Assembly: GCF_900113115.1 (NCBI RefSeq)
Contig: NZ_FOOF01000001.1
Span: 1 to 64,000, forward strand
Source: Duganella sp. CF458
Lineage (GTDB): Bacteria > Pseudomonadota > Gammaproteobacteria > Burkholderiales > Burkholderiaceae_D
DNA length: 64,000 nucleotides
Reading direction: 5' to 3'
Shown: piece by piece, positions 1 through 64,000 of the stretch
How the letters are laid out: each line of letters begins with the position of its first letter
Numbering within the stretch: the first letter of the stretch is position 1
The notes under the pieces: generated by a model
Seen by the model: only the letters and a program-made list of their open reading frames with translations
The model's database searches: none
Told to the model about the DNA's origin: nothing
Position numbers and translations under genes: made by a program

Positions 1-2
1 TG

Positions 3-83
3 ATTTACGGGGTAGTTAAGTCGGGCAAACCCTTTGACCCAAAATACTTGGAAAAAGGGCTTGCCATTCAAGACGGTATCTGA
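3..83 (+). CDS. C-terminal tail of a transposase, probably IS110 family (partial)
   Basis: The window opens inside a reading frame that runs from base 3 to a TGA at 81-83 and encodes 26 residues ending in LAIQDGI. The PF(D/N)P-like segment followed by a short tail resembles the extreme C-terminus of IS110-type transposases, but this is recalled similarity on a very short stretch. The stop codon lies inside the motif TGACCCCGACTTTT, which also forms the outer edge of the large palindrome near 58.0 kb. The rest of the element lies outside the window. Confidence 0.4.
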   Translation: MYGVVKSGKPFDPKYLEKGLAIQDGI

Positions 84-96
84 CCCCGACTTTTAA

Positions 97-1962
97 TTAC
101 TTAGGCGCGAGCTGGCTGAGGTCGCGTACTGCGCCGCGGTCGGCGGAGGTGGTCAGTGCGGCATAGGCTTGCAGCGCTTGCGAGACGTAGCGCTCGCGGT
201 TGACCGGCTTCCAGGCGGCGGCGCCGCGCGCTTCCATCGCTGCGCGGCGCTGCGCCAGTGTGTCCGGCGTTACGCGCAGGTTGATGGTGCGCGACGGGAT
301 GTCGATGTCGATCATGTCGCCTTCCTCCACCAGGCCGATCGCGCCGCCTTCCGCCGCTTCCGGCGAGGCGTGCCCGATCACCAGGCCGGACGAGCCGCCG
401 GAGAAACGGCCGTCGGTGAACAACGCGCACGCCTTGCCCAGGCCTTTCGACTTGATGTAGGACGTCGGGTACAGCATTTCCTGCATGCCCGGGCCGCCTT
501 TCGGGCCTTCGTAGCGGATGATGACGACGTCGCCTTCGTGCACGGTGTCGCCCAGGATGCCTTCCACCGCAGCGTCCTGGCTTTCGAATACGCGTGCCTT
601 GCCGCTGAATGTGAGGATCGATTCGTCGACACCGGCGGTTTTCACGATACAGCCCTTCTCGGCGATGTTCCCGTACAGGACTGCCAGGCCGCCGTCTTTC
701 GAGTAGGCGTGCTCCAGGTCGCGGATGCAGCCGGCGCTGCGGTCCAGGTCCGACGAGGCATAGCGTTCCGATTGCGAGAACGCCACCTGGGTCGGCACGC
801 CGCCCGGCGCTGCGCGGAACAACTGGTGCACCGCTGCGTCGTCGCTGCGCTTGATGTCGTACTTCTCGATGGCCTCGCCCATGGTCGGGCTGTGCACGGT
901 GTGCTGGGTGGTGTCCAGCAAGCCGGCGCGCGCCAGTTCGCCCAGGATCGAGATGATGCCGCCTGCGCGGTGCACGTCTTCAATGTGGAATTTATCGGTC
1001 ATCGGCGCGACCTTGCACAGGCAAGGCACTTTGCGCGAGATGCGGTCGATGTCGGCCATGGTAAACGGCACGCCCGCTTCGTGCGCGGCGGCCAGCAGGT
1101 GCAGCACGGTATTGGTGGAGCCGCCCATCGACACGTCCAGCGCCATCGCGTTCTCGAACGCTTCCTTGGTGGCGATGGAGCGCGGCAGCACGCTGTAGTC
1201 GTCCTGCTCGTAGTGGCGCTTGGCCAGGTCGACGATCAGGCGGCCGGCGCGCAGGAACAGTTCCTTGCGGTCGCTGTGGGTGGCGACGATGGTGCCGTTG
1301 CCCGGCAGGGACAAGCCCAGCGCCTCGGTCAGGCAGTTCATCGAGTTGGCGGTGAACATGCCGGAGCAGGAGCCGCAGGTCGGACAGGCCGAGCGCTCGA
1401 TTTCCGCCACGTCGGCATCGGATACGCTGCTGTCGCCGGCCTTGATCATGGCGTCAACCAGGTCCAGCTTGATAATCTTCTCGCCGCCGTTGACGGTCTT
1501 GATCACCTTGCCCGCTTCCATCGGGCCGCCGGAGACGAACACCGCCGGAATGTTCAGGCGCATGGCAGCCATCAGCATGCCCGGGGTGATCTTGTCGCAG
1601 TTGGAGATGCAGACCATGGCGTCGGCGCAGTGGGCGTTGACCATGTATTCCACCGAATCGGCGATCAGGTCGCGCGATGGCAGCGAGTACAGCATGCCGC
1701 CGTGGCCCATGGCGATGCCGTCGTCGACCGCGATGGTGTTGAATTCCTTGGCCACGCCGCCGGATGCTTCGATCTCGCGCGCAACCAGTTGGCCCAGGTC
1801 CTTCAGGTGGACGTGGCCCGGTACGAATTGGGTGAAGGAGTTGACCACCGCGATGATCGGCTTATTGAAATCGCCATCTTTCATGCCGGTGGCACGCCAC
1901 AGGGCGCGCGCGCCTGCCATGTTGCGGCCTTGGGTGGTGGTGTAGGAACGGTATTGCGGCAT
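97..1962 (-). CDS. ilvD: Dihydroxy-acid dehydratase
   Basis: Catalyses dehydration of 2,3-dihydroxy-isovalerate and -methylvalerate to the 2-keto acids, the third common step of valine and isoleucine synthesis, in the cytoplasm. The 621-residue product has the family length. It shows the IlvD/Edd signatures [11 protein letters not shown] (about residues 123-133) and the C-terminal [16 protein letters not shown] segment, with cysteines for an iron-sulfur cluster. The ATG at 1962 is preceded by a GAGGAG ribosome site. The gene is transcribed away from a LysR-type regulator that starts 90 bp away, so that regulator may control it (inference). Confidence 0.98.
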
Positions 1963-2052
1963 GGTGGGGTCTCCTCGGTAAGAGACTAAGGGTGCCTTGC
2001 CCCTGGCAAGTTGTCAAATATATGATAACCACTGCTGTGATATTCTTTGCGA

Positions 2053-2949
2053 ATGAATATTGAACTACGCCAGCTGCGCTATTTCGCCACCGTCGCCGAG
2101 GAGCTGCATTTCGGCCGCGCCGCACGCCGCCTGCACATGACGCAGCCACCGCTGTCGCAAACCATCATGGCCTTGGAAGAGATGCTGGGCGCGCCGCTGT
2201 TCGAGCGCAACCGGCGCGGCGTGGCGCTGACCGCGGCCGGCGAAGCCCTGCTGCCGGAAGCGCGCCGCCTGCTCGAGCAATCGGCCGGGCTGGCGGAACT
2301 GGTGCAGCGCGCAGCCACGGGCGCCAGCGGGCGGCTGTCGCTGGCTTTCGTGTCGTCCGCCGATTACAGCGTGCTGCCGCCTACCCTGCGCGCTTACCGC
2401 GCCGAGTATCCGCAAGTTGAAATCACACTCAAGGAAGCCACGTCGGACCTGCAGCTCGACGACCTGCTGGACGGCCGGGTCGACGCCGGCCTGCTGATCC
2501 CTCCCCTGCCCGACCGCGCGCGCCAGGAGCTGGAATACCTGCCGGTCCTGAGCGAACCGCTGGTGCTGGCCGCGCCGGCAGGATTGCCTGCCCTGGCGCG
2601 CGCGCGCGCCGCCGATTTGCGCCAGCTGGCCGGCCTGCCGCTGATCATTTTCCCGCGCCATATCTCGCCCGGGCTGTACGACGCCATCCTGTCAGTGTTC
2701 CGCGCAGCCGGCATCACCGCCGAGGTGGGGCAGGAAGCGATCCAGATGCAGACCATCGTCAGCCTCGTATCGGCTGGCATGGGTATCGCACTTGTGCCAC
2801 AATCCGTGTCGAATTTGCGCCGGCCGGGGGTGGAGTACCTGCCCCTGGTCCAGAGCACGCCGCTGGTGGAAACCGGCCTGGCCTGGCGGCGCGACAATGC
2901 CTCGCCCGTGCTGCGCGGCTTCTTGGAATTGATGAGAAAGAGAATCTGA
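2053..2949 (+). CDS. LysR-family transcriptional regulator
   Basis: A 298-residue LysR-type regulator with an N-terminal winged helix-turn-helix (about residues 1-60; RRLHMTQPPLSQ is the recognition helix region) and a periplasmic-binding-protein-like effector domain (about 90-295). ATG at 2053 is chosen over an in-frame TTG six bases upstream because MNIELRQLRYF is the usual family start. It is divergent from ilvD and its stop codon abuts the lgt start, so it may be co-transcribed with lgt. The ligand cannot be told from the sequence. By position it may regulate ilvD (inference). Confidence 0.94.
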   Translation: MNIELRQLRYFATVAEELHFGRAARRLHMTQPPLSQTIMALEEMLGAPLFERNRRGVALTAAGEALLPEARRLLEQSAGLAELVQRAATGASGRLSLAFVSSADYSVLPPTLRAYRAEYPQVEITLKEATSDLQLDDLLDGRVDAGLLIPPLPDRARQELEYLPVLSEPLVLAAPAGLPALARARAADLRQLAGLPLIIFPRHISPGLYDAILSVFRAAGITAEVGQEAIQMQTIVSLVSAGMGIALVPQSVSNLRRPGVEYLPLVQSTPLVETGLAWRRDNASPVLRGFLELMRKRI

Positions 2950-3771
2950 ATGCCGTTAATGCATCCAATGCCCGATCCGGTCGCCATCCACCTCGGCCCC
3001 GTGGCGATCCACTGGTATGGCCTGATGTACGTGCTGGCTTTTGCCATGTTCATCGGACTTGGCCGCTTGCGCATCAAGCAAGCGCACATCGCCGCGCAAG
3101 GCTGGACCAAGGAAGACCTGGACGACATGCTGTTCTACGGCATGCTCGGCGTGATCGTCGGCGGGCGCCTGGGTGAAGTGTTCTTCTACCAGCCGGAAAT
3201 GCTGCTGACGCCACTGCGCATCCTCAGGGTGTGGGAAGGCGGCATGAGCTTCCACGGCGGTTTCCTCGGGGTCTTGATCGGCATGGCGCTGTGGGCCCGC
3301 AAACGCCAGCGCAACCTGCTGGATGTGTATGACTTCATCGCGCCGCTGGTGCCGCTGGGGTATGCGGCCGGCCGCATGGGTAATTTCATCAACGCCGAAC
3401 TGCCGGGACGCATCGTCAGCGACCCAAGCCTGCCTTGGGCGATGATCTACCCGAACGTGGGGCCGCTGCCGCGCCACCCTTCGGCGATCTACCAGATGCT
3501 GGTCGACGGCATCCTGGTGTTCTGCATCCTGTGGCCATACGCGCGCAAGGCCCGTCCACGCCTGGCAGTCGGCGCCCTGTACGTGCTGCTGTATGGCTGC
3601 GCGCGCTTCTTCACCGAGTGGTTCCGCACCCCGGACTGGGAAATCACTGTGGCCGGCCTGCCGATCACCTCCGGCCAGATGCTGTCGCTGCCGATGATCG
3701 TCGGCGCCATCATCATGCTGCTGTGGGCCTACCGCTCAAACCAGCCCAATCGCGCCGGCCAGCGCGCCTAA
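2950..3771 (+). CDS. lgt: Prolipoprotein diacylglyceryl transferase
   Basis: Inner-membrane enzyme that moves a diacylglyceryl group from phosphatidylglycerol to the lipobox cysteine of prolipoproteins, the first step of lipoprotein maturation. The 273-residue product carries the Lgt signature [14 protein letters not shown] (about residues 141-154), the conserved SFHGG loop and multiple membrane segments. The start at 2950 directly follows the LysR stop. Nearby ATGs at 2959 and 2968 are possible alternatives. The 3' end overlaps the convergent chromate transporter gene by 36 bp. Confidence 0.98.
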
Positions 3772-4275
3772 GGCAATCAGCCACAAGGGATTCAGCTTGG
3801 TCGCATAGGCCGCCGCTGCGGCAGCCAGCGCCAGCACGATGCCGCGCCACCCGGCGCCGGCCACACTCAGGAAGGTCCACGCGGCGCCGGCCAGCATGCC
3901 GGCCGCCAGCGGCGCCAGCGCATCGCGCAACGCGCCGGCCCAGCGCCCTTCCCCGCCGCCATGGCGGTTGATCACGGTTCCCAGCGCCAGCACCAGGCAG
4001 GACGAAGGCACGATTGCCGCCAGCGTCACCACCACGGCGCCCAGCCAGCCCTTGATCATCCAGCCGATCAGCGTCACGAACAGCAGGTTCGGGCCGGGCG
4101 CAGCCTGCGCCAGGGCGTACATGGCCGCGAACTGCTCGTCCGTCAGCCAGTGGTTCTGCACCGAGACGTAATGGTGCACGTCCGGCGCCACCAGCACCAC
4201 GCCGCCGCCGATTGCCGTCAACGACAACACCGCCAGGTGCCAGGCGAGCCCGCCCAGTTTGACGTCGTCGTTCAT
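3736..4275 (-). CDS. Chromate transporter half-protein (second subunit)
   Basis: A 179-residue membrane protein of the CHR family, about half the length of full ChrA. It contains the CHR-domain features APGPN near residue 60 and a glycine-rich first helix (TAIGGG). Such short CHR proteins usually come as adjacent pairs that act together. Here the partner is immediately upstream with an ATGA overlap. Proposed role is proton-driven efflux or transport of chromate or a similar oxyanion; the substrate is inferred from family only. Confidence 0.88.
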
Positions 4276-4838
4276 GGCTTCCTCCAGACGAAGGCAAACA
4301 GCAGGAAGCCGATCGGCACCAGCGTGGCGACCACTGTGATCAGCCCGAGCTTCGCCACGCCCAGGCCGATAAACGCCGCCGCCAGCAGCGCAAGCTGCAG
4401 CAGACGGCGTCCACGCTGGCTGGTTCCGCGCAACATGCCAACCGCCAGCTTGAGCGCCGTCGCCAGGATCAGGCCCGACGCAGCGGCGGCCATGCCGCGC
4501 ATGGCGTTGACGAACAGCGGATGGTGCGCCAGCCCCTGGTACGCCGCACCCAGTGCGATCACGATGAAGAACGGGCCAAGCAGGAGCCCCGCCAGCGCCG
4601 AGAAGCCGCCGGCCACGCCTGCATAGCGCTGGCCGACCATGACGGAAAGATTGCAGATTGTGGGGCCAGGCAGGAGTTGCGCGATGCTGAGAAGCTGGCC
4701 AAATTCAGCGGCGGTCAGCCACTGCGTGCGTTCCACCAGGTGGCGGTAGGCAAACGGCAGCACGCCGCCAAAGCCCTGTAATGCCATATGAGAGAAGACC
4801 TTGAACAGCGCCCAGCATCCGACCCGTGCATCCTGCAT
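4272..4838 (-). CDS. Chromate transporter half-protein (first subunit)
   Basis: A 188-residue CHR-domain membrane protein with the typical N-terminal FSHMALQGFGGVLP region and the LLPGPT motif near residue 58, paired with the CHR gene that follows (4-bp ATGA overlap, hence translational coupling). The two halves are homologous to the two halves of bidomain ChrA. The substrate is probably chromate or another anion, by family. A weakly spaced gene for a TauE-type permease lies 30 bp upstream on the same strand. Confidence 0.88.
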   Translation of the reverse strand: MQDARVGCWALFKVFSHMALQGFGGVLPFAYRHLVERTQWLTAAEFGQLLSIAQLLPGPTICNLSVMVGQRYAGVAGGFSALAGLLLGPFFIVIALGAAYQGLAHHPLFVNAMRGMAAAASGLILATALKLAVGMLRGTSQRGRRLLQLALLAAAFIGLGVAKLGLITVVATLVPIGFLLFAFVWRKP

Positions 4839-4868
4839 CGCATCCTCCGTACAGCCTGGCGCATCCCC

Positions 4869-5672
4869 TCAGGCGAATGCGCGATAGAACATATAGCCTG
4901 CCAGTGAGAACAGCACCACGGCGAAGACGCGCTTGAGCGCCGCCACATCCATCTTGTGCGCCATGCGCGCGCCAAGCGGCGCCATGGTCACGCTGGCGGC
5001 CACGATCACGGCCAGGGCCGGCAGATAGACAAAGCCCAGCGAATGCTGCGGCAGGCCCGGCTCCGACCAGCCGAAATAAATATTCGACAAGGTGCCCGAC
5101 AAGGCAATCGGGAAGCCCAGCGCCGCGCTGGTCGCCACTGCCTGGTGAATACGCACATTACACCAGGTCATGAACGGCACCGAAATAAATCCGCCGCCGG
5201 CACCGACCAGCCCAGCCAAGGTGCCGATCACCCCGCCTGCCGCGAACATGCCCGCCGTGCCAGGCAAATCACGCCCGGCGGAAGGCTTCTTATTGCGCAG
5301 CATCTGCGCTGCCGAAAATGCCACGAACACGGAGAACAGCAGCGCCAGCGCCGAAGTATTCATCTGCTTGCCGATCCAGGGCCCGAGCCACGAACCGATC
5401 ACGATGCCCGGCGCCAGCAGCGCCACGATGCGCCATTGCACCGCGCCATGCCGGTGGTGCGCCCGCACCGAAGACAGGGAAGTAAACATGATCGTCGCCA
5501 GCGAAGTCGCAATCGCCATATGCACCACCAGCGCGGGCGCAAAGCCCTTGGCCGTGAAGATCATGGTGATGAAGGGCACCAGCACCATGCCGCCGCCAAT
5601 CCCCAGCAAGCCCGCCGCGTATCCGCCGCCCGCCCCCATCAGGAGCAGGATGCCGACCAGACTCCAATCCAT
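4869..5672 (-). CDS. TauE/SafE-family sulfite exporter-type permease
   Basis: A 267-residue integral membrane protein with about eight hydrophobic segments and the duplicated glycine motifs GLLGIGGGMVLVPF (near the N-terminus) and GLVGAGGGFISVPF (middle) that mark the TauE/SafE family of anion exporters. Start ATG at 5672 was chosen because it overlaps the TGA of the upstream EVE gene (TGATG) and opens with MDWSLVG; a longer in-frame start would lie inside that gene. The transported anion (sulfite, sulfoacetate or similar) is not determined. Confidence 0.9.
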   Translation of the reverse strand: MDWSLVGILLLMGAGGGYAAGLLGIGGGMVLVPFITMIFTAKGFAPALVVHMAIATSLATIMFTSLSSVRAHHRHGAVQWRIVALLAPGIVIGSWLGPWIGKQMNTSALALLFSVFVAFSAAQMLRNKKPSAGRDLPGTAGMFAAGGVIGTLAGLVGAGGGFISVPFMTWCNVRIHQAVATSAALGFPIALSGTLSNIYFGWSEPGLPQHSLGFVYLPALAVIVAASVTMAPLGARMAHKMDVAALKRVFAVVLFSLAGYMFYRAFA

Positions 5673-6136
5673 CAATCGCCCTTCAGCAGCGCCATCACAT
5701 GCTTCCATTGACCCGGAGTAACCGGCGTGATCGACAGGCGGCTGCCTTTTTGCAGCACCACCATGTCTTCCAACTGCGGCAGCGAACGCATTTCCGCCAG
5801 CGACAACAGGCGCGTCTTGCGCACGCCCTGCACGTCGACGGAAATCCAGCGCGGCTGCTCCTGCGTCGCCTTCGCATCGTAATAGTGGCTCTTGGGATCG
5901 AACTGGGTGGCGTCGGGATACGGCCCGCTGACCACTTCCGCGATGCCGGCAATGCCCGGCTCGGGACAGGAGGAATGGTAGAACAGGACACCGTCGCCGA
6001 TCTTCATCGCATCACGCATGAAGTTGCGGGCCTGGTAGTTGCGCACGCCGAACCACGGCACCGTCTTGCCTTTGGCAGACATCACGTCGTCGATGCTTAC
6101 CTCGTCGGGCTCAGACTTCATCAACCAATATTGCAT
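5672..6136 (-). CDS. EVE-domain protein
   Basis: A 154-residue EVE/PUA-like domain protein beginning MQYWLMKSEPDEVS, a hallmark start of the family, with an aromatic-cage fold expected to bind modified nucleotides in RNA or DNA. ATG at 6136 has a good AGAGGAG ribosome site. An in-frame extension to 6253 would run back through the 6S RNA terminator and is rejected. The gene lies just downstream of the 6S RNA and is translationally coupled to the TauE-type permease. Confidence 0.92.
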   Translation of the reverse strand: MQYWLMKSEPDEVSIDDVMSAKGKTVPWFGVRNYQARNFMRDAMKIGDGVLFYHSSCPEPGIAGIAEVVSGPYPDATQFDPKSHYYDAKATQEQPRWISVDVQGVRKTRLLSLAEMRSLPQLEDMVVLQKGSRLSITPVTPGQWKHVMALLKGD

Positions 6137-6153
6137 GGCGCTCCTCTGGACGT

Positions 6154-6190
6154 AAAAAAACGGTTGCGCACCCTCGGGTGCTGGCAACCG
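6154..6190 (-). terminator. Rho-independent terminator of the 6S RNA
   Basis: On the minus strand a strong hairpin pairs CGGTTGC with GCAACCG and, inside, GCACCC with GGGTGC, closing on a GA loop and followed by seven T residues. It lies 17 bases past the inferred 3' end of the 6S RNA and 18 bases before the EVE start codon. Confidence 0.85.
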
Positions 6191-6206
6191 CTTTCGTATG
6201 GAATGA

Positions 6207-6385
6207 GGCCCCGCCTGTGCCGTTATGCCGGCATCCCGAACCTTACGGTTCAAGGTGGTTACAGTTAGTTCAACTTCGGGTTCATCAGACTAGTGACGCT
6301 CACGCCCGTCGAACAAATTTCCGCAACCGGTGCATGTAAATGGTTCAAGGAATATATGGCAAATCTCGAACACCGCAGGGTGACA
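6207..6385 (-). ncRNA. ssrS: 6S RNA
   Basis: The roughly 180-nt stretch downstream of zapA matches the expected place and size of 6S RNA, which binds sigma-70 RNA polymerase. On the minus strand the 5' part reads CCCTGCGGTGTTCG and later ATTCCTTGAACC. The 3' part has GTAACCACCTTGAACC, and the end GGCGGGGC can pair with the 5' CCCTGC to close the long stem. These conserved pieces and the zapA context support the call. The exact ends are estimates. A -10-like TAAACT lies just upstream (about 6391-6396). Confidence 0.75.
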
Positions 6386-6441
6386 CGAAGTTTACTCCTC
6401 AAACGTTTTGTGCGAAAGGCCTTTAAGACAATTTTTCGGAA

Positions 6442-6744
6442 TTAGAAGAGATTCTCTTGCGGGGTCAGCGCGTTGTCGAGCACCTTGTGCATGGCGCCCA
6501 GCTTCTCCTGCACTTCCAGCATGGACGGGCCGCCGTTGGCGGTTTTCGATGCCAGGAATTCAGCCGCCATGCCCAGCGCCGCCATCACGGCGATGCGGTC
6601 ATTGCCCTTGATCTTGCCGGCGTCGCGGATGGCGCTCATCTTTTTGTCGAGCAGGTTGGCCGCTTCGCGCAGCGCGCGTTCTTCATCGGCCTTGCATGCC
6701 AGCTTGTAGGGCTGGCCCATGATGGTCACGTCGACATGGATCAT
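6442..6744 (-). CDS. zapA: Cell division protein ZapA
   Basis: A 100-residue FtsZ-ring stabiliser of the ZapA family. The N-terminal globular part begins MIHVDVTIMGQPYKLAC, followed by the typical EERALREAANLLDKKM helix, and the C-terminal half forms the dimerising coiled coil. It acts at the division site by cross-linking FtsZ filaments. Its ATG overlaps the stop of the upstream small coiled-coil gene by four bases (ATGA), as expected for a two-gene division operon. 6S RNA follows. Confidence 0.95.
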   Translation of the reverse strand: MIHVDVTIMGQPYKLACKADEERALREAANLLDKKMSAIRDAGKIKGNDRIAVMAALGMAAEFLASKTANGGPSMLEVQEKLGAMHKVLDNALTPQENLF

Positions 6745-6962
6745 TGTGCGTCCTCAGGAGTATCTGCTTCGGCGGCGGGAATTTTATCCAGCAGCGCCAT
6801 CACGCGCCCATGCGCTTCCCCGAGGCGGCGTTGGTATTCGAGATTATCGGCCACCAGGGCTGCATTGGCCTGGCGCAACTGGGCGTTCTCGCGGCGCAAG
6901 GATTGCGCGAGCTCCGCAAGGCGGTCGATTTTGTCGGAAAGTTCTTGGAAGTCTGCGATCAT
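6741..6962 (-). CDS. Small coiled-coil protein, ZapB-like (TIGR02449 type)
   Basis: A 73-residue protein made almost entirely of a heptad-rich coiled coil (FQELSDKIDRLAELAQSLRR onwards), in the position where proteobacteria carry a ZapB-like partner in front of zapA. It probably helps organise the FtsZ ring. The ATG at 6962 is preferred; a GTG seven codons upstream is possible. It is translationally coupled to zapA. The family name is from recalled similarity and operon position. Confidence 0.75.
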   Translation of the reverse strand: MIADFQELSDKIDRLAELAQSLRRENAQLRQANAALVADNLEYQRRLGEAHGRVMALLDKIPAAEADTPEDAQ

Positions 6963-7107
6963 CCCGAAACTATAGAGCCGCACGATTGTACGGTCAACCT
7001 GGTGTTATACATGCTTACGATTGTAGCTCATTTGTAAGCGTGCCTTGCGATCTTCCGCGCCACCGCCCGCATTGACGGCGCTTTGGCATTTCCTGACAAT
7101 GCTGGGC

Positions 7108-7497
7108 ATGAAAGCCCTACTGGTAGAAGACGAACAGCGGATCGCCCGCATCCACGCCCTGCTGCGCCGTGTCAGCGGCGAACGGCAGAACGTGCTGGCG
7201 GCCGGTCCGCTCACGCTGGACCGCCTGTCGCGCGTGGCCGAATTCGATGGCCGCGAAGTCGAGCTGACCAGCCGCGAATTCAACTTGATGGAATACCTGA
7301 TGCGCGCGCCGGGCCGGGTGTATACCCGCACCCAGATCCTCGAACATGTGCGGGGCTACGACTTCGACCCGCAAACCAATATGGTCGATGTCTGCATCCA
7401 GCGCCTGCGCAGGAAGCTGGCCCTGCCCGAGCACGTCGCCATCGAAGCGGTGCGCGGGGTCGGCTACCGCCTGCGCAAGCCGGACGGCGACGCATGA
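7108..7497 (+). CDS. OmpR-family response regulator lacking its receiver domain (internally deleted)
   Basis: The 129-residue product starts as a normal OmpR-type receiver (MKALLVEDEQRIA). It then jumps at about residue 13 to RIHALLRR, a segment that normally closes the receiver near residue 120. After that it carries a complete winged-helix output domain (ELTSREFNLMEYL, then GRVYTR and the terminal VRGVGYRLRK). About 100 receiver residues, including the phospho-accepting aspartate, are missing without a frameshift. The next gene is an intact sensor kinase with an ATGA overlap. The DNA-binding part could still work, but not by phosphorylation. Confidence 0.85.
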   Translation: MKALLVEDEQRIARIHALLRRVSGERQNVLAAGPLTLDRLSRVAEFDGREVELTSREFNLMEYLMRAPGRVYTRTQILEHVRGYDFDPQTNMVDVCIQRLRRKLALPEHVAIEAVRGVGYRLRKPDGDA

Positions 7498-8888
7498 AGA
7501 CGGCGCGCCGCCCGTTCATCCGTTCCTTCCGCATCCGCATCGCGCTGATCACGACCGGGCTGGCCGTCGGCGTGGTGGCGGCGCTGTTCGTCGCCTCCAC
7601 CCTGGCCGTCGTAGCGCGCCGCGCCAGCATCCTGGACCGCATGATGGTGGCGCACCTGGCGGGACCGGGCTTCGGCACCAAGGCGCCAGCCGTATGGCCC
7701 GCCATCGACGCCCACCTGAACGCCAGCTTCAGCGGCTTTGCGCCGCTCGAAAACACCGAGCATTTCGCCATCCTGCGTGCGGTCGACAACCAAGCCGGCC
7801 TGCTGTACCAAAGCCCGAACTGGCCCGGCTCCTTGCTGGTGCCGGAAGCAGCCGACAGCGCACTGCGTACGTATTACGGCGGCGGCACCCAATGGCGCAT
7901 CGGCCAGGCGCGGCGCGGCAGCGTGCTGGTGCAGCTGGGCGTGAACACGACCTTGTCCGAGGCCCAGCTCATGGCAACCATCTGGCGCTTCGGCGGCGCG
8001 GTGGTGCTGCTTTGCCTGGCGGTGGGTGCCGTGGCCTGGTACCTGGCCGGGCGCGCCATGCGCCCGATCGAGCACCTGAGCGGCGTGATGGAACGCATCC
8101 GCGCCAGCGATTTGCGGCAGCGCGTGGCCGCCGACGAAGAGGTGCTGGAATTCGAACGCCTGGTGACCGTGTTCAACGACATGCTGGACCGGCTGGAGCG
8201 CAGCTTCCTGCAGTCGGCGCGTTTCTCCGGCGATGCCGCGCACGAACTGCGCACGCCGGTCTCGATCCTGCAGGGAGAACTGGAACGCGCCTTCGAACGC
8301 GCCGGCGCCTACCCGGAACTGGAGCAGTCGCTGGCCGACATGCTGGATGAAGTGCGCCGCCTCGACAACGTGGTGCGCAAGCTACTGATGCTGTCGCGCG
8401 CAGATGCCGGCCAACTCCGGATTCCGATGCAAGCATTCGACCTGGTGCCGGTCCTGCGCGAGCTGGCCGACGACCTGGACATGATGGCGCCGGAGCGCCC
8501 GTTGCGGCTCGACCTGCCGCCGCGCCTGCCGGTGCGGGGCGATGCCGACCTGCTGCGCCAGGTGCTGCAAAACCTGGTCAGCAACGCAGTCAAATACGGC
8601 GTGCCGGAAGGCTGGATCGCCATCGCCGGCCAGCGCAGCGCTGCCGGTTGGCAAATCGACGTGGCCAATGCCTCCACCGGCATCGCCTTCGAACAGCGCG
8701 ACCGCCTGTTCGACCGCTTCTACCGCGCCGGCCACGCCTACAACCGCCGCGTGGCAGGCGTGGGACTGGGCCTGGCGCTGGCACGCGAAATCGCGCGCGC
8801 CCATGGCGGCGAACTGCGCCTGTCCGACTGCACGCCGACCCAGGTCACGTTCAGCCTGACCTTGCCGGCCGGCGCCAGCGACAACTGA
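7494..8888 (+). CDS. Sensor histidine kinase (two-component)
   Basis: A 464-residue membrane kinase. Membrane segments at about residues 15-40 and 160-185 flank a roughly 120-residue periplasmic sensor region. A HAMP domain follows (about 185-235), then the H-box FSGDAAHELRTPV with the phosphorylated histidine, the N-box LVSNAVKYG and the G2 box VGLGLALAREI. The G1 box reads VANASTGI and lacks the usual DxGxG, a variation also seen in some metal-sensing kinases. The start overlaps the upstream regulator stop by ATGA. Its cognate regulator has lost the receiver, so its partner is unclear. Confidence 0.9.
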   Translation: MKTARRPFIRSFRIRIALITTGLAVGVVAALFVASTLAVVARRASILDRMMVAHLAGPGFGTKAPAVWPAIDAHLNASFSGFAPLENTEHFAILRAVDNQAGLLYQSPNWPGSLLVPEAADSALRTYYGGGTQWRIGQARRGSVLVQLGVNTTLSEAQLMATIWRFGGAVVLLCLAVGAVAWYLAGRAMRPIEHLSGVMERIRASDLRQRVAADEEVLEFERLVTVFNDMLDRLERSFLQSARFSGDAAHELRTPVSILQGELERAFERAGAYPELEQSLADMLDEVRRLDNVVRKLLMLSRADAGQLRIPMQAFDLVPVLRELADDLDMMAPERPLRLDLPPRLPVRGDADLLRQVLQNLVSNAVKYGVPEGWIAIAGQRSAAGWQIDVANASTGIAFEQRDRLFDRFYRAGHAYNRRVAGVGLGLALAREIARAHGGELRLSDCTPTQVTFSLTLPAGASDN

Positions 8889-9088
8889 CTAGCAATTCAG
8901 TCATATCAAGCTTCCAAGAAATATAACCGTCCGGAAATGCCAAACACCCTTCGCTCATAGAGCGGGCGGGCGCGCACGCCGGCCCTGCGCACGCTTGCAT
9001 GAGCTGCCGTTGCGACAGCAAGCTGAACTTGTCATTATTTATTTACGAAAAGACCACAAATTTTGACAAAGTCATGCTGGGAGGGACT

Positions 9089-9829
9089 ATGCAGTACAAG
9101 CAGGTCGAACGGGTCGACCCTGCGCTGGATGCCACACGCGCCGACGACCCCTTTCGCGATGACCGCTTGCTGGCGGAAATGCAGGATATCGTCACCGGGG
9201 AGAGCACCTTCGGAATCAGATTAGTCGACACGCCCGAAGGGCGTAGCAAGGCGAGCATGCTGATTCACAAGATGTACGCCTGGCGTGGCCTGGAAGGCAC
9301 CCATGCGCTGTCCGATGACCCGAACCGCGTCACGCTCATGGCACACAACCGTGAAGAGGCGGTCGGCACCTTGACGCTCGGCTTGGACAGTCCATCCGGC
9401 ATCCTGGCCGACCAACTGTTCCGCGCCGAGATCGACGCCTTCCGTGCGCGCGGCAAACGCGTCTGCGAATTCATCAAGCTGGCCTTCGACATGGGGCCAA
9501 AATCGAAGAGCTACCTGGCGGCGCTGATCCATCTGGCCGTCATGTACGCTTACGACATTCATCGCTTCGACGTGCTGTTCATCGAAGTCACGCCGCGCCA
9601 TCGCCAGTTCTACCAGCGCATGCTGGGCTTCCGCCAGCTTGGCGAAGAGGTGGTCAACCCGCGCGTCAATGTGCGCGGAGTGCTGATGCATATCGAACTG
9701 TCGTACATGAAAGAGCAGATCCGCCGCTTCGGCGGCCAGCCCGATTCCGACGAACGTTCCTTCTATCCGCTGTTCTTCTCGCCGCATGAAGAAGCGGGAA
9801 TCATCAATCGGCTGCGGCAACAGGAATAA
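9089..9829 (+). CDS. FeeM-like N-acyl amino acid synthase (GNAT fold)
   Basis: A 246-residue protein resembling the FeeM / PEP-CTERM-associated acyltransferase group, which transfers a long-chain acyl group from acyl-carrier protein to an amino acid. Typical segments are FGIRLVDTPEGRSKASMLIHKMYAWRG in the first third (only its parts are diagnostic), EFIKLAFD, and VTPRHRQFYQRMLGF near residue 180. ATG at 9089 follows a strong GGGAGGG ribosome site; an upstream in-frame start lacks one. It sits five bases before a ThiF-like gene, so the two probably act in one pathway. The acceptor amino acid is unknown. Confidence 0.8.
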   Translation: MQYKQVERVDPALDATRADDPFRDDRLLAEMQDIVTGESTFGIRLVDTPEGRSKASMLIHKMYAWRGLEGTHALSDDPNRVTLMAHNREEAVGTLTLGLDSPSGILADQLFRAEIDAFRARGKRVCEFIKLAFDMGPKSKSYLAALIHLAVMYAYDIHRFDVLFIEVTPRHRQFYQRMLGFRQLGEEVVNPRVNVRGVLMHIELSYMKEQIRRFGGQPDSDERSFYPLFFSPHEEAGIINRLRQQE

Positions 9830-9834
9830 GCACC

Positions 9835-10728
9835 ATGGCTGAATCCAACACCGAACGCCACTTCAACTATGCGCAAGCCTTCTCGCGCAATATCGGCTGG
9901 GTTACCGAGGCGGAACAGGAAGCGCTGCGCAACAAGTGCGTCGCCATTGCCGGCGCCGGCGGCGTGGGCGGCGTGCACTTGCTGACGCTGGCGCGCATGG
10001 GCGTGGGAGCGTTCCACCTGGCCGACTTCGACACCTTCGACATCCCCAACTTCAACCGCCAGGCCGGCGCCTTCATGTCGACACTGGGCCAGCCCAAGGT
10101 CGACGTGATGGCGCGCATGGCGCGCGACATCAACCCGGAAGTGAAGATCCGCACCTTCCCGCAGGGCGTCAACCAGGGCAACCTGCGCGATTTCCTGCAA
10201 GGTGCCGACGTGTACGTCGACGGGCTGGACTTCTTCGCCTTCGAAGCGCGCAAGCAAACCTATGCCATGTGCGAGGCGCTGGGCGTACCGGCCACCTGCG
10301 CGGCGCCGCTGGGCATGAGCGTGGCAGGCCTGAACTTCGTCCCGGGCGCCATGACCTTTGAAGAATACTTCGGCTGGGGCGACCTGCCGGAGCTCGACAT
10401 GGCGATACGCTTCCTGGTCGGGCTGGCGCCGGCCGCCCTGCACCGCAGCTACCTGGTGCCAGGCGGGATCAACCTGGCCGAGCGGCGCGGCGCCTCCACC
10501 GCCATGGCTTGCCAGTTATGTTCCGGCGTGGCGGCCACCCAGGCCATCAAGATGATGCTCAAGCGCGGCAAGATCCTGGCGGCGCCACATGGCTTCCAGT
10601 ACGACGCCTACCGCGACAAGTTCATCACCACCTGGCGCCCGGGCGGCAATCGCCATCCCTTGAATTGGCTCACCATCCAATTCGCCAAGCGCAAATTCTC
10701 GGCAATGCTGGCCGCGCAGGCGAAATAA
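9835..10728 (+). CDS. ThiF/E1-like adenylyltransferase
   Basis: A 297-residue E1-superfamily protein. It has the ATP-binding glycine loop GAGGVGGVHLL (about residues 41-51), an acidic DFDTFD segment followed by NFNRQAG (the N/R/Q motif of MoeB/ThiF), and one CxxC (ACQLCSG, about residue 224). The usual second CxxC of a zinc site is not obvious. Family members adenylate a carboxylate. With FeeM next door the substrate may be an N-acyl amino acid or a partner peptide or carrier (inference). There is no ThiS/MoaD-type small protein nearby, which argues against thiamine or molybdopterin roles. Confidence 0.87.
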   Translation: MAESNTERHFNYAQAFSRNIGWVTEAEQEALRNKCVAIAGAGGVGGVHLLTLARMGVGAFHLADFDTFDIPNFNRQAGAFMSTLGQPKVDVMARMARDINPEVKIRTFPQGVNQGNLRDFLQGADVYVDGLDFFAFEARKQTYAMCEALGVPATCAAPLGMSVAGLNFVPGAMTFEEYFGWGDLPELDMAIRFLVGLAPAALHRSYLVPGGINLAERRGASTAMACQLCSGVAATQAIKMMLKRGKILAAPHGFQYDAYRDKFITTWRPGGNRHPLNWLTIQFAKRKFSAMLAAQAK

Positions 10729-10955
10729 ATACGGTTTAATTTTAAATTAATACTCACACCGGTCGCGACATAAAAAGTCACACAAAATATCAACGCTTGC
10801 GAATGCTCACCAAATATCCCGTCCAAGTCATTGAATTTGCTCCTTAATTTTAGGAAGCTACATGTCGGAATATTTTACAGAGCAGGCCGCACAGCGCAAA
10901 CAACATGGTTTGAAAGTTAATACTAAGCGTTTGTTTTTTGGTCGTATTTTAAATA

Positions 10956-10971
10956 TGGCATACGTATTGCT
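10956..10971 (+). promoter_or_regulatory. Candidate sigma-54 promoter for the PEP-CTERM gene
   Basis: TGGCATACGTATTGCT matches the -24/-12 consensus TGGCAC-N5-TTGCW at all but one position, with the GG and GC doublets correctly spaced. It ends 81 bases before the ATG of the PEP-CTERM gene, leaving a leader of about 70 bases. PEP-CTERM genes are known to be linked to the sigma-54-dependent PrsK/PrsR system. The 325-bp gap it lies in (10729-11052) is unusually AT-rich and otherwise holds only one doubtful 37-codon frame. Confidence 0.62.
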
Positions 10972-11052
10972 TTGATAAAGATCATGACCTGAACAAATTT
11001 AATGCTCAGTCATCCCAAAACTGGTGCTTTATCCTCTCAACGGAGAAATGTA

Positions 11053-11865
11053 ATGAAGATTCTCACACCTCGCGTTCGCGGCCTGGCCGCCAGCATGCTG
11101 CTAGCATTTGGCGCACTGGCGACCGGTAGCGCAGCCGCAGCACCTGCTTTCCAGGTGGACCCAACCGGACTGGCACCTGCTGGCAATATCTTCACGGCCG
11201 ACGCCCTGAACGGCGTTTCGTCGGCACGCGTCGCTTATACGGGCGTGGGCAACAACTACGTGTCCAACGGCTATATCGTGTTCAGCGGCTTTTCCCTGAA
11301 CTCGAACAACGTGTCGACCGCCGATACCCGTGTCAACTTCGACTATGGCTTGTACGCCACCTTCCAGCAGGACTTCACGTGCAGCGGCATTCTTGGCCCG
11401 GGCGTATCCTGCACCCCGACCGCCCTGTCGCTGCAGCTGTGGGCCGATGTCGGCAACGACAATACGTATAACCAGGCCGTGGTCGGCACCGATCCTTCGG
11501 TCAATTTTGCCGGTGCGCAAACCCAGCTGGCCTGGTCCGACTTCGCCTATAACGGCGTCGGCGGCATCGACAATCTCGGCGGCGTGTTCCAGAACGTCAC
11601 CATGAGCTGGTTCCTGACCCCTGAAGGCAAAAACTACTTCTTCGACCCGGATCCGTTCTACACGGCCTCGTTCGCGGCATTCAACAACACCACACAAGGC
11701 GTCGATTGCGATACCGTCGACTGCACCAACGCCCTCGACATTGCCATCACCCAGGAAGGCGGCATCCTTGATTTCGTCGCCGCCGTCCCTGAACCTGGCG
11801 TGCTGGGACTGCTGGGCATCGGCCTGCTCGGGATGGCCGGCGTCCATCGCCGCAAACAGCGTTAA
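11053..11865 (+). CDS. PEP-CTERM sorting-domain exported protein
   Basis: A 270-residue secreted protein with an N-terminal signal peptide (MKILTPRVRG... to about residue 31, ending in a run of alanines) and a C-terminal sorting tag: AAVPEPG, a hydrophobic helix, then the basic tail HRRKQR. The tag is recognised by an exosortase, not found in this window, and such proteins are usually exported with exopolysaccharide. The body has no recognised catalytic motif. ATG at 11053 follows a GGAGAAA ribosome site. A candidate sigma-54 promoter lies upstream and a perfect hairpin terminator downstream. Confidence 0.9.
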   Translation: MKILTPRVRGLAASMLLAFGALATGSAAAAPAFQVDPTGLAPAGNIFTADALNGVSSARVAYTGVGNNYVSNGYIVFSGFSLNSNNVSTADTRVNFDYGLYATFQQDFTCSGILGPGVSCTPTALSLQLWADVGNDNTYNQAVVGTDPSVNFAGAQTQLAWSDFAYNGVGGIDNLGGVFQNVTMSWFLTPEGKNYFFDPDPFYTASFAAFNNTTQGVDCDTVDCTNALDIAITQEGGILDFVAAVPEPGVLGLLGIGLLGMAGVHRRKQR

Positions 11866-11880
11866 GCTCCACGCATGACG

Positions 11881-11908
11881 AAAATGGGACCGGCGACGGT
11901 CCCATTTT
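11881..11908 (+). terminator. Terminator hairpin after the PEP-CTERM gene
   Basis: A perfect 12-bp inverted repeat (AAAATGGGACCG / CGGTCCCATTTT) with a GCGA tetraloop starts 15 bases after the stop codon, and the descending arm ends in TTTT. It is symmetric, so it could act in both directions. The remainder of the gap to groES (to about 12020) shows nothing else. Confidence 0.8.
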
Positions 11909-12022
11909 CATTGATGGCCGCCCTCCCCGCCTTACCCCTTCCAAGCGCTCGCGCGCCCCATCATTGCCTTCCTGGCATGATTGACATCAAACCAACGCTT
12001 GATCAAGCGCAAAGAAATTCCC

Positions 12023-12051
12023 TTGAAAAGGGAAAGTGTCGTCCCTATAAT
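12023..12051 (+). promoter_or_regulatory. groES promoter (sigma-70, overlapping heat-shock sigma-32 type)
   Basis: TTGAAA (12023-12028) and TATAAT (12046-12051) are spaced by 17 bases, a near-perfect vegetative promoter. The same DNA reads CTTGAAA...CCCTATAAT, close to the sigma-32 consensus, so it may serve both sigma factors. The CIRCE operator begins three bases downstream of the -10 element. Confidence 0.82.
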
Positions 12052-12053
12052 TG

Positions 12054-12080
12054 TTGGCACTCGTTAGCCGAGAGTGCTAA
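12054..12080 (+). promoter_or_regulatory. CIRCE operator (HrcA binding site)
   Basis: TTGGCACTC, nine bases, then GAGTGCTAA: the CIRCE inverted repeat with one mismatch between the arms. It lies directly after the groES -10 box, covering the start of transcription, where HrcA represses groESL under non-stress conditions. Confidence 0.95.
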
Positions 12081-12114
12081 CAACTGTCAATAAACCGAGT
12101 AAAAGGAGTTTTGT

Positions 12115-12405
12115 ATGAACCTTCGCCCTTTGCATGACCGCGTCATCGTCAAACGCCTGGACCAGGAAACCAAGACCGCGTCCGGCCTGATCATCCCTGA
12201 TGCCGCCGCTGAAAAGCCGGACCAGGGTGAAGTGCTGGCAGTTGGCAACGGCAAAGTTGCTGACAACGGCACCGTGCGTGCTCTGGAAGTGAAAGTGGGC
12301 GACCGCGTTCTGTTCGGCAAATACGCCGGCCAAGCCGTCAAAGTTGACGGCCAGGAACTGCTGGTAATGCGCGAAGAAGACATCATGGCCGTGGTTCAGA
12401 AGTAA
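12115..12405 (+). CDS. groES: Co-chaperonin GroES
   Basis: The 96-residue co-chaperonin ([14 protein letters not shown] start, mobile loop around residues 17-34 and the dome segment further on) forms the heptameric lid of the GroEL folding chamber in the cytoplasm. The gene is preceded by AAAGGAG and a CIRCE-controlled promoter and is followed 40 bases later by groEL, the standard operon. Confidence 0.99.
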
Positions 12406-12427
12406 TCACAGCCCCCTAGACAGATAG

Positions 12428-14092
<1,665 letters not shown>

Positions 14093-14116
14093 TAGCCGGC
14101 AGCCTCACCGCTGACT

Positions 14117-14152
14117 AAAAAGCCTGCAAGGTTTGCGCCTTGCAGGCTTTTT
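14117..14152 (+). terminator. groEL terminator
   Basis: AAAAAGCCTGCAAGG pairs perfectly with CCTTGCAGGCTTTTT around the six-base loop TTTGCG. The GCCTGC/GCAGGC core recurs in the terminators at 14951 and 15679. Confidence 0.92.
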
Positions 14153-14200
14153 CATTTGCCCCGACCGTTCGCACTGCTTAACTTTGTGTAACATGCCGGC

Positions 14201-14935
14201 ATGACAGCCGAAACCATCACCTGCCCCACCCACGGCGAAAGCCAATTTGCTTTCGTTTGCAAGCACCTGATCGCACATCCAGCCCAGAAATGGCACTGCG
14301 GCTATCCGGAAGAAGACGAGCCTTGGCGCGATGCCTGGTGTTCCGCCTGCAATGAAGCGTTCGAGCGCGAAGGCGAGTGGAACGAGAATAACGAAGGCGA
14401 GGCCGATATCGGCATGCTGTGCGGCCACTGCTACGAAGACGGCATTGCGCAAAGCGTCACCTGCATGGACGACGCCACGGGCAGCGCCTGGGTCCAGTTC
14501 CTGCAGACCCAATGCGAGGTCCAGCGGGTGAAACAACAAGCCATGGTCGACAACTGGAGGCTCAACGACTACCCGCGCTGGGACTATTACCAGGAAACCG
14601 CGCAGCTGGTGTTTTCCGGCGGCGAACAAGCCGACCTGGTTGCGGATGTCGAATTCGTCGGCACGCTGTCGACAGCCAGCCATACCTGGATGTGGTCGTG
14701 GGCGAATTTCAGCCTGCTCGAGCCGGTTCGCTCCCGCATCGCCGCTGTGCGCGGCTTTGGCGAAGAGCATGACTACCCGCTGCTCACGGTGCCGAAGTGG
14801 AAAGCTGATGCGGGGGATGGCTGGCATATGACTGCCGTAGCGCTGCACGTCCTCGGCGGCCTGGGCGTCTATCGCGCTCCGAGCGATAACGGTTTTATTT
14901 TCATGGTGGTCATGTCCGCCCAGTTACGCACATAG
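14201..14935 (+). CDS. DUF6882-like protein with N-terminal cysteine pairs
   Basis: A 244-residue cytoplasmic protein of unknown function. The N-terminal 90 residues are rich in Cys/His (CPTHGE, FVCKHL, CSAC, CGHC), which suggests zinc-ribbon-like metal sites. The C-terminal part, with THTWMWSWAN near residue 163 and GGLGVYRAPSDNG near the end, resembles the DUF6882 family as recalled. No signal peptide or membrane segment is seen. It stands alone between terminators. Metal binding is inferred from cysteine spacing only. Confidence 0.7.
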   Translation: MTAETITCPTHGESQFAFVCKHLIAHPAQKWHCGYPEEDEPWRDAWCSACNEAFEREGEWNENNEGEADIGMLCGHCYEDGIAQSVTCMDDATGSAWVQFLQTQCEVQRVKQQAMVDNWRLNDYPRWDYYQETAQLVFSGGEQADLVADVEFVGTLSTASHTWMWSWANFSLLEPVRSRIAAVRGFGEEHDYPLLTVPKWKADAGDGWHMTAVALHVLGGLGVYRAPSDNGFIFMVVMSAQLRT

Positions 14936-14950
14936 TTTCCGTACATCACC

Positions 14951-14987
14951 AAAAGCCTGCTGATAGCGACGCCTTGCAGGCTTTTTT
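14951..14987 (+). terminator. Terminator after the DUF6882-like gene
   Basis: AAAAGCCTGC pairs with GCAGGCTTTT across a 15-base loop and is followed by further T residues, 15 bases after the stop codon. It shares its core stem with the groEL terminator. Confidence 0.8.
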
Positions 14988-15054
14988 CTTTCAGCGAAAT
15001 TGTCGTGCTACAATCTAGATATCTTTTGCGCAATTTTGATTATTTTTGGATAAT

Positions 15055-15657
15055 ATGAAGAAATTTCTCGCTGTCATGCTGTTCCTCGCCGCAGGCGTTG
15101 CCTCCGCAGGCCCAATTGAACTGATCACCAATGGCAGCTTTGAACAGAACCGTATAGGCGCCAACTCGTGGACCATCAAATCCGCACTGGATGGATGGAA
15201 CATTGGCGCAAAAGGCGTTGAAGTGCGCAACAACGTGGCCGGCACGGCGCAGAACGGCAGCAACTTCCTGGAACTGGATTCCACCGCCAACAGCTGGATC
15301 AGCCAGACCATCAATACTGTGGTGGGCGGCAAGTACGACCTTTCCTTCTACTACGCTCCACGTGAAAACACCCGCGCTGCCACCAACGGCATCGACGTGC
15401 TGTGGAACGGCAATCTGCTGAAGCACGTCGAACAGGACAACTTCACGTCGAAGACCAACTGGTTCAAGATCGAGTTGTCGATGTTTGCCGTCGGCAGCCT
15501 GTCGAACCTGAGTTTCCAGGCTTCCGGCATCAGCGACAGCATCGGCGGTTCGCTCGATAACGTATCGCTGAAGGCCGTACCGGAGCCGGCAACCATCGCC
15601 TCGATGCTGCTCGGCCTGGGCCTGATGGGCATTACCCTGCGCCGCCGCAAGCAGTAA
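15055..15657 (+). CDS. PEP-CTERM sorting-domain exported protein
   Basis: A 200-residue exported protein with a signal peptide (MKKFLAVMLFLAAGVASAGP) and a C-terminal sorting tag made of AVPEPATIASML, a hydrophobic helix and the basic tail RRRKQ. The body (ITNGSFEQN, then GSNFLELDS and GGKYDLSFYYAPRENT) looks like a carbohydrate-binding jelly-roll of the DUF642/choice-of-anchor sort. ATG at 15055 is chosen because it begins the signal peptide; an upstream TTG is unlikely. Unlike the PEP-CTERM gene at 11.05 kb, no sigma-54 site is seen in front. Confidence 0.9.
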   Translation: MKKFLAVMLFLAAGVASAGPIELITNGSFEQNRIGANSWTIKSALDGWNIGAKGVEVRNNVAGTAQNGSNFLELDSTANSWISQTINTVVGGKYDLSFYYAPRENTRAATNGIDVLWNGNLLKHVEQDNFTSKTNWFKIELSMFAVGSLSNLSFQASGISDSIGGSLDNVSLKAVPEPATIASMLLGLGLMGITLRRRKQ

Positions 15658-15678
15658 GCGTCCACTCTCCATTTTCCC

Positions 15679-15713
15679 AAAGCCTGCCAGGTGCGTGCCT
15701 CGCAGGCTTTTCT
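15679..15713 (+). terminator. Terminator after the second PEP-CTERM gene
   Basis: AAAGCCTGC pairs with GCAGGCTTT around a 14-base loop containing imperfect pairing, followed by TTCTC. It is the third member of the GCCTGC/GCAGGC terminator set within 1.6 kb. Confidence 0.72.
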
Positions 15714-15758
15714 CATTGTCGCGCCGAAAAATCGATCACCTGTGTACGCTGCACACGC

Positions 15759-16247
15759 ATGGATACCCACAAAGGATTTGCGCCCCTGGCCTTACTTGCC
15801 AGCTTTGCCGCCTGCTTCGCTGCCGCCGCATTGGGCGCGCTGGCAACTGCCGATGCGCAGCCTTTCTACGACGCGCTGCAGCGTCCCGGGTGGGCTCCGC
15901 CGGCCTGGCTATTCGGTCCCGTCTGGACGCTGCTGTATGCCATGATGGCCATCGCAGCGTGGATCATGTGGCGCAAGCATGCACTCCAAGCCGATCCCGC
16001 ATTGACAGCGATATTTGCCATGCAGCTTGGCTTGAACGCCTTGTGGAGCTGGATCTTCTTCCGCTGGCATAGCGGTCTGTTCGCCTTCATTGATATCCTT
16101 GCGCTGATCGCGGCAGTGGCCATGGTCATCATCAAGTTCTGGGCCAGAAGCCGGATTGCCTCAATGCTGATGTGGCCATACTTTTCCTGGCTTGCATTTG
16201 CGGCAATGCTCAATTGGAGTCTCTGGCGCCGGAATCCATTCCTGTGA
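15759..16247 (+). CDS. tspO: TspO/MBR family tryptophan-rich sensory protein
   Basis: A 162-residue, five-helix membrane protein of the TspO/peripheral benzodiazepine receptor family, with the conserved RPGWAPPAWLFGPVWTLLY segment (about residues 42-60) and several tryptophans in the later helices (LNALWSWIFF, MLNWSLWRRN). Family members bind porphyrins and lipids and take part in stress or tetrapyrrole regulation. The length is normal. The following genes on the same strand are closely spaced. Confidence 0.93.
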   Translation: MDTHKGFAPLALLASFAACFAAAALGALATADAQPFYDALQRPGWAPPAWLFGPVWTLLYAMMAIAAWIMWRKHALQADPALTAIFAMQLGLNALWSWIFFRWHSGLFAFIDILALIAAVAMVIIKFWARSRIASMLMWPYFSWLAFAAMLNWSLWRRNPFL

Positions 16248-16296
16248 CTTCGATCTGTTAGTATTGGCGCACTTTCACCGCAGGGATGCGCTACAT

Positions 16297-16758
16297 ATGT
16301 CTTCTTCCCGAACATCCGCTATCGCCGGTGCCGTTGCCGGACTTCTGGTTGCCGGTATCGGCGCCTGGTATGCAAGCAATCACAAAGCCACCGTAGCGAC
16401 GCGGGTAGCCGCAGCGGCACCCGCGCCAGTGAGCGCGCCGGCGGCAAAAGCGAACGTCAGCCGCGACCAGGCGGTAGAAAGGCTGATGGCGCTGCCGGAG
16501 TTGAAGGGCTTGGCGGATGCCATTGAAAAACGCAGCGGCGGTGAGCGCCACGGTGCACTTCTTGAAACCGATCCGGCGCCACGCGATGTGAAAGGCAGCC
16601 CCTACTACCAGCTCATTTTCGTGGAGAACGGCGACGATATGGCCCAAGCGGTGGCCAGCTTCCTGGTCTCGCACGCGAACGGCGAAATCCTCGTCGAAGA
16701 CGATATCAGCGGCGAGCTGATGTCCATCGATCAATGGCGCAAAGGCCTGAAGGACTAG
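16297..16758 (+). CDS. Hypothetical protein with N-terminal membrane anchor
   Basis: A 153-residue protein of unknown function. Residues 8-27 form a hydrophobic, glycine/alanine-rich signal-anchor, followed by an Ala/Pro-rich linker (to about 50) and a soluble domain ending near DQWRKGLKD. That domain is probably periplasmic and may be small and PepSY-like or inhibitor-like, but no family is recognised. ATG at 16297 starts the anchor. It lies three bases before the GST gene, so the two are probably co-transcribed. Confidence 0.7.
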   Translation: MSSSRTSAIAGAVAGLLVAGIGAWYASNHKATVATRVAAAAPAPVSAPAAKANVSRDQAVERLMALPELKGLADAIEKRSGGERHGALLETDPAPRDVKGSPYYQLIFVENGDDMAQAVASFLVSHANGEILVEDDISGELMSIDQWRKGLKD

Positions 16759-16761
16759 ACC

Positions 16762-17391
16762 ATGTACACACTCTACTACGGCCGTGGTGCGGCCAGCCTG
16801 GCGATCCACGCGGCGCTGCAAGAGATCGGCGTGCCTTACGACCTGGTGGCGATCGACCTCGAGGCCGGCCAGCAGCGCAGCCCTGAATACCTGCGCATCA
16901 ACCCGCAGGGCAAGGTCCCCACCCTCCTCATCGACGGCAAGCCTTTCACTGAATCGGCCGCCCTCATGATGATGCTGGCCGAACGCCATCCGCAATCGAA
17001 CCTGGCGCCGCTGGCCGGTTCGCTGGCACGGGCCCAGTGGTATGAATTGATGGTGACGATGGCCAATAACCTGGGCAATAACTTCCGGCTGTGGTTCTAC
17101 CCGGCCGACGTCGCCAGCACGAATCAAGACAGCGCGCTGCGCACCGCGGTCCAGCAGCGCATCGAATCGGCCTGGGCGACCCTGGATGCCCGCTTGGCCG
17201 CGAACGGTCCTTACCTGTTGGGCGGCACGTCCTCCGGCGCGGACCTGATGCTGACCATGTATATGCGCTGGTCGCGCAATATGCCGCGCCCTGCGACAGC
17301 CTGGCCGGCACTGCAAAAATATGCCGACATGATGCGCGCCCGCCCAAGCTGGCGCCACATTACGGAAGTTGAAGCATTAACTGGATGGTAA
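16762..17391 (+). CDS. Glutathione S-transferase family protein
   Basis: A 209-residue cytoplasmic GST. The N-terminal thioredoxin-like domain (residues 1-80) has the cis-proline in GKVPTL and the FTESAAL glutathione-binding segment. The C-terminal helical domain follows (about 87-205). The likely catalytic residue lies in the opening MYTLYYGRGAASL. The substrate is not predictable. It is closely spaced with an unknown gene on either side. Confidence 0.9.
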   Translation: MYTLYYGRGAASLAIHAALQEIGVPYDLVAIDLEAGQQRSPEYLRINPQGKVPTLLIDGKPFTESAALMMMLAERHPQSNLAPLAGSLARAQWYELMVTMANNLGNNFRLWFYPADVASTNQDSALRTAVQQRIESAWATLDARLAANGPYLLGGTSSGADLMLTMYMRWSRNMPRPATAWPALQKYADMMRARPSWRHITEVEALTGW

Positions 17392-17393
17392 AG

Positions 17394-18014
17394 ATGTTCA
17401 AGAAGTTGATTGCGGCGTTCAGCGCCAAATCGAAGACCCGTGCTGACGCGGCGTACGGCACGGAAGAATTAAACACCGTGCACAAGATGCTGTTCGCCGA
17501 CGATGTCGGCCAGCTCTTTGGCGACGCGCCCGATGCGCGCGTGGTGCAAGCCATCGCACAGGATGCCAATGAAGAATCGCGCGTGCGCCTGCTGGCCGCG
17601 CAATGGCTGCGCGCCAACGGTCGTGCGCCCGCCTCGCCGGAAGTGCTGGGCGTGGTGATCGAAGTACCGTTGGATGGCAGCATGGACACCCTGGCCGCCT
17701 ACGCCGACGGGCGGGTGCGCTACATCAACCAGACCGGACGCACCGCCGTATTCGAAGGTGCGCCGGCCGATGTGGCAGCCCAGGCGAAAACCCTGGTGGC
17801 TAGCGCTATTCCAGCCTTCATCAAGGCATCCACGCAAAGGCCGGTCTATGCGCCAGGCGCGGGCCAGTTGCGTTTCACTTTCCTGTCGCAGGACGGCAAC
17901 CGCGTAATGGATGGCTTCTTCAGCGACATCGTGCGCGACGAGCTGGCCAAGCCCGTACTCGAGCAAGGCCAGCGCCTGCTGGACCTGGTGGTCAAGCAGG
18001 GGAACGCGCAGTAA
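17394..18014 (+). CDS. Hypothetical cytoplasmic protein
   Basis: A 206-residue soluble protein of unrecognised family. The N-terminal half (EELNTVHKMLFADD onwards) is helical and the C-terminal half holds a mixed region (LAAYADGRVRYINQTGRTAVFE) followed by helices. Two starts are possible, ATG 17385 (overlapping the GST stop) and ATG 17394; the second is better placed after TGGATGG. The 3' end overlaps the convergent MFS gene by 23 bases. It is probably transcribed with the GST gene. Confidence 0.68.
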   Translation: MFKKLIAAFSAKSKTRADAAYGTEELNTVHKMLFADDVGQLFGDAPDARVVQAIAQDANEESRVRLLAAQWLRANGRAPASPEVLGVVIEVPLDGSMDTLAAYADGRVRYINQTGRTAVFEGAPADVAAQAKTLVASAIPAFIKASTQRPVYAPGAGQLRFTFLSQDGNRVMDGFFSDIVRDELAKPVLEQGQRLLDLVVKQGNAQ

Positions 18015-19227
18015 GCGGCGCGGGTGCGCTCTGCACCCGCCCGACCCACCACACCGCGAAGAATATCAACGCCGAGGCGAGGATGCCGATGGTGCCATAG
18101 CCAAGCAAATGGCCGGCCGCATCGGTATGCACCAGCAAACCGCCGGCGAAGGCACCGATCCCGGTCCCCATCTGCTGCACCGCCGCGTTGGCGCTCAGGA
18201 AAGCACCGCGTCGTTGCGGCTCAGGGATGGTAGTCAACAGCGCCTGCATCGGCACGAAGCGGCCCGACATCGCCACCATGAAGAATGGGAAGAACAGCAT
18301 GATCGCCAGCAGCGGGATCTGCGGCATATGGGTCATGAACAGCGTCGGCATGATCGAGAACAGCGCCACCCAGCGGAACACATGGTGTTTGCCGGCCCGG
18401 TCCGACCATCCGCCGATCAGGCGTGAGCTGAACAAGGTTGCGATGCCGCCGCACAGGTAGACGTAGCTGATCTGCGCCGGCTCGATGCCGAGGTTCCCGA
18501 CCAGCATAGGCGAGATGAACGGAATGACCATCATGCCGCTGACCGTGACCACAAAGCACAGCAGGAAGCCGCGTAAGTGGGCGCCCACCGTAAACAGGCC
18601 GAACAGCTCGGGCAGCACGCGCGCCAATGGTACCGGTGCGTTTGCCAAGTGTGCCGTCATCGGTGGCAGTGCGCGGGCGGCAACCAGCCACACGATCATC
18701 GACAGCACGACCAGCAGGTAAAACGGCGACTGCCAGCCGAAGTGCGCGCCGAGCATGACGCCGATCGGCACGCCCGCGATCGCAGCCATGCTGAAGGAAG
18801 TCATCACGACGCCGGTGGCGGCGCCGCGGCGCTCCTGCGGAATCAGGTCGGCGATGATGGACATGCTGATCGCGCCCAGCACGCCGCCGGTCATGCCGGC
18901 AAAGGCGCGCGACAGTACCAGCACGTGGAAGTTCGGTGCCAGTGCGCAGGCCAGGTTCGACAGGTTGAACAGCATGAACACGGTCAGCTGCAGTCTTTTG
19001 CGGTCAAAGCGGTCGGCATAGGTCGCCGCCAACAGGCCGGAAAGTCCGGCGCACCAGGCATACGCCGATACAGCGCCGGAAACCTGGGCCGCCGAAATCG
19101 AGAACGCCTTCATCAGCTGCGGCGCGAGCGGCATCATGACCATGAAGTCCATGATGACGGTGAATTGTATGAACGCCAGCAGCCAGAGGACTGTGCGTTC
19201 GCGTTGTGGGGTGAGAGTCTGGGTCAT
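17992..19227 (-). CDS. MFS drug/metabolite efflux transporter (DHA1-like)
   Basis: A 411-residue major facilitator with twelve predicted membrane segments, motif A-like ADRFDRKRLQL after helix 2, and GGVLGAISMSIIADLIPQERRG, typical of the DHA1 proton antiporters. It exports an unknown compound. It follows a PadR-type repressor gene with a one-base TGATG overlap, so expression is probably controlled by that repressor. Confidence 0.9.
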   Translation of the reverse strand: MTQTLTPQRERTVLWLLAFIQFTVIMDFMVMMPLAPQLMKAFSISAAQVSGAVSAYAWCAGLSGLLAATYADRFDRKRLQLTVFMLFNLSNLACALAPNFHVLVLSRAFAGMTGGVLGAISMSIIADLIPQERRGAATGVVMTSFSMAAIAGVPIGVMLGAHFGWQSPFYLLVVLSMIVWLVAARALPPMTAHLANAPVPLARVLPELFGLFTVGAHLRGFLLCFVVTVSGMMVIPFISPMLVGNLGIEPAQISYVYLCGGIATLFSSRLIGGWSDRAGKHHVFRWVALFSIMPTLFMTHMPQIPLLAIMLFFPFFMVAMSGRFVPMQALLTTIPEPQRRGAFLSANAAVQQMGTGIGAFAGGLLVHTDAAGHLLGYGTIGILASALIFFAVWWVGRVQSAPAPLTARSPA

Positions 19228-19751
19228 CAGTTAAGGTCGTTAATTTCATTGATGGCGCGCTTGAGGATAGCGCGAATGGCATCGACGTGCTCGCGGGTAG
19301 TCCGGGGGCCGCGGCCACGGGTGATCACCGCGTCTTTCAGGGCATGCATCAGGGTGCGTAAGTCGCCGCCATCCCCGCCCCGCGCGTTCTCGACCAGGCG
19401 CGCCATATACGCGTCGACCATATTGCGGTTCTCGTCGAGGAACTGCTGCCCTTCCGGCAAGACCGAATACAGCTTCTTGTTGCCGTCCTTGACGATGTCG
19501 ACGTGGCCCATGTCGGCCATCATCGACAGCAGCGGGTAAATCGCGCCGGGGCTGGGCGAATAGCTGCCGCCGGTCAGCGTTTCCAGTTCCTTGATGATTT
19601 CGTAACCGTGGCGCGGCTTGTCGGCGATCAGTTGCAGCACGACGTAGCGCATGGCGCCCGCGTCAAACATCTTCGGGCCGCGGCCGCCGCCGCGCTGGTG
19701 ATGGTGGTGCTCATGGTGCAGCCGATGGTGGCCGCGGAAAAAATGGAACAT
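19227..19751 (-). CDS. PadR-family repressor with His-rich N-terminus (YqjI-like)
   Basis: A 174-residue PadR-type winged-helix repressor (AMRYVVLQLIADKPRHGYEIIKELE core, about residues 33-57; YSPSPGAIYPLLSMM recognition part) with a C-terminal dimerisation helix. The first 20 residues carry nine histidines (RGHHRLHHEHHHH), like the metal-binding extension of E. coli YqjI, a nickel/iron-responsive PadR protein. It probably represses its own operon with the MFS gene through the GATATATC repeats just upstream. Metal control is inferred from the histidines. Confidence 0.88.
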   Translation of the reverse strand: MFHFFRGHHRLHHEHHHHQRGGGRGPKMFDAGAMRYVVLQLIADKPRHGYEIIKELETLTGGSYSPSPGAIYPLLSMMADMGHVDIVKDGNKKLYSVLPEGQQFLDENRNMVDAYMARLVENARGGDGGDLRTLMHALKDAVITRGRGPRTTREHVDAIRAILKRAINEINDLN

Positions 19752-19767
19752 GGATCCTCCCGGGTAG

Positions 19768-19794
19768 TTAAGATATATCTCATTAAGATATATC
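19768..19794. promoter_or_regulatory. Candidate PadR operator: tandem TTAAGATATATC
   Basis: The 12-mer TTAAGATATATC occurs twice (19768-19779 and 19783-19794), 15 bases apart, and each copy contains the palindrome GATATATC. It lies 17-43 bases upstream of the padR start, where autorepression would occur. Confidence 0.6.
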
Positions 19795-19820
19795 GTAAAC
19801 TATTCCAAGAAGATTGCAAG

Positions 19821-19848
19821 CAAAAAAAACGGGCCTTGCGGCCCGTTC
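19821..19848 (-). terminator. Terminator of the glucokinase-hexR gene
   Basis: On the minus strand ACGGGCC pairs with GGCCCGT around a GCAA tetraloop, followed by at least eight T residues, immediately after the stop codon at 19849. Confidence 0.9.
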
Positions 19849-21723
19849 TTAGTTGTCGAGGTGGGAAATCTGCAATCGCCTGCTCTCCTGCACCGCGCCG
19901 TTGGCCTTGTGCTCGAGCACCAGTTCGGCGTTCTGCTCGTCCAGCGAGATGCCGACCGACAGGATGTCGATCAGCAGCAGTTGCAGGATGCGCGAAATCA
20001 TCGACAGGAAGGCGCTGCTGTCTTCCGCGTGGTCGACCGCCAGGCAGACCGTGGCCTTCTTGGCCAGCGGCGACTGGCTGCTGGTGATGGCGATGACGTC
20101 GGCACCGGCGTTGCGCGCCGACTCCACCGCTTCCAGCAGCTCCGGCAGCTTGCCGGAATTGGAGATGGCAATCACCACGTCGCCCGGCTTCAGCAGCTCG
20201 GAAGCCAGCTTGAACAAATGCGAGTCGCCGTAAGCCGCGGTCGGGATGCGGAAGCGGAAGAACTTGTGCTGTCCGTCCAGCGCCACCACGCGCGAATTGC
20301 CCATGGCGTAGAACTCGACCTTCTTGGCCTTGGACAGCAGTTCGATCGCGCGGTCCAGCGAATGCACATCCATCTGGTCGCGGAATTTCAGGATCGCGGA
20401 GACGGTGTTGTCGATCACCTTGGCACTCAGGTCGTGCGTGCTGTCGGACACGCGCACCTGGCTGTGGCGCACCGGGATGGCGCCGGTCAGGCTGGAGGCA
20501 AACTTCAGCTTGAAGTCGGCCAGGCCCTGGAAGCCCAGCGAGCGGCAGAAACGGATGACGGTCGGCTGCGACACTTCCGCCAGCCGGGCGATATCGGCAA
20601 TCGGTTCGTTCAGCACCAGGCGCGGTTGCTCGATCACCAGTTGCGCCACGCGCTGTTCGGCCGGGGTCAGCTCCGACTTCAGCGACTGTACGCGCTCCAT
20701 CAGCGTGTTGGCGCCGGTGCGGCCGCGCAGGTGTTCGGACAAAATCGTCGCCACGCCGTAGAAGGCCGGATTCGGCGTCGTGATCACATAGGTCGGGATA
20801 TCGGCCAGGTAGGACGAGAAACGGCCCTTGGCTTCAAAGCGGCTGCGGAACGGCGATTCCCTGAACCATTCGCCCATGCGCGGCACGATGCCGCCGCCGA
20901 TGAAGATGCCGCCGAAGGAACCCAGCGTCACCGCCAGGTTGGCTGCGGCGCCGCCCAGCATCGCGCTGAAGCATTCCAGCACTTCGATGCACAGTTCGTT
21001 CTTGTCTTTCAGCGCGCCGGCGATGATCTGCTGCGAGGTCAGGTCGCGCACACTCAGGCCGTTGCGGCGCGCCAGGGCGCGGTAGATGATCTCCATGCCC
21101 GGGCCGGAAATCAGGCGTTCGTTCGAGACGTGCGGCCAGGTCTGCCAGGCATATTGCAGGATCGCGTATTCGCGCTCGTCGGCCGGTGCGAAGTTGGTAT
21201 GGCCACCTTCGGAACCGAGGGTGACGAATCCGTCCGTGGTGGGGATCACGCCGGAGCAGCCAAGGCCAGTGCCGGGGCCGAGGACGCCGATCACCGAATT
21301 CTGCGCCGGGGAGCCGCCGCCGACCTGCATCAGGTCACCCGCCTTGAAGCCCGGAATGGCCATTGCCAGGGCGGTGAAGTCGTTCACCACCAGCAGGGTA
21401 TGCAGGCCCAGTTCACGCCGCACCTCGTCGGTGGAGAACTGCCAATCGCGGTTGGTCATGCGAATGTAGTCGCCATGCACCGGGTTGGCCAGCGCCAGCG
21501 CGCCGTGATTGAGGCTGATGTCTCCGTGGTCCGCCAGGTAGCTGCGCAGCAGCGGGACGATGCCGGTGAAGTCGTCGCACTGCAGCACGCGCACCGACTG
21601 GAACTCGCCGGGAGCGGTTTGCAGCGCCAGGCGCGCGTGGGTGGCACCGATGTCAGCCAGCAGGCGGGGGCCGTCCGCAAAAGCGGATCGGTTAGCTTTT
21701 GGGTCTGCCTCTATCTGTTTCAT
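19849..21723 (-). CDS. Glucokinase fused to HexR-type (RpiR) regulator
   Basis: A 624-residue fusion. Residues about 18-335 are a bacterial glucokinase (LLADIGATHARLAL phosphate loop, VVNDFTALAMAIP, LGPGTGLGCSGV, SEGGHTNFAPADERE), which makes glucose-6-phosphate. Residues about 345-420 are an RpiR helix-turn-helix (VSQPTVIRFCRSLGF). Residues about 455-590 are a SIS sugar-phosphate-binding domain (GDVVIAISNSGKLPELLEA). This bifunctional layout is known from Burkholderiales. HexR proteins sense 2-keto-3-deoxy-6-phosphogluconate. It lies downstream of the alpha-glucosidase gene but behind a terminator, with its own short leader. It is a candidate regulator of the TGTAGT-N3-ACTACA dyads. Confidence 0.95.
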   Translation of the reverse strand: MKQIEADPKANRSAFADGPRLLADIGATHARLALQTAPGEFQSVRVLQCDDFTGIVPLLRSYLADHGDISLNHGALALANPVHGDYIRMTNRDWQFSTDEVRRELGLHTLLVVNDFTALAMAIPGFKAGDLMQVGGGSPAQNSVIGVLGPGTGLGCSGVIPTTDGFVTLGSEGGHTNFAPADEREYAILQYAWQTWPHVSNERLISGPGMEIIYRALARRNGLSVRDLTSQQIIAGALKDKNELCIEVLECFSAMLGGAAANLAVTLGSFGGIFIGGGIVPRMGEWFRESPFRSRFEAKGRFSSYLADIPTYVITTPNPAFYGVATILSEHLRGRTGANTLMERVQSLKSELTPAEQRVAQLVIEQPRLVLNEPIADIARLAEVSQPTVIRFCRSLGFQGLADFKLKFASSLTGAIPVRHSQVRVSDSTHDLSAKVIDNTVSAILKFRDQMDVHSLDRAIELLSKAKKVEFYAMGNSRVVALDGQHKFFRFRIPTAAYGDSHLFKLASELLKPGDVVIAISNSGKLPELLEAVESARNAGADVIAITSSQSPLAKKATVCLAVDHAEDSSAFLSMISRILQLLLIDILSVGISLDEQNAELVLEHKANGAVQESRRLQISHLDN

Positions 21724-21769
21724 TGTCTTTTAAGTATTAGATAATGCCTTAAAGGCGGGAGGATACCCG

Positions 21770-21800
21770 AAAAACAAGGCCCCGTGCGTAGACGGGGCCT
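21770..21800 (-). terminator. Terminator of the cytoplasmic alpha-glucosidase gene
   Basis: On the minus strand AGGCCCCGT pairs with ACGGGGCCT across a six-base loop and is followed by TGTTTTTC. It separates the alpha-glucosidase gene from the glucokinase-hexR gene. It is somewhat leaky-looking, so read-through is possible. Confidence 0.75.
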
Positions 21801-21806
21801 GTTAAT

Positions 21807-23414
21807 TTATACCGCGTAGCCAAACCAGGCGCCGTAGCCCGGCAACTGGACCTCGCCGCCCGCCACTTCGCCCGGCAAACCAGGCTGTTCGAGCTTCTGC
21901 GCCCCCTGGGCCGCCGGCAGCGGGAAGTTGACCGGCGCGGCACCCAGGTTGAACACCGCGATCACGCTGCGTTCCCCTTCCAGGTCGCGCCGCAGGGCCA
22001 GCACCGGCTCCGGCGCGTCGTAGAACACGATGTCGCCGCGGGTCAGCTGCGGCATGGTCTTGCGCCAGGCGATCATGCGGCGCGCGAAGTTCAGCGGCGA
22101 ATCCGGATCTGCTTCCTGCACCGAAGCGGCGATAGCCTTGTGCTCTTCAGCCACCGGCAGCCATGGGGTGCCGGAAGTGAAGCCGCCATGCGCTCCGGTA
22201 GTCCAGGCGATCGGGGTGCGGCAGCCATCACGGCCCTTGAATTCCGGCCAGAAGGTCTTGCCATACGGGTCCTGGATCAGCTCAAACGGCACGTCGGCCT
22301 CGCTGAAGGCCAGTTCATCGCCCTGATACAGGCATGGCGTGCCTTTCAGCGACAACTGCATGGCCAGCACCAGCTTGGCGAAAGCCGCCTGGTTGCTCAT
22401 GCCGTTCCAGCGCGTCACCACACGCACCGCGTCGTGGTTGCCGACCGACCATGACGGCTGGCCGTCCTTGACGCGCGCCTTGAAGTCTTCCACCTGCTTG
22501 CGGATGTGACCTGCGCTGCTGTCGGCGGTCAGCAGGTTGAAGCTGTAGGCCATGTGCAGCTTGTTGCCGCCGGCGGTGTATTCAGCCATGACGGCCAAGG
22601 AATCGTCCGCGCCAACCTCGCCGATCGCCACCGCGCCATATTCGTCCAGCAGCACGCGCAGCTTTTCGAGGAAGGCGACGTTTTCAGGCTGGCTCTTGTC
22701 GTGGATGTGCGCCTGCATGCCGTAGGGGTTGGCGTCGCTCACGGTGGAAGTGTCGCGCACCAGGGCGGGCGGGTTGCTGCGCAACTGGCGGTCGTGGAAG
22801 TGGAAGTTGCAGGCATCCATGCGCACGCCGTCGACACCGCGCTTCAGCCAGAAGCGCAGGGCATCGATGTGGGCCTGCTGTACCTCCGGGTGATGGAAGT
22901 TCAGGTCAGGCTGGCTGACCAGGAAGTTGTGCATGTAGTACTGCTTGCGGCGCGAATCCCATTGCCAGGACGAGCCGCCGAACACGGACAGCCAGTTATT
23001 GGGGGGATTCCCGTCCGGCAGCGGATCGGCCCAGATATACCAGTCGGCTTTTGGATTGTCGCGCGAGGAACGGCTCTCCTTGAACCATGGATGGTCTTCG
23101 GAGGTATGGGACATGACCTGGTCGATCATGATCTTCAGCCCCAGGCTGTGGGCTTTGGCGATCATGCGGTCGAAGTCGGCCAGGGTGCCGAACATCGGGT
23201 CAACGTCGCAGTAATCGGCCACGTCGTAGCCAAAATCGCGCATCGGGGATTTGAAGAATGGGGAGATCCAGATGATGTCCACACCCAGCTTGGCGATGTA
23301 GTCGAGGCGATCGGTGATGCCATTCAGGTCGCCGATGCCGTCACCGTTGGTGTCAAGGTAACTGCGCGGATAAACCTGATAAATGATTGCTTCTTTCCAC
23401 CAAGGTGTGCTCAT
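21807..23414 (-). CDS. Cytoplasmic alpha-glucosidase (GH13 subfamily 23 type)
   Basis: A 535-residue GH13 alpha-glucosidase without signal peptide. It opens with PWWKEAIIYQVYPRSYLDTN and contains the catalytic aspartate in GVDGVRMDACN, the acid/base glutamate in AIGEVGAD, and the third acidic residue in VGNHDAVRV. It should split maltose and short maltodextrins to glucose, which the glucokinase encoded next phosphorylates. ATG at 23414 begins the family start MSTPWWKE; the longer frame is rejected. Two TGTAGT-type dyads lie upstream. Confidence 0.94.
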   Translation of the reverse strand: MSTPWWKEAIIYQVYPRSYLDTNGDGIGDLNGITDRLDYIAKLGVDIIWISPFFKSPMRDFGYDVADYCDVDPMFGTLADFDRMIAKAHSLGLKIMIDQVMSHTSEDHPWFKESRSSRDNPKADWYIWADPLPDGNPPNNWLSVFGGSSWQWDSRRKQYYMHNFLVSQPDLNFHHPEVQQAHIDALRFWLKRGVDGVRMDACNFHFHDRQLRSNPPALVRDTSTVSDANPYGMQAHIHDKSQPENVAFLEKLRVLLDEYGAVAIGEVGADDSLAVMAEYTAGGNKLHMAYSFNLLTADSSAGHIRKQVEDFKARVKDGQPSWSVGNHDAVRVVTRWNGMSNQAAFAKLVLAMQLSLKGTPCLYQGDELAFSEADVPFELIQDPYGKTFWPEFKGRDGCRTPIAWTTGAHGGFTSGTPWLPVAEEHKAIAASVQEADPDSPLNFARRMIAWRKTMPQLTRGDIVFYDAPEPVLALRRDLEGERSVIAVFNLGAAPVNFPLPAAQGAQKLEQPGLPGEVAGGEVQLPGYGAWFGYAV

Positions 23415-23441
23415 ATTCCCAATCCCGACAAAAAACAATTA

Positions 23442-23456
23442 TGTAGATAATATACA
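23442..23456. promoter_or_regulatory. TGTAGT-N3-ACTACA dyad upstream of alpha-glucosidase (proximal)
   Basis: TGTAGA-TAA-TATACA matches 9 of 12 positions of the dyad consensus and lies 28 bases upstream of the alpha-glucosidase start. It starts 77 bases from the second site, about seven helical turns. Confidence 0.45.
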
Positions 23457-23518
23457 TCATGAATAGGGGAAGTTCAAATACTATGATTCCTTAAAAATCA
23501 ACAACTTAGTATTTTTCA

Positions 23519-23533
23519 TGTAACCAAACTACA
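23519..23533. promoter_or_regulatory. TGTAGT-N3-ACTACA dyad upstream of alpha-glucosidase (distal)
   Basis: TGTAAC-CAA-ACTACA matches 10 of 12 positions. It lies in the gap shared with the divergent peptide-transporter gene, so it could affect either promoter. Confidence 0.55.
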
Positions 23534-23609
23534 TATAAGTGAAACCGGTAGTTGCCAACACAGGTGGCTTCGCATAGCATCGCGGCCATTATTCGAATCG
23601 GGAGACCTC

Positions 23610-25238
23610 ATGTCGACGCAAGAACTGGAACAGGGTAACGGGCCGATGCCCCGGCAAATCCCGTACATCATCACCAATGAAGCCTGCGAACGTTTCAGTT
23701 TTTACGGCATGCGCAACATCCTGGTGCCATTCCTGATCAGCACCCTGCTGCTGTTCATCCCTTCCGAACACCGCACCAGCGAAGCGAAGCATGTGTTCCA
23801 TACTTTCGTGATCGGCGTGTATTTCTTCCCGCTGCTGGGCGGCTGGCTGTCGGACCGCTACTTCGGCAAATACAACACGGTCTTCTGGTTCTCGCTGATT
23901 TATTGCGCCGGGCATGCCTGCCTGGCGCTTTTCGAAAACCATCTGGAAGGTTTTTATTTCGGCCTGTTCCTGATTGCCTTCGGCTCGGGCGGCATCAAGC
24001 CCTTGGTGGTGTCCTTCGTTGGCGACCAGTTCGACCAGACCAACAAGAAGAAGGCCAAGGTCGTATTCGATGCCTTCTACTGGAGTATCAACTTCGGCTC
24101 CTTCTTCGCTTCCCTGCTGATGCCGATCTTCCTGAGGGACTATGGCCCGGCTGTCGCTTTCGGCATTCCCGGCATCCTGATGTTCGTCGCCACCCTGGTG
24201 TTCTGGGCCGGCCGCAGGAAGTACGTGCACGTGCCGCCATCGGAGCCGAGCCAGGAATCCTTTAGCCGCGTCGCCAAGACTGCGCTGATGTCGGCGGCAC
24301 CGGGCCAATCCCGTCCGGGCCTGACTGTAGCCATGGTGGGCGTGGTCGCCGCGCTGGCGTCGCTGGCCATGACCCCATCCTGGGGTTTCGTGATCGCCGC
24401 CTGCACGGCGCTGGTACTGGTGATGGCCTTCGGCGGCATCGGCACTTCGATGCAGCTTGAACGCGCACGCGGCAAGCATAGCGACGAGGCGGTGGATGGC
24501 GTGCGTGCCGTGCTGCGCATCTTCATCGTGTTTGCGATGGTGACGCCGTTCTGGTCCCTGTTCGACCAGAAGGCTTCGACCTGGATCGTGCAGGCCAACG
24601 ACATGGTGCACCCGACCTACGAGATCCTGGGCTGGTCGTTCTCCTTCGTGCCGGCACAGATGCAGGCATTGAACCCGCTGCTGGTGATGCTGCTGATCCC
24701 GTTCAATAACATCGCCCTGTTCCCGCTGCTGCGCAAGCTGGGCATCGAGCCGACCCCGCTGCGCCGCATGGGCACGGGCATCTTCGTGTCGGCACTGGCC
24801 TGGGTGGTGATCGGCACGCTGCAAGTGGTGATGGATGGCGGCACGCCGGTATCCATGGCCTGGCAGGTCCTGCCTTATGCGCTGCTGACCTTTGGCGAAG
24901 TCCTGGTGTCGGCCACCGGCCTGGAATTCGCCTATTCGCAGGCGCCTGCGTCGATGAAGGGCGTGATCATGGCGCTGTGGTACCTGGCAGTCACCGTCGG
25001 CAACCTGTGGGTGCTGATCCTGAACGCCGGCGTGAAGAACGATGCCGTGTCGGCCTATATAAAGACTACCGGCTTCTCGGTGATGGCCTTCCAGATGTAC
25101 TTCTTCGCCGCCTTCGCCGCGCTGGTGGCGGGATGCTTCGCACTGTACGCGATGCGCTACAGGATGGTGGACTTCTACCGCAAGGAAGCGGAGCCGCAAG
25201 CCTGCTACGGCAGCACGCCCGAGCCTCAAAAGGCCTGA
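23610..25238 (+). CDS. POT-family proton-coupled oligopeptide transporter
   Basis: A 542-residue membrane transporter of the POT/PTR family, which imports di- and tripeptides with protons. The proton-coupling ExxERF motif is present in the first helix (NEACERFSFYGMR, about residues 22-34), followed by GGWLSDRYFGKYNTV and the family's later FSYSQAPASM-like segment (here AYSQAPASMKG). Fourteen membrane segments are plausible from length. ATG at 23610 follows GGGAGA. It is divergent from the alpha-glucosidase gene and ends in a strong terminator. Confidence 0.93.
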   Translation: MSTQELEQGNGPMPRQIPYIITNEACERFSFYGMRNILVPFLISTLLLFIPSEHRTSEAKHVFHTFVIGVYFFPLLGGWLSDRYFGKYNTVFWFSLIYCAGHACLALFENHLEGFYFGLFLIAFGSGGIKPLVVSFVGDQFDQTNKKKAKVVFDAFYWSINFGSFFASLLMPIFLRDYGPAVAFGIPGILMFVATLVFWAGRRKYVHVPPSEPSQESFSRVAKTALMSAAPGQSRPGLTVAMVGVVAALASLAMTPSWGFVIAACTALVLVMAFGGIGTSMQLERARGKHSDEAVDGVRAVLRIFIVFAMVTPFWSLFDQKASTWIVQANDMVHPTYEILGWSFSFVPAQMQALNPLLVMLLIPFNNIALFPLLRKLGIEPTPLRRMGTGIFVSALAWVVIGTLQVVMDGGTPVSMAWQVLPYALLTFGEVLVSATGLEFAYSQAPASMKGVIMALWYLAVTVGNLWVLILNAGVKNDAVSAYIKTTGFSVMAFQMYFFAAFAALVAGCFALYAMRYRMVDFYRKEAEPQACYGSTPEPQKA

Positions 25239-25244
25239 GGCCGC

Positions 25245-25267
25245 AGCCCGCTTCGGCGGGCTTTTTT
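25245..25267 (+). terminator. Terminator of the POT transporter gene
   Basis: AGCCCGC pairs with GCGGGCT around a TTCG tetraloop and is followed by TTTTT, six bases after the stop codon. Confidence 0.93.
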
Positions 25268-25359
25268 GTTCCTGCCGTGGGCGCTCGCCAACAGCCGCTT
25301 TGCATTGTATGCTCTCTGGTACAAGTTAAAAGTTAGCGGACTTTGACCGGCTGATACGG

Positions 25360-26145
25360 ATGAGCACTCTGCGCGCCTTGCTGTTGTGCCTGGCCATGAC
25401 GGCCTGCCCCGCCCACTCGCAGGTGGTCGAACTGCGCGTGGCCTTCGAAGACAAGGATACTTACGACCATACCGGCGCCGGTACGGCAATTCCGGATAAT
25501 CCGGGAGTTGCGGTGGAAATGGTCGCCATGCTGCCTTCGCGCGTACCGCGCCTGAAACTTCAATTCTCACGCAAGCCATGGGCACGCTGCCTGGCAGAAC
25601 TGGAATCGGGCGCCGTGGATGCCGTGTTCTCCAGCAGCTTCAAGCCCGAGCGAACCAGGATGGGCGTGTACCCGATGCGCGACGGCAGGGAAGACCGGCG
25701 CTTCCGGATCGACACCAAAACTTACAGCCTGTACCGCCTGGCCGATTCAGCGCTGGCCTGGGATGGCAAGCGTTTCTCATCGCCGCCGAGACTGGTCGCA
25801 ATGCGCGGCTACGCCATCGTCGACGACCTGCGCCGGATGGAGGTCCAGGTCAACGAAATCAGCAGCACGGAGGACGCCTTCCGCATGCTGCTGGTGGGCC
25901 GCGCCGACGGCCTGGCGCAATTAAGCGAAGTAGGTGACTACGTGCTGCGCAAGAATCCCGAGTTCGCCCGCATTGTCAAAGTCTCGCCACCGTTAGCCAG
26001 CAAGGACTACTATCTGCAGTTCAGCCACCAGTTCCAGCAAAAATACCCTGAACTGGTCAGCGAGGCCTGGAAAGCGCTGGCCGACATCCGGCAGGCGGAA
26101 CATGAACGGCTGACAGCGAAGTACCTGAAGCAGTACGCCGACTAG
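25360..26145 (+). CDS. Periplasmic solute-binding protein, family 3 type
   Basis: A 261-residue exported protein with a signal peptide (MSTLRALLLCLAMTACPAHS; the MTAC could be a weak lipobox) and an extracellular solute-binding family 3 fold (RVAFEDKDTY start of the first lobe, then ELESGAVDAVFSSS and LLVGRADGLAQL). These proteins bind amino acids or act as sensors. No permease or ATPase is adjacent, so it may be a stand-alone binding protein. The gene has its own upstream region and is followed by a 168-bp gap with a candidate sigma-54 promoter. Confidence 0.8.
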   Translation: MSTLRALLLCLAMTACPAHSQVVELRVAFEDKDTYDHTGAGTAIPDNPGVAVEMVAMLPSRVPRLKLQFSRKPWARCLAELESGAVDAVFSSSFKPERTRMGVYPMRDGREDRRFRIDTKTYSLYRLADSALAWDGKRFSSPPRLVAMRGYAIVDDLRRMEVQVNEISSTEDAFRMLLVGRADGLAQLSEVGDYVLRKNPEFARIVKVSPPLASKDYYLQFSHQFQQKYPELVSEAWKALADIRQAEHERLTAKYLKQYAD

Positions 26146-26259
26146 GCACGGCGGATATCCGCACAAGCCTGGGCGGGATTCCGGAATTTCAGCCGGCAGG
26201 CCACCGGCGTGCGCTGCGCGCCCCGTTGCAAATCAAGGACTTGCGCGCAATCAATCTAC

Positions 26260-26275
26260 TGGCATGGAAGCTGCT
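26260..26275 (+). promoter_or_regulatory. Candidate sigma-54 promoter of the ABC transporter operon
   Basis: TGGCATGGAAGCTGCT keeps the invariant GG and GC doublets at the right spacing (consensus TGGCAC-N5-TTGCW, two mismatches). It ends 38 bases before the start of the binding-protein gene. The palindrome TTGCGCGCAA (26241-26250) lies ten bases upstream. A sigma-54 activator is encoded in the same gene run at 30.6 kb. Confidence 0.55.
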
Positions 26276-26313
26276 AATAGCTGGTCACAACACCCCTTAC
26301 CCAGGAGACCAGC

Positions 26314-27282
26314 ATGACCAAGCTTAAACTCGCAGCCCTCTTCGCCGCCGCAGCATTCGCTTCGGGCGCCCATGCCCAGGAAGTTGTCCGCCTCGGCAAC
26401 CTGAAATTCGCGCACTACGGCGCCGTCTCGTATATCAAGGAAATCGCACCGAAGTGCGGCATCAAGGTCGAAGAACACATCTTCGCCAAAGGCCCTGACG
26501 TGATGCAGGCCATCCTGGCAGGCGAGCTCGATGTCGGCGCCACCGCATCGGAAGCCGCCATCCAGGGCCGCGCCAATGGCGCCCCGATTTATGTCGTCGC
26601 CGGTTTCGCCAAAGGTGGCGCGCGCCTGGTCGCGCGCCCCGACAGCGGCATCAAGGCAATCAAGGATTTGAAGGGCAAGAAGGTCGGCGTGACCCGCGGC
26701 GGCATCCATGAGGTGCTGCTGGCAGCCGAGCTGGCCCAGGCCGGCCTGACCTTCTCCGATGCACCAGGCAAGGACGTGCAACTGGTGTTCCTGGCCTTCG
26801 CCGACTTGAACCAGGCCCTGCTCGGCAAGAACCTGGACGCGATCATGCAATCGGAACCGCAATCCTCGCAAGCCATCAACAAGGGCTTCGGCATGGAAGT
26901 CATGAAGCCATACGACACCCCGATCGGCGAACCGGTCCGCACCATGGTCATGAGCGAGAAGTTCTACTCCACCCGCCGCGCCACCGCCGCCAAGTTCATG
27001 AACTGCTTCGTGCAGGCCACCAAGACCTTCATCGACGACAAGCCGACTGCTGAAAAGTACGTGCGCAACGTGATCTTCAAAGGCCAGATCACTTCCGACG
27101 ACTTCCAGGACGCGATCGCCAACTCGCCATACACCTACGACATCTCGCCCCAGCACATCCAGATCACCACCGATGTGATGAACAAGACCGGCGTAGGCAA
27201 GATGCGCAAGGCGCCGGTAGCTTCCGAGTGGGTCAAGACCGACCTGCTGGACGAAGCGAAAAAGAGCCTGAACATCAAGTAA
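26314..27282 (+). CDS. ABC transporter substrate-binding protein (NitT/TauT type)
   Basis: A 322-residue periplasmic protein with a clear signal peptide (cleavage after AHA, about residue 22) and the NMT1/TauA-type binding fold (GDVGATASEAAI-like ELDVGATASEA near residue 75; GKKVGVTRGGIHEVLLAAEL near residue 127). It should deliver a small organic anion or similar ligand to the permease that follows. ATG at 26314 follows CAGGAGACC. It is the first gene of a probable five-gene operon running to 32.1 kb. Confidence 0.9.
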   Translation: MTKLKLAALFAAAAFASGAHAQEVVRLGNLKFAHYGAVSYIKEIAPKCGIKVEEHIFAKGPDVMQAILAGELDVGATASEAAIQGRANGAPIYVVAGFAKGGARLVARPDSGIKAIKDLKGKKVGVTRGGIHEVLLAAELAQAGLTFSDAPGKDVQLVFLAFADLNQALLGKNLDAIMQSEPQSSQAINKGFGMEVMKPYDTPIGEPVRTMVMSEKFYSTRRATAAKFMNCFVQATKTFIDDKPTAEKYVRNVIFKGQITSDDFQDAIANSPYTYDISPQHIQITTDVMNKTGVGKMRKAPVASEWVKTDLLDEAKKSLNIK

Positions 27283-27295
27283 GGCGAGGCATATC

Positions 27296-28117
27296 ATGGC
27301 AAAACTGAATTTACGCCAGATCGCAGCGGGCTCCGTGGTGCCCGTCCTGGTGATCGCACTGTGGCAGGCCAGCGCTTCGCTGGAATGGATCAATCCGCAA
27401 GTGCTGCCCTCCCCATGGGCGGTAGTCACCAAGTGGGTGGAATACCTGCTGCCGCTGCAGGCTTACGACCCGGCTGCCAGCTCCTGGCTGGCCTGGGCGC
27501 TGTCCGGCGAGCTGATTGGCGACACCATCAGCAGCATGTACCGCGTGGTGGTCGGCTTCGCAGTCGGCGCCGGCCTGGCCCTGCCTTTCGGCCTGGTGAT
27601 GGGATCGAGCAAGCGCATGTACGACTGGCTCAATCCCCTGCTGCAGGTGCTGCGCCCGATTCCGCCCATCGCCTATATCCCACTGGCGATCCTGTGGTTC
27701 GGCCTGGGTGACGCGCCGGCCGTGTTCCTGATTGCGCTGGGCGCCTTCTTCCCGGTGCTGATGAACACCATCGCCGGCGTGCGCCACGTCGACGGCATCT
27801 ACGTGCGCGCCGCCCGCAACCTGGGCGTCAGCCAGCGCACCATGTTCGTCCGTGTGATGCTGCCGGCCGCCGTGCCTTACATCCTGTCCGGCGTGCGCAT
27901 CGGCATCGGTACCGCCTTCATCGTGGTGATCGTTTCCGAGATGATCGCGGTGAACAACGGCCTCGGTTTCCGCATTCTGGAAGCACGCGAGTACTTCTGG
28001 TCGGACAAGATCATCGCCGGCATGATCAGCATCGGCCTGCTTGGCCTGGCAATCGACATCGGCATGAACAAACTGAATAACCACCTGCTGCGCTGGCACC
28101 GCGGCCTGGAGAACTAA
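27296..28117 (+). CDS. ABC transporter permease (NitT/TauT type)
   Basis: A 273-residue inner-membrane permease with six hydrophobic segments and the EAA loop ARNLGVSQRTMFVRVMLPAA (about residues 180-199) that docks to the ATPase. It pairs with the binding protein upstream and the ATPase two bases downstream. The substrate is unknown; the family includes nitrate, taurine, sulfonate and pyrimidine-precursor systems. Confidence 0.92.
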   Translation: MAKLNLRQIAAGSVVPVLVIALWQASASLEWINPQVLPSPWAVVTKWVEYLLPLQAYDPAASSWLAWALSGELIGDTISSMYRVVVGFAVGAGLALPFGLVMGSSKRMYDWLNPLLQVLRPIPPIAYIPLAILWFGLGDAPAVFLIALGAFFPVLMNTIAGVRHVDGIYVRAARNLGVSQRTMFVRVMLPAAVPYILSGVRIGIGTAFIVVIVSEMIAVNNGLGFRILEAREYFWSDKIIAGMISIGLLGLAIDIGMNKLNNHLLRWHRGLEN

Positions 28118-28118
28118 G

Positions 28119-28916
28119 ATGAGCGCAACCCATATCGACGTCAAACACGTCAACAAGGTATTCAAGACCGATAACCGCGAAGTGGTGGCGCTGCGCGACA
28201 TCAACCTGCAGGTCCCGCAGGGCCAGTTTGTCTGCCTGCTGGGTCCATCCGGCTGCGGCAAGTCCACCCTGCTGAACGCCATCGCCGGCTTTTCGCTGCC
28301 GTCCAGCGGCGAGATCACGGCCGACGGCCAGTTGATCACCGGCCCGGGCCCGGAGCGCGGCATGGTATTCCAGGAATACGCCCTGTTCCCATGGATGACC
28401 GTGGAAAAGAACATCGCCTTCGGCCTGGAAGTCAAAGGCATGGCGCAAGCGGAAATCAAGCAGCGCGTGGACCAGTTGCTGTCCATGCTGTCGTTGTCCG
28501 ACTTCCGCAACCGCTATCCGAAGGACCTGTCGGGCGGCATGCGCCAGCGCGTGGCGATCGCCCGTGTGCTGGCACTGGACTCCCCGATCATGCTGATGGA
28601 CGAACCGTTCGGTGCGCTGGACGCGCTGACCCGCCGCAACCTGCAGGACGAGCTGCTGCGCATCTGGTCGGAACTGAAGAAGACCATCATCTTCGTCACC
28701 CACAGTATTGAAGAGGCGATCTACCTGGCCGACCGCATCGTGGTCATGACTTATCGTCCAGGCACCGTCAAGCGCGACATGATCGTGGAGCTGCCGCGCA
28801 TGCGCGATCCCGCGTCGGCCGACTTCAATGCGCTGAAACGTGAACTGGGCGCCCTGGTGATGGAAGAACAGCAGCGCCACCACAGCGACGAACTGCGGAT
28901 GGCCGCAGTGGACTAA
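28119..28916 (+). CDS. ABC transporter ATP-binding protein (NitT/TauT type)
   Basis: A 265-residue ATPase with Walker A GPSGCGKST (about residues 42-50), Q-loop FQEYALFPWMTV, signature LSGGMRQRVAIAR, Walker B IMLMDEPFGALD and the switch histidine in VTHSIEEA. It powers the adjacent permease. It is followed after ten bases by a sensor kinase, which suggests the signalling pair controls this transporter. Confidence 0.95.
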   Translation: MSATHIDVKHVNKVFKTDNREVVALRDINLQVPQGQFVCLLGPSGCGKSTLLNAIAGFSLPSSGEITADGQLITGPGPERGMVFQEYALFPWMTVEKNIAFGLEVKGMAQAEIKQRVDQLLSMLSLSDFRNRYPKDLSGGMRQRVAIARVLALDSPIMLMDEPFGALDALTRRNLQDELLRIWSELKKTIIFVTHSIEEAIYLADRIVVMTYRPGTVKRDMIVELPRMRDPASADFNALKRELGALVMEEQQRHHSDELRMAAVD

Positions 28917-28926
28917 AATTGCGCTC

Positions 28927-30618
28927 ATGCGCAAACCTTTCACCCTGTTGCTGTTACCGGCGGCCGCGATCATCGTGGCCGCCTATGTGCTTGGCGCCTA
29001 CCGCGCCGGCAATGAACAGTTGGCCCAAGGCCATCGCCAGTTGCAACTCATGGCACCTGAACTGCAGTCGGTGCTGGAACGCTTTGAAACCCTTCCCTTC
29101 GTCCTGGCGCAGCAGCCCGACCTGACCAACGCCCTCGCCCGCCCCAAAGACCCGCAAGCCATCGCCCGCTTGAACGAGACGCTGCAAACCATCCAGCAGC
29201 AAGCCAAGGTCGGTGCGCTTTACCTGATGGACCGCAATGGCCTGACGCTAGGCGCCAGCAACTGGGACCAGCCGCTCGGCTTCGCCGGCAAGAATTTCTC
29301 TTATCGCCCCTATTTCAAGGCTGCGCTGCAAGGTCAAGCCGGCCGCTTTTACGGCATCGGCACCAGCACCAGCGAAGCGGGCTATTTCATCGCGCAGCCG
29401 GTACTCCGCCACGGCGAGATCGCGGGCGTCATCGCGGTCAAGATCAGCCTCGCAGAACTGGAACGCAACTGGAACAGCAGCGAAGACCCGATCCTGCTGG
29501 CGGACCGCCATGGCGTGATCTTCCTCAGCAACCGGCCGAACTGGCGTTATCACAGCTTAACGCCTCTGCCGCCCGAGGCCGTGGCGGAATTGGCCAGCAC
29601 GCAGCAATACATCGGCCGCGAAGTGACGCCGCTGGCGCGCAATCCTGGCCCACGCGTCACGCAAGAGGTGGGTCGCCTTGGCTGGCAGCTGATGATCTTC
29701 CCCAGCCAGCTGCGCGTGGTCCGCAGCGGCATCAACTGGGCGCTCGCCACCGCGCTGCTGCTGGCCTGCGGCGCCGTGTCGTATTGGGCCATGCATCAGC
29801 GCCGCCGTCGGCGCGAGGAACGCATGGCCTTCGACCGCGAACTGGAATCGCGCATTGCCCAGCGCACGCAGCAACTGAGCGAAACCAACCGCATCCTGCG
29901 CACGACGCAGAATGAGCTGGTGCAGGCCGGAAAACTGGCCATGCTGGGCCAGATGGCGGCCGGCGTGACGCATGAACTGAACCAGCCGCTGGCGGCGATC
30001 CGCGCCTTTGCCGACAATGCGCGCACTTTCCTGGAACGCGGCCAGCCGGAGCAGGCAGCCAGCAACCTTGGCCACATTGGCGATGCCAGCGCACGCATGG
30101 GAGCCATCATCAGCCAGCTGAAAGGCTTTGCGCGCAAGAATGAAACCATCGGTCCGGTCGATTTCGGACGCGCCGCGCGCAGTTCGGCCTTCCTGCTGGA
30201 GAGCGAAAGCAAGCGGCGCAATGTGGCGCTGGAGATCGATACTGGCGCGGAACAATTGACCGTGGCTGGCGATACGGTGCGCATCGAGCAAGTATTGATC
30301 AACCTGCTCCGCAATGCCCTGGATGCGGTCGAGGGCACGCCGCAACCACGCGTGTCTGTCGCGCTATCGCGCGAGGGTGCCGAGGGGGTCGCGCGCATCA
30401 GCGACAACGGCCCTGGCATCCCGCAGGAAGTTGCCGCTCACCTGTTTGAGCCATTCTTTACGACCAAGCCTGCCGGGCAGGGACTGGGATTGGGATTGGC
30501 GATCTCCTCGTCGATCGTACAGGCCATGAACGGCCGCCTGGCAGCCCGCAACCTGGACGGCGGCGGCGCGCAGTTTGAGTTACGCTTACCGCTGATTAAA
30601 GAAGGAGCTGCCCGATGA
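28927..30618 (+). CDS. DctB-like sensor histidine kinase
   Basis: A 563-residue kinase. A membrane segment at about residues 5-25, a periplasmic double-Cache-type sensor (about 30-270), a second membrane segment (about 272-290) and a coiled linker are followed by the kinase core: H-box GVTHELNQPLAAIRAFADNA, N-box LINLLRNALDAV, G1 ISDNGPGIP and G2 GLGLGLAISSSIV. This is the layout of DctB-type sensors of small organic acids. It overlaps the following sigma-54 regulator gene by four bases and probably phosphorylates its product. Confidence 0.93.
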   Translation: MRKPFTLLLLPAAAIIVAAYVLGAYRAGNEQLAQGHRQLQLMAPELQSVLERFETLPFVLAQQPDLTNALARPKDPQAIARLNETLQTIQQQAKVGALYLMDRNGLTLGASNWDQPLGFAGKNFSYRPYFKAALQGQAGRFYGIGTSTSEAGYFIAQPVLRHGEIAGVIAVKISLAELERNWNSSEDPILLADRHGVIFLSNRPNWRYHSLTPLPPEAVAELASTQQYIGREVTPLARNPGPRVTQEVGRLGWQLMIFPSQLRVVRSGINWALATALLLACGAVSYWAMHQRRRRREERMAFDRELESRIAQRTQQLSETNRILRTTQNELVQAGKLAMLGQMAAGVTHELNQPLAAIRAFADNARTFLERGQPEQAASNLGHIGDASARMGAIISQLKGFARKNETIGPVDFGRAARSSAFLLESESKRRNVALEIDTGAEQLTVAGDTVRIEQVLINLLRNALDAVEGTPQPRVSVALSREGAEGVARISDNGPGIPQEVAAHLFEPFFTTKPAGQGLGLGLAISSSIVQAMNGRLAARNLDGGGAQFELRLPLIKEGAAR

Positions 30619-32126
30619 AGGCGCTATTGGTTGAAGACGAGGCCGCGCTGCGGCTGGCCACCTCGCAAACGCTGGAACTGGGCGGTTTTGCAGTGCAGGC
30701 TTGCGCGAGTGCGGAGGAGGCACTGCCGCTGCTGCTGGCGAACTTCGCGGGCGTGGTAGTGACCGACGTGCGGCTGCCGGGGCTTTCGGGCCTGGACCTG
30801 CTGGCGCGCGTGGCGACGCTGGACGCCGAACTGCCTGTCATCGTCGTCACCGGCCACGGTGACGTCAGCATGGCGGTCGAGGCCATGCGTGCCGGCGCAT
30901 ATGACTTCATCGAAAAGCCCTTTGCCTCCGAACGCCTGATGGATGCGGTCAAGCGCGCGCAGGAGCGCCGTAACCTGGTGCTGGAAAACCGCCGCCTGCG
31001 CAGCGAACGTGCGCAGCACCCGGACATGCCCGATCTTGTCGGGCGCTCGGAAGCCATCGAGCATTTGAAGGTGGTAGTGCGCAATGTGGCGCCGACCGGG
31101 GTGGATATCCTGGTCAATGGCCAGACCGGTACCGGCAAGGAAGTGATGGCGCGCCTGATTCATGCGGCTAGTGGGCGCAAGGGTAATTTCGTCGCCATCA
31201 ACTGCGGCGCGCTGCCGGAATCCGTATTCGAAAGCGAGATCTTCGGTCACGAAGCCGGGGCATTCACCGGCGCGCAAAAACGTCGCATCGGGAAGCTGGA
31301 GTTCGCCAACGGCGGGACAGTGTTCCTCGATGAGATCGAGAGCATGCCAATGGCGCTGCAAGTCAAGTTGCTGCGCGTGTTGCAGGAACGGCGCCTTGAA
31401 CGGCTGGGAGGGAACGAGTCGGTGCCTCTCGATTGCCGGGTCGTCGCGGCCAGCAAGGCCGACCTGCTTGCCCTGTCGGCGCAGGGATTGTTCCGCGAAG
31501 ACCTGTATTACAGGATCGGCGTCATCAGCATCGACCTGCCGCGCTTGCGCGACCGGCGCGAGGATATCCCGCTGCTGCTGGCGCACTTCGTCGCCGAGGC
31601 AGCCCAACGCTATCAACGGGCGATGCCGATGTGGACACCCGCGCAGATGGCGGCGTGGCAGGCGGCGGATTGGCCGGGCAATGTGCGGGAACTGCGCAAC
31701 TTCGCAGAGCGCCTGACGCTCGGGCTGGTTGCCGCTGCGCCCAGCGCGCCGTCGCATGCCCCGGGCATCGGCTCCGGCGCGGCATTTGCGACCGGCGCAG
31801 GCATTTCGTCGCCGGCAGGCGCCGCGACTGGTGCGGGCATCGAGTGGGCCGCCGGCGCGGGCACCACGGGCAGCGCCGCGATGACCGCGGGAGCCGCATC
31901 GGCGGCGGGGGTCGCGATGGCAGCCGGCGTCCCGGCCGCAGGCGCGCTGGCTGCGGACGCCGATCTCCCCTCGTTGCCCCAGCAAGTCGACGCGTTTGAA
32001 CGCGACCTGATCCTGCGCGCCCTGTCCGCCGCCGACAACAATGTGGCGCTAGCGGCAGACCGCCTGCTCCTGCCGCGTAAAACACTCTATGACAAACTGA
32101 AGAAGCACCAGATCCAGCGCGACTAA
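30615..32126 (+). CDS. DctD-like sigma-54-dependent response regulator
   Basis: A 503-residue NtrC-class activator. The receiver domain (residues 1-120) has its phosphorylated aspartate in VVVTDVRLPG. The AAA+ domain (about 140-370) has Walker A NGQTGTGKEV, the sigma-54-contact loop GAFTGAQ, Walker B GTVFLDEIESMP and WPGNVRELRNF. The C-terminal Fis-type helix-turn-helix spans about 465-500 (NNVALAADRLLLPRKTLYDKL). A roughly 80-residue Ala/Gly-rich stretch (about 373-450) sits between the AAA+ and DNA-binding parts, far longer than usual. It likely activates the sigma-54 promoter in front of the ABC genes. Confidence 0.94.
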   Translation: MKALLVEDEAALRLATSQTLELGGFAVQACASAEEALPLLLANFAGVVVTDVRLPGLSGLDLLARVATLDAELPVIVVTGHGDVSMAVEAMRAGAYDFIEKPFASERLMDAVKRAQERRNLVLENRRLRSERAQHPDMPDLVGRSEAIEHLKVVVRNVAPTGVDILVNGQTGTGKEVMARLIHAASGRKGNFVAINCGALPESVFESEIFGHEAGAFTGAQKRRIGKLEFANGGTVFLDEIESMPMALQVKLLRVLQERRLERLGGNESVPLDCRVVAASKADLLALSAQGLFREDLYYRIGVISIDLPRLRDRREDIPLLLAHFVAEAAQRYQRAMPMWTPAQMAAWQAADWPGNVRELRNFAERLTLGLVAAAPSAPSHAPGIGSGAAFATGAGISSPAGAATGAGIEWAAGAGTTGSAAMTAGAASAAGVAMAAGVPAAGALAADADLPSLPQQVDAFERDLILRALSAADNNVALAADRLLLPRKTLYDKLKKHQIQRD

Positions 32127-32128
32127 TA

Positions 32129-32143
32129 TGTAGTAAAGCTACA
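32129..32143. promoter_or_regulatory. TGTAGT-N3-ACTACA dyad upstream of pullulanase (distal)
   Basis: TGTAGT-AAA-GCTACA matches 11 of 12 positions. A -10-like TAAGAT (32154-32159) lies between this site and the next, so binding would block the promoter. Confidence 0.72.
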
Positions 32144-32162
32144 CTATTTGCGCTAAGATTTC

Positions 32163-32177
32163 TGTAGCGTCACTACT
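32163..32177. promoter_or_regulatory. TGTAGT-N3-ACTACA dyad upstream of pullulanase (proximal)
   Basis: TGTAGC-GTC-ACTACT matches 10 of 12 positions, lies 34 bases after the previous site, and ends just ahead of the ribosome site (ACGGAGAC) of the pullulanase gene. Confidence 0.62.
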
Positions 32178-32188
32178 ACGGAGACAAA

Positions 32189-34924
32189 ATGAAGCAGTGC
32201 ATCCTCGTCGCGGCCCTCCCGGCGGTCTTCGCGGCGAGTTCCGCCGCCGCGGCACCGACCACCGCCCTGACTGCAGCTCCCACCGCCGCCACGCCGCACA
32301 CCTTGGCGTCCTGCGACGGCCCGCACGAAACCGTGCTGGCACGCACGCAGGGCTTTGACGCCCGCGCATTGTGGCTGGACGGCCGCTTGGCAAAATGGCC
32401 CGGCGTCCAAGGCGAGGGCAGCTTCAAACTCTATTACGCAGGCGCCGCAGGCATCAGCGCCCCGCAAGGCGGCACCGTCAGCGGCGCGGAGGGTGTATTG
32501 CCGCTCGCTGCGACGAGCGATCCACTTCCCGCCCCGCTGGCCCAACGCTTCAAATACGCCGGCGACGGCCAACTGCTCGCGCTCGCCGACGCCGACCGCG
32601 CCCGCCTGCCTGCCCTGCTGGCGAAACAACTCGTGCTGGTGCGGGAAAACGCCGACGGCACCGTGCGCGACGCCACTGCGCTGCAAGTCCCCGGTGCACT
32701 CGACGACATCTACGCCTCCGCAGAACAGGCGACCGATCTGGGTGCCACCATCGGCAAAGGCGGAACAGCCTTCAAGCTTTGGGCGCCGACCGCGCAACGC
32801 GTATCCGTCTGCATATTCGATACCGGCAGCAGCAAACCGAAAGCCATCACCACCCTGCGCGCCGACGCGAAAACCGGCATCTGGTCTGCCAGCGCGCGCG
32901 GCAACCTGTCCGGCCGCTATTACAAATACGTGGTGGACGTCGTCGCCCCGCAGACTGGCCTGGTGCGCAACGTCGTCACTGATCCATATTCGGTCAGCCT
33001 GACCACGGATTCCGCCCGCAGCTATATCGCAGACCTGGCCGACCCGCGCCTGGCGCCTGCCGGCTGGAACAAGGACCAGCCGCCCGCCAAGGTGGCAGCG
33101 CAGCCGGACATGTCGATCTACGAACTGCACGTGCGCGACTTTTCGATCAACGACCAGACGGTCAGCGCCATGAACCGCGGCAAATACACCGCATTCCGCG
33201 AGACTGGCTCCAACGGCATGAAGCACCTTGCCATGCTGGCCAAGGCCGGCATGACCGACGTGCACCTTCTGCCGGTCTATGACCTGGGCAGTGTGCCGGA
33301 AAGAGGCTGCGTCGCGCCAGTCGTGCATGGCGACCCGGACAGCGACCAGCAGCAGAAAATCGTCAGCGACAACGCGCTGAAAGACTGCTTCAACTGGGGT
33401 TACGACCCATGGCATTACAACGCCCCCGAGGGCAGCTACAGCACCGATGCTTCCGACGGCGCACGCCGCATCATCGAACTGCGCGAAATGGTCATGGCGC
33501 TGCACAAAACCGGCCTGCGCGTTGGCACCGACGTGGTCTACAACCACACCTACCGTGGCGGCCAGCACGAGCGCTCGGTACTGGACCGCATCGTGCCCGG
33601 TTATTACCAGCGCCTGAACCCCAAAGGCGAAATCGAGAGTTCAACCTGCTGCTTCAACACGGCCACCGAGAACCGCATGATGGCCAAGCTGATGATCGAC
33701 TCGGCCGAACTGTGGACGAAGCATTACCACATCGACTCCTTCCGCTTCGACCTGATGGGCCACCAGCCGCGCGCCGCGATGGAAGCGCTTCAGGCGCGCG
33801 TTAACAAGGCCGCGGGACGCCATGTGAACCTGATCGGGGAAGGCTGGAACTTCGGCGAAGTGGCGGATGGGGCGCGCTTCGTGCAGGCATCGCAACTGTC
33901 TTTGAATGGCAGCGGCATCGGCACCTTCAGCGACCGCGCGCGCGATGCCGTGCGTGGCGGCGGCGCCGGCGACTCGGGACAGCAAGTAGTCTCACAGCAG
34001 GGTTACGTCAATGGCCTGGTGTACGACCCGAATGCAGGCGCCGGCTTGCGGCCTGTGACGGATTTGATGGCGGCTTCCGATCTCGTGAAGGTCGGCCTGG
34101 CCGGATCGATCCGCAGCTACCGAATGCAGACTTTTACCGGCGAAACCAAGGAGCTGCGGGCCATCGTCTATGGCGGCAGCCAGCCGGCCGGCTATGCCAG
34201 CCAACCCGGCGAAGTGGTCAACTACGTAGAGAATCACGACAACCAAACGCTGTACGACATCAATGCCCTCAAACTGCCTGTCTCCACCACCAGCGCGGAC
34301 CGGGCACGCGTGCAAATGCTGGCGGCGGCAATCAACGCTTTCTCGCAGGGCGTGGCCTACTACCACGCCGGATTTGAAATCCTGCGCTCGAAGTCGATGG
34401 ACCGTAACAGCTTTGAATCGGGCGACTGGTTCAATCGCCTCGACTGGACCTACCAGACCAACTACTTCGGCTCCGGCCTGCCGCCTGCGGCGGACAACGG
34501 CAAGGACTACGCGCTGCTCCAGCCCTTGCTGGCCAACCGCGCGCTGCAGCCAACGCCGGTCGATATTGCATTCGCACGCGACACCTTCCGCGACTTGCTG
34601 CGCATCCGCGCCAGCAGCACGCTATTCCGCATGCGTACTGCGGACGATATCAAGAAGCGCCTGCTTTTTCTGAATACAGGTCCCGATCAAGTGGCCACCG
34701 TCGTTGCTGCACGCCTGGACGGCGCCGGTTATGAAGGCGCAGGCTTCAAGACAGTGGCCTACTTTATCAACGTGGACAAGGTGGAGCAGACAATCAGCGC
34801 CGCCAGCGAGGCAGGAAAAGCTTATCGCCTGCATCGGGTGCAGGCCGGATCGGCGGCTCGATACGACGCCGCGACAGGTAGCTTCACCATTCCGCCCAGG
34901 ACGGCTATAGTATTCGTTGAATAA
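32189..34924 (+). CDS. Exported pullulanase-type alpha-1,6-glucosidase (GH13)
   Basis: A 911-residue debranching enzyme with a signal peptide (to about residue 22). An N-terminal pullulanase accessory domain and a CBM48-like domain ([20 protein letters not shown], of which the AFKLWAPTA part is diagnostic) precede the GH13 barrel. The barrel shows the pullulanase motif [10 protein letters not shown], the catalytic FRFDLMGH aspartate, the LIGEGWNFG glutamate and VENHDNQT. It should cut the alpha-1,6 branches of pullulan or limit dextrins in the periplasm or outside the cell. Two regulatory dyads precede it. It is not followed by a clear terminator. Confidence 0.94.
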
Positions 34925-34949
34925 CTTCGAGGCCGTTGGCCACCCAGCC

Positions 34950-35093
34950 ATGTCAACCATCCTGCGCGCACTTCAAGGCGATATCACCAAGCTCCCGGTC
35001 GATGCAATCGTCAACGCGGCCAACTCTTCGCTTCTCGGTGGCGGCTCCTCGCAAGGCGACTTGGCGATCCACCGGGAGGTCCTTGAACTGTGA
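34950..35093 (+). pseudogene. 5' remnant of a macro-domain (O-acetyl-ADP-ribose deacetylase) gene
   Basis: A 47-codon frame starts [19 protein letters not shown] and continues [13 protein letters not shown], the unmistakable first 32 residues or so of a macro domain. Normally GVDGAIHRAAG follows. Here the sequence changes to [15 protein letters not shown] and stops, so the remaining roughly 130 residues, including the rest of the ADP-ribose site, are gone. It is most likely a decayed or deletion-truncated gene. Confidence 0.8.
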
Positions 35094-35437
35094 CTCTTCC
35101 ACGAAGAAATAGCCGTCCAATCGAAGTCGAACAAGTCCGCTATCGCTACATTATTTCGACATCGGCAGTGGGGCATGATGGTGAATTCTCGTTGAACCTG
35201 GCTATCCAGGTCAAGAGCGGCGGAGGCGGAATTCTTAAGGTAACGGGGCTGAGCACCCGCGATCCCTGGCTTGATCTCCCTAAGGTCGAAACAGCGGATA
35301 CTTACCTGAAATTGAAACCGCGACACGTGGCCGCGTTTATCAGGCATGCACTTGCAAGGGGATGGACTGCTCAACAGGCGGGTACGCCATTTCATCTGGA
35401 CGCGAATAAATGTGCGTTCATGCCAGAATGTGAGTAA
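35090..35437 (+). CDS. Small hypothetical protein
   Basis: A 115-residue frame beginning at a GTG that overlaps the stop of the macro-domain remnant (GTGA). The sequence [15 protein letters not shown], then [15 protein letters not shown] and [16 protein letters not shown], resembles a small bacterial family of about 100 residues with no known role. It might be a genuine accessory gene moved here with its neighbours. No signal peptide or membrane segment. Confidence 0.55.
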
Positions 35438-35457
35438 AGCCACCGAGAAAGCTGAGC

Positions 35458-35982
35458 ATGACGTGCGAACGTGTTTGCACCATCGGTCATTCGAATCGCA
35501 GCATCGAGGAATTCATCGAATTACTGCACAAGAATGGCGTTGAATGCTTGCTCGACATCAGGACGGTGCCGAAGTCGCGCCATAACCCGCAGTTCGGACA
35601 AGACCAGTTAACTGCATCGCTGGCCGATGCAGGGATCGAGTACCGCTACATGCGCGGCCTTGGCGGTCTGCGTCACCCGCGCAAGGATTCAGAGAATGCC
35701 GGCTGGCGTAACCTGTCCTTTCGCGGCTATGCCGACTACATGCAGACCGAAGAGTTTGCGGAGAACGTCGATGCTGTGATGGAAATCGGCCACAGCAAGT
35801 GCTGTGTGCTCATGTGCGCGGAGGCGCTCCCGTGGCGCTGCCATCGCTCCCTGGTGGCGGATGCATTGCTCGTTCGCGGCGTGCATGTGGATGACATCAT
35901 CGATGCACGGCAACGGCGCCCGCATAAACTGACGCCGTTTGCCCACGTTGACGGTTTGCGCATCACCTACCCGGAAGCTTAG
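35458..35982 (+). CDS. DUF488 family protein
   Basis: A 174-residue DUF488 protein: the TIGHSNRSIEEFIELL start, DIRTVPKSRHNPQF, the YRYMRGLGGLR segment and the conserved [18 protein letters not shown] near residue 120 all match the family. The biochemical role is not established. It follows the macro-domain remnant and the small unknown gene, forming an accessory patch inside the starch locus, and ends six bases before the convergent alpha-amylase gene. Confidence 0.9.
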   Translation: MTCERVCTIGHSNRSIEEFIELLHKNGVECLLDIRTVPKSRHNPQFGQDQLTASLADAGIEYRYMRGLGGLRHPRKDSENAGWRNLSFRGYADYMQTEEFAENVDAVMEIGHSKCCVLMCAEALPWRCHRSLVADALLVRGVHVDDIIDARQRRPHKLTPFAHVDGLRITYPEA

Positions 35983-35988
35983 CCGGAC

Positions 35989-37608
35989 TTACTGTTCCAA
36001 CAGGATGGTCGCACTCTTCCCGTTGGTTCGGACCACGCCGTTCTTCACGATGTAGGAAGCGCCGGAGTATGCGTCCCTTACCTTTGCGCCGTCTGCAAAC
36101 ACGCCGCCGACAGCGATGTCTACTGGCTGGCCCGTCTTCGCGTCCAGCGCCACGACAACCTTGTCATCTCCGCGCATGCGGCTGAACGTGTACGGCAGGT
36201 CCGCCAACTTCCTGTGCTCGCCGGCCCCAATCGATGAATGCGCTTGGCGGAATTTGCCCAGCTTCGCCCAGTGCGTCCGGATCTTCGCGTTTGCCTTAAG
36301 GTCGCCCCAATTCATGAATGAGCGCAGCTTCGCATCGCCCTTCGCCTCTGCCACGTCTAGCCGGCGCGAAATCTCGTCGCCGTAGTAGATCTGCGCCGCA
36401 CCTGGAGCGAGCAGCAGCTTGTTCGCGGTCTCGTAAGGTTTCTGGCGCGCCGGGTCGAAAGGGTTGCCATCGTCGTGCGAGTCCATGTAGTTCACGACCG
36501 AATGCCCTTTCAGCGGCCCCGCGAGTTGCGTGGCGTACTTGCTGAACATGGACTCGTAATCGCCCTTTGCATCATGCACCATGCCGAAATTGATCAGGCC
36601 ATCGAAACCGTTGGCGAAGTAAGCGGCCTTTTCGCCACCACCCATATCGAACTCCAGGCCGTGCGCGATGTTGTAGTTGTACACCTCCGCCAGCATGTAG
36701 AAACGGCCATCGCCCAAGACCTTTTTAGGATTCAGGCTTTTCCATTCGTCGTGCGCCGCCAGGGCAACCTTGCGCAACTCCGCCCACACCGCAGGTTCGA
36801 CGTGCTTGGCCGTATCGGCGCGGAAGCCATCGACGCCGTACTTGCGCACCCAGTCCGCGTGCCACTTCATCAAATAGTAACGTGGTGCGCGGGGAAAGCC
36901 TGTGCCGGCGAAGAAATCGTTCAGCTCCTTGACCTCGCGTTCGTAGCGGCCTTCAGCTTTCCACTTGGCTGCCAGCGCCGGCGGCAGTTCCACCGGCGTA
37001 TCGCTCTCGGTACGGAAGTCAGGCAAGTTCTTCACCAGCGTGCAGCTCACGGTGGACGGCGCGTCCTTGTACTGGCACTGAGGTTCGGTGCGCACCCAGC
37101 CTTCCGGCCAGGCGGGATCGGCCTCGGTTACGGGGCCGGTGTGATTCATCACGACATCCAGCAGCACACGAATGCCGCGCGCATGGGCAGCTTCCACGAA
37201 GTCGCGGAAGTCCTTTTCCGTGCCGAGGTTGGCATCCATCGCAGTGAAGTCGCGCGCCCAATAGCCATGGAAGCCGTAGGACTTGCCGGTGCCTTCATCC
37301 GTACCGGCGTGGATTTGCTCGATCGGTGGCGTGGTCCAGATCACATCCACGCCCAAGTCGTCGAAATAGCCGGACTTGATCTTTGCCGTCAATCCCTTGA
37401 AATCACCGCCCATGAAACCACGCAACGGCGCGGCGTCTGCCTTGCGGCCGTAAGACAGGTCGTTCGCCTTGTCGCCGTTGGCGAAACGGTCGGTGACCAG
37501 GAAGTAGACGGTCGCATTCTCCCAAAGGAATGGCTTGGGCGGCGCTGCAAGTGCGCTATGCGCGCCGATGGCAAGCAATAGGGACAATGCGAGGGATGAA
37601 AGTTTCAT
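35989..37608 (-). CDS. Exported alpha-amylase (GH13)
   Basis: A 539-residue GH13 alpha-amylase with a signal peptide (MKLSSLALSLLLAIGAHSALA). The barrel starts ENATVYFLVTDRFANGD and shows DVVMNHTG, the nucleophile in VDGFRADTAKH, the acid/base in MLAEVYNYN and NYMDSHDDG. It should cut internal alpha-1,4 bonds of maltodextrins in the periplasm. ATG at 37608 is chosen because it starts the signal peptide. It is the last gene of the transporter-pgm-amylase run, ten bases after pgm. Confidence 0.93.
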   Translation of the reverse strand: MKLSSLALSLLLAIGAHSALAAPPKPFLWENATVYFLVTDRFANGDKANDLSYGRKADAAPLRGFMGGDFKGLTAKIKSGYFDDLGVDVIWTTPPIEQIHAGTDEGTGKSYGFHGYWARDFTAMDANLGTEKDFRDFVEAAHARGIRVLLDVVMNHTGPVTEADPAWPEGWVRTEPQCQYKDAPSTVSCTLVKNLPDFRTESDTPVELPPALAAKWKAEGRYEREVKELNDFFAGTGFPRAPRYYLMKWHADWVRKYGVDGFRADTAKHVEPAVWAELRKVALAAHDEWKSLNPKKVLGDGRFYMLAEVYNYNIAHGLEFDMGGGEKAAYFANGFDGLINFGMVHDAKGDYESMFSKYATQLAGPLKGHSVVNYMDSHDDGNPFDPARQKPYETANKLLLAPGAAQIYYGDEISRRLDVAEAKGDAKLRSFMNWGDLKANAKIRTHWAKLGKFRQAHSSIGAGEHRKLADLPYTFSRMRGDDKVVVALDAKTGQPVDIAVGGVFADGAKVRDAYSGASYIVKNGVVRTNGKSATILLEQ

Positions 37609-37618
37609 TCGGCTTTTC

Positions 37619-40662
<3,044 letters not shown>

Positions 40663-40678
40663 TGTCCCCGATTAATTT

Positions 40679-40693
40679 TGTAGCAAAATAACA
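40679..40693. promoter_or_regulatory. TGTAGT-N3-ACTACA dyad upstream of the maltose transporter (proximal)
   Basis: TGTAGC-AAA-ATAACA matches 9 of 12 positions, 17 bases upstream of the transporter start codon. It starts 75 bases from the distal site. Confidence 0.45.
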
Positions 40694-40702
40694 TGGAGAA
40701 TT

Positions 40703-40728
40703 AGGGCTGTCAATGCAAAGACAGCCCT
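40703..40728. terminator. Hairpin between GH31 and transporter genes
   Basis: AGGGCTGTC pairs with GACAGCCCT across an eight-base loop. It lies 36 bases downstream of the GH31 stop codon. The T-run is poor on both strands, so termination of the GH31 message is possible but not certain. Confidence 0.45.
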
Positions 40729-40753
40729 TAAAATCGCCATTTCGCGACGATTT

Positions 40754-40768
40754 TGTAGTCAGGCTACA
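40754..40768. promoter_or_regulatory. TGTAGT-N3-ACTACA dyad upstream of the maltose transporter (distal)
   Basis: TGTAGT-CAG-GCTACA matches 11 of 12 positions and overlaps the last codons of the GH31 gene, which shows that the transporter operon probably has its own promoter downstream of GH31. Confidence 0.7.
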
Positions 40769-43145
40769 GATTTACCACCAGTTTTGCCTTCATTGCACTA
40801 CGCGCTGGCAGCGCCAGCTCCAAGATGCGGGAACGGGCATCCCAACGGGAGGCCACGGCCTTGCCGTCCAGCTTTACATTGCGTGGGCGGTTGGCCACAT
40901 TGTGCACCTTGACCGTGTAAGCGCGCGCCACCGGCTGCCAGGCCTTGCCAACCTCCGTCTCGATTCCGATCTCGAATTTCGATGCCGAGGCGGCACCAGC
41001 GAAATGGGCGGTCTCGTATTTGCCCTGCTCGTAAGCATTGGCGGTTGCGCCGTCGTCGTCGTACAGCTTGCCGCTGGTCGCACCTGCGCTGGCGTCGTAG
41101 TAGTAATTCAACTCGACCTGCCTGGTGTCGTAATCGCGGGTGGTCTGCACCACCTTAGCGAGCGGCACCAAGGCGCCTGCGCGCACGAAGACTGGAATAT
41201 GCTCGGCGACCACCGGTACCACCTCGTTGATGCCGCCCTTGTGCACGGCGCCGCTGTAGAAGTCGAACCAGACCTTGGCCGATGCCGGGAAATTCACTTC
41301 CTTGCGCTGCGCGCCAGGATCGGTGACCGGCGCCACCAGGAAGTCCCTGCCCCACAGGTAGGTCGCTGCCACGCCGTTGTCGCCGCCCTCGAACATGATC
41401 GGGCGCATCAGCGGCAAGCCGGTCTGGCTGTTGTCGAAGGCCGCGCTGTAGTTATACGGAAGCATGGCGTAGCGCAGGCGGATCGCGTCGCGCGCCAGCG
41501 ATTTGGTGCGATCGGCGCGGAACACCGGCTCGGCCGGCACTTCCTCCTGCGCGTGCGGACGGAACACCGGCTGGAACACGCCGTACTGCAGCCAGCGCAC
41601 ATACAGTTCATCGTCCAGCATCGGCGAGGCAAAGCCGCCCAGGTCGGAGTGCATATAAGCCAGGCCCTGCATGCCCATCTGCAGCGCGATTTCCATTTGC
41701 GACTGCAGGCCGCCCCAACTGCGCTGCACGTCGCCCGACCAGGGGATCATGCCGAATCGCTGCGAGCCCGAATACCCGGCACGCATCAGGATGAAAGGAC
41801 GCTCGTTCGGGAAGTCTTTCCTGTAGCCTTCCGCAATCAGGCGCGCCCAATCGTGGCCATAGATATTGTGGACCTGGTCGGCGCCAAGCTGGCCGTTGCT
41901 GCCATGGCGCAGAGCGGACGGATGCACTTCCGGCTCGCCGAGGTCACCCCACCAGCCAGCCACGCCGCCTTCCTTCAGCTCCTTGTAGATATTCCAGAAC
42001 CAGTCACGCCCTTCAGGGCGGTACAGGTCAACCAGGCCGGTGTTACCAAAGTAGAAGTCATACTTGAACGGCGCCCCGGCGGCATCGGTAGCCAGTACGT
42101 TCTTTTGCACCGCTTCCTGCCAGCGACTGGAGGTGGTGAGCACGAAAGGTTCGGTGATGACGACGGTTTTCACGCCCTTCGCCGCCAGGTCGGCCATCAT
42201 GCCTTTCGGATTGGGAAAGCTCTCCTTGTCCCAGGCCAGGTTGCCCATGGTGCCTTTGACGGTCTTGCCGAACCAGTACAGGTCCAGCACCACGGCATCG
42301 ACCGGGATCTTGTCGGCGATGAACTTGTCGACCACGGCGCGGGTTTCGGCCTCCGTGTGGTAACCGAAGCGGCTGGCGAAATTACCGAAGGCCCAGCGCG
42401 GAGGCAGTGGCTGGCGGCCGGTCAGGCTGGTGTAGTTGGCCACCACGTCTTCCCACTGCTCGCCGGCGATCACCTGGTAAGTCTTGCGGCCGCCAATCGT
42501 TTCGTACGATAGCGTGCCGTCTTTCCTGCTGTCGAAATCGAGGTAGCCAATCTGCGGGTTATCAAAGTGGATGGCGTACTTCTTCGACGACAGCGCCATC
42601 GGGATGGTGAAATTCAGCAACTGCGAACGCGCTTCATAGCCGTAATGGGCGCGGTTATACAGCTGGAAGCGGTTGCCGCGGCGGTTCATGCCGGTCGCAC
42701 GGGCGCCGGCGCCGTACAGGGCTTCGTCGCCATCCAGCGCGAACTCGATCGTTTCCATGCTGCCCTCACGGCGATAGCCGCGCTTTTCGGCCACCAATGG
42801 CTGTCCCTTATACAAATAGCTGATGCGGAATGGCTGCTTCTCGACGCGCACGGTGATGCCCTGGGTGGCCAATTCCAGCACCCCGCCCTCCTCGCGCAAG
42901 GTGCTGGCCACGACAGCAGGCGGCAATACCACCGCGTGCGACACCGTATCGGCCACTTCTCCCTTTGGAATGAAGGTGGTTTCCACTACCGCCGCGGAAT
43001 ACGCCTTGATGATGTAGGTGCCGTCGTTTGTGCCGATTTCCAGGGCATTGCCGTTTTTCGCGGCAGACAAGAAATGGCGATCCGCGTTCTGCGCCATGGC
43101 GGCTTGGCTAATAAGGGCCAATATTGCAAATTTAATTAGTTTCAT
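40764..43145 (-). CDS. Exported GH31 alpha-glucosidase
   Basis: A 793-residue GH31 glycosidase with a signal peptide (MKLIKFAILALISQAAMA). The N-terminal beta-sandwich precedes the barrel, which shows AVVLDLYWFG, the nucleophile region GWWGDLGEPE (Asp near 400) and the acid/base region YMHSDLGGFASP (Asp near 501), followed by RYAMLPYNYS. It should release glucose from the non-reducing ends of periplasmic maltodextrins. It is divergent from the M2 peptidase gene with only a 44-bp gap, and no TGTAGT dyad is seen in that gap. Confidence 0.95.
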   Translation of the reverse strand: MKLIKFAILALISQAAMAQNADRHFLSAAKNGNALEIGTNDGTYIIKAYSAAVVETTFIPKGEVADTVSHAVVLPPAVVASTLREEGGVLELATQGITVRVEKQPFRISYLYKGQPLVAEKRGYRREGSMETIEFALDGDEALYGAGARATGMNRRGNRFQLYNRAHYGYEARSQLLNFTIPMALSSKKYAIHFDNPQIGYLDFDSRKDGTLSYETIGGRKTYQVIAGEQWEDVVANYTSLTGRQPLPPRWAFGNFASRFGYHTEAETRAVVDKFIADKIPVDAVVLDLYWFGKTVKGTMGNLAWDKESFPNPKGMMADLAAKGVKTVVITEPFVLTTSSRWQEAVQKNVLATDAAGAPFKYDFYFGNTGLVDLYRPEGRDWFWNIYKELKEGGVAGWWGDLGEPEVHPSALRHGSNGQLGADQVHNIYGHDWARLIAEGYRKDFPNERPFILMRAGYSGSQRFGMIPWSGDVQRSWGGLQSQMEIALQMGMQGLAYMHSDLGGFASPMLDDELYVRWLQYGVFQPVFRPHAQEEVPAEPVFRADRTKSLARDAIRLRYAMLPYNYSAAFDNSQTGLPLMRPIMFEGGDNGVAATYLWGRDFLVAPVTDPGAQRKEVNFPASAKVWFDFYSGAVHKGGINEVVPVVAEHIPVFVRAGALVPLAKVVQTTRDYDTRQVELNYYYDASAGATSGKLYDDDGATANAYEQGKYETAHFAGAASASKFEIGIETEVGKAWQPVARAYTVKVHNVANRPRNVKLDGKAVASRWDARSRILELALPARSAMKAKLVVNL

Positions 43146-43189
43146 GGAGTGATATATTAGCGGGCAGTTTTATCTGAGAGGAGATTGAA

Positions 43190-45010
43190 TTGAATAAAAC
43201 GATTATGAAAAAACCGATGGTTCTGGCCCTGGGCCTGGCACTGGCAGCGGGTTTCGCCCACGCCGCGCCGGCACAGAAAAAAGGCAAAGGCACCCCTGCC
43301 GAAGCGAAGAAGTTCATCGCCCAGACCGAAGCAAAGTTCGACAAGCTGGGTAACGAGGGCAACAAAGCCGCCTGGGTGGCGCAGAACTTCATTACCGACG
43401 ACACCGAAGCGCTGACCGCCTACTTCGGCGAATTGCAACTGGATGCCTCTGGCCAGGCCGCGCTGGAAGCGCGCCGCTTTAACGGTGTACAACTGCCGGA
43501 CGACGAGGCTCGCAAGATCAAGCTGCTGCAACTGACGCTGATGCTGCCGGATCCGAAGGAGCGCCAGGCTTACGCCGACGCCAACGCCAAGCTGAATGGC
43601 GCCTATGGCAAAGCCAAGTACTGCCCGACCGACGGCCGCCAATGCATGCCGCTGGGTGAACTGGAAAAAACGCTGGCCAACAACCGCGACCCTAAAGTCC
43701 TGCTGGACGCCTGGAACGGCTGGCACATGCAGTCGCCTTCCTACAAAAAGCTGTACACCGACTACGTTGAGCTGTCCAACAAGGGCGCGCGCGAGATGGG
43801 CTATGCCGATACCGGCGCGCTGTGGCGCTCGGGCTACGACATGAAGCCGGAGGAATTCTCGGCCGAGATGGAACGCATCTGGCAGCAAGTGAAGCCGCTG
43901 TACGATTCGCTGCACACCTACACCCGCTACAAGCTGCGCGAAACCTACGGCCCGGACCAGGTGCCGATGACCGGCCCGATCCCGGCCCACCTGTTCGGCA
44001 ATATGTGGAGCCAGAGCTGGGAGAACATCTACCCGCTGCTGATGCCTGCCACCGGCGCGTCCAAGTTCGACCTGAGCAAGGTGCTGGAAGAGCGCAAGAC
44101 CAGCGCCAAAGAGATGGTGCAATATGGCGAGCGTTTCTACACTTCGCTGGGCATGCCTAAGCTGCCGGAAACCTTCTACCAGCGTTCGCTGCTGGAAAAA
44201 CCGCGTGACCGCGACGTGGTCTGCCACGCCTCCGCATGGCAGCTCGATGGCAAGGACGACGTCCGCATCAAGATGTGCATCCGTCCGACCGAAGAAGAAT
44301 TTGCCGTCATCCACCATGAGCTGGGACATATCTATTACGACCTGGCTTACAAGAACCAATCCAACCTGTTCCGCACCGGCGCCAACGACGGCTTCCACGA
44401 AGCGATCGGCGATACCATTGCGCTGTCCATCACCCCGAGCTACCTGAAGAAGGTCGGCCTGATGAACGAGAACCCGGACCCGAACGCCGATATCGGCGTG
44501 CTGCTGAAGCGTGCCCTGGCCAAGGTTGCCTTCCTGCCGTTCGGCTACTCGGTCGACAAATGGCGCTGGGACGTCTACAGCGGCAAGACCAAGCCTGCCG
44601 ACTACGACAAGAGCTGGTGGCAGTTGCGCGAGCAGTACATGGGCGTGAAGCGTCCGCTGCCGATGCTGGCTGACGGCTTCGACGCCGGCGCCAAGTACCA
44701 CGTTGCTGCCGACGTGCCTTACGCCCGCTACTTCCTGGCTCACCTGCTGCAGTTCCAGTTCCATCGCGCCCTGTGCAAGGAAGCCGGCTACACCGGCCCG
44801 CTGCACCAGTGCTCGATCTACGGCAGCGAAAAAGCCGGCAAGAAGCTGTGGACCATGCTGGAGATGGGTACTTCCAAGCCATGGCCTGAAGCTTTGAAAG
44901 CCGCTACCGGCGAAGAGCGTATCGACGGCCAGGCCCTGCTCGACTACTTCGCCCCGCTGAAAGTCTGGCTGGACGAACAAAACAAGCAACTGGCCGCGAA
45001 GGCTAAGTAA
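43190..45010 (+). CDS. M2 family peptidyl-dipeptidase (ACE-like)
   Basis: A 606-residue exported zinc metallopeptidase of family M2, which removes dipeptides from the C-termini of peptides. It has a signal peptide (to about residue 26), the zinc-binding HHELGH motif (about residues 378-383) and the third ligand glutamate in NDGFHEAIGDT. TTG at 43190 is chosen because AGGAG lies six bases upstream; the ATG at 43205 would be 21 bases from it. It may supply dipeptides for the POT transporter encoded elsewhere in the window. A strong terminator follows. Confidence 0.95.
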   Translation: MNKTIMKKPMVLALGLALAAGFAHAAPAQKKGKGTPAEAKKFIAQTEAKFDKLGNEGNKAAWVAQNFITDDTEALTAYFGELQLDASGQAALEARRFNGVQLPDDEARKIKLLQLTLMLPDPKERQAYADANAKLNGAYGKAKYCPTDGRQCMPLGELEKTLANNRDPKVLLDAWNGWHMQSPSYKKLYTDYVELSNKGAREMGYADTGALWRSGYDMKPEEFSAEMERIWQQVKPLYDSLHTYTRYKLRETYGPDQVPMTGPIPAHLFGNMWSQSWENIYPLLMPATGASKFDLSKVLEERKTSAKEMVQYGERFYTSLGMPKLPETFYQRSLLEKPRDRDVVCHASAWQLDGKDDVRIKMCIRPTEEEFAVIHHELGHIYYDLAYKNQSNLFRTGANDGFHEAIGDTIALSITPSYLKKVGLMNENPDPNADIGVLLKRALAKVAFLPFGYSVDKWRWDVYSGKTKPADYDKSWWQLREQYMGVKRPLPMLADGFDAGAKYHVAADVPYARYFLAHLLQFQFHRALCKEAGYTGPLHQCSIYGSEKAGKKLWTMLEMGTSKPWPEALKAATGEERIDGQALLDYFAPLKVWLDEQNKQLAAKAK

Positions 45011-45015
45011 ATACA

Positions 45016-45048
45016 AAAATCGGGGGCCGCGGCCCCCGATTTTTTTTG
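45016..45048. terminator. Terminator between the M2 peptidase and TonB receptor genes
   Basis: ATCGGGGGCC pairs with GGCCCCCGAT and is followed by eight T residues on the plus strand. AAAA on the other side makes it usable in both directions, serving the two convergent genes. Confidence 0.92.
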
Positions 45049-45059
45049 CACCTGAACGC

Positions 45060-47792
45060 TTAGAACTTGTAGTTCGCGCCCAGCAGGAAGGTGCGGCCAT
45101 ACTTCTGGTATTCCAGTTGCTGGTTACGGTTGCCGTTGTAGGTCTCGTAAGCCGCGTCACGCAGGTTGTTCACCTGCAGTACCAGGCCTACGCCCTTGAA
45201 CATGCCTTCGTTGAAGGTGTAGCCAACCTGGAAGTCCAGGATGTTCTCGCCAACCACGTAGCGCAGCGAACGCTCACCGGCGAAGTTGCCGATCTCACCC
45301 ACGAAGTCCGAACGCTTGCGCTGGCTCAGGCGGGTTTCGAAGCCGGCCTTCTCGTAGTACACGGTCAGGTTGCTGGTGTGCTTCGACAGGCCCGGCAGCA
45401 TGATGGTCTGGCCCAGGTTGGCGCTAGGTTCCTTGATGACGATGGCGCTGTCGTTGTACGAATAGCTGCCGCTCAGGCCGAAGCCGTCCAGTACCGGGGT
45501 CACCATGTTCAGCGGCAGCGAAGCGGTCAGCTCCAGGCCTTTCATATTGCCGCCCTTGCCGTTGTAAGGAGCGGTGTAGTTGCCGAACGGGGTAATCGCG
45601 TTGGTGCCTGGAATCTGCTCCGAGAAGTCGCGGGTGCGGGTCTCGGTGAAGATGTAGGTATCCAGCTTCTTGTAGTAGAAGGCCAGCGCCGCGTAGGCTT
45701 TCTTGCCGAAGTATTTTTCATACGACAAGTCGAATGCCTTGGCGCGCCATGGGTCCAGCTGGGCGTTGCCGCCGCTGCCGCTTGGTTTGAAGTCGTTGGT
45801 GCCGACGTTGAAATCCAGCGCGGAACGCAGTTGGTCAACGCGTGGGCGGGCGATCTGCTTGGCCAGGGCCATGCGCACGGTGTGGTCGTTCGGCAGTTGG
45901 AACGCCAGGTTCATGCTAGGCAACACGTCGGTGTAGGTCTTGCCGTCATGGACAGGCTTGACTTCCTGGCCGGCTGGGGCGGTGCCGTCCCAGTATTTGG
46001 CATCGGAGGACTGGTCGGTACGCTGCACCTGCACGCCGAAGTTGCCGCGCAGGCTGACATCACCCAGTTCGTGCTCGATATTGGCCTTGGCGAAGGTCGT
46101 GGTGATTTTCTCCTTCACGGTCCAAGCTTTGGCGATCAGGAAGCTCTTGTCTTCGCTCGGTGCGAAAGTCATGTACTTGGCCACAACGCCTGGCACGTTC
46201 CACGAAGGGATGGTGCCTACGCCCGCGAAGCCCAGGTCAACCGGTGCGTACAGCAGGTCCGACGAAATCGTCGACGCGGCGCCGGCCAGCTTGATGTCGC
46301 CTTCCGGCTGGTGCTTCTCCTTGCTGCGGTCGGAATAGTGGACGCCGAAATCGAAGCTCGAGAAGTACTTCTCCAGGGCGCCGGACGACTGGATATTCGC
46401 AGCCAGCTTGAAGCCGTTCAGCTCATCTTCCACGTGCGGGGTCTTGCCGTAGCCGGAACCGTAGATGGTGTTGCGCACGTACAGGTTGGCCGGGTTGCTG
46501 TAATCGCGGCCCGGGTTCATGGTCGGGAAGCCGCCGGTACCCAATGACAGGGCGACGGAATCCAGGTATGGATTGCCGGCTACATCGCTGATCTGCAGGT
46601 TGTTTTCCAGGCTCAGTTCATCGCGCTTGGCGGTGGAGCGGCTCAGGTCAGCCACCAGCGACCAGCCATCCATCTTCCATTCGTTGTTCCAGCCGATGGC
46701 GCGGATATCATCCTTGCGCTTGTCGTACATGCCGCGCACCAGCGGGTACACGCCGGTCGCGGTGCCGGTGGCGAACGAACCGTTGTTGGTGGTGACGTTC
46801 TCGAAATTCAGGCCAGGGGTGTTGTTGCCGTTATAGCCGCCAACATGCACTTCGAATTGGTTGGCGGTGTCTTCATGCTTGAAGCGCGACGCGTACACGT
46901 CGATCATCGAGGTGAAGTTCTTGCTCGGACGGTATTGCAGCACGCCCATCAGGCCATCGCGCTTGTTGTAGCCGCTGCGCGCCAGGGACTTGATACCGTC
47001 GGTGACCATGGTACCGGCAGGCACGCCTGGGCGGGATTCATTCTTCCATGGCTCGTACAGCCCGGTCTCGCGGGCCAGCACCGGCGAATCCAGGTGGGCA
47101 AAGCCGATCGCCACACCGATGGTGCGGTTTGCGAACTGGTCGATGTAAGTGGCGCTGAAGCGGCCGCCGCGCGAATCGGTATCGGCGATGCTGCCCAGCG
47201 AATTCTTTTCCATGCGGGCGTTCAGCGACACGGTACGGCCGCCGAAAGCCAGCGGACGCACGGTCTGCAGGTCCAGGGTACCGGACAGGCCCTGGCCGAC
47301 CATGCCTGCGTCAGGGGTCTTGTAAATGGTGACCGCGCCGATCAGTTCGGACGGGTACTGGTCGAATTCCACACTGCGATTGTCGCCGGTCGAGACTTGC
47401 TCGCGGCCGTTCAGCAGGGTGGTAGCGAAGTCCGGCGAGAGACCGCGTACGGAAATGTTTTGCGCGCGGCCGGCAACACGTTGTGCGGCCAAGCCTGGCA
47501 GGCGGGCGATGGACTCGGCGATGGAGGTATCCGGCAGCTTGCCGATGTCTTCCGCGGAGATAGCCTCGACGATGGAAGTGGCGTTTTTCTTGACGGAGAT
47601 CGCGTCTTCAATACCGCGGCGAATGCCGGACACGGTCACAGTTTGCATCGGCGCGTCAGCTGCCTGGCCGGTGGTGGTTGCGGTCTGCGCGTACGCAGAG
47701 CCCGCGAATGCGGATACAAATACTGCACACCCAGCCGCAACCGGACTCAGTCGGAAAGCGGTATTGCCTCGCTTGTTGGCGAAGATAGTCAT
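45060..47792 (-). CDS. TonB-dependent outer-membrane receptor, maltodextrin locus
   Basis: A 910-residue outer-membrane receptor of the TIGR01782 group found in carbohydrate loci of Xanthomonas and Caulobacter. A signal peptide (to about residue 36) precedes the plug (VTVSGIRRGIEDAI, then DIGKLPDTSIAESIARLPG), and the 22-strand barrel ends in YKF with a terminal phenylalanine. It should import maltodextrins using TonB energy. ATG at 47792 has a GAGGGG ribosome site; an ATG 18 bases upstream does not. It is divergent from the cyclomaltodextrinase gene across a 314-bp control region. Confidence 0.94.
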   Translation of the reverse strand: MTIFANKRGNTAFRLSPVAAGCAVFVSAFAGSAYAQTATTTGQAADAPMQTVTVSGIRRGIEDAISVKKNATSIVEAISAEDIGKLPDTSIAESIARLPGLAAQRVAGRAQNISVRGLSPDFATTLLNGREQVSTGDNRSVEFDQYPSELIGAVTIYKTPDAGMVGQGLSGTLDLQTVRPLAFGGRTVSLNARMEKNSLGSIADTDSRGGRFSATYIDQFANRTIGVAIGFAHLDSPVLARETGLYEPWKNESRPGVPAGTMVTDGIKSLARSGYNKRDGLMGVLQYRPSKNFTSMIDVYASRFKHEDTANQFEVHVGGYNGNNTPGLNFENVTTNNGSFATGTATGVYPLVRGMYDKRKDDIRAIGWNNEWKMDGWSLVADLSRSTAKRDELSLENNLQISDVAGNPYLDSVALSLGTGGFPTMNPGRDYSNPANLYVRNTIYGSGYGKTPHVEDELNGFKLAANIQSSGALEKYFSSFDFGVHYSDRSKEKHQPEGDIKLAGAASTISSDLLYAPVDLGFAGVGTIPSWNVPGVVAKYMTFAPSEDKSFLIAKAWTVKEKITTTFAKANIEHELGDVSLRGNFGVQVQRTDQSSDAKYWDGTAPAGQEVKPVHDGKTYTDVLPSMNLAFQLPNDHTVRMALAKQIARPRVDQLRSALDFNVGTNDFKPSGSGGNAQLDPWRAKAFDLSYEKYFGKKAYAALAFYYKKLDTYIFTETRTRDFSEQIPGTNAITPFGNYTAPYNGKGGNMKGLELTASLPLNMVTPVLDGFGLSGSYSYNDSAIVIKEPSANLGQTIMLPGLSKHTSNLTVYYEKAGFETRLSQRKRSDFVGEIGNFAGERSLRYVVGENILDFQVGYTFNEGMFKGVGLVLQVNNLRDAAYETYNGNRNQQLEYQKYGRTFLLGANYKF

Positions 47793-47843
47793 CAAAGTCC
47801 CCTCACTCATTAAACATTCTTTCCCGCAACCTACACAGACCGG

Positions 47844-47858
47844 TTTATTTCGACTACA
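47844..47858. promoter_or_regulatory. TGTAGT-N3-ACTACA dyad, TonB receptor side (proximal)
   Basis: TTTATT-TCG-ACTACA has one perfect half and one degenerate half (10 of 12), 51 bases upstream of the TonB receptor start. Confidence 0.45.
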
Positions 47859-47908
47859 CGGGAATCCTTGGAAAGCGAACGCTCTTACGGACGCTCTGAA
47901 GCGGATTC

Positions 47909-47923
47909 TGTACTAAAACTAGA
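47909..47923. promoter_or_regulatory. TGTAGT-N3-ACTACA dyad, TonB receptor side (distal)
   Basis: TGTACT-AAA-ACTAGA matches 10 of 12 positions and starts 65 bases from the proximal receptor site. Confidence 0.5.
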
Positions 47924-48008
47924 TTTGATGTCAATGAATGACCATCATCATCACCATGTATTTCTGCCTTTCCCGGCGGGCTCTCTCTGTGAATTGCGAC
48001 GGTCACGT

Positions 48009-48023
48009 TGTATTTCGGCTACA
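48009..48023. promoter_or_regulatory. TGTAGT-N3-ACTACA dyad, GH13 side (distal)
   Basis: TGTATT-TCG-GCTACA matches 10 of 12 positions and starts 33 bases before the perfect site, the same tandem spacing as in front of pullulanase. Confidence 0.6.
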
Positions 48024-48041
48024 AATTTAGACAAATGTAGG

Positions 48042-48056
48042 TGTAGTAGAACTACA
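48042..48056. promoter_or_regulatory. TGTAGT-N3-ACTACA dyad, GH13 side (perfect copy)
   Basis: TGTAGT-AGA-ACTACA is a perfect dyad (12 of 12) and defines the consensus. It lies 50 bases upstream of the GH13 start. Confidence 0.78.
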
Positions 48057-48106
48057 TTGAATTTCGGTGTATTGTCGGGCCCATAAGACGTCCCACCGGA
48101 GAACAG

Positions 48107-49930
48107 ATGAAGAAGACCGCCTGCGCCGCCCTGCTTGGCATCGCCCTGCTGCAAGCCGCTTACGCAGCCCAGCCAACCGTCCAGCATATGGAACCGCCGT
48201 TCTGGTGGGCTGGCATGCAGAACCCCAAGCTGCAACTGATGGTGAATGCGCCAAACGTGGCGGAGCTGGAACCGTCCATTCACTACCCAGGTGTGCAGAT
48301 CGGGAGCGTGAGCCGGGTGGCCAACCGCAATTACCTGTTCATCGACCTGGTGCTGGCGCCGGACGTGGCGCCGGGACACTTCGACATCCGCTTCACCGCA
48401 CCGGGCAAGCAAGGCCTTACATACAGCTACCGGTTGCTGGCGCGCGACGCGGGTTCGGCGCAGCGGCAAGGCTTCAATACTTCCGACGCGATTTACCAGG
48501 TCATGCCCGACCGCTTCGCCAACGGCAATCCAGCCAACGACAACGTGGCCGGCATGCCGGACAAGGCCAATCGCGCCGAGGGCAACGGCCGTCACGGCGG
48601 CGACCTGGCCGGCATGGCGGCGCACCTGGACTATATAAAGGACATGGGCTTCACGCAGGTCTGGCCAACGCCCCTTGTTGAGAACAACCAGGATATGCAC
48701 TCCTACCATGGCTACGCGGCGACCGACCACTACAAGATCGACGCCCGCTATGGCAGCAACGAGGACTATCGCGCCTTTGTGGGGCAGGCGCGTTCGCGCG
48801 GGATCGGGGTGATCCAGGACGTGGTGCTGAGCCACATCGGCAGCCGTCACTGGTGGATGAAGGACATGCCGATGCAGGACTGGCTCAGCTACGACGGCAA
48901 GTACACACCGACTGCCCACCACCGCGTCGCCAACATCGATCCATATGGCAGCAAGGAGGATGCGCGCAACTTCACCCAGGGCTGGTTCGGGCCGCATATG
49001 CCGGACATGAACCAGACCAATCCCTATGTGGCGAACTATCTTATCCAGAACAATATCTGGTGGATCGAGTATGCCGGACTGTCCGGCCTGCGCGTCGATA
49101 CCTACGGCTATTCCGATACCGCATTCCTGACCGAATGGTCGAAACGGCTGCTGGCGGAATACCCACGGCTGAACATGGTGGGCGAGGAATGGAGCACGCG
49201 GATTCCTATCGTGGCGCGCTGGCAGGCGCTGAACGCGCCAAGCATGATGGACTTCCCCCTCAACGACGTGCTGCGCAAGGCGCTGGGCGATACCGACGGC
49301 ACTTACCGCCTGTACGATGTCTATGAGACGCTGGCGCAGGATTACCTCTACCCCAATCCGTCCAACCTGGTACTGTTCGAAGGCAATCACGACTTGTCGC
49401 GCAGCTTCAGCATGGTGAACAGCGACCCGGCCCTGCTGCGCATGGCATTGGCTTTCACGCTCACCGTTCCGCGCATCCCACAGTTCTATTACGGGACCGA
49501 GATCCTGATGCCAAGCACCGTGAAAGGACGTGACGACCCATCCTACCGCCACGACATGCCCGGCGGCTGGGCGGGTGATAAAGTGAACGCCTTCACTGGC
49601 GAAGGCCTGAGCGCCGGGCAGCGCGATATGCAAGCCTTCGTGAAGAAGCTGGCCAACTGGCGCAAGACTTCCAGCGCGGTGCAGCATGGGAAGATGATGC
49701 AATATGGCCCGGAACAGGATACCTATGTGTACTTCCGCTATGACGGCAAGCAGAAAGTCATGGTTGCGCTGAACAAGAATGCCAAGGACATCACCCTCGA
49801 TGCGCACCGCTTCCGTGAAATGCTGGCTGGCGTTCGCGCCGGCACGGACGTGATCACCGGCCAGAAAGTCCCGCTCACGGGCAAATTCACGCTTCCCGCC
49901 CGCGCAGTGCTAGTGATGGAGATCCAGTAA
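48107..49930 (+). CDS. Exported cyclomaltodextrinase/neopullulanase-like GH13 enzyme
   Basis: A 607-residue periplasmic GH13 enzyme with a signal peptide (to about residue 20). An N-terminal Ig-like domain of the cyclomaltodextrinase type (VQHMEPPFWWAGMQNPKLQL region, about residues 25-120) precedes the barrel, which shows YQVMPDRFANGN, DVVLSHIG, GLRVDTYGY (nucleophile), MVGEEWST (acid/base) and FEGNHDLSR. A C-terminal maltogenic domain follows. It resembles SusA-type enzymes that open cyclodextrins and cut pullulan or maltodextrins. Its TAA overlaps the ATG of the next gene by one base, so both are coupled. Confidence 0.93.
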   Translation: MKKTACAALLGIALLQAAYAAQPTVQHMEPPFWWAGMQNPKLQLMVNAPNVAELEPSIHYPGVQIGSVSRVANRNYLFIDLVLAPDVAPGHFDIRFTAPGKQGLTYSYRLLARDAGSAQRQGFNTSDAIYQVMPDRFANGNPANDNVAGMPDKANRAEGNGRHGGDLAGMAAHLDYIKDMGFTQVWPTPLVENNQDMHSYHGYAATDHYKIDARYGSNEDYRAFVGQARSRGIGVIQDVVLSHIGSRHWWMKDMPMQDWLSYDGKYTPTAHHRVANIDPYGSKEDARNFTQGWFGPHMPDMNQTNPYVANYLIQNNIWWIEYAGLSGLRVDTYGYSDTAFLTEWSKRLLAEYPRLNMVGEEWSTRIPIVARWQALNAPSMMDFPLNDVLRKALGDTDGTYRLYDVYETLAQDYLYPNPSNLVLFEGNHDLSRSFSMVNSDPALLRMALAFTLTVPRIPQFYYGTEILMPSTVKGRDDPSYRHDMPGGWAGDKVNAFTGEGLSAGQRDMQAFVKKLANWRKTSSAVQHGKMMQYGPEQDTYVYFRYDGKQKVMVALNKNAKDITLDAHRFREMLAGVRAGTDVITGQKVPLTGKFTLPARAVLVMEIQ

Positions 49931-52900
49931 TGCCGGGCCGCGCGATGCTGGCGGCGGCCATCGGCGCCGTCTTCGTGAGCGCAGGCGCGTTGGCAAATAC
50001 CAGCGTCGAACTGCCGTTCGGCTCCTACAAGGCGCGCTTCGCGACGCCGGACCCGCAAGCGACGCTGCGCAGCTACACGCAGTCCACGACGATGCCTCTG
50101 CGCGACAACGCGCCGCAAACAATCACCTTCAGCGAACAGGCCGGCCAACCCAAGGTCCGCAGCGGCAGCCTGGCCTTCGACGCCCTGTTCGCGCTGGCAG
50201 TCACGGAGATGAAGCAGGATTCGGTGCAAGCCATCCGTGACGGCAGCTACAACAGCGGGCAGCCGATAGCATGCGAGTGCTTCGAAACCGGCGAGAAATG
50301 GCATTACGTTTGGACGCGCGACCTGTCCTATGCCGCCAACCTCGGGCTGGCCATGCTCGACCCGCAACGCGCGCGCAATTCCCTGTTGTTCAAGCTCTCC
50401 GTCTACCGCAATGGCAAGCCGGCGTCGGCCGCGGGCAGCGACGATGGCCTGCAGATCGTGCAGGACACCGGCAGCGGCGGAAGCTGGCCGGTCAGCACCG
50501 ACCGCGTAAGCTGGGCCTTCGGCGCGGAACAGGCGCTGAAGTCGCTGCCGGCCGAAGAACGGGCGCAGTTTGCCGCCACCGCCCTGCAAGCGCTGCGCAA
50601 CACCGTCGAGAACGACCGCATCGCTGCTTATGACGCCGCCAGCGGCCTATACAACGGCGAGCAATCCTTCCTCGACTGGCGCGAACAGTCGTATGCGGCG
50701 TGGATTCCGAACGACCTGTCCAGCATGGCCACGTCCAAGTCGCTGTCCACAAACGTCGCCCATTACAAGGCGCTGACGCTGGCGGCCGAGCTATCGCAGC
50801 AGGCCGGCGACAACGAAGGCACGCAGCGTTACGCGCGCTGGGCATCCGCCCTGAAGATCTCCATCAACGATCGCCTTTGGCTGAAGGAAGCGGGCATGTA
50901 CAGCAGCCTGTCCGCAGGACACTTCGACGGCGCCGCCATGCACAAGTTCGACTGGCTTGGACAGTCGCTCGCCATCGTCACCGGCGTGGCCGACGCCGAG
51001 CAGGCGCAATCGATACTGGCCCGCTACCCTCACGGCCCATTGGGCGCGCCGGTGATCTGGCCGCAGCAGCCGGGCGTTCCGGTGTATCACAACCGTGCCT
51101 TGTGGCCTTTCGTTACCGCTTATGGTTTGAAGGCGGCAGCGCAGTACGGGAACGTGGCGGTGGCGGATGCCGCCTACGCCAGCTTGCTGCAGGGCGCGGC
51201 ACTCAATCTGTCGAATATGGAGAACATGGAGTGGCAGGGCGGCGATCCGTCCGCACCGGCCATCAATTCGCGCCGGCAGCTTTGGTCGGTGGGAGGCTTC
51301 CTGGGCATGGTGGTACAGCAGGTGTTTGGCATCGGTGTGGATACCGAGCGTCTGCACGTTAATCCGTTCATCACCTCCAGGCTGCGGCGCGAGTGGTTTG
51401 CAGGCAGCGATGTGATCGAACTGTCCGGATTGGTCTTGCACGGCAAACGCCTGCAGATCAGGATCAAGCTGCCACCGGCCGTCGCGCTCGAAGGGTATTA
51501 CATGCCGGTCGGCGGCAAGCTGAATGGCAAAGATGCACGCAGCCCCGTTGCCTGGAGCGAGCTGGCGGACGATAACCTGATTGAAGTGGAAATGGGGACC
51601 CTTGTGCCCGGGCGCAAGCAGATCACCTTCGCAGGCCCCGAAGCCGCCTCCACTGCACCGCCGGAACCCGTCGTCCAGCGAACGCCATCAACCGGCGCAA
51701 CCGTGCTTCACATCGCCCCGGGCGCAGGGACGCAGGAAGATGTCCGCTTCAATGTGTACCGCGACGGACAACTCGTTGGCGCCAACGTCGCTGCCGGCAA
51801 CTGGCCATCCACAATGGCATCCTGCTACGCCGTGGAGGCGGTGTACCCGGCCACCGGTTTGCGCAGCCATCACTCGCAACCACTCTGCCCTGCAGCCGCA
51901 GACGGCGCGGCAGACAGCGTGACCGCCGCAAAAGACGGCCTCTACAACGTCCAACTCCGCTACAACAACCACGCCCACCAGATCAACCTGGGCATCACCA
52001 ACGCCGTGCAGCTCCTTCGACTGCGCGACAAACATGGCGCGATCGCGGCGGAAGGCATTATCCAGATGCCGCACAACACCCCAGCCAACGGCCCATCGTG
52101 GTCGACGCCCCTGCACGCCACGCTAAAGCAAGGCAGCTACCGGCTCGAACTGCAGCCCTTCTACAATATGAGCAGCCTGCAAGCCAACGCCAGCTATGCG
52201 GATGCCGGCGGCAGCAGCGGCCCGCGCAACCACGCCGAGGTGCAGGCCGCGCGCCTGCTGCCCGCCCCCGCGGCTGCCAAGCCGCCAATGCACGGCACAT
52301 TGCAACTGGTGGAAAAGTTCAAATCCCCCCAACTAGGTAACGAACGCACGCTCCGCATCTACCTGCCGCCAAGCTACGGCAGCGACACCAAGCGCCGCTA
52401 CCCTGTGCTCTATATGCACGACGGCCAGAATCTGTTCGATGCCAAGTCCGCCAGCTACGGCACCGAATGGAATATCGACGAAGTGGCGGACCGGCTGGCG
52501 CACCAGGGCGATATGGAAGAAGTGATCGTGGTCGGCATCGACAACACCACCGACCGCATCGCCGAATACACACCCTGCTGCGACCCAAAACACGGCGGGG
52601 GAAAGCTGAATGCCTACGCCGACTTCGTGGCGAAAACCGTCAAGCCATGGGTGGACAGGCAATACCGCACCCAGCCTGGCCGCCGGCACACGGCCGTGAT
52701 GGGTTCATCGCTGGGCGGCCTGGCTTCAATCGGTATCGCCCAGCGCTACCCGCAAATATTTTCGATGGCAGGCGGCGTTTCCAGCTCCTTCTGGTGGAAC
52801 AACCAGGAACACGTGAAGCATCCGCCAAAGAAAATGCCGCTCAGGTTCTACATCGACGTGGGAACGGTATATGACGGCCAGGAGGACAGCGAAGCTTTCC

Positions 52901-53064
52901 GCCGGGCTTTGAAGAAGAACGGCTATCGTGAGGGACGCGACCTGCTATTCCTGCTCGACGAGGGGGGACGCCATAACGAGCAATCGTGGGCCGGCCGCGT
53001 GCACGTTGCGCTGGCCTGGTTCTTCGGCAAACCAGGCCGCGCCACGCAACAGGAAGCGCCTTAA
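49930..53064 (+). CDS. Exported fusion: six-hairpin glycosidase-like domain plus esterase D-like domain
   Basis: A 1044-residue exported protein (signal peptide to about residue 23). Residues about 30-560 form an (alpha/alpha)6 glycosidase-like domain resembling glycogen-debranching or glucoamylase-type folds ([18 protein letters not shown] near residue 122; [20 protein letters not shown]). Residues about 590-780 look like beta-sandwich linker or binding modules. Residues about 790-1035 are an alpha/beta-hydrolase of the esterase D (PF00756) type: [22 protein letters not shown], the nucleophile GSSLGGLAS (Ser near 925) and GGRHNEQSW (His near 1013). It is coupled to the GH13 gene. The likely substrate is an acylated or branched alpha-glucan (inference). 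Confidence 0.85.
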
Positions 53065-54695
53065 GCCGGCAAGACCCGCAGGCCGCGGCTTGCCGACAGT
53101 TGCATGCGCGAGCTGGTGCCGGCCTGTTCGCGCACCTTGAACACCGACACAGCTTGCTCGAGGCTTGCCGCCTGCAGCTGCAAAGCCTCGGCAGCCGCCG
53201 CAGCCTCCTCCACCAGTGCTGCATTCTGCTGCGTCACGGTGTCCATCTGGGTGATGGCATCGCTGATCTGCTCAATGCCATCGCGCTGCTCGCCGGTTGC
53301 TATGGCGATCTCGCCGATGATCGAAGTAACGCGGCGTACGCTGTTGACCACTTCCTCCATCGTCACGCCGGCTTCGCCCACCAGGCGGCTGCCCTCTTCC
53401 ACGCGCTCGACGGAATTGCCGATCAACTCCTTGATCTCCTTGGCCGCAGCAGCGGAGCGATGCGCCAGGTTGCGCACCTCGCCTGCCACCACGGCAAAGC
53501 CACGGCCCTGCTCACCAGCCCGGGCAGCTTCCACCGCCGCATTCAGCGCCAGGATATTGGTCTGGAACGCAATGCCATCGATCACGCCGATGATGTCGAC
53601 AATCTTGCGGGAGGACTCGTTGATCGCGCCCATGGTCTGCACCACCTCCGATACGGTGGCGCCGCCGCGCACGGCGACATTGGAAGCTTCGTCGGCCAGC
53701 TTGCGCGCCTGGGTCGCGTTCTCATTGTTCTGCCGTACGGTGCTGGTCAGCTCCGTCATCGACGATGCCGTTTCCTCCAGCGAGCTGGCCTGCTGTTCGG
53801 TACGGGTCGACAGGTCCATGCTGCCGGTGGCCACTTCGCTCGACGCGCTGGCAATGGTCTGCGTGCCCGTGCGCACCCGGCTCACGATATCCGAAAGATT
53901 GCCGCTCATTTGCTTCAAGGCCGCCAACAGCTCACCCACCTCGTCCTTGGTCCGCACATCCACGTCGACACTCAGGTCACCCGCTGCCACGTTCTTGGCG
54001 ATATCAATCGCCTGGTCCAGCGGACGCGTGATGCCCTTCACGATCCACCACACGATGGCAGCGCCGACCGCGGTGGTGACCAGCAGCACCACCATCAGCG
54101 TAATGGTAGCGGAGCGGTTGGCCGCTTCCGCTGTCGCCACCGCTTCTGCCGCATTCTTCTTGGATTGGGAATCGATGAACTCCACAATCTCATCGATCTT
54201 CTTGGTCGGCGCCCGGTCCATGCCCGCAACGGCCTTGTCGAGAATCTTGTAGCTTTCCGGGTTGGCAGGATCAAACTGTTTGAGCGCGGCCATATAGCTC
54301 TTGCCCAACTCCTCATGCATCTTGATCGCTTCGTCATCCAGGGTGGTCTGCAGGTTCAGCTTGCTCAGCATGCCTGACAGTTTCTGCAGTTCCGCATTGG
54401 TGGCCTGGCCGCTCTTGACGAAAGCCGCGGAGTATTTTTCGAGCTGCGCAGGATCGTGACCGCGCACCAGGATGTTTTTCCATTCCTGCACCTGAATCTT
54501 GAATTCCACCTGCGCACCGCGAGCAGTATCGACAGCCTGGGTCAGGTCGACCGAACGCTGCATGCTTTGGGCGTTGCTGGATTTGATAAAGCTGATGGCG
54601 CTCCAGCCCTGGTAGCCGACCGTAAACAAGGCCAGCATGAAGAAAGCGCCCAGCAAGGCCAGCCGCACTCCGATCTTGAGATTGCCGAAGTTCAT
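53061..54695 (-). CDS. Methyl-accepting chemotaxis protein
   Basis: A 544-residue chemoreceptor. A membrane segment at about 9-30, a periplasmic four-helix-bundle sensor (about 35-195), a second membrane segment (about 196-217) and HAMP (about 218-270) precede the cytoplasmic signalling coiled coil with the tip [21 protein letters not shown]. No CheR-docking pentapeptide is visible at the C-terminus. The 3' end overlaps the convergent fusion gene by four bases. Its place beside the starch locus may be coincidental. Confidence 0.95.
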
Positions 54696-54799
54696 GATTA
54701 TTCTCCCCTAGGTAAAAGGCCGCATTAAGCCTTCAGGACTGCAATCTTCATCATGCGCCCTAAAGTACTAAAAGCCAAGAAACCTGTTTTCGCTACAAC

Positions 54800-55306
54800 C
54801 TAGTTGTGGCGCGGGGGAAACTCCATGCGATAAAGGTCGGTTTTCCCCGTGGCGAACCGCTCGACAAAGTGCATGCCGAGTTTCTTCAGTAGTGCTGAAG
54901 AAGGGGCATTGTCGGGCGAAACGATGCCGAGCAAGCGCGGCAGTTTAACAACATCGCGGCCATACTCCAGCGCGGCCGACGCTGCCTCCCACGCATATCC
55001 CTGTCCCCAAAAGGCGGGCAGGTAGGCATAGCCTATATCGGTATCCGGCAAGGTGTCGCGCTTGATCAAGCCGCACATGCCGATAGCGGCGCCATCCTCT
55101 TTGCGGACAACCATCCACAAGGAATAGCCCAACTGGGCTTGCATGGCGATCGGACCGGCCAGCAAGGCGGCACGCGCACCATCGAGGTCGCGCACGCCTT
55201 TGTCGCCAATATTCTCAAGGAAGGAAGGCTCGTTCACCAGTCGGAGGTAAAACGAAGCATCATCAACAGTTGCGGGACGCAGGGTCAGTCGTTTGGTATC
55301 GATCAT
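54800..55306 (-). CDS. GNAT acetyltransferase (RimJ-like)
   Basis: A 168-residue GNAT-fold acetyltransferase of the RimJ/RimL type: TKRLTLRPATVDDASFYLRL start, GMCGLIKRDTLPDTDIGYAYLP mid-strand region (split motifs) and the acetyl-CoA loop FWGQGYAWEAASA. The acceptor is unknown, a small molecule or protein N-terminus. ATG at 55306 overlaps the stop of the upstream GNAT gene (ATGA). Confidence 0.9.
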   Translation of the reverse strand: MIDTKRLTLRPATVDDASFYLRLVNEPSFLENIGDKGVRDLDGARAALLAGPIAMQAQLGYSLWMVVRKEDGAAIGMCGLIKRDTLPDTDIGYAYLPAFWGQGYAWEAASAALEYGRDVVKLPRLLGIVSPDNAPSSALLKKLGMHFVERFATGKTDLYRMEFPPRHN

Positions 55307-55866
55307 TGCTCCGGCCAATCGTTAGGGTCGGCCAGGAACTTGTACATCACATACACGTCAACAAAACCGAGCTGCTTGTGCCGATAGGCGCGCGGCAGCG
55401 TGCCTAGGACGGAAAACCCGAGCCGCTTCCACAGCAGCACGGCAGAAACATTGGTGCTTACAACGTAATTGAACTGCATGGCGAGAAAACCGTCGCGCCG
55501 CGCCTGCTCCAGGCAATGACGGCCCAGCATTTTGCCGATGCCCACGCCTTGCGCGGCGGGGCTGACCATGAAGGACGCGTTGGCCACATGGGAACCACGG
55601 TCAAGCTGGTTGGGCAGCAAGCGATACATGCCGAGCAGGCGGCCCGTGTTCAGCACCGCGACCCAGGTTTTGATGCCGCGCCCGAACCAGAAAGCATGGC
55701 AGTCATCGCGGCTGGTCTCGGCCGCGAAGTAATAGGTATCTCCGCTGGCGATCAGCTCCTGGAAAATCGTCCACATGGGGTCGAAATCGGCCTCGGTGGC
55801 CAGGCGGATGACGATGTCTTTCAAGTCTGCTCCCGGCTGCAGGAATGATGCTGAATTTTCATGCAT
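55303..55866 (-). CDS. GNAT acetyltransferase
   Basis: A GNAT-family enzyme of up to 187 residues. The core starts DIVIRLATEADFDPMW, with the acetyl-CoA loop PAAQGVGIGKMLGRHCLEQA and the terminal LGFSVLGTLPRAYRH typical of aminoglycoside/amine acetyltransferase-like members of unknown substrate. The start is uncertain: ATG 55866 overlaps the codA-like gene by eight bases, while TTG 55824 has a better ribosome site (GGGAG) and the more usual family start. It is coupled by ATGA to the next GNAT gene. Confidence 0.85.
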   Translation of the reverse strand: MHENSASFLQPGADLKDIVIRLATEADFDPMWTIFQELIASGDTYYFAAETSRDDCHAFWFGRGIKTWVAVLNTGRLLGMYRLLPNQLDRGSHVANASFMVSPAAQGVGIGKMLGRHCLEQARRDGFLAMQFNYVVSTNVSAVLLWKRLGFSVLGTLPRAYRHKQLGFVDVYVMYKFLADPNDWPEQ

Positions 55867-57160
55867 TTTTGCGTGCAAGTCCAGCATGCCCGGACAGGCG
55901 GAAATCGACTTGCTGCGGCCTGCCCGGCAGGGCCAGGCGCGCTGTGGCGCGCGGCGCTTCAGCCAGCACCTGCCCGCGCCGCAACACCAGGCGCCGTGCA
56001 GCGCGCAGGCGGATGGCTTCCACCGGGTCGCCCGCATCGAGCAGCACCAGGTCGGCGTGGCAGCCCGGGCGCAGGCCATAGCCCTCCAGGCCAAGGATCT
56101 TCGCCGGCGCTTCCGTCACCGCATTGAAGCAGGCATGCATGGCATTCTGCCCGGTCATCTGCGCCACATGCAGGCCCATATGGGCCACCTCCAGCATATC
56201 GCCCGAGCCCAGGCTGTACCAGGGGTCCATCACGCAGTCATGGCCGAAGGCGACGTCAATGCCATGGGCCAGCATTTCCGGCACACGCGTCATGCCGCGG
56301 CGCTTGGGGTAAGTATCGTGACGGCCTTGCAGCGTGATGTTGATCAGCGGATTGGCGATGGCCGCAACGCCAGCTTCCCGGATCAAGGGCAGCAACTTGC
56401 TGACGTAGTAGTTGTCCATCGAGTGCATGGAAGTCAGGTGCGAACCCGCCACGCGGCCTTGCAGGCCAAGGCGTTGCGTGTGATACGCCAAGGTCTCGAT
56501 ATGGCGCGACAGAGGGTCGTCCGATTCATCGCAATGCATGTCAACGCGCAAACCCTTCTCCGCCGCAAATTCGCACAGCACGCGCACCGACTCCGCACCA
56601 TCGGCCATGGTGCGCTCGAAATGCGGAATGCCGCCGACCACATCGACACCCATCGCGATCGCACGTTCCAGGTTGGCCATTGCAGTAGGGCTGCGCAGCA
56701 CGCCATCCTGCGGGAAGGCCACCAATTGCAAATCGAGATAAGGCGCCATGCGCCGTTTCACATCGAGCAGCGCTTCCACAGCCAGCAGGCGATCGTCGCA
56801 CACGTCGACGTGGCTGCGGATGGCGAGCAGGCCACGCGCCACCGCCCAATCGCAATATTGCAGCGCGCGTTCCACCAAAGCATCCTGCGTCAGCTGCGGC
56901 TTCAGTTCGCCCCACAGCGCAATACCCTCCAGCAGCGTGCCCGACTGGTTGACACGCGGCAGGCCGTAACTGAGTGTGGCATCCATATGGAAGTGGGCAT
57001 CGACGAAAGGCGGCGTGACCAGGTCGCCTTCCGCATCGATCTCGCGCGCGCCCCTTACTTGCAACACAGGAGCCATATCGGCGATGCGGCCTTGGTCGAT
57101 GGCGATATCGATGCCTCGGCGGCCATCGGGCAAGCTGGCATTGCGGATTACAAGATCCAT
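55859..57160 (-). CDS. CodA-type cytosine deaminase family amidohydrolase
   Basis: A 433-residue zinc or iron amidohydrolase closely resembling E. coli CodA, which deaminates cytosine to uracil. Metal ligands appear in FVDAHFHMD (about residues 55-63), the histidine in VDMHCDESDD, SHLTSMHS and the catalytic aspartate in FGHDCVMDPWY. The residue after that aspartate is Cys, where E. coli CodA has Asp314, a position known to tune substrate choice. So cytosine may not be the only or true substrate. ATG at 57160 gives the family start MDLVIRNAS. It heads a run with two GNAT genes. Confidence 0.9.
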   Translation of the reverse strand: MDLVIRNASLPDGRRGIDIAIDQGRIADMAPVLQVRGAREIDAEGDLVTPPFVDAHFHMDATLSYGLPRVNQSGTLLEGIALWGELKPQLTQDALVERALQYCDWAVARGLLAIRSHVDVCDDRLLAVEALLDVKRRMAPYLDLQLVAFPQDGVLRSPTAMANLERAIAMGVDVVGGIPHFERTMADGAESVRVLCEFAAEKGLRVDMHCDESDDPLSRHIETLAYHTQRLGLQGRVAGSHLTSMHSMDNYYVSKLLPLIREAGVAAIANPLINITLQGRHDTYPKRRGMTRVPEMLAHGIDVAFGHDCVMDPWYSLGSGDMLEVAHMGLHVAQMTGQNAMHACFNAVTEAPAKILGLEGYGLRPGCHADLVLLDAGDPVEAIRLRAARRLVLRRGQVLAEAPRATARLALPGRPQQVDFRLSGHAGLARKNA

Positions 57161-57334
57161 TGCATCGCTCCACAGGTAAGGATGGCCGATTGTAGGCAGG
57201 CCGCGCAGGGCACGCAATGCTGCACCGCATAACTTTTGCTTCAATAGTCGGCAAAAATGTCTTTCCATTACCATATTTCGTCGCTAGAATGGGTTTATTG
57301 CAGCGCACCATTTCCCATCGATCCAGGAGAAAAT

Positions 57335-57952
57335 ATGTTTTCGATTCCCGAGCAATTTTCCGCAGCCACCAAGTCGCAGCTGGAAGCGCAGCTGAAAATC
57401 CTCAACCACTTCGCCACCACTGCCTTCGAAGGCGCGCAACAGGTGATCGCGCTCAACCTGAGCACCACCAAAGCCACCGTCGAGAAGAGTTCCGCCGCCG
57501 CGCGCGAACTGCTGGAGGCGAAAGATCCGCAAGAATTCTTCGCCAAGAGCAGTGCACGCGTGCCGAGCCTGGATGGCTTGTTCACCTATAACCGCGAGCT
57601 GTTCAGCATTGCCAGCAAGACCCAGACGGAATTGTTCCAGGCAGCACAACAGCAATTGAAAGAAGCCGGCAAGCAAGCCGAGAAGTTGCCGAAGCTGTCC
57701 GCACCGATCGCAGCGCCGGCGCCAGTGCCAGCTCCCGCACCGGCTCCCGCTCCTGCAGCGCCGAAGGCAGCCAAAGCCGAAGCCAAGCCAGTGCCGAAAA
57801 TCGAAGCCAAGCCAGAAGTAGTCGACAGCAAGCCGGAAATCAAAGCCGAAGCAAAGGTTGAAGCAAAAGCCGACGCCAAGCCATCCAAGCCATCCGCCAG
57901 CTTCCCCGACCCCAAAGCCCCCCCCGCCAACGGCGCCAAAGCTCACAAGTAA
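57335..57952 (+). CDS. phaP: Phasin family protein
   Basis: A 205-residue polyhydroxyalkanoate granule-associated protein. The first 120 residues match the phasin family (MFSIPEQFSAATKSQL, then LNHFATTAFEGAQQVIALNL). The rest is a low-complexity tail rich in Pro-Ala then Lys-Ala-Glu-Pro repeats, similar to histone-like tails of DNA- or polymer-binding phasins. It coats storage granules in the cytoplasm. ATG at 57335 follows CAGGAGAAA; an upstream in-frame start lacks a ribosome site. Confidence 0.93.
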   Translation: MFSIPEQFSAATKSQLEAQLKILNHFATTAFEGAQQVIALNLSTTKATVEKSSAAARELLEAKDPQEFFAKSSARVPSLDGLFTYNRELFSIASKTQTELFQAAQQQLKEAGKQAEKLPKLSAPIAAPAPVPAPAPAPAPAAPKAAKAEAKPVPKIEAKPEVVDSKPEIKAEAKVEAKADAKPSKPSASFPDPKAPPANGAKAHK

Positions 57953-57956
57953 TTTA

Positions 57957-57974
57957 GAAGTCGGGTCCAGCTCC
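57957..57974 (+). repeat. Degenerate copy of the AAGTCGGGGTCAGCTC repeat
   Basis: AAGTCGGGTCCAGCTCC, five bases after the phasin stop, is an imperfect direct copy of the outer end of the palindrome that starts at 57982. It suggests a duplicated or rearranged element end. Confidence 0.6.
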
Positions 57975-57981
57975 CAATTTA

Positions 57982-58063
57982 AAAGTCGGGGTCAGCTCTG
58001 GCAATCGGACATAAATTTCGCATGCGAAATTTATGTCCGATTGCCAGAGCTGACCCCGACTTT
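57982..58063. repeat. 82-bp perfect palindrome
   Basis: Two 41-base arms are exact reverse complements with no loop (centre between 58022 and 58023). The outer ends are AAAGTCGGGGTCAGC and its complement; the inner part is AT-rich with TTTCGCATGCGAAA at the centre. The outer motif recurs at 82-96 after the transposase tail. It could be a miniature mobile element, a very strong bidirectional terminator for the phasin gene, or two element ends joined head to head. Confidence 0.95.
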
Positions 58064-58144
58064 CATCGCGGAGGGCGTGCTCGGCGAAAAATCCTGCCCT
58101 GAGGTATGCTTGCAGGCTCTTGGCAGCATTTTTCTTCTAAGCAT

Positions 58145-59896
58145 ATGAGTTTATCGCGCCTGATCGGTGGCTTCGTCCGCAGCCATTGGCGTCCTTACGC
58201 AGCCGCCGGCGCCATGCTGACCGGCGTCGCAATCATCGGTATCTGTATTCCCCGTCAGATCGGCTATATGGTCGATGGCCTGGCGGCGGGCAAGCTTGGC
58301 CGCGAGGCTTTGTGGCAGGCCATCGGCTTGCTGCTCCTGCTGGGCGTGGCTAACTACGGCTTGCGCGTGGCGTGGCGCATGAAGCTGTTTGCGGCTGCCT
58401 ATCAATTGGGCGTTGAATTGCGCACGCGCTTCTATCGCCGCTTGTCGCTACAGGGCCCGCAATTTTTCCAGAAGCAGCGCACCGGCGACTTGATGGCTTT
58501 GGCCACCAACGATATCGATGCGATCGAGATGGCGGCCGGCGAGGCGATGCTGGCCGGCTTCGATGGTTCGCTGACGTTGTTACTGGTGCTGGGCATGATG
58601 CTGGTCGGCGTCGATTGGCGTCTGGCGCTGTTTGCCTTGATTCCCTTCCCGCTGATGGCCTGGGCTTTCTGGCGTATCTCGTCGCACATCCATACTGCTT
58701 CGGCCGATTCGCTGAAGCGCTTCAGTGCGTTGAACGATCATGTGCAGGAAACGCTGTCCGGCGTGCGCACCTTGCGTGCCCTTGGACTGGAACAGCGCAG
58801 CAGCAATCGGTTCGAGGAACTGGCCGGCGCCGCTGCCGATGCCAGTCTGACCGCGCAGCGTTGGGAAGCGGCTTATGAGCCGGCGGTTGGCCTGACCCTG
58901 ACCGCGGCTACCGGCCTGTCGCTGGGCCTGGGTGGCCTGCTCGTGTGGCGCGGGGAGCTGACCATTGGCGAACTGACTTCCTTCAGCATGTACCTTGGCC
59001 AATTGATCTGGCCGATGTTCGCTGCGGGCTGGGTGTTGTCGTTGATCGAGCGTGGCCGCGCCGCGTATGCGCGCTTGCAGCCGATGCTGGAGGCGCCGTT
59101 GACCATCGAAGATCATGGCCGCCTGCCGCACGTCGCTCCGGGCAACCTGGAGTTGAGCGGCGTGGGCTTCTCCTATCCCGGCCAACAGGAACCGGCGCTG
59201 TCCGATGTTTCGCTGACGCTGAAGCCTGGCCAGACGCTTGGCCTGGTCGGCCCGACCGGCTCGGGAAAATCGACCCTGCTGCGCGTGCTGCTGCGCCAGG
59301 TCACGCCGACGCAGGGCAGCGCAAAATGGAGCGGCCACCCGCTTGACCAGTACACCCTGCAGGCGCTGCGTGCGGCAATCAGCTGGGTGCCGCAGGAGTC
59401 CTTCCTGTTCTCCGCTTCGATTGCCGACAATATCGCCCTGGCCAAGCCCGGCGCCACCCGTGCGGAAGTCGAGCGCGCGGCGGACCTGGCGGCGATCCAC
59501 GACGATATCCTGCTGTTCCCGCACAAGTATGAAACGGAGGTCGGCGAAAAAGGCATCACCCTGTCCGGCGGCCAGCGCCAGCGCGTCGCCATTGCACGAG
59601 CCCTGCTGTCCGACAACGACTTGCTGCTGCTGGACGACGCCCTGTCGGCGGTCGATACCGGCACCGAAACCGCCATCCTCGAGCACCTGGAAGAACTGCG
59701 CCGCGCCCACACCACACGCAGCGCCATCATCGCCAGCCATCGCCTGAGCGCGGTGGTGGATGCCGACCAGATCGTGGTCCTGCAGCAGGGCCGCATCACC
59801 GAGTCGGGCACGCATGAAGAACTGCTTGCGCTGAATGGTTGGTACGCCAGCCAGTGGCGCTACCAACAACTGGAGGCCAGCCTTGACGCAGCCTGA
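58145..59896 (+). CDS. ABC exporter half-transporter, MdlA-like
   Basis: A 583-residue fused membrane-ATPase exporter subunit. Six membrane helices (about 15-300) precede the ATPase: Walker A GPTGSGKST, signature LSGGQRQRVAIARAL, and LLLLDDALSAVD. The catalytic glutamate after Walker B is Asp, the degenerate site expected in one half of a heterodimer, as in E. coli MdlA. The C-terminus (WRYQQLEASLD) also matches MdlA. ATG at 58145 is chosen for MSLSRLIGGF. It overlaps the following partner gene by 14 bases. Confidence 0.92.
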   Translation: MSLSRLIGGFVRSHWRPYAAAGAMLTGVAIIGICIPRQIGYMVDGLAAGKLGREALWQAIGLLLLLGVANYGLRVAWRMKLFAAAYQLGVELRTRFYRRLSLQGPQFFQKQRTGDLMALATNDIDAIEMAAGEAMLAGFDGSLTLLLVLGMMLVGVDWRLALFALIPFPLMAWAFWRISSHIHTASADSLKRFSALNDHVQETLSGVRTLRALGLEQRSSNRFEELAGAAADASLTAQRWEAAYEPAVGLTLTAATGLSLGLGGLLVWRGELTIGELTSFSMYLGQLIWPMFAAGWVLSLIERGRAAYARLQPMLEAPLTIEDHGRLPHVAPGNLELSGVGFSYPGQQEPALSDVSLTLKPGQTLGLVGPTGSGKSTLLRVLLRQVTPTQGSAKWSGHPLDQYTLQALRAAISWVPQESFLFSASIADNIALAKPGATRAEVERAADLAAIHDDILLFPHKYETEVGEKGITLSGGQRQRVAIARALLSDNDLLLLDDALSAVDTGTETAILEHLEELRRAHTTRSAIIASHRLSAVVDADQIVVLQQGRITESGTHEELLALNGWYASQWRYQQLEASLDAA

Positions 59897-61670
59897 TAAA
59901 CACAGCGCCCGCGAACAGACGCGCCAGGCCGTCGGCCTTTTGAAGGAAGCGTCCGGCCCGGACCTGCACCATCTGGGCTGGGCCGTGCTGTGGCTGACCT
60001 TTGCTGCCGGCATGGAGGTGCTGGGCCCACTGCTGGGCAAGCGCCTGATCGACGAGCACCTGCTGCCAAAGCACCTTGAATGGACCCGCATGGCCCTGCT
60101 GCTGGGCGGCGTGTTGCTGACCGGCTGGATCGCCACCTGGGTGCGTTACCGGCAACTGCTGCGCCTGTCCGGCGTGGCCATGCGCTCCGTCCAGCGCCTG
60201 CGCGAACGGGTTTACAGCCACGTACTGCGGCTGCCGATGGCTTTCTTCGACCGCGCCATCACCGGCCAACTGGTGTCGCGCGTGACCAACGATACCGAGG
60301 CGGTCAAGGGCCTGTACATCCAGGTGCTGTTCGTCATCCTGGACAGCACCATCGTGCTGGTCGGCACCGTGGCCGCCATGGCATGGCTGGACTGGCGCCT
60401 GATGACCATCGTGGTCGCGCTGCTGCCTTTCGTGCTGGTGATCGTGTGGGCCTACCAGCGCCTGAGCGCTCCGGCCGTGACCCGTGCGCGCCAGCTGCGC
60501 AGCGACATCAACGCGCAGATCGCCGAATCGATCGGCGGCATGACCGTGCTGCAGGCGAATAACGCGGAGCAGCGTTTCGGCGAACGCTTCGCCGGCACCA
60601 ACGCGGAACACTACACCCAGCGCCTGGCCGAAATCCGCGCCAACGCCTGGCTGCTGCGCCCCGCGCTGGACATGCTGAACGTCCTGCTATTGGCTTCCGT
60701 CATCTACATGTTCGGCCAGCGCGACATGAGCGCAGCGGAAGTGGGCGTGCTGTACGCGTTCATCAGCTACATCGCGCGCGTGATCGAACCGCTGATCCAG
60801 ATCACCATGCAGTTCAGCCAGTTGCAGCAATCGGTGGTGGCCACGTCGCGTGTGGCGATCCTGCTCGGCGAGCAGAGCGCGCCGGAGCATCGTGCAGGCA
60901 CCGGCGCCCACACGCGGCACGCCGCCAATGACGAAGGTGCGCCGGCGATCGACATCCACGCCCTCGACTTCGAGTACATCGAGGGCCAGCGCGTGCTGCA
61001 CCAGTTGTCGCTGGAGATCCCGCAAGGCGCCTTCTTCGGCATCGTCGGCCATACCGGCAGCGGCAAATCAACCCTGTTGTCGCTGCTGCTGCGCTACTAC
61101 CCTGCCCCGCACGGCAGCATCCGCATGAACGGCATGCTGCTGGACGAGATTGATAACGAACAGTTCCGCGCAGACGTCGGGTTGGTGCCGCAAGACCCCT
61201 TCCTGCTTGCCGCCTCCGCGCGCGAGAATATCGACATGGGCCGCGGCCTGTCGCAGCAGGAGATCGAAACCGCGGCGCGGGCGGCGCACTGCCACGACTT
61301 CATCATGGCGATGGAAGACGGTTACGACACCGTGCTGGGCGAAGGCGGCTCGCGCCTGTCTTCCGGCCAGAAGCAGCTGATCGCCATTGCGCGCGCACTG
61401 GCGGGCAAGCCGCGCATCCTGCTGCTCGACGAAGCGACCTCGCGCATCGATTCGCACACCGAGCAGATCGTGCAGGTGGCGCTGAACGAGTTGCGCGGCC
61501 AGGTCACCATCATCGCCATCGCGCACCGGCTATCGACCATCCGCGAGGCGGACCGCATTGTCGTGCTGAACCACGGACGGATTGTGGAACAGGGGCCACA
61601 CGAAGAACTGATGCAAATTGATAACGGCTTGTACCAGCGCCTCTATCTCTTGCAACAGCTTGCCGCCTGA
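59883..61670 (+). CDS. ABC exporter half-transporter, MdlB-like
   Basis: A 595-residue partner of the preceding exporter subunit. Six membrane helices (about 30-320) are followed by an ATPase with Walker A GHTGSGKST, signature LSSGQKQLIAIARAL and an intact catalytic glutamate in ILLLDEATSRID. TTG at 59883 is taken as start because GGAGG lies six bases upstream; a longer frame would run deep into the upstream gene. Together the two should form a heterodimeric multidrug or lipid exporter with one active ATP site. Confidence 0.92.
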   Translation: MTQPDKHSAREQTRQAVGLLKEASGPDLHHLGWAVLWLTFAAGMEVLGPLLGKRLIDEHLLPKHLEWTRMALLLGGVLLTGWIATWVRYRQLLRLSGVAMRSVQRLRERVYSHVLRLPMAFFDRAITGQLVSRVTNDTEAVKGLYIQVLFVILDSTIVLVGTVAAMAWLDWRLMTIVVALLPFVLVIVWAYQRLSAPAVTRARQLRSDINAQIAESIGGMTVLQANNAEQRFGERFAGTNAEHYTQRLAEIRANAWLLRPALDMLNVLLLASVIYMFGQRDMSAAEVGVLYAFISYIARVIEPLIQITMQFSQLQQSVVATSRVAILLGEQSAPEHRAGTGAHTRHAANDEGAPAIDIHALDFEYIEGQRVLHQLSLEIPQGAFFGIVGHTGSGKSTLLSLLLRYYPAPHGSIRMNGMLLDEIDNEQFRADVGLVPQDPFLLAASARENIDMGRGLSQQEIETAARAAHCHDFIMAMEDGYDTVLGEGGSRLSSGQKQLIAIARALAGKPRILLLDEATSRIDSHTEQIVQVALNELRGQVTIIAIAHRLSTIREADRIVVLNHGRIVEQGPHEELMQIDNGLYQRLYLLQQLAA

Positions 61671-61748
61671 CTTCTTGTTTCCGCGCGAAAAGTATTACTA
61701 GTCGATTGGTAGTAGAGGTATGCTGTCCTCCAGAGGGGGGGCCATGCC

Positions 61749-63665
61749 ATGACAAAAAGTCTATCCATCAAGCGTATCTTCCTGGCGTTCTTCGCCATCA
61801 CGGTGGTGCTGGCAGCGCTGACCATGCTGGCCCTGCTGCGGGTCTCCAGCAAGGAGGCCGAAGCCAAGCAGGCAGCGGATTCGCGCTACCAGTCTTACTT
61901 GCTGGCGGACGAACTGCGGCAAAGCTCGGACGACCTTACGCGCCTGGCGCGCACCTATGTGGTGTCGGGCGAAGCAGCCTACGAGCAGCAGTACATGGAC
62001 ATCCTGGCGATCCGCAACGGCCAGAAGCCGCGCCCCAAAAACTATGAGCGCATCTACTGGGACTTCGTGGCCGCGGGTGCGCCAGTGCCGCCCTCTTCGG
62101 GCCAGACCATCGCCCTGTCGGAACTGATGAAGCGCGCCGGCTTTACCGACCAGGAGTTCGCCAAGCTGAAAGAGGCGGAAGCCAACTCCAACGAACTGGT
62201 TCGCACCGAAGTGATCGCGATGAATGCGGTCAAGGGCAAGTTTGACGACGGCAAGGGCGGCTTCACACGCGAGGCAGCGCCCGATCCCGAGATGGCGCGC
62301 CGGATCATGCACGACAAGGCCTACCACCAGAACAAGGCCAAGATCATGCAGCCCGTAAACGAGTTCCTGGCCCTGCTCGACGAACGTACCAGCGCCGAGG
62401 TGACGGCAGCCAGCGCGGCCTTCGACCGGGCGCAGTTTCTGGCGCAGGCCTTGCAAGCCATGTCGGTCATTGCGGCCGTGGCCTGCCTGTTGTTTGCCTA
62501 CCGTTACATCCGTTCCGGCCTGCAGCAGGCGATCGATACCGCGGAATGTATCGCGGGCGGTGACTTGAGCCGCGATATCGATACCAGCCGCAGCGACGAG
62601 ATCGGCCAATTGCTGCAGGCGATGGAACACATCAACAAGGGCCTGGCGGACATGATCGGTAATATCCGCAGCAGCACCGACCAGATGACGGTGGCCACCA
62701 GCGAGATCGCCACCGGCAATGCCGACCTGTCGGCCCGCACCGAAACGCAGGCTTCCTCGCTGGAGGAAACCGCCAGCGCGATGGAAAACCTGACCGATAC
62801 CGTGCAGCAGAACGCCAGCAACGCGCAGCAGGCCAACCAGCTTGCGGCCGATGCCGCGCACGTCGCGGAGCAAGGCGGCGACGTGGTGTCGCAGGTGGTG
62901 GTCACCATGGGCGCGATCAAGGACAGTTCAGCGCGCATCAGCGACATCATCGGGGTGATCGATGGGATTGCGTTCCAGACCAATATCCTGGCGCTGAATG
63001 CGGCGGTCGAAGCGGCGCGCGCCGGCGAGCAAGGACGCGGTTTTGCCGTGGTGGCGTCGGAGGTGCGCAACCTGGCGCAGCGCAGCGCGGCAGCGGCAAA
63101 GGAAATCAAGGAACTGATCGGCGCTTCCGTCTCGAGAGTCGAGGAAGGCGGACGCCTGGTCGATACGGCTGGCGACACCATGCAGCGCATCGTGGCTTCG
63201 GTGCACAAGGTGGCCGGCATCATGGGTGAAATTACCAGCGCCAGCCAGCAACAGGGCAGCGGCATCGGTGAAGTGAACCAGGCGATCGGGCAGATGGATA
63301 CCATGACGCAGCAGAATGCCGCTTTGGTCGAGCAAGCGGCGGCGGCGGCGGAAAGCTTGCAGGAACAGGCGCAGGCACTGGCCCAGGCGGTCAGCATCTT
63401 CCGTTTGAAAGCCGGCAGCGGCGCCACCGCAATGCCCATTCCGGCGCGCGCCCCCCGCACCGGACGCCCAGCAACCCCATCGACGGCGCCACGCCTGCCG
63501 GCGGCACGCGCCGCCCGGCCCGAGGACCGCGCAGCAAGCAGCGCGCCGTCGCAGCCGCCCTCACAGCCATCTTCACAGCCTTCCTCACAGCCGAGGAAGG
63601 CAACCCAAGCCGCAGCCACGGACCGCAAAACCGCCCCGGCGGGCGACGACTGGGAAGAGTTCTAA
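61749..63665 (+). CDS. Methyl-accepting chemotaxis protein with C-terminal CheR-docking peptide
   Basis: A 638-residue chemoreceptor. A membrane segment at about 9-30, a periplasmic helical sensor (about 35-235), a second membrane segment (about 236-256), HAMP and the signalling domain with tip [21 protein letters not shown] are present. The last 85 residues form a flexible Pro/Ala/Ser-rich tail with PSQP/SSQP repeats ending in DDWEEF. The final WEEF resembles the NWETF peptide that tethers CheR and CheB in high-abundance receptors. ATG at 61749 follows AGAGGGGG. Confidence 0.95.
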
Positions 63666-64000
63666 GCCCGGCGCCAGCGGTTATGGGCAAAGCCCGCTGC
63701 CCACGCCAGGCAGCCTGCCAATGCCCATGCAGCCGCCGTGCCCAGGTTGGCGGAGCCATTGAAGCCCACCAGGTCCAGCGCCGCCTCTTTCGGCGCATTG
63801 AGCGCGATGTACCATGTGAACAGGAACAGTGCGAGGAACAGCCGCGCCCCACGCGTCAAGCCGCCCAGCAGGCTGGCGGCTGACGCCAGCGCCAGCACGC
63901 CGGCCAGCGCTGCGGCAGCGCGCGCCGGCGCATCAAACGACCAGCGCAATGCCGCCATGAGCAGCGGCAGGGCGAGCACCAGGCTGGCGCTCCATTGCCG
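63662..64000 (-). CDS. Membrane protein, C-terminal part (cut by the window edge)
   Basis: A minus-strand frame stays open from the window edge to a stop at 63662, giving at least 112 residues with three or four hydrophobic segments ([48 protein letters not shown]) and a basic end NRWRRA. The N-terminal part lies beyond the window. No family is recognised. It overlaps the convergent chemoreceptor gene by four bases. Confidence 0.6.

Follow-up and report, generated by a model that had tools for sequence, protein, structure and literature searches.

What do a FeeM-family gene and a ThiF-family gene make when they lie side by side, and is their product connected with the surface system whose genes are found near them? 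This question is raised by a pair of genes in a stretch of 64,000 nucleotides from Duganella sp. CF458 (the whole stretch is called the window below). A preliminary description had read the pair as a FeeM-like synthase coupled to an E1-like enzyme, which together could first produce a lipoamino acid and then activate it, a route to an unknown product. The features concerned are collected in Table 1.

Table 1. Features of the pair, of the gene that follows it and of the second ThiF locus in the same genome
Feature	Position	Strand	Remarks
FeeM-family N-acyl amino acid synthase gene	9089..9829	+	246 aa; predicted catalytic Glu127
Spacer FeeM-ThiF	9830..9834	+	5 bases; likely one transcript
ThiF-family (E1-like) gene	9835..10728	+	297 aa; predicted ATP-dependent cyclase of N-acyl amino acids
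Sigma-54 type −24/−12 site TGGCATACGTATTGCT	10956..10971	+	Upstream of pepA; score 19.5 of 21; predicted
Flocculation-associated PEP-CTERM protein PepA gene	11053..11865	+	Neighbour, separate transcription unit
C28 locus			Order prsT, FeeM, prsT, ThiF, FDO, glycosyltransferase, PepA-like

The upstream gene, whose ATG is preceded by GGAGG, codes for a FeeM-like protein, as had been proposed. It matched Pfam FeeM (PF21926) with E=4.1e-48 (163.6 bits, cut-off 27) and the crystal chain 2g0b (FeeM) with E=1.7e-11; TIGR03694 gave no match at E<=1. In the alignment, Glu127 of the window protein pairs with a Glu that is number 96 by our count of the 2g0b chain, which we take to be, the count being one off, the Glu95 described as the active site of FeeM (PMC4897644). 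By this alignment the catalytic Glu is predicted to be retained. The downstream gene was likewise confirmed as ThiF-like (Pfam ThiF, PF00899, E=6.5e-39; NCBIfam PRK08223, 426.4 bits, cut-off 266). Its ATP motif is intact, and the glycine loop (from residue 40), D64, D66, R75, K88, D129 and D132 were invariant in 31 of 31 aligned ThiF sequences. The single clear CxxC noticed before is real; it reads CQLC (residues 226-229) and is near-invariant among 31 close relatives. MoeB possesses a zinc site. The CQLC of the window protein does not seem to correspond to that site, because its first Cys is lost in 12 wider ThiF relatives.

The pair stands alone, with 200 bases to a histidine kinase gene on one side and 324 bases to the next gene on the other; this isolation and the five-base spacing had been described correctly. 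FeeM and ThiF are likely carried on one transcript, judging from their arrangement, and no sigma-70 or terminator site was found between them, although this is a weak test. Compared with the 96%-identical relative in genome G072, dN/dS was 0.059 for FeeM and 0.067 for ThiF, therefore both genes are real and constrained: the pair is conserved and under strong purifying selection. In homologous loci the gaps between FeeM and ThiF ranged from −12 to 209 bases (model envelopes). The curated NCBI model PRK14852 (989 aa) accommodates window FeeM at positions 80-218, window ThiF at 313-589 and the FDO (a flavin-dependent oxidase of the nitroreductase family) of the C28 locus at 615-779. Since this model spans FeeM, ThiF and FDO in order, the trio exists as one natural protein. 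Window ThiF scored 238.7 bits with PRK14852 and 277.8 bits with PRK14851 (ThiF+FDO), both as partial matches below the whole-protein cut-off. A functional link between FeeM and ThiF is supported.

Homologous sets of enzymes have been characterized. In one of them, TyzA attaches an acyl chain to tyrosine, the ThiF homologue TyzB then closes the ring with ATP, and desaturation by the FDO TyzC gives an acyl-oxazolone (PMC10404671). With the ThiF-FDO fusion TrzS, cyclization comes first, and a saturated ring is obtained when FDO is inactivated or oxygen is in short supply (PMC12856293). NAS-ThiF-nitroreductase clusters of Massilia kyonggiensis, Thalassotalea and Stieleria make N-acyl-dehydrotyrosines (PMC12479983). 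The idea that a lipoamino acid is made and then activated was thus right in outline, since the homologous sets do so (PMC10404671, PMC12856293), but its product need not be called unknown: the published route leads to acyl-oxazolones or N-acyl-dehydroamino acids and employs a third enzyme, a flavin oxidase. By homology with this pathway, the same product class is predicted for the window pair.

We consider it probable that the pair represents the acyltransferase and the cyclase of the acyl-oxazolone/N-acyl-dehydroamino acid pathway, in which acyl transfer is followed by ThiF-mediated cyclization. FeeM would take a fatty acyl group from acyl-ACP or acyl-CoA and couple it to an amino acid, which, judging from the homologues, is probably aromatic. 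ThiF would then activate the carboxylate with ATP and a 5(4H)-oxazolone ring would close, by analogy with TyzB and TrzS. In a third step a flavin oxidase would desaturate the oxazolone; none is encoded at the window pair, and either the FDO beside the ThiF paralogue on contig C28 may act in trans or the product may remain a saturated, reactive oxazolone. Finally, gene neighbourhood and co-occurrence suggest that the product may serve the floc-making PEP-CTERM/exopolysaccharide surface system. Acyl amino acid synthesis, oxazolone closure and a role in the surface system are thus what we infer for the pair. Some observations count against this reading. The TrzS family model (Rv1355c) gave only a weak partial match with window ThiF (63.8 bits, cut-off 476), and PMC12479983 reports that no oxazolone was observed in the kyonggic acid, thalassotalic acid and stieleriacine families.

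As in TyzABC, TrzAS and OxzAB (Pseudoalteromonas rubra), a FeeM/LuxI-fold N-acyltransferase and a ThiF-type cyclase are encoded together in the window (PMC10404671, PMC12856293). Unlike these systems, the window pair has no adjoining FDO gene or domain and has PepA as its neighbour; the likeness to TyzB and OxzB is taken from their published descriptions. The NAS-ThiF-nitroreductase cluster, as described in PMC12479983, belongs to related bacteria and has the protein families and the short intergenic gaps in common with the window, whereas the window copy is without a nitroreductase.

How general the arrangement is was examined in 148 related genomes. ThiF was found at E<=1e-40 in 70 of them, at 77 places, all of which were taken with their flanks (a few are cut by contig ends). 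FeeM lies directly upstream of ThiF on the same strand in 27 of the 77 loci, with FDO directly downstream in 15 of these 27, and PrsT stands between FeeM and ThiF in 4 further loci. Named genomes were represented by one genome per species and the best 80 of 565 confirmed relatives, a set that is biased to near relatives. Among these best 80 of 565, 41 loci have FeeM immediately ahead of ThiF; FDO comes next in 27 of the 41, and PrsT is directly ahead of FeeM in 24. The full order prsT-FeeM-ThiF-FDO was seen in 16 named loci (again among the best 80 of 565), largely of Massilia but including Nitrosospira multiformis, in which ThiF is fused to FDO. The two genes are therefore often, though not always, neighbours (27/77 and 41/80). 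FDO is still more regularly associated with ThiF, being fused to it or directly downstream in 57 of the 77 loci from relatives and in 65 of the best 80 of 565. In 41 of the 77 loci FDO is present without FeeM directly upstream, and FeeM is one gene further up in only 4 of these 41. Therefore ThiF is not bound to FeeM, which counts against the preferred reading; most of the ThiF-FDO loci without FeeM belong to one clade of 36. When the comparison was extended to a sample of the class, 32 of its 321 genomes gave a match, and 29 loci from 33 matches were used (the four left out include 2 own copies). FDO is fused to or beside ThiF in 18 of the 29. FeeM was recognised in 2 of the 29, both weak and on the opposite strand, in a flank of 1.5 kb and with a model from near relatives, and this also counts against the reading. 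Ten upstream-flank ORFs of the class sample, when compared with Pfam, gave two FeeM matches just over the cut-off (one on the opposite strand) and three methyltransferases.

The window pair is a second copy in its genome, without an oxidase gene beside it and adjoining PepA. The genome (6.34 Mb, 61 contigs) contains four FeeM genes over the cut-off and a weak fifth that resembles ornithine-lipid acyltransferases, below their cut-offs. There are two close ThiF genes, the second of which, 67% identical to that of the window, lies in the C28 locus. Both TPR proteins of this locus match PrsT, a component of the XrtA/PEP-CTERM system, with 730.8 and 734.5 bits (cut-off 312.2), and the XrtA gene itself is on contig C28, not on the window contig. 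The third FeeM (contig C15) is near an XrtA chain-length determinant and another PrsT; FeeM with PrsT and XrtA chain-length determinant is the content of the own loci L039 and L040. No FDO was found within about 6 kb of the window pair. The published third enzyme is thus missing locally, which again counts against the preferred reading. When the genome was searched with single-sequence queries at E<=1e-20, the sole type 1 FDO was the one on C28, beside the ThiF paralogue, and no type 2 FDO was found.

Absence of an adjacent FDO is not peculiar to the window, as 12 of the 27 FeeM-ThiF loci share it. Six of the 12 have another nitroreductase-family gene within 6 kb, on the same strand (L054, L059) or on the opposite strand (L066, L085, L097, L111); those of L054, L059, L066 and L085 belong to a divergent type that shares 20-23% identity with the usual one, and that of L097 matches the divergent type. 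The other six (the window, L043, L044, L053, L061 and L064) have no nitroreductase-family gene within 6 kb. Every one of these six genomes has a second ThiF locus with FDO, of type 1 in five and of type 2 in genome G048, where it lies about 1 kb downstream of ThiF. That FDO is always available in trans was nevertheless rejected as a rule: it holds in 6 of 6 among the relatives, but single-sequence queries at E<=1e-20 found neither type of FDO in Massilia arenae, aurea, agri and alkalitolerans, where prsT-FeeM-ThiF is followed by PepA on the opposite strand, nor in the MAG of locus L193. Therefore the supply of FDO in trans is not shown to be general.

The history of the FDO-less site was followed on the tree. 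Full support was obtained for a group of the window, L043 and L044, which joins L045-L049 (95/93), loci with the order FeeM-ThiF-FDO-PepA. L053, L061 and L064 form another group, apart from the first on the best tree, and PepA is ahead of the pair in these three and behind it in the window, L043 and L044. A single clade of the six FDO-less rows was not rejected (p-AU 0.12). All six cassettes lie directly upstream of groES-groEL; at L045 and L049, the FDO-bearing tree neighbours examined, neither groES nor groEL was in view. Since the groES-groEL site is common to all six and absent from L045 and L049, one old site without FDO is likely, which the tree by itself does not show. The statement that FDO was lost at least twice was therefore dropped as too strong.

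Other readings of the pair have to be weighed against the one preferred here. One possibility is that ThiF acts as an ordinary E1, with a sulfur-carrier or ubiquitin-like protein as the target of adenylation, and that its position beside FeeM is incidental. The superfamily and the ATP motif, with its retained residues, are indeed common to window ThiF and the MoeB/ThiF sulfur-carrier adenylyltransferases. However, window ThiF falls far under every cut-off of the ThiF, MoeB, UbaA (SAMP-activating E1) and TcdA models (adenyl_thiF, 82 bits, cut-off 275; MoeB, 76 bits, cut-off 266, and 65.5 bits, cut-off 377), and the CxxC pattern is not retained in wider relatives. No carrier partner was found either: no Gly-Gly-ending ORF of 55-130 aa occurs within 3 kb of window ThiF, in line with the earlier remark that a ThiS/MoaD partner is missing nearby. 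A short Gly-Gly-ending ORF is near ThiF in 17 of 157 loci (77 from relatives plus the named best 80 of 565; the sets overlap and hold 134 different sequences), and by eye none of the 17 resembles a carrier protein, so that a sulfur carrier encoded with ThiF elsewhere was not recognised. The regular association of ThiF with FDO given above also argues against a conventional E1. We therefore rejected a cofactor-pathway E1 as the identity of window ThiF, as the preliminary description had anticipated, and regard this reading in general as extremely improbable. It might also be supposed that the pair yields an N-acyl amino acid only, which would serve as a surfactant or a signal, and that ThiF has an unrelated function in editing or salvage. 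FeeM genes without adjoining ThiF do exist (2 of the 4 own FeeM genes, L040 and L041), and N-acyltyrosines are described as surfactants (PMC4897644). The tight coupling of FeeM with ThiF and their natural fusion speak against it, and we hold this very unlikely.

The missing oxidase suggests two further readings. The window cassette may be a decaying duplicate that has lost FDO and is on its way out, without a product of its own. This would agree with the position of the window clade next to L045-L049, the nearest cassettes, which keep FDO between ThiF and PepA; against it stand the low dN/dS values given above and the same order in three species (the window, L043 and L044, with ThiF identities of 96% and 86%), and decay is highly improbable. 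Alternatively, ThiF may only activate: it would make a saturated acyl-oxazolone (azlactone), from which the N-acyl amino acid is passed to an amine or hydroxyl acceptor at the surface, for which exopolysaccharide, a PEP-CTERM protein or a lipid may be candidates. Azlactones are acyl donors. Pairs without FDO recur, in the six loci listed above (the window included) and in four of the named genomes taken from the best 80 of 565, those of Massilia arenae, aurea, agri and alkalitolerans (L141, L151, L168, L179), and PepA is beside the pair in all ten of these loci. ThiF is strongly constrained in the window clade, and TrzS with disabled FDO gives the saturated ring (PMC12856293). On the other side, the FDO of the second ThiF locus in all six of these genomes of the first set makes the usual product possible, no PepA is visible near an eleventh FDO-less pair (L193, at the contig end of a MAG, where the downstream flank measures 1.6 kb), and no acceptor or transferase was identified. 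Taken together, activation without desaturation seems unlikely. That the FDO-less pairs constitute a separate branch of this kind, in which saturated acyl-oxazolones attach the N-acyl amino acid to a PEP-CTERM/exopolysaccharide surface component, is quite unlikely; if it were true, the exosortase system would gain a dedicated lipidation reagent.

The genes behind the pair were then considered, which had been described as PEP-CTERM/exopolysaccharide genes. One PEP-CTERM gene is indeed there: the product of the next gene, scored on the ORF from 11002, matched NCBIfam NF033554 (PepA) with 214.5 bits (cut-off 80) and carries VPEP near its C-terminus. An exopolysaccharide cluster is not found right behind the pair; PepA is followed by groES and groEL instead. 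Of the 45 PepA genes in the loci, which represent 33 different sequences, 43 have a sigma-54 site scoring at least 18.5 in the 250 bp ahead of them. As controls, such sites were seen in 166 of 3200 random stretches, at 4 of 92 FeeM genes, at 1 of 155 ThiF genes and at 2 of 44 other, weaker PEP-CTERM matches. FeeM and ThiF show no sigma-54 site, therefore they have no control in common with PepA, which counts against the preferred reading. PepA, with its own sigma-54-type site, is a neighbour under its own control and does not belong to the operon as a third gene. In Aquincola tertiaricarbonis, where pepA is a floc gene, a −24/−12 promoter has been mapped and is RpoN1-dependent (PMC9850573). 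Window PepA is a member of this family with a −24/−12 site; it adjoins FeeM-ThiF, in contrast to pepA of Aquincola, which is beside prsT (PMC9850573).

A link between N-acyl amino acid synthases and the PEP-CTERM/exosortase system has been known since 2011 (Craig, Cherry and Brady 2011, as cited in PMC4897644 and PMC11072679); FeeM-type synthases occurred there with PEP-CTERM genes, as they do in L039, L040 and many relatives. In Methylomonas, disruption of a PEP-CTERM-linked synthase abolished a distinct polysaccharide band, which was restored by complementation, as described in PMC11072679. The open-access papers on PEP-CTERM- or exosortase-linked N-acyl synthases, so far as their text is accessible, gave no mention of ThiF, and the accessible text of PMC12479983 gave none of PEP-CTERM or exosortase. 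In the open-access literature searched, no paper was found that unites the acyl-oxazolone (ThiF) and PEP-CTERM threads. The oxazolone pathway and the link of the synthase to PEP-CTERM are thus known separately; what is new is that both come together here, in a version that has PepA beside it but no oxidase. Should synthases of the exosortase-linked kind supply a ThiF cyclase with its substrate, a role of the lipid in floc or exopolysaccharide formation becomes directly testable, and culturable Massilia and Pseudoduganella species offer natural versions with and without FDO for comparison.

The tie to PEP-CTERM that had been suspected for the pair was found to hold for FeeM. Among the 46 PepA genes that exceed the cut-off in the 148 genomes, 28 have a strong FeeM (at least about 90 bits) no more than 7 kb away, where 0.24 would be expected at random; at most 16 candidates were scored per genome in the PepA search, so that PepA counts may be low. 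A strong FeeM is present in 64 of 70 XrtA genomes versus 7 of 78 without XrtA (Fisher 2e-26, relatedness ignored), and within the genus in 50 of 51 XrtA genomes versus 3 of 23 others. For ThiF the tie is loose (46 of 70 XrtA genomes versus 24 of 78 others, relatedness ignored). Within the genus it fails for ThiF alone and runs in the opposite direction (33 of 51 versus 21 of 23), which counts against the preferred reading. XrtA is present in 24 of 26 genomes in which FeeM and ThiF lie within 1.5 kb of each other. From these XrtA counts, it is therefore FeeM that is tied to PEP-CTERM, and ThiF shares this tie in the places where the two stand together.

Sequence comparison placed most of a receiver domain between EDEQRIASF and ARIHAL in the response regulators of three loci of relatives (L043, L044 and L053), where the FeeM-ThiF pair has no gene for the flavin oxidase FDO beside it. 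At the position of this segment, the regulator of the window carries EDEQRIARIHALL, in frame, and consists of a receiver stub and an intact DNA-binding domain. As for the repeat found in the GroEL gene, a Gly-Gly-Met tail is usual for this protein.

Positions of the features described
Feature	Position	Remarks
Response regulator, receiver domain mostly missing	window 7108-7494	upstream of the FeeM-ThiF pair; compared with L043, L044, L053
9-base repeat, six copies	window 14033-14086	encodes Gly-Gly-Met tail of GroEL
prsT-FeeM-prsT-ThiF-FDO-glycosyltransferase-PepA-like	L039:6261-17193, genome contig C28	operon-like row

In the second locus of the genome itself (L039, contig C28), FeeM sits between two PrsT genes, and this double-prsT order recurs in L050, L051 and L052. 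In four Massilia loci (L141, L151, L168, L179), the opposite strand holds PepA and a second FeeM, facing prsT-FeeM-ThiF. L055, L057, L058 and the remaining rows of the 36-row ThiF clade are ThiF-FDO pairs with no FeeM nearby, some of them in genomes without any strong FeeM. Upstream of ThiF in L205, L216 and L227, which come from distant members of the class, there is a methyltransferase gene, an arrangement reminiscent of the methylated stieleriacine clusters.

A divergent flavin-oxidase type, with 20-23% identity to the usual FDO, was found in L054, L059, L066, L085 and L170, and it may substitute for the usual oxidase. Its gene is close to PepA or PrsT in these five loci, at times on the strand opposite to FeeM-ThiF.
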